In this document: positions 1 through 10,344 of the stretch, in pieces | How positions within the stretch are numbered: position 1 is the stretch's first letter | Layout of the letters: every line of letters begins with the position of its first letter | Source of the DNA: Acidobacteriota bacterium | GTDB taxonomy: Bacteria > Acidobacteriota > Terriglobia > UBA7540 | Direction of reading: 5' to 3' | Assembly (NCBI GenBank): GCA_021827245.1 | Contig: JAKAWN010000235.1 | Coordinates: forward strand, 1-10,344 | Length of the DNA stretch: 10,344 nt | The notes under the pieces: model-generated | Database searches by the model: none | The model's input: only the letters and a program-made list of their open reading frames with translations | What the model was told of the DNA's origin: nothing | Position numbers and translations under genes: made by a program

Positions 1-1353
<1,353 letters not shown>

Positions 1354-1398
1354 TCACCAAACGCCACCGTCATCGGCTACTGCCAAATGACTCCTGAC

Positions 1399-1716
1399 CT
1401 ACTTCTTCCCACTCGCGCCGGCTGCCTTAGCTTCAAGGATTCCCAGCACTTCTTCCTCGCGCAGGATCAGATACTCCTGGTCTTCCATCTTGATTTCAGC
1501 GCCGGAATATTTCCCGAAGAGGATCAGGTCGCCCGCCTTCACATCCAAGGCAATCACTTTTCCGTCTTCGGTTTTCTTGCCATGCCCAACGGCGATGACT
1601 TTGCCTTCTTGTGGTTTCTCCCTGGCTGTGTCGGGAATGATGATTCCGCCCTTCACGGCTTCCTTTTCTTCAACCCGCTTGATCAGGATTCGATCATGCA
1701 GAGGCCTGAAATTCAT
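1399..1716 (-). CDS. groES: Co-chaperonin GroES (10 kDa, Hsp10)
   Basis: Heptameric lid of the GroEL folding chamber. The product has 105 residues, close to the usual 95-105. Diagnostic stretches are the N-terminal [12 protein letters not shown], the mobile-loop region [21 protein letters not shown] (residues about 17-37, containing the GGIIIP anchor that contacts GroEL), GKVIAVGHG, and the terminal beta strand with [12 protein letters not shown]. The reading frame extends 7 codons further upstream. The ATG at 1716 is preferred because AAAGGAG lies 7 nt ahead of it and the family starts here. The C-terminus has a short Ala/Gly/Lys tail (KAAGASGKK). It is the first gene of the groES-groEL operon. 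Confidence 0.98.
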
Positions 1717-1723
1717 CTTGAGT

Positions 1724-1730
1724 CTCCTTT
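1724..1730 (-). promoter_or_regulatory. Shine-Dalgarno deciding the groES start
   Basis: AAAGGAG on the minus strand lies 7 nt before ATG 1716. It selects this start over the in-frame upstream codon near 1737, which would place the ribosome binding site inside the gene. Confidence 0.8.
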
Positions 1731-1778
1731 CGCGCATTAGTTAGTTAGGGAATGTTGGCTTGGATGAGCCCCTCGCAA

Positions 1779-1795
1779 ACGGAAAGGCCTTCCGT
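1779..1795. promoter_or_regulatory. Near-perfect palindrome upstream of groES
   Basis: ACGGAAAGG/CCTTCCGT forms 8-bp arms with one unpaired A. It lies about 63-79 bp upstream of the groES start codon. Position and symmetry suggest an operator or leader hairpin for the chaperonin operon. It is not the CIRCE element (TTAGCACTC-N9-GAGTGCTAA), which I do not see here. A weak promoter-like pair, TTGTTG-N17-TGAAAT on the minus strand, ends just upstream of it, so the palindrome would overlap the expected transcription start. Function is inferred only. Confidence 0.35.
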
Positions 1796-1931
1796 AATTT
1801 CAGGTTGGATCTTCCTCGCCAACAAGTCGCGTTGATGAACTTGGACCACGCGGTGCCGCCGGGATCTGTCCAGACATATGATTAGAGGCTTGCTTGGGCC
1901 GAAAACCCGGCAGCGACGGCTTCGCTGAATC

Positions 1932-2144
1932 TTAGTTTTCATATTTCACCTTGCACCAAACCACCGCGCGCCCGGTGTCCCGAAAGTTCTTCTCCGCTCG
2001 TCCCGCCTGGAAGCCCAACATGGCCCCTAAACAAACCGCAGATGCCAGAAGCATGAGATAGCCAGCTGACAACGGCCATAACAGCACCCAAAGCACCAGG
2101 AGCAGCATCGCAATAAACCCCCACTTCGTCATTTTCGTGGGCAT
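1932..2144 (-). CDS. Small two-helix membrane protein, unknown function
   Basis: The product is 70 residues if it starts at ATG 2144, where GAGGTG lies 4 nt upstream. The open frame begins 8 codons earlier, but those codons include the ribosome binding site. Residues about 9-27 (GFIAMLLLVLWVLLWPL) and about 29-47 (YLMLLASAVCLGAMLGFQAG) are strongly hydrophobic and should form a helical hairpin. A polar, charged tail (RAEKNFRDTGRA onward) follows. I do not recognise the family. It lies upstream of groES on the same strand, and its ribosome binding site closely resembles that of the membrane protein at 2656-3021, which supports both as real genes. Confidence 0.6.
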   Translation of the reverse strand: MPTKMTKWGFIAMLLLVLWVLLWPLSAGYLMLLASAVCLGAMLGFQAGRAEKNFRDTGRAVVWCKVKYEN

Positions 2145-2210
2145 TTCACACCTCGTTTCCACTTTCACCCGATTCCCTTCACCTGACGGCAGAGGGCGAA
2201 GTTGGCACCA

Positions 2211-2480
2211 TTAAGAGAATGTAAAACTTGTCACTCTCAGTTTTCTAGGTTCCTTAGGGGGAACGTCGGTATGCCATGCGCCCGAAGGCGCTGGGCAAGC
2301 GTGCAAAACCAATTCTGCCCGAGTGGTGAACTGCAGGAAGTGCAGCTTCCAGGAAATGCAGCTTTGGACTCTGGTTTCATCAATGTGCAGATTGTTTGCG
2401 ATATCGCTATCGCTCAAACCTCGTCCGACTAGACGATAAATGGGGCCAAGGACTCCCACCTTCTCCCAAAAGATACGCAT
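2211..2480 (-). CDS. Orphan LuxR/GerE-type HTH protein
   Basis: The product has 89 residues. Residues about 19-61 match the LuxR C-terminal DNA-binding domain: GLSDSDIANNLHIDETRVQS followed by a K-L-x-F-L-x-F-x-x-R-x-E-L-V-L-x-A pattern. Canonical domains have G-(L/x)-S-N-K-E-I-A, then T-V-K-x-H, then R-x-E-L. No receiver or other sensory domain fits in this length, so it would act as a stand-alone DNA-binding protein or be controlled by level or partner. The start at 2480 is supported by GGAGG at 2487-2491, 6 nt upstream. The last 28 residues are Pro-rich and basic with no recognised motif. It lies between two small membrane proteins on the same strand. Target genes cannot be read from the sequence. 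Confidence 0.75.
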   Translation of the reverse strand: MRIFWEKVGVLGPIYRLVGRGLSDSDIANNLHIDETRVQSCISWKLHFLQFTTRAELVLHACPAPSGAWHTDVPPKEPRKLRVTSFTFS

Positions 2481-2514
2481 AGCCTGCCTCCATTAGTCAT
2501 TTGCACACTTCCAG

Positions 2515-2540
2515 CCAAGGGGCATGGGGGCTCGCCTTGG
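2515..2540. repeat. Inverted repeat in the leader of the LuxR-type gene
   Basis: CCAAGG (2515-2520) and CCTTGG (2535-2540) form a 6-bp stem with a G-rich 14-nt loop. It lies 35-60 bp upstream of the HTH gene start, in the 2492-2655 gap, which otherwise shows no gene. It could be an operator, or a weak terminator for the upstream minus-strand gene. There is no T-tract. Confidence 0.25.
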
Positions 2541-2655
2541 AACTGGTCGTCCCGGCAAACGCGAGCCTCCTTGCGATTCCCACTTTGATTTCACCCGTCG
2601 TCGGGCGATCTTCGCCGTCCTTGTGACAGGGCTCCCCGTGCCCGCGCCAGCCGCC

Positions 2656-3021
2656 CTAAAGTGATTCGCTTCCCGGCGTTCGATTGGTAATAGAAGGGAT
2701 GGAGAGGACCGGCTGACTCCTTAGAGTCTCAAGCGAGATCAGAAATGCCAGCAGGCAAGCCACATCCAGAACGAGAAACACATTCCGGGAAAGTGCGACC
2801 GGCGCTATGGGATTAAACAGCAGGCTGATGGCAACGAACCCGGCTGCCCAAAGGTACTTCGGCCGGGCGACTGCCTCCGTGGCGACCATCAAGGCGCCCA
2901 CACAGACTACGATGTCCAGCAGGATTTTCACGCCCGGGGTGGCCACCCAGAATGCCGTTAACAGCAACACCCCAGCACAAACGAACTTCATTATTTTCGT
3001 AAACATGGGATTCGCAAACAT
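2656..3021 (-). CDS. Four-helix small membrane protein
   Basis: The product is 121 residues from ATG 3021, where GAGGTG lies 4 nt upstream. The frame is open for 29 codons further up, but that stretch is not hydrophobic and has no better ribosome binding site. Predicted membrane segments are at about 13-28, 31-48, 57-75 and 80-98. The third and fourth are linked by LFNPIAPVALSRNVFLVLD, a loop with the FNP and L-S-R residues found in a widespread family of small integral membrane proteins of unknown function (I recall similar DUF-type proteins but cannot confirm the family). The last 22 residues are polar and probably cytoplasmic. No enzymatic motif is visible. Confidence 0.7.
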   Translation of the reverse strand: MFANPMFTKIMKFVCAGVLLLTAFWVATPGVKILLDIVVCVGALMVATEAVARPKYLWAAGFVAISLLFNPIAPVALSRNVFLVLDVACLLAFLISLETLRSQPVLSIPSITNRTPGSESL

Positions 3022-3111
3022 CGTACACCTCATATCTTCCGGCAACCGAAGGATTGTCCTTTGCCGGATAAGGAAGAGGGCGGACTTGCCGCCCCCAGCG
3101 AACGACAAAGC

Positions 3112-3438
3112 CTATAGTCTGGCTGCTACGTGAGCAGCGATTTTGTGGAAGGTGGAGTTAGTGACCTCGTAGGTCTGAACTGCAGGAGTCCCTTCAAGAA
3201 CCTTCGCCAGAGCCTTCTGCACTTGGGGATAAGTGTCGCGGTTATAAGTTTCTGCGGTCTCTTTCCGGTCCCAGAGGCTGATCCCCACCGCTTCCGTCCC
3301 GCCGGCATCGACGAGGGCAATTTCGTCCAGGAATCCTTTGTGTTTTCGAAGCAACGGAATGACTTCGTCGTTGATCGTCCGCGTAAATTCCGCGACGCTG
3401 CCAGCCTTCAGATGCATGGAGACACTTCTTGCAAACAT
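3112..3438 (-). CDS. ABM-like dimeric alpha+beta barrel protein
   Basis: The product has 108 residues. It starts FARSVSMHLKAGSVAEFTR and continues with an I-P-L-L-R-K-H-K-G-F helix/turn and the strand EAVGISLWDRKETAETY. This is the usual order of the antibiotic biosynthesis monooxygenase/ferredoxin-like barrel fold: beta strand, helix with conserved aromatic, G-F turn, W-x-x-x-E, then Y. Members are small homodimers. Some are quinol or haem monooxygenases and many have no known substrate, so none is assigned here. The start is supported by GAGGAGG about 5 nt before ATG 3438. It is transcribed away from the HTH-only gene at 3628, and the 189-bp gap between them contains the control region described separately. 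Confidence 0.8.
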   Translation of the reverse strand: MFARSVSMHLKAGSVAEFTRTINDEVIPLLRKHKGFLDEIALVDAGGTEAVGISLWDRKETAETYNRDTYPQVQKALAKVLEGTPAVQTYEVTNSTFHKIAAHVAARL

Positions 3439-3479
3439 AGCAACCTCCTCGGTTGTTGTCTAAGAGGTGCGATTGCAGG

Positions 3480-3612
3480 TAACCCGACTTAGTTCAGGTT
3501 GTCTGGAGACTTAGTGGGAGGAATTGTCTCAATAGCCAGCATGAGCGAATTAACTTCATTTGTCAAGACAAATCGCGTGTTATCTGATTATTATTAACCT
3601 AAATAAGTTAAT
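3480..3612. promoter_or_regulatory. Control region 1, in front of HTH copy 1
   Basis: Elements shared with the region before HTH copy 2: TAACCCGACTTAGTTCAGGT (3480-3499; 18 of 20 bases identical to 4619-4638), TTGTCTC (3524-3530), the core TTAACTTCATTTGTCAAG (3550-3567), and AAGTTAATCTGAGG running into the ribosome binding site (3605-3618). Half-sites are ATTAAC at 3549 and 3593 and GTTAAT at 3607; the last two form perfect arms 8 bp apart. The core also contains TTTGTC-AA-GACAAA (3559-3572), a perfect inverted repeat. It probably contains promoter and operators for copy 1 and possibly for the divergent ABM-like gene. Confidence 0.6.
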
Positions 3613-3627
3613 CTGAGGAGGACTGCG

Positions 3628-3825
3628 GTGGATATTTCTTTAGTGATCAGGCATCGTCTCGACGAACCGGGCCTAGATCAACGAGATCTGGCAAGCGCCG
3701 CACAAGTTACAGAGTCCTACATTTCGCAATTGCTGGCTCGAAAAAATCGTCCTCTCCAGGAGCAGTCCGAACGTATTTCCGCAGCTCAACACAGTCCGTT
3801 GGCTGAGTCCAGGTGTGAGCGGTAG
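3628..3825 (+). CDS. HTH-only XRE-family protein (truncated paralogue, copy 1)
   Basis: The product has 65 residues and starts at GTG, with a strong GAGGAGG (3615-3621) 6 nt upstream. Residues 1-40 are clearly homologous to the N-terminus of the full-length protein at 4775-5755. Both share a D-(I/L)-x-x-(V/I)-I-R-x-R-L start and A-A-Q-V-T-E-S-Y-I-S-Q-L-L, the recognition-helix part of an XRE/Cro-like HTH. After about residue 43 similarity fades, and the body domain is missing. It ends in an unrelated polar tail. Two readings are possible: a decayed copy, or a working HTH micro-protein that competes with the full-length regulator for the same operators. The intact start, ribosome binding site and HTH favour expression. 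Its upstream region is also conserved with copy 2. Confidence 0.6.
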   Translation: MDISLVIRHRLDEPGLDQRDLASAAQVTESYISQLLARKNRPLQEQSERISAAQHSPLAESRCER

Positions 3826-3886
3826 ATGCTAGCCGAAGCACACGCGGAGGGCGATCGGAAACGTCGTCGGGGAGGATTCTCAGGCC

Positions 3887-4207
3887 TTAATAATCTCGCC
3901 GCCGTCGGAAGTTGTCTCTGTCGCCGCCGCCGGTACGCGATCGGGAGGAGTCCGTCCGCTGCGGGCGAGCTTCATTGACGGTCAAGGGGCGGCCCTCCAG
4001 GGACTGTCCATTCAACCCGGCAATTGCCCGCTGAATGTCTTCTCCATCGCCAAGTTCGACAAAGCCGAAACCTCGGGGGGTTCCGGTCATCTTGTCTCGC
4101 ACCACAACTGCGGAGGCTATTTGGAAGCCCGCGTTGGTCACAAATTCGCCGAGCGAGGCATCGGTGGCGCTATGCGGTAGATTGCCTACAAAAATTTTGG
4201 TCGCCAT
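3887..4207 (-). CDS. RRM-type RNA-binding protein
   Basis: The product has 106 residues. A single RNA recognition motif fills residues 3-80. RNP2 is KIFVGNLP (4-11) and RNP1 is RGFGFVEL (45-52), with the aromatic residues that stack on RNA bases present (F6, F47, F49). The last strand is PLTVNEARP. A short Arg/Gly/Ser-rich tail follows (about 83-106, ending RRRRDY), as in bacterial cold-shock or stress-associated RRM proteins. The open frame starts 6 codons earlier at a TTG. ATG 4207 is preferred because GGAGG (4219-4223) lies 11 nt ahead and the domain begins at once. It converges with HTH copy 1. A decayed relative lies at about 7577-7911. Confidence 0.92.
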   Translation of the reverse strand: MATKIFVGNLPHSATDASLGEFVTNAGFQIASAVVVRDKMTGTPRGFGFVELGDGEDIQRAIAGLNGQSLEGRPLTVNEARPQRTDSSRSRTGGGDRDNFRRRRDY

Positions 4208-4267
4208 ACTTCTCTGTTCCTCCAAGTTGGAGCCGTCTTGGGGAGACTTGCTCCGATATTTGCTATT

Positions 4268-4495
4268 TCAGGTTAAACTTACCCCTTCTTTACCATGCTC
4301 TATCTGGGGATGATGCTGCCCCAAATACTCCTTGATGTTGCGGTCTCCGATCAAGAGGTGAGGCTCCGCACGGGAATCTTCCGCTTGGACTGTCACCATG
4401 CATTCGCTTGCACTATGGGGCGCATTCGCGACGTGAAACGCATAAATGCGAGGACTGACCGCAATCTGAATTCTATCTACATACTGAATATACAT
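4268..4495 (-). CDS. Possible small hypothetical protein
   Basis: The product is 75 residues if it starts at ATG 4495, with AAGGG about 8 nt upstream. A GTG at 4552 would give 94 residues. The sequence alternates polar and hydrophobic residues (YVDRIQIAV, RIYAFHVANAP, ECMVTVQAE), which suggests beta strands, and ends in a charged tail. I do not recognise a family. Support for coding is the open frame, the plausible start and the protein-like pattern. It would sit 61 nt upstream of the RRM gene on the same strand and be transcribed away from HTH copy 2. Confidence 0.4.
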   Translation of the reverse strand: MYIQYVDRIQIAVSPRIYAFHVANAPHSASECMVTVQAEDSRAEPHLLIGDRNIKEYLGQHHPQIEHGKEGVSLT

Positions 4496-4618
4496 GCCGT
4501 GACCCTTAAGGCCTGCATGCGCAAACGTCGAAGGAAACATGTCACGCGACACTCGACTTAGAAGTCAACGCCGCGCGCACCAGCCCTGCCGTCGATAACG
4601 GCCTCTGAAGCAATGAGA

Positions 4619-4760
4619 TAACCAGACTCAGTTCAGGTCGCCAAGTGGTCGGATGAGAGAGGTTTGTCTCGTTATCGAGGGTAAGTTAATTCACTTTACC
4701 TGTCAAGAATAATATGGCATGATGTCAAAAGTAGGATTGTAATAAACTTAACAAGTTAAC
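4619..4760. promoter_or_regulatory. Control region 2, in front of the HTH-sigma operon
   Basis: It has the same order of elements as control region 1: TAACCAGACTCAGTTCAGGT (4619-4638), TTGTCTC (4664-4670), the core TTCACTTTACCTGTCAAG (4690-4707) and AAGTTAACTGAGGA (4753-4766). Spacing is almost identical to region 1: box to TTGTCTC 45 versus 44, box to core 71 versus 70. GTTAAT occurs at 4685. TTAAC-AA-GTTAA (4748-4759) is a perfect inverted repeat immediately before the ribosome binding site, where a bound repressor would block transcription or translation. Half-site geometry suggests autoregulation by the HTH protein. This is inferred. Confidence 0.6.
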
Positions 4761-4774
4761 TGAGGACAATTTCT

Positions 4775-5755
4775 ATGGATTTGGCTGCGATCATCCGGCA
4801 GCGACTCGAGCAATTAGGACTTGAACAGAAGGACTTGGCGATCGCCGCCCAAGTCACGGAGTCTTATATCTCGCAATTACTTAGAAGGAAGAAAGCGCCT
4901 CCCGAGCCGGCGCGGACTGATATCTACGGAAAGATCGAAGATTTCTTGAAATTCCGACGCGGAGAAATTGTCAAGTTGGTACAGTTGCAGCGCCAGGAAG
5001 AGTTGAAGCGGAAGCTGGTGGATCCACCGCCACCTTTGTTCAAAGAAGTTCGGGAACTGGTTCTCCGCAAGTGCAAACCAGGCAAACAGAAACAAGTGAG
5101 AGTGATTTTTGAACGACAGCCCTTCGGTGAGCTTGAATTCCTGGTCACACAAAAACTCCTGGACGTGGTCAAAGGCATCGCCATGCAAGAACTCGAAAGG
5201 GAGGATTGGCTCCGCTTAGTGGGTAGTCTCAACGGTCGAAGCTACGAAGAGACGCGAGTCACGATTCTGGAATTTCTGGATATAGACGTGCTCAATGTCT
5301 CACTTGAGCATTGCACCTCTTTTCTGGATCCCTTGATTGAGTCCTGGGACATTGACCTTGCCAACTTCGACCTTGAAATTACTCTGAACCGGAGGGTAGT
5401 CCCTGGACACATTAAGCGGTTTGGGTTCGTTGAACAGTCTGGAAGTCTGGGCGAAGATGACCCGGGGCTAAAACAATTCCTTCAAGATATTTCTTTCAGT
5501 AAAGGGGCCACCGAAGAAGAAATTGAGTACTTACGGGCTCTAAGACTTAACGGAAGACATCCCACTCCGCTCTTCTACTACCGTGAATTGCAAAACCTCC
5601 GCGATCCGTTGCATTTTCGAGATGTGGGAGAGCGGGGACCAGGCGGCCGGGAGGCCACGACCTTGCCGGAAAACGCTACCCGGTCCGAACCTCCGGTCGT
5701 GTCGCGGCGCGGACCATTTGATAAGGCATCCGGGACTTCATCTAGTGAGTCGTAA
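4775..5755 (+). CDS. XRE-family HTH regulator with large C-terminal body (copy 2, intact)
   Basis: The product has 326 residues. Residues about 5-40 form a Cro/C1-type HTH (LEQKDLAIAAQVTESYISQL). A linker of charged helices follows (45-82, QEELKRKL). Residues about 85-282 form a mostly helical domain of unknown fold, with landmarks ERQPFGELE (113-121), EDWLRLV (143-149), LDPLIESWDIDL (184-195) and YYRELQNLRDPLHFR (268-282). Residues 283-326 are a low-complexity Gly/Pro/Ser/Arg tail that is absent from paralogue copy 3. The start is fixed by GAGGA 8-9 nt upstream and by matching copy 1. It lies 17 nt before the RpoD-like gene, so the two are probably co-transcribed. No catalytic motif is visible. 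The most economical role is a DNA-binding regulator of its own operon. Confidence 0.82.
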   Translation: MDLAAIIRQRLEQLGLEQKDLAIAAQVTESYISQLLRRKKAPPEPARTDIYGKIEDFLKFRRGEIVKLVQLQRQEELKRKLVDPPPPLFKEVRELVLRKCKPGKQKQVRVIFERQPFGELEFLVTQKLLDVVKGIAMQELEREDWLRLVGSLNGRSYEETRVTILEFLDIDVLNVSLEHCTSFLDPLIESWDIDLANFDLEITLNRRVVPGHIKRFGFVEQSGSLGEDDPGLKQFLQDISFSKGATEEEIEYLRALRLNGRHPTPLFYYRELQNLRDPLHFRDVGERGPGGREATTLPENATRSEPPVVSRRGPFDKASGTSSSES

Positions 5756-5772
5756 AAAAGCTTAACAGACGG

Positions 5773-7503
5773 ATGGTAGATTCGACCCGTTCGTCACGGG
5801 AGGAACTTCTGCGGCTTATGCTTCAGCGACAGCAAGCACGGCGGCGCAGCGTCATTACCTCAGGTAAGGAATGCGATGGCTTTCTACCGGACGAGATGAG
5901 CACAGGTATGCAAGCCGGCACGATGTTCTCCGCCTTCGAGGGTGATGACATCCACATCTGCGAAGATCCTCCCGGGGCGATGCCTGCAAGGGGCGCACTC
6001 AGGATTGCGGAACGCGCAGAAAGCAGGATGGGCACAGATGCCGTCCCGGGCGAAGACGGGGAAACGGAACTTCGTGAGTTGCCGGGAGTTCTGGACAGCA
6101 CTGATGATCTGATCCGGCAATATCTTCGCGAAATGGGAAGTGTGCCATTGCTCAACCGTGAAGAGGAGGTGTCAATTGCCAAGCGCATCGAACATGGTCA
6201 AGCGCTGGTGCTCAAGACTGCCTTCCGTTCTCCGGTTATCATCAAAGAACTGATTGCCGTAGGAGGACAGTTGCGCCAGGGGGCGCGTTCGATTAAGGAT
6301 GTTGTCCATTTCGATGAAGGAGAGTTGACTACGGAAGAACGCGCAATGAAGGTGCACCAGACGCTCCAGATTATCTCCGACATTAAGTGGCTCCACGGTG
6401 CGGCACTTCACCAAGCGACGCGGCTAACAAACACTCCAAAAACAAAGCGACGTGCTTATCTGCTGGCGTGGCGGCAGTTAGCGCGGACCCGGATTAAGAT
6501 GTCTCGATTGGCTCGCTCGATAGGGCTGCGCGCGCATGAAAAAAGCCGCCTGATTGACAGGTTAAAGAACGAAGTGGAGCGAATACATTCTGGCAAGCGG
6601 GCGGAGGCTCGGTTTGGAGGGGATGGCGGCGTCACTCCTGTGAAGGCGTCCATGTTGTGCAACGGGCGAGGTTTGCGCCACTTGCGGCTAAGGGTAATGG
6701 AGGAATCGAGCGAGATTCAACTCCAGGATCTGGAACGTTCGCTCGCTTTAATCCTCTGCGGCGAGGGCGAGTCCCAGCGGGCGAAGAAGGAGTTGACCAA
6801 GTCAAACCTTCGTCTCGTTGTGTCTATCGCCAGGAAGTACACGAACCGGGGGCTGGACTTTCTCGACTTGATCCAGGAAGGTAATATTGGCCTGATGAGG
6901 GCCACAGACAAATTCGACTGGCGCCGCGGCTATAAGTTTTCTACCTATGCCACGTGGTGGATTCGCCAGGCGATTTCACGGGCTGTTGCCGATAAGGGAC
7001 GCACCATCCGAGTGCCGGCGCACATGTCCGCCGCCATCATTAAACAGAATCGAACCAGCCAACAGCTGGTGCAGGAACTAGGCCGCGAACCGACCGACGA
7101 GGAAATCGCCCGGCGCTTGTCGGTCACCGTCGAAAAGGTGCGAAGCACGGAGAGGGCTTCTTACCATGCAGTCTCTCTGGAGACGCCCATCGGGAATGAC
7201 GGGGATTCAGCTTTAGGCGGCATCATCGAGGATAAGGCTATTGTTTCGCAGTCGGAAGCAGCCATCAAGCTCAACCTGAAGGAACGGATGGCTGACATAC
7301 TGAAGACGCTTACGACCCGAGAGGAAGCTGTTATCCGCATGCGCTTCGGCCTCAGCGATGGTACCGAGCGCACGCTGGCGGAAGTCGGCCTAAATTTTGC
7401 CGTTTCCAGCGAGCGGATCCGCCAGATTGAAACCAGGGCGCTGCGAAAACTCCGCCAACAATTGCGATCAGGAGAGTTCCGGCTCTTTATACAAAACTCT
7501 TAG
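5773..7503 (+). CDS. rpoD: RpoD-like sigma-70 factor (probable paralogue)
   Basis: The product is a 576-residue, group 1/2-type sigma factor that directs RNA polymerase to promoters. Region 1.2 is at about 108-142 (DDLIRQYLREMGSVPLLNRE). A non-conserved region spans about 143-335. Region 2 is at 340-417: NLRLVVSIARKYTNRGLDFL, DLIQEGNIGLM, then the -10 melting/recognition stretch YKFSTYATWWIRQAI with W395, W396 and Q399. Region 3 is at about 418-490 (SLETPIG, GGIIEDK). Region 4 is at about 504-565, with the -35 HTH near 534-560. Region 1.1 is not recognisable; the first 100 residues are unlike it. Two positions differ from E. coli RpoD: S402 for T440, and S546 for R584 in the -35 helix. These suggest an alternative RpoD paralogue with altered promoter choice. 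The ribosome binding site is weak (ACGG directly before the ATG), which fits translational coupling to the HTH gene just upstream. Confidence 0.95.
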   Translation: MVDSTRSSREELLRLMLQRQQARRRSVITSGKECDGFLPDEMSTGMQAGTMFSAFEGDDIHICEDPPGAMPARGALRIAERAESRMGTDAVPGEDGETELRELPGVLDSTDDLIRQYLREMGSVPLLNREEEVSIAKRIEHGQALVLKTAFRSPVIIKELIAVGGQLRQGARSIKDVVHFDEGELTTEERAMKVHQTLQIISDIKWLHGAALHQATRLTNTPKTKRRAYLLAWRQLARTRIKMSRLARSIGLRAHEKSRLIDRLKNEVERIHSGKRAEARFGGDGGVTPVKASMLCNGRGLRHLRLRVMEESSEIQLQDLERSLALILCGEGESQRAKKELTKSNLRLVVSIARKYTNRGLDFLDLIQEGNIGLMRATDKFDWRRGYKFSTYATWWIRQAISRAVADKGRTIRVPAHMSAAIIKQNRTSQQLVQELGREPTDEEIARRLSVTVEKVRSTERASYHAVSLETPIGNDGDSALGGIIEDKAIVSQSEAAIKLNLKERMADILKTLTTREEAVIRMRFGLSDGTERTLAEVGLNFAVSSERIRQIETRALRKLRQQLRSGEFRLFIQNS

Positions 7504-7576
7504 CAAAATAGCCGGAAGGCCGTACCTGCTCTCCATATCAGACGCGCATCCAAATAATCAAGTTTCAATCAAGGGA

Positions 7577-7911
7577 AATACAGAAAATCTCTTTGGTCGC
7601 AGATGAGCCCCAAATAACGGACACCGATTTGACCCTGTTCTTCAAAAAGGTTCGGACTGGTCACCCGGACTCACTTAGCGACAAATCCGAAGACCGGTTG
7701 AGCCCGTTATTCTGCTTTCGTCGAAATACCTAATGATGGAGAAGCATGCAAGGCAGTTACCGGCTTGGGTAGAAAAGACTTCAGTGGCTGCAATCTTAAG
7801 GTGAACGAAGCGCGCTCAGGGCGCGAGCGGGCCTCCGCGCAGCGAGGGCGGGGAGCGGCGCGACCCTGCAGGGTTTCATTTGAGGATTACCGCGAAGCCG
7901 TACGCATGTAA
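7577..7911 (+). pseudogene. Decayed RRM-type RNA-binding protein gene
   Basis: An RRM can be followed across three frames. Frame 2 gives ENLF up to about 7594. After one extra base, frame 3 gives V-A-D-E-P-Q-I-T-D-T-D-L-T-L-F-F-K-K (7596-7649). After another extra base near 7650, frame 1 gives F-G-L-V-T-R-T-H-L-A-T-N-P-K-T-G, a TGA at 7699-7701, then ARYSAFVEIPND, EACKAVTGLG and CNLKVNEAR, and an Arg/Gly-rich tail to TAA 7909-7911. This is the exact RRM order: beta1, helix 1, beta2, RNP1 (YSAFVEI), helix 2, beta4. The last strand LKVNEAR matches LTVNEAR of the intact RRM protein at 3887-4207. The GC-rich stretch at 7805-7875 is its RGG-like tail, not a structured RNA. The 5' limit is uncertain. 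Confidence 0.75.
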
Positions 7912-7984
7912 CTTAAACCCCGATGGTATTCATTTAAAGCGCTCAAGATATTACCCGATCAGCACAGATTTGGAAGGAGACCTT

Positions 7985-8182
7985 ATGGCCACTACGTACC
8001 AGAAACGCCAGAAAGAAATGAAGAGACTCGAAAAGCAGCGCCAGAAAGCCGAACGGCGCGCACAGAGAAAGCTTGCCCACCGTGAACAAAAAGAATCTCC
8101 CGCCGAGAATGCAATTCCTGTTGGGGATGAAGTCGTAATAGAAATCGGAACCATACGCCCCGAACCCTCGCGTGAAAACTGA
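7985..8182 (+). CDS. Small, highly basic Lys/Arg/Gln-rich protein
   Basis: The product has 65 residues. Residues 5-38 are an uninterrupted charged helix (QKRQKEMKRLEKQRQKAERR then AQRKLAHREQK), probably a coiled coil or nucleic-acid-binding helix. It ends with an acidic/hydrophobic tail (VGDEVVIEIGTI). I associate small proteins of this composition with Acidobacteriota but cannot name a family. The open frame runs further up to 7880. ATG 7985 is preferred because GGAAGGAGA (about 7972-7980) lies just ahead and the upstream part overlaps the RRM remnant. It is the first intact gene after the sigma operon. Confidence 0.7.
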   Translation: MATTYQKRQKEMKRLEKQRQKAERRAQRKLAHREQKESPAENAIPVGDEVVIEIGTIRPEPSREN

Positions 8183-8267
8183 TCCCACGGGTTCGGTGCT
8201 AGTACTACTCACAGGAGGTGCCGCTTGACCTCACTCACTTACCGAGCATTGGCATCGTGACGGCAGC

Positions 8268-8474
8268 CTAAGTTATTGCTTTCTTGCGACGGAGGGGGCG
8301 GAGCTTAGGCGGCGGGGCTTCGTCAGTCAACTCGACCGTCATGAGCTGGGTGACAAATTTCTTTGGTCCGTGAAGGTGGAAGTCGATAGAGGTCCTTTCC
8401 TCATCCGATTGGGTTACCATTCCGAGGCCGTACTGGACGTGCTTGATGAATTGTCCTTGCGGGAGTCTTTGCAT
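8268..8474 (-). CDS. Small 'GQFIKHVQYGLG' protein of unknown function
   Basis: The product is 68 residues from ATG 8474, with AAGGAAGG about 5 nt upstream. An ATG at 8528 would give 86 residues, but its ribosome binding site is poorer and the family-like sequence begins near GQFIKHVQYGLGMV. The core G-x-F-x-K-H-x-x-Y-G-x-G-x-V, then S-D-E-E-R-T-S-I-D-F and K-K-F-V-T, looks like a small SH3-like beta barrel, as in other short proteins with a 'V-x-H-x-x-Y-G-x-G-x-V' start. A basic tail, LRPLRRKKAIT, follows. The substrate or partner is unknown. It is transcribed toward the basic protein gene at 7985. Confidence 0.65.
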   Translation of the reverse strand: MQRLPQGQFIKHVQYGLGMVTQSDEERTSIDFHLHGPKKFVTQLMTVELTDEAPPPKLRPLRRKKAIT

Positions 8475-8757
8475 ATGAGCCTTCCTTTGCTGTCGGAAAT
8501 TTGGATCGCCGGTCACAGGAGTCGCCATCCGATCCCTGTGGGCACTGACAGATTGGCGGTTCGGCGTAACGGCCCCACCCTATACTGCCGCTGCTAGGGG
8601 CTGTGTCCTACACAGATTCAAAGCGCTCTCAACCATACATGCCAGCACATGAGCGTGTTCATCGGTCATGATGTGAGGCACGGCGAAATCGAAGGCGTCA
8701 CGTCTATTGCGGGTTTCTCTTCGCTGAATCAAGGATCGCAATCCATAACGTAACGCG
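8475..8757. other. Intergenic stretch without a supported gene
   Basis: This lies between the small minus-strand gene and control region 3. An open minus-strand frame (about 8580-8732) could encode roughly 50 residues, but it has only a TTG start and no ribosome binding site, so I do not call it. The 20-nt box and TTGTCTC element present in control regions 1 and 2 are not found here at the expected distance. Confidence 0.4.
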
Positions 8758-8821
8758 ATTAACTAAATATGTCAAGTAAAACCTTATCCACTCCTCTATA
8801 AGTTAATCTGACTCAGTTAAT
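8758..8821. promoter_or_regulatory. Control region 3 (degenerate), in front of HTH copy 3
   Basis: The core TTAACTAAATATGTCAAG (8759-8776) aligns base for base with the cores of regions 1 and 2. AAGTTAATCTGA (8800-8811) matches the copy 1 downstream element. GTTAAT/ATTAAC half-sites occur at 8758, 8802 and 8816. The ribosome binding site is gone: CTGACTC replaces CTGAGGA. The region was probably inherited with the gene before the HTH-coding part was lost. Confidence 0.5.
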
Positions 8822-8839
8822 AATTGCACAATCCGCGGT

Positions 8840-9585
8840 TTGTCCCCGGCGCCTGCTCGGATGGGTATTTACGACATGATGTTAAAGCCCTTGAAGTTCC
8901 CAGACAGCGAACTGGCGAAGCCGACAGAGATGCAGCACCAGGAAGAGCTGAAAAGAAAATTGGCGGACCCGCACGCGCTGTTGTTTAAAGGGGTCCACGA
9001 ATTGGTGCGCCTCAAATGTAAGCCCGAAAAGCAGGCGCAAGTGCAGGCGATTCTTGAAAGGCAGCCCTTCGGCGAAGTCGAACGCCTCATTACCCAGAAG
9101 CTCTTCGACGTGGTTAGGCAAGTTGCCAGAGAAGAACCGGAAAATGAAGACTGGCTCCGGCTGATGGCCAGAGTGCGCAACCGGAGGTACGAAGACATGC
9201 GGGTTTCCATTCTCGAATTCCTGGATGCGCTCGTATCGACGTATCGATTGAAAACCGTGCCTCCTTTTTGGATCCGTTGATCGAATCCTGGAACACTGGT
9301 CTGGCGACTTTTCGCGTGGAAATCGCCTTAAATTTGAGTCTGGCCGCGGGTCACACAAAAAGGTTTGAGTTTATTAAGATGGAACCGGAACCAGCTTTTG
9401 ATGAAGATCCGGGACTCAAAGAATTTCTTTGCGACTCTTCCCTTAGCGGCGATGCGACCGAAGAAAAAGTCGAATTCCTGAAGAGACCTTGATTCAGCGG
9501 GAAACGGCCTACCGCCCTCTATTATTACCGGGAACTACAAAGTCTTAGAGACCCTCTCCATATTCGCGCTCCACGAACAGGGTAG
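8840..9585 (+). pseudogene. Decayed paralogue of the HTH regulator lacking its HTH (copy 3)
   Basis: The product would align with residues about 45-282 of copy 2. Shared landmarks are Q-E-E-L-K-R-K-L, ERQPFGEVE, ENEDWLRLMA, LDPLIESW and YYYRELQSLRDPLHIR. Three lesions are visible. First, the first 45 codons (the whole HTH) and the ribosome binding site are missing; the alignment begins at P-A-R with no later gap before QEELK. Second, one base is missing between 9229 and 9245, where the copy 2 interval has 18 nt and this one has 17, shifting the frame after LEFLD. Third, TGA at 9490-9492 stands where copy 2 has an arginine codon, after which the same frame continues aligned to TAG 9583-9585. 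The first part could still yield a 146-residue fragment (to 9280). No functional start is evident. Confidence 0.8.
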
Positions 9586-9840
9586 CCTTGTCCCTGTTTA
9601 GGTCCGCGCCAGTGGATTGCTTCGGGGCAAGTTCCCCGTGCCCTTCACACCACAACCCTTCGTGCACAGGCGCATACTCCGCCATGGGCTTCCGCTTAGC
9701 CGCCCGATTCGCCACCAAGGCTCGTGTCTGGCAGATCTTACGCTCTAAGAAGATCCATGACTAACGGTTTGAAAGTGTCGGACATGTTGTGTGGGGACCG
9801 GACGTTCGCTGTGTGTAGTCAAATGTATTTTGCGAAAAAT
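9586..9840. other. Intergenic stretch between HTH copy 3 and the transposase
   Basis: I see no gene with a convincing start here. One 26-codon frame from ATG at about 9683 is too short and unsupported. The stretch is of mixed composition with no strong repeat or terminator hairpin. Confidence 0.4.
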
Positions 9841-9870
9841 GGGTATCCACTTGACTCAGGTAACCCCAAC
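9841..9870. repeat. Candidate left end of the IS1595-type element
   Basis: GGGTATCC (9841-9848) faces GGTAACCC (9859-9866), an imperfect dyad 18-47 bp upstream of the transposase ATG. Its position just before the gene and its G-rich outer end make it a candidate terminal inverted repeat. The matching right end lies outside the window, so this cannot be confirmed. Confidence 0.3.
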
Positions 9871-9887
9871 ATATAGTATGGCCGCTG

Positions 9888-10344
9888 ATGGAGGACTACC
9901 CACGGACGCTGACGGAATTCGAAATGCGCTTCGGCTCGGAGCAGACCTGCCGGGAGTATCTGTTCAAACTGCGGTGGCCCGAGGGATTTCGCTGTCCGCG
10001 CTGCGGAGCCTGCAAGGCCTGGCCGTTGCGCTCGGTTCTGTGGCAATGCGCGGGTTGCGGCCGTCAAATGTCGGTCACGGCGGAAACGATTTTCCAAGAT
10101 ACCCACATGCCGCTGACGGTTTGGTTCCGGGCGATGTGGTGGGTGACCACTCAGAAGAACGGCGTCAGCGCTCTGGGGTTGCAGCGGGTACTCGGCTTGG
10201 GAAGCTACCAGACCGCCTGGTCCTGGCTGCATAAATTGCGTCGGGCGATGGTGAGACCGGGCCGGGACCGGTTGGCCGGAACCGTGGAAGTAGACGAGAC
10301 CTATCTCGGCGGCGTGGAAAAAGGTATGCGCGGACGGCAAACGG
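9888..10344 (+). mobile_element. IS1595-family transposase, 5' part (cut by window edge)
   Basis: The open frame from ATG 9888 runs off the right edge (152 complete codons, MEDYPRTLTEFEMRFGSEQT onward). The N-terminal zinc ribbon has C-P-R-C (about 36-39) and C-A-G-C (about 54-57), preceded by L-F-K-L-R-W-P-E-G-F. A helical MPLTVWFRAMWWVTTQKNGV segment and an H-K-L-R-R helix-turn follow. The first catalytic-domain strand is VEVDETYLGG, whose Asp would be the first residue of the DDE/DDN triad. This order is characteristic of the IS1595 (ISXO2-like) family, which moves by cut-and-paste. The rest of the catalytic domain and the right inverted repeat are not in view, so activity cannot be judged. 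The ribosome binding site is weak. Confidence 0.9.

Follow-up and report, generated by a model that had tools for sequence, protein, structure and literature searches.

Described systems related to the locus

The described systems compared here with the locus are HrcA/CIRCE, HspR/HAIR, the XRE-type antitoxins of the HigA and HipB type, and DdrO, the XRE repressor of Deinococcus that is cleaved by IrrE/PprI. The CIRCE element reads TTAGCACTC-N9-GAGTGCTAA, and the HAIR site of HspR reads CTTGAGT-N7-ACTCAAG. HrcA/CIRCE and the family studied here have in common a palindrome before groESL and a presumed negative control, but both the palindrome and the protein family are different. In the window, i.e. 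the whole stretch of 10,344 nucleotides of acidobacterial DNA that was analysed, CIRCE was not found at up to 5 mismatches, and HAIR was found at a single place with 3 mismatches (7764, between the sigma gene and the small gene o7880p). The HigA/HipB-type antitoxins share the HTH fold, and residues 1-99 find some of their best structural matches in HigA chains; the family differs from them in its long body.

DdrO and the family both carry an N-terminal XRE HTH, and in both there are palindromic operators at the own promoter and at those of stress genes (17 bp for the RDRM in the relevant passages of PMC5552922, 18 bp for the candidate operator of the family). The operators themselves are different, however, and the putative targets of the family are accessory chaperone genes and not DNA repair genes. 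The family proteins are also twice as long as DdrO, with about 150 extra residues between the HTH and the C-terminal part. In the C-terminal helices, a collinear alignment links positions 229-265 of the family profile to residues 76-112 of DdrO, where the L106/R107 cut lies, but the likeness is weak: the tail stretch has E 4.1, and in the search with the whole profile DdrO comes below SATB1 chains, which are unrelated. Neither the family nor its operator is named in section 4.4 of PMC8072749 or in the relevant passages of PMC10904395, PMC12288472, PMC12565409 and PMC5552922, and the motif may be among the 223 motifs in the supplement of PMC12565409.

Organisation of the window

The features of the window are listed below in the order of their coordinates. 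The two types of repressor genes are designated A and B.

1-1737, minus strand: groES-groEL, taken to be accessory; groEL is cut by the edge of the window
3115-3438, minus strand: small ABM-like protein, divergent partner of the A-type gene
3532-3549: decayed candidate operator upstream of the A gene, ATAGCCAGCATGAGCGAA (counterpart in L045: TTAACCAGCATGAGTTAA)
3594-3611: intact candidate operator of the A gene, TTAACCTAAATAAGTTAA
3628-3746, plus strand: 5' part of the apparently interrupted A-type repressor gene (copy 1, codons 1-40), delimited by blastn to five related genomes
3747-8843, no strand: putative inserted segment of 5.1 kb (B block plus ends), missing at the same locus in L045/L091, L049, L071, L080 and L002
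3887-4225, minus strand: RRM RNA-binding protein (PF00076), within the insert
4268-4552, minus strand: o4268m, small conserved island protein without a Pfam match, within the insert
4672-4689: candidate operator upstream of copy 2, 1 mismatch
4742-4759: operator-like site downstream of the former, before copy 2, 2 mismatches
4775-5755, plus strand: intact B-type repressor of 326 aa (copy 2)
5773-7503, plus strand: RpoD-like sigma-70 factor (Pfam Sigma70 r1.2, r2, r3, r4)
7880-8182, plus strand: o7880p, small basic protein, nothing above cut-off in Pfam, within the insert
8268-8528, minus strand: o8268m, small conserved protein without a Pfam match, within the insert
8745-8820: family-type promoter region with two candidate operators (8745-8762 and 8803-8820), right end of the insert
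8844-9567, plus strand: 3' part of the apparently interrupted A-type gene (copy 3, codons 42-282)
9568-9837: 3' flank of the A locus, with a homologous flank (blastn) next to the uninterrupted gene in a single genome, G347

The sigma-70 gene starts 17 nt past the stop codon of copy 2. MzaA models match this sigma factor below their cut-off or over the general sigma region. The ABM-like protein is matched by the ydhR and ABM mono-oxygenase models, both below their cut-offs, and a relative of it is present in 26 of the 56 stretches with a family gene (the window counted). We note that in L079, a locus of genome G373, the corresponding part of the B block has a similar promoter region, as seen by eye.

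Copies 1 and 3 as parts of one gene

Three stretches of the window are homologous to one protein (3628-3825, 4775-5755 and 8846-9567), and the earlier note had described them as three paralogues of one HTH regulator. The three homologous stretches are there, but by comparison with relatives there are two genes and not three, as copy 1 is the 5' part and copy 3 the 3' part of a single gene. The check that had been proposed was whether relatives have the copies absent or randomly truncated; in five related acidobacterial genomes their counterparts adjoin, joined as one gene. The two copies are complementary halves in the most literal sense, i.e. as two ends of a single gene, which is not what that description had in mind.

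The breaks in the window are at 3746 and 8844-8866. Positions 2635-3746 correspond to 498-1619 of L045 with 81.6% identity, and 8846-9837 correspond to the adjacent 1627-2645 of the same locus with 80.3% identity (blastn). L049, L071, L080 and L002 show this break as well, the left blastn match stops at 3746 in each of the five genomes, and in one of them, G347, the homology continues 270 bp beyond the 3' end of the gene. The comparison included 8 loci from 6 genomes, and two of the loci (L079 and L081) are of the B type and show no A site; in G373 most of the B block is found on another contig (L079). The tree is in accordance with this arrangement: copies 1 and 3 both have ABM-linked genes as their closest neighbours, and copy 2 falls in a separate clade with P0003, P0013, P0014, P0017 and P0018. 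The odd trio of open reading frames can thus be read as the outcome of one event, for which the uninterrupted site is exemplified in five genomes.

The gene is broken at nt 119 and the homology resumes at nt 125, i.e. at codons 40-42 (nt 127 in L045). In the structure model the HTH-region helices are predicted at residues 3-14, 18-25, 29-37 and 50-58, which places the break inside the HTH, after predicted helix 3 and before predicted helix 4, and not at the domain boundary where the split had been located. Copy 1 does consist of HTH sequence alone, as described, but only of the beginning of the HTH. Likewise, copy 3 holds body sequence from about residue 42-43, but it has not lost the HTH exactly, since the break lies inside it. 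Copy 2 has both HTH and body, as had been said.

Alternatively, two full-length A-type duplicates may once have flanked the B block, the body being lost from one and the HTH from the other in independent events. In favour of this are the frequent decay of family genes, which occurs at many places, the likeness of the DNA upstream of copy 3 to a family promoter, and the unequal synonymous distances of copies 1 and 3 to L045. Yet, in a gene of about 850 nt, the positions of the two breaks differ by no more than 5 to 7 nt. In G347, moreover, a single locus has the left flank of copy 1 on one side and the right flank of copy 3 on the other, and the B block of G373, too, has promoter-like DNA at the corresponding place (by eye). 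We consider independent decay of two duplicates quite unlikely and read the DNA upstream of copy 3 as a part of the insert, not of the interrupted gene. The synonymous distance to L045 amounts to 18.5 of 29 sites for copy 1 and 49.8 of 157 for copy 3; the larger value of copy 1 is not predicted for a single gene unless recombination or chance is involved.

The junctions could in principle be chimeras of a metagenome assembly, and the right junction was seen in one source only. The left junction, however, recurs in P0122, a protein of a relative, and the two halves are nearly equally identical to G347 (81.6 and 80.3%), which makes a chimera highly improbable. The longest contig given for P0122 has 3674 bases, as has the one given for P0003, a relative of copy 2, so that the two probably share a contig in another assembly.

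No recombinase family was matched by those genes of the insert that were scanned, and no direct or inverted repeat of at least 7 bases was found between the two junction regions. In these searches neither a recombinase gene nor terminal repeats nor a duplicated target came to light, and the insert was not assigned to the transposons or integrative elements. Membership in a toxin-antitoxin or defence system was also rejected, as the repressor has only short HTH matches and the sigma factor only the MzaA matches given above.

State of the two parts

Copy 3 is not an open gene: its frame is lost at about 9232-9235, and a TGA follows at 9490-9492. Among the 54 positions of residues 60-282 that are kept in at least 95% of the family, 14 are changed in copy 3, as compared to a maximum of 7 among 144 members. 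Its own branch, with values derived from pairwise dN/dS, has a dN of 0.117 and a dS of 0.107, i.e. a ratio of 1.1, as opposed to 0.15 for L045 and L049. Copy 3 evolves neutrally, and the dN/dS comparison that had been suggested for its body fits decay. Random decay, the other explanation that had been offered, is supported for copy 3 after the split.

The open frame of copy 1 extends to 3825 through insert DNA. Its last approximately 25 residues, past 3746, have no significant homology to the family, and we read this tail as the end of the insert. Only the predicted HTH helices 1-3 are kept in the open reading frame. Copy 1 has 1 of 16 conserved positions changed, and its median pN to 47 intact HTHs is 0.172 (the intact HTHs range from 0.126 to 0.313); the kept positions, within 40 codons, do not tell selection and recent loss apart.

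It had been suggested that copy 1 is a functional antagonist of 65 residues that competes for the operators. The strong ribosome binding site on which this idea was built is present (AGGAGG ahead of the GTG start), an intact candidate operator lies at 3594-3611, only one conserved position is changed, and the pN is ordinary, as given above. Nevertheless, the HTH helices past the third and the whole body are missing, the tail is in another frame in P0122, and 12 of 14 short relatives (those aligned out of 62 matches) leave the family sequence at varied points, approximately at residues 38-62 (by eye), in the manner of frameshift debris. An antagonist role is accordingly given very little probability. 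Programmed frameshifting at the end of the HTH was rejected as well, because the relatives break at many different positions. Copies 1 and 3 rather appear to be dead ends of an A-type gene that, judged by comparison, was split.

The putative repressor family

The family comprises at least 7,999 database proteins, for which the present analysis proposes a function, together with a specific 18-bp candidate operator and a list of putative targets. Pfam and NCBIfam match the family in the HTH only. At E up to 0.01, PF13560 was found in 133 and PF01381 in 112 of 144 members, which puts the N-terminal HTH_3/HTH_31 domain in the XRE/Cro-C1 class; the PF01381 scores are 22.7 bits for copy 2 and 24.9 for copy 1, with a cut-off of 23. 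The NCBIfam model couple_hipB covers residues 2-35 of copy 2 only, below its cut-off. The structure model was poor with a shallow alignment (pLDDT 57) and reached pLDDT 82.7 with 144 sequences. With the body modelled within the whole protein, Foldseek gave no match at E up to 0.001 in the PDB and the viral models. The statement that the body matches no known family holds for Pfam and NCBIfam, but there is a weak lead to the C-terminal domain of DdrO.

Intact members of the family appear, from their HTH and the sites described below, to be XRE-type repressors of their own genes and of accessory stress-protein genes, and the conservation of copy 2 suggests that it is a working protein. By the faint analogy to DdrO, the C-terminal 50 residues probably form a dimer, and the middle part of about 150 residues is a candidate sensor.

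Cleavage of the IrrE type is not supported by co-occurrence. In a sample of 399 genomes of the class, apparently identical for the family and the protease searches, M78 proteases were found in 40 of 90 family-positive and 141 of 309 family-negative genomes (p 0.90), and the two are thus not linked. G522, a genome in one contig (6.69 Mb), carries the family gene intact and is absent from the PF06114 matches at E 1e-5. A scan of the neighbouring genes for HExxH gave 5 open reading frames, one of which (L075) is a plausible metalloprotease that by eye is unlike M78. A more far-reaching proposal is that the family is a novel sort of stress repressor in Acidobacteriota, of the DdrO type, in which a sensor of about 150 residues was placed between the HTH and the dimerisation/cleavage domain and in which M78 proteases do not act as the switch. 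The B block, with its repressor, sigma factor and RNA-binding protein, would then be a regulatory cassette that gains control of a chaperone island already present, by inserting into the island's own repressor gene and taking its place. We regard this combination as speculative and rather unlikely.

Candidate operator and regulon

The candidate operator is an 18-bp palindrome, TTAAY-N8-RTTAA, found at the promoter of the family gene itself and in front of chaperone genes of the island (extra GroESL, Hsp20). The window has 6 operator-like sites with at most 1 mismatch, as opposed to a mean of 0.45 in shuffled sequences, and none of 200 shuffles reached 6. Five of the six lie upstream of the three copies, in agreement with the related upstream DNA that had been reported for all three, and the sixth (8868-8885) is inside copy 3. 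Among 54 of the 56 full-length relatives, those with at least 200 bases upstream, 35 have the exact operator upstream, i.e. a palindromic site at the own promoter. A spacer of 8 gives 49 matches, whereas the remaining spacer lengths in the range of 2 to 19 give 0-12, and 46 of the 55 exact sites in 706 kb are within 200 bp upstream of a family start.

The strict site TTAACYTATNNTGGTTAA (at most 1 mismatch) was found in 18 of 40 family-positive and in 0 of 40 family-negative genomes (Fisher p 6e-7). The family-positive genomes were others than the 18 from which loci had been taken before, and the family-negative ones were used in listed order. All 26 strict sites lie upstream, at a distance of at most 450 bp, of genes related to one or another of 12 query genes; the query genes came from the window and other loci, not from the 40 genomes. 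Of these sites 14 are at a family gene's own promoter and 12 elsewhere only (SKYRDFQF 4, Hsp20 3, ABM-like 2, GroES/GroEL 2 and RRM 1). The loose pattern TTAAY-N8-RTTAA was not enriched genome-wide in 8 family-positive genomes (30 matches, 57 for the reversed control); the stricter pattern (at most 2 mismatches) gave 55 matches and 38 for the reversed control in the 18 genomes with family loci taken before.

The palindrome could also be bound by another factor, the family being merely co-located: 22 of the 40 family-positive genomes have no site at up to 1 mismatch, and binding by the family is itself inferred. But the strict site tracks the family (18/40 against 0/40), it occurs at the family's own promoter, and its symmetry is the usual one for XRE dimers (according to the relevant passages of PMC12565409). 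We give another binding factor a low probability. The family is most likely an autoregulated repressor of an accessory stress island, and we consider it quite probable, taken together, that an insertion split the A-type gene, that the family is a palindrome-binding repressor and that copy 2 is its working copy here.

In the proposed mechanism, a dimer of the intact family protein would bind the TTAAY-N8-RTTAA palindromes at its own promoter and at nearby stress-gene promoters, often over the -10 region (an overlap seen by eye), and may thereby repress them. Judged by the comparison with relatives, the A-type gene, divergent from the ABM-like gene beside the accessory groESL, was interrupted at codons 40-42 by the 5.1-kb segment, which holds the B-type repressor, the sigma factor and the small genes.

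The regulon appears to be small and local, since only 2 of 30 Hsp20 and 2 of 30 GroES genes chosen regardless of sites (30 loci each, from 62 Hsp20 and 37 GroES rows) have a site at up to 2 mismatches; a global heat-shock regulator was rejected on the basis of this low rate. The higher counts of 8/10 for Hsp20 and 4/22 for GroES are biased, because many of these loci were taken for holding a site. If the repressor hypothesis is true, the accessory chaperonin islands of soil Acidobacteriota have a switch of their own, apart from HrcA/CIRCE. CIRCE (at most 5 mismatches) is present at 21 of 30 GroES genes of family-positive genomes, and among those without it are the two with the new site (at most 2 mismatches), L258 and L261.

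Copies 1 and 3 are parts of one gene

Three stretches of the window match one common protein (copies 1 to 3); they are listed with the other genes discussed here.

2659-3108, minus strand, membrane-protein-like gene with a DUF6804 match above the cut-off
3628-3825, copy 1
4775-5755, copy 2, intact, 326 aa
5773-7503, plus strand, RpoD-like sigma factor, beginning 17 nt after copy 2
8846-9567, copy 3
9888-10343, plus strand, beginning of a transposase of the IS1595 type (PF12760 zinc ribbon), just past the end of the A-locus homology (9837)

The earlier note had counted three copies of a regulator gene. The common match stands, but copies 1 and 3 adjoin in relatives and, judging by the alignments, are one gene (A-type) and not two. 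The window was compared with 8 related loci by blastn. In genome G347 (loci L045, L091) window 2635-3746 corresponds to 498-1619 at 81.6% and window 8846-9837 to 1627-2645 at 80.3%, i.e. the two matches adjoin, and they run leftward through the divergent ABM-like gene and rightward 270 bp beyond the gene end. The left match also stops at 3746 in G362 (L049), G403 (L071), G373 (L080) and G002 (L002), where the right match begins at 8844 to 8866 and homology stops at the gene end or 11 bp further. G373 carries an uninterrupted GroESL - ABM - repressor locus (L080), and another of its contigs (L079) keeps the order of the inserted genes, RRM - o4268m - repressor - sigma - o7880p - o8268m, plus one extra RRM gene. 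Several A loci have the DUF6804 gene beside the ABM-like gene.

A protein tree built on residues 43-165 places copy 3 beside three genes that are linked to an ABM-like gene (support for this clade 0.97); copy 2 groups with the relatives P0003, P0013, P0014, P0017 and P0018. The DNA closest to the copy 1 HTH is that of L049, L009, L045 and L008.

Copy 1 had been read as a 65-residue HTH protein. The frame is indeed open for 65 codons, yet family homology ends at nt 3746, i.e. codon 40. In local alignments 3747-3890 scored no higher than shuffled sequences against six family genes (60-369 of 500 shuffles reached the score) or against copy 3 itself (500 of 500). The relative P0122 (79 residues) matches copy 1 at 78% over residues 1-50 and thereafter the insert end (69%), so the left junction is present in another sequence; this second part is in a different frame, which meets two stops in the window, and the copy 1 tail is thus not kept as protein.

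The insert and decay of the interrupted gene

The insert was examined for a target duplication, terminal repeats and a recombinase gene, with negative results; five to seven target bases appear to have been lost. At the right end of the insert stands promoter DNA of the family type that includes two operator-like sites; by eye, the equivalent position of the B block (the inserted genes) in G373 has a similar region. There, beyond o8268m (L079 1-400), a promoter of the family type leads into an ATG and about 12 codons that resemble the family N-terminus and end in a stop (by eye), perhaps the remnant of a third copy.

The proposed dN/dS comparison bore out decay for the copy 3 body. Branch values derived from the three pairwise distances among copy 3, L045 and L049 gave dN 0.117 and dS 0.107 for copy 3 (ratio 1.1) versus a ratio of 0.15 on each intact branch; copy 3 is therefore under neutral decay. 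Its reading frame is lost after about 9232, with a TGA at 9490-9492. Of the strongly conserved positions, copy 3 has 14 of 54 altered, copy 1 has 1 of 16 and copy 2 has 1 of 76; over residues 60-282 no more than 7 are altered in any of the 144 members. The synonymous distance to L045 is larger for copy 1 (40 codons) than for copy 3, for which we offer only recombination or chance. A gene that is interrupted and then decays as a neutral pseudogene is ordinary; less so is that the insert brings a paralogue of the gene it interrupts. The sigma factor, which G373 and G418 also have close to a family gene (L079, L081), is a possible second arm of a switch.

Distribution and structure of the family

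The first database search returned at least 7,999 proteins at E 0.001, with 66-93% identity to copy 2 among the 120 matches listed; relatives with names (3 loci) are Acidobacteria or Terriglobia MAGs. Matches occurred in 13 of 297 genomes sampled across the phylum; of 399 genomes from one class, 90 had matches (1-5 apiece, some broken or ending at a contig edge). Two HTH-only fragments of G331 (L061, L062), each ending at residue 59 and lying on stretches 97.7% identical over 300 bp, reflect either duplication of one truncated copy or strain variation within the MAG.

Only the HTH was matched above chance level in Pfam and NCBIfam, where the C-terminal 60 residues had no convincing match. In the structure model of residues 1-285 (pLDDT 82.7) the HTH is followed by a helical middle region and then by three short strands (188-217), after which come helices at 230-242, 247-254 and 265-276. 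The family profile matched DdrO at E 0.04 (positions 229-265 on DdrO 76-112), with SATB1 chains ranking above DdrO; the tail stretch alone contributes 10 bits (E 4.1). Searched with the family tail alone, DdrO ranks first at E 0.28. The cut in DdrO falls between Leu106 and Arg107, within the loop joining helices 7 and 8 (PMC8072749); the corresponding family loop is a conserved RFxGRRPT. PF06114 proteases do not track the family: they are present in 40 of 90 family-positive genomes and in 141 of 309 that lack the family (p 0.90).

A putative operator and its candidate regulon

TTAAY-N8-RTTAA occurs exactly in 35 of 54 upstream regions of relatives (about 220 bp each), at about -100 and -34; with any other spacer length between 2 and 19 the pattern occurs in 0-12 regions. 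The loci searched total 706 kb and contain 55 exact sites, of which 46 precede a family start by no more than 200 bp. Since the loose pattern is not enriched genome-wide (30 matches versus 57 reversed, 8 genomes), the stricter TTAACYTATNNTGGTTAA was adopted. At no more than 1 mismatch it was found in 18 of 40 fresh family-positive genomes (26 sites; none in the other 22) and in 0 of 40 family-negative genomes; read backwards, it gave 3 and 2 matches respectively. All 26 strict sites are upstream of genes of the accessory stress island, 14 at the family gene and 12 at others only.

Such sites precede Hsp20, GroES-GroEL, ABM-like, RRM and SKYRDFQF genes. Many overlap the -10 of a TTGACA promoter (by eye), while some Hsp20 sites have no TTGACA; at up to 2 mismatches some lie upstream of unrelated genes. 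We infer from these sequence patterns that the family has a clear putative operator and a small candidate chaperone regulon, of which no description was found in the literature searched, and that the protein would bind and repress there.

In an unbiased set of 30 Hsp20 and 30 GroES loci from 22 family-positive genomes, chosen irrespective of sites, an operator-like site (up to 2 mismatches) was present at 2 of 30 loci of each kind and CIRCE at 21 of 30 GroES genes, which suggests that the regulon is the accessory island rather than the general heat-shock response. The window itself contains no CIRCE, and no family operator at up to 4 mismatches precedes GroES of its GroESL (1-1737, minus strand).

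A secreted-looking conserved protein with SKYRDFQFGM is encoded near the family gene in 20 of 56 stretches (L020 7034-7756, L068, L002 and others), in some cases with an operator-like site upstream.
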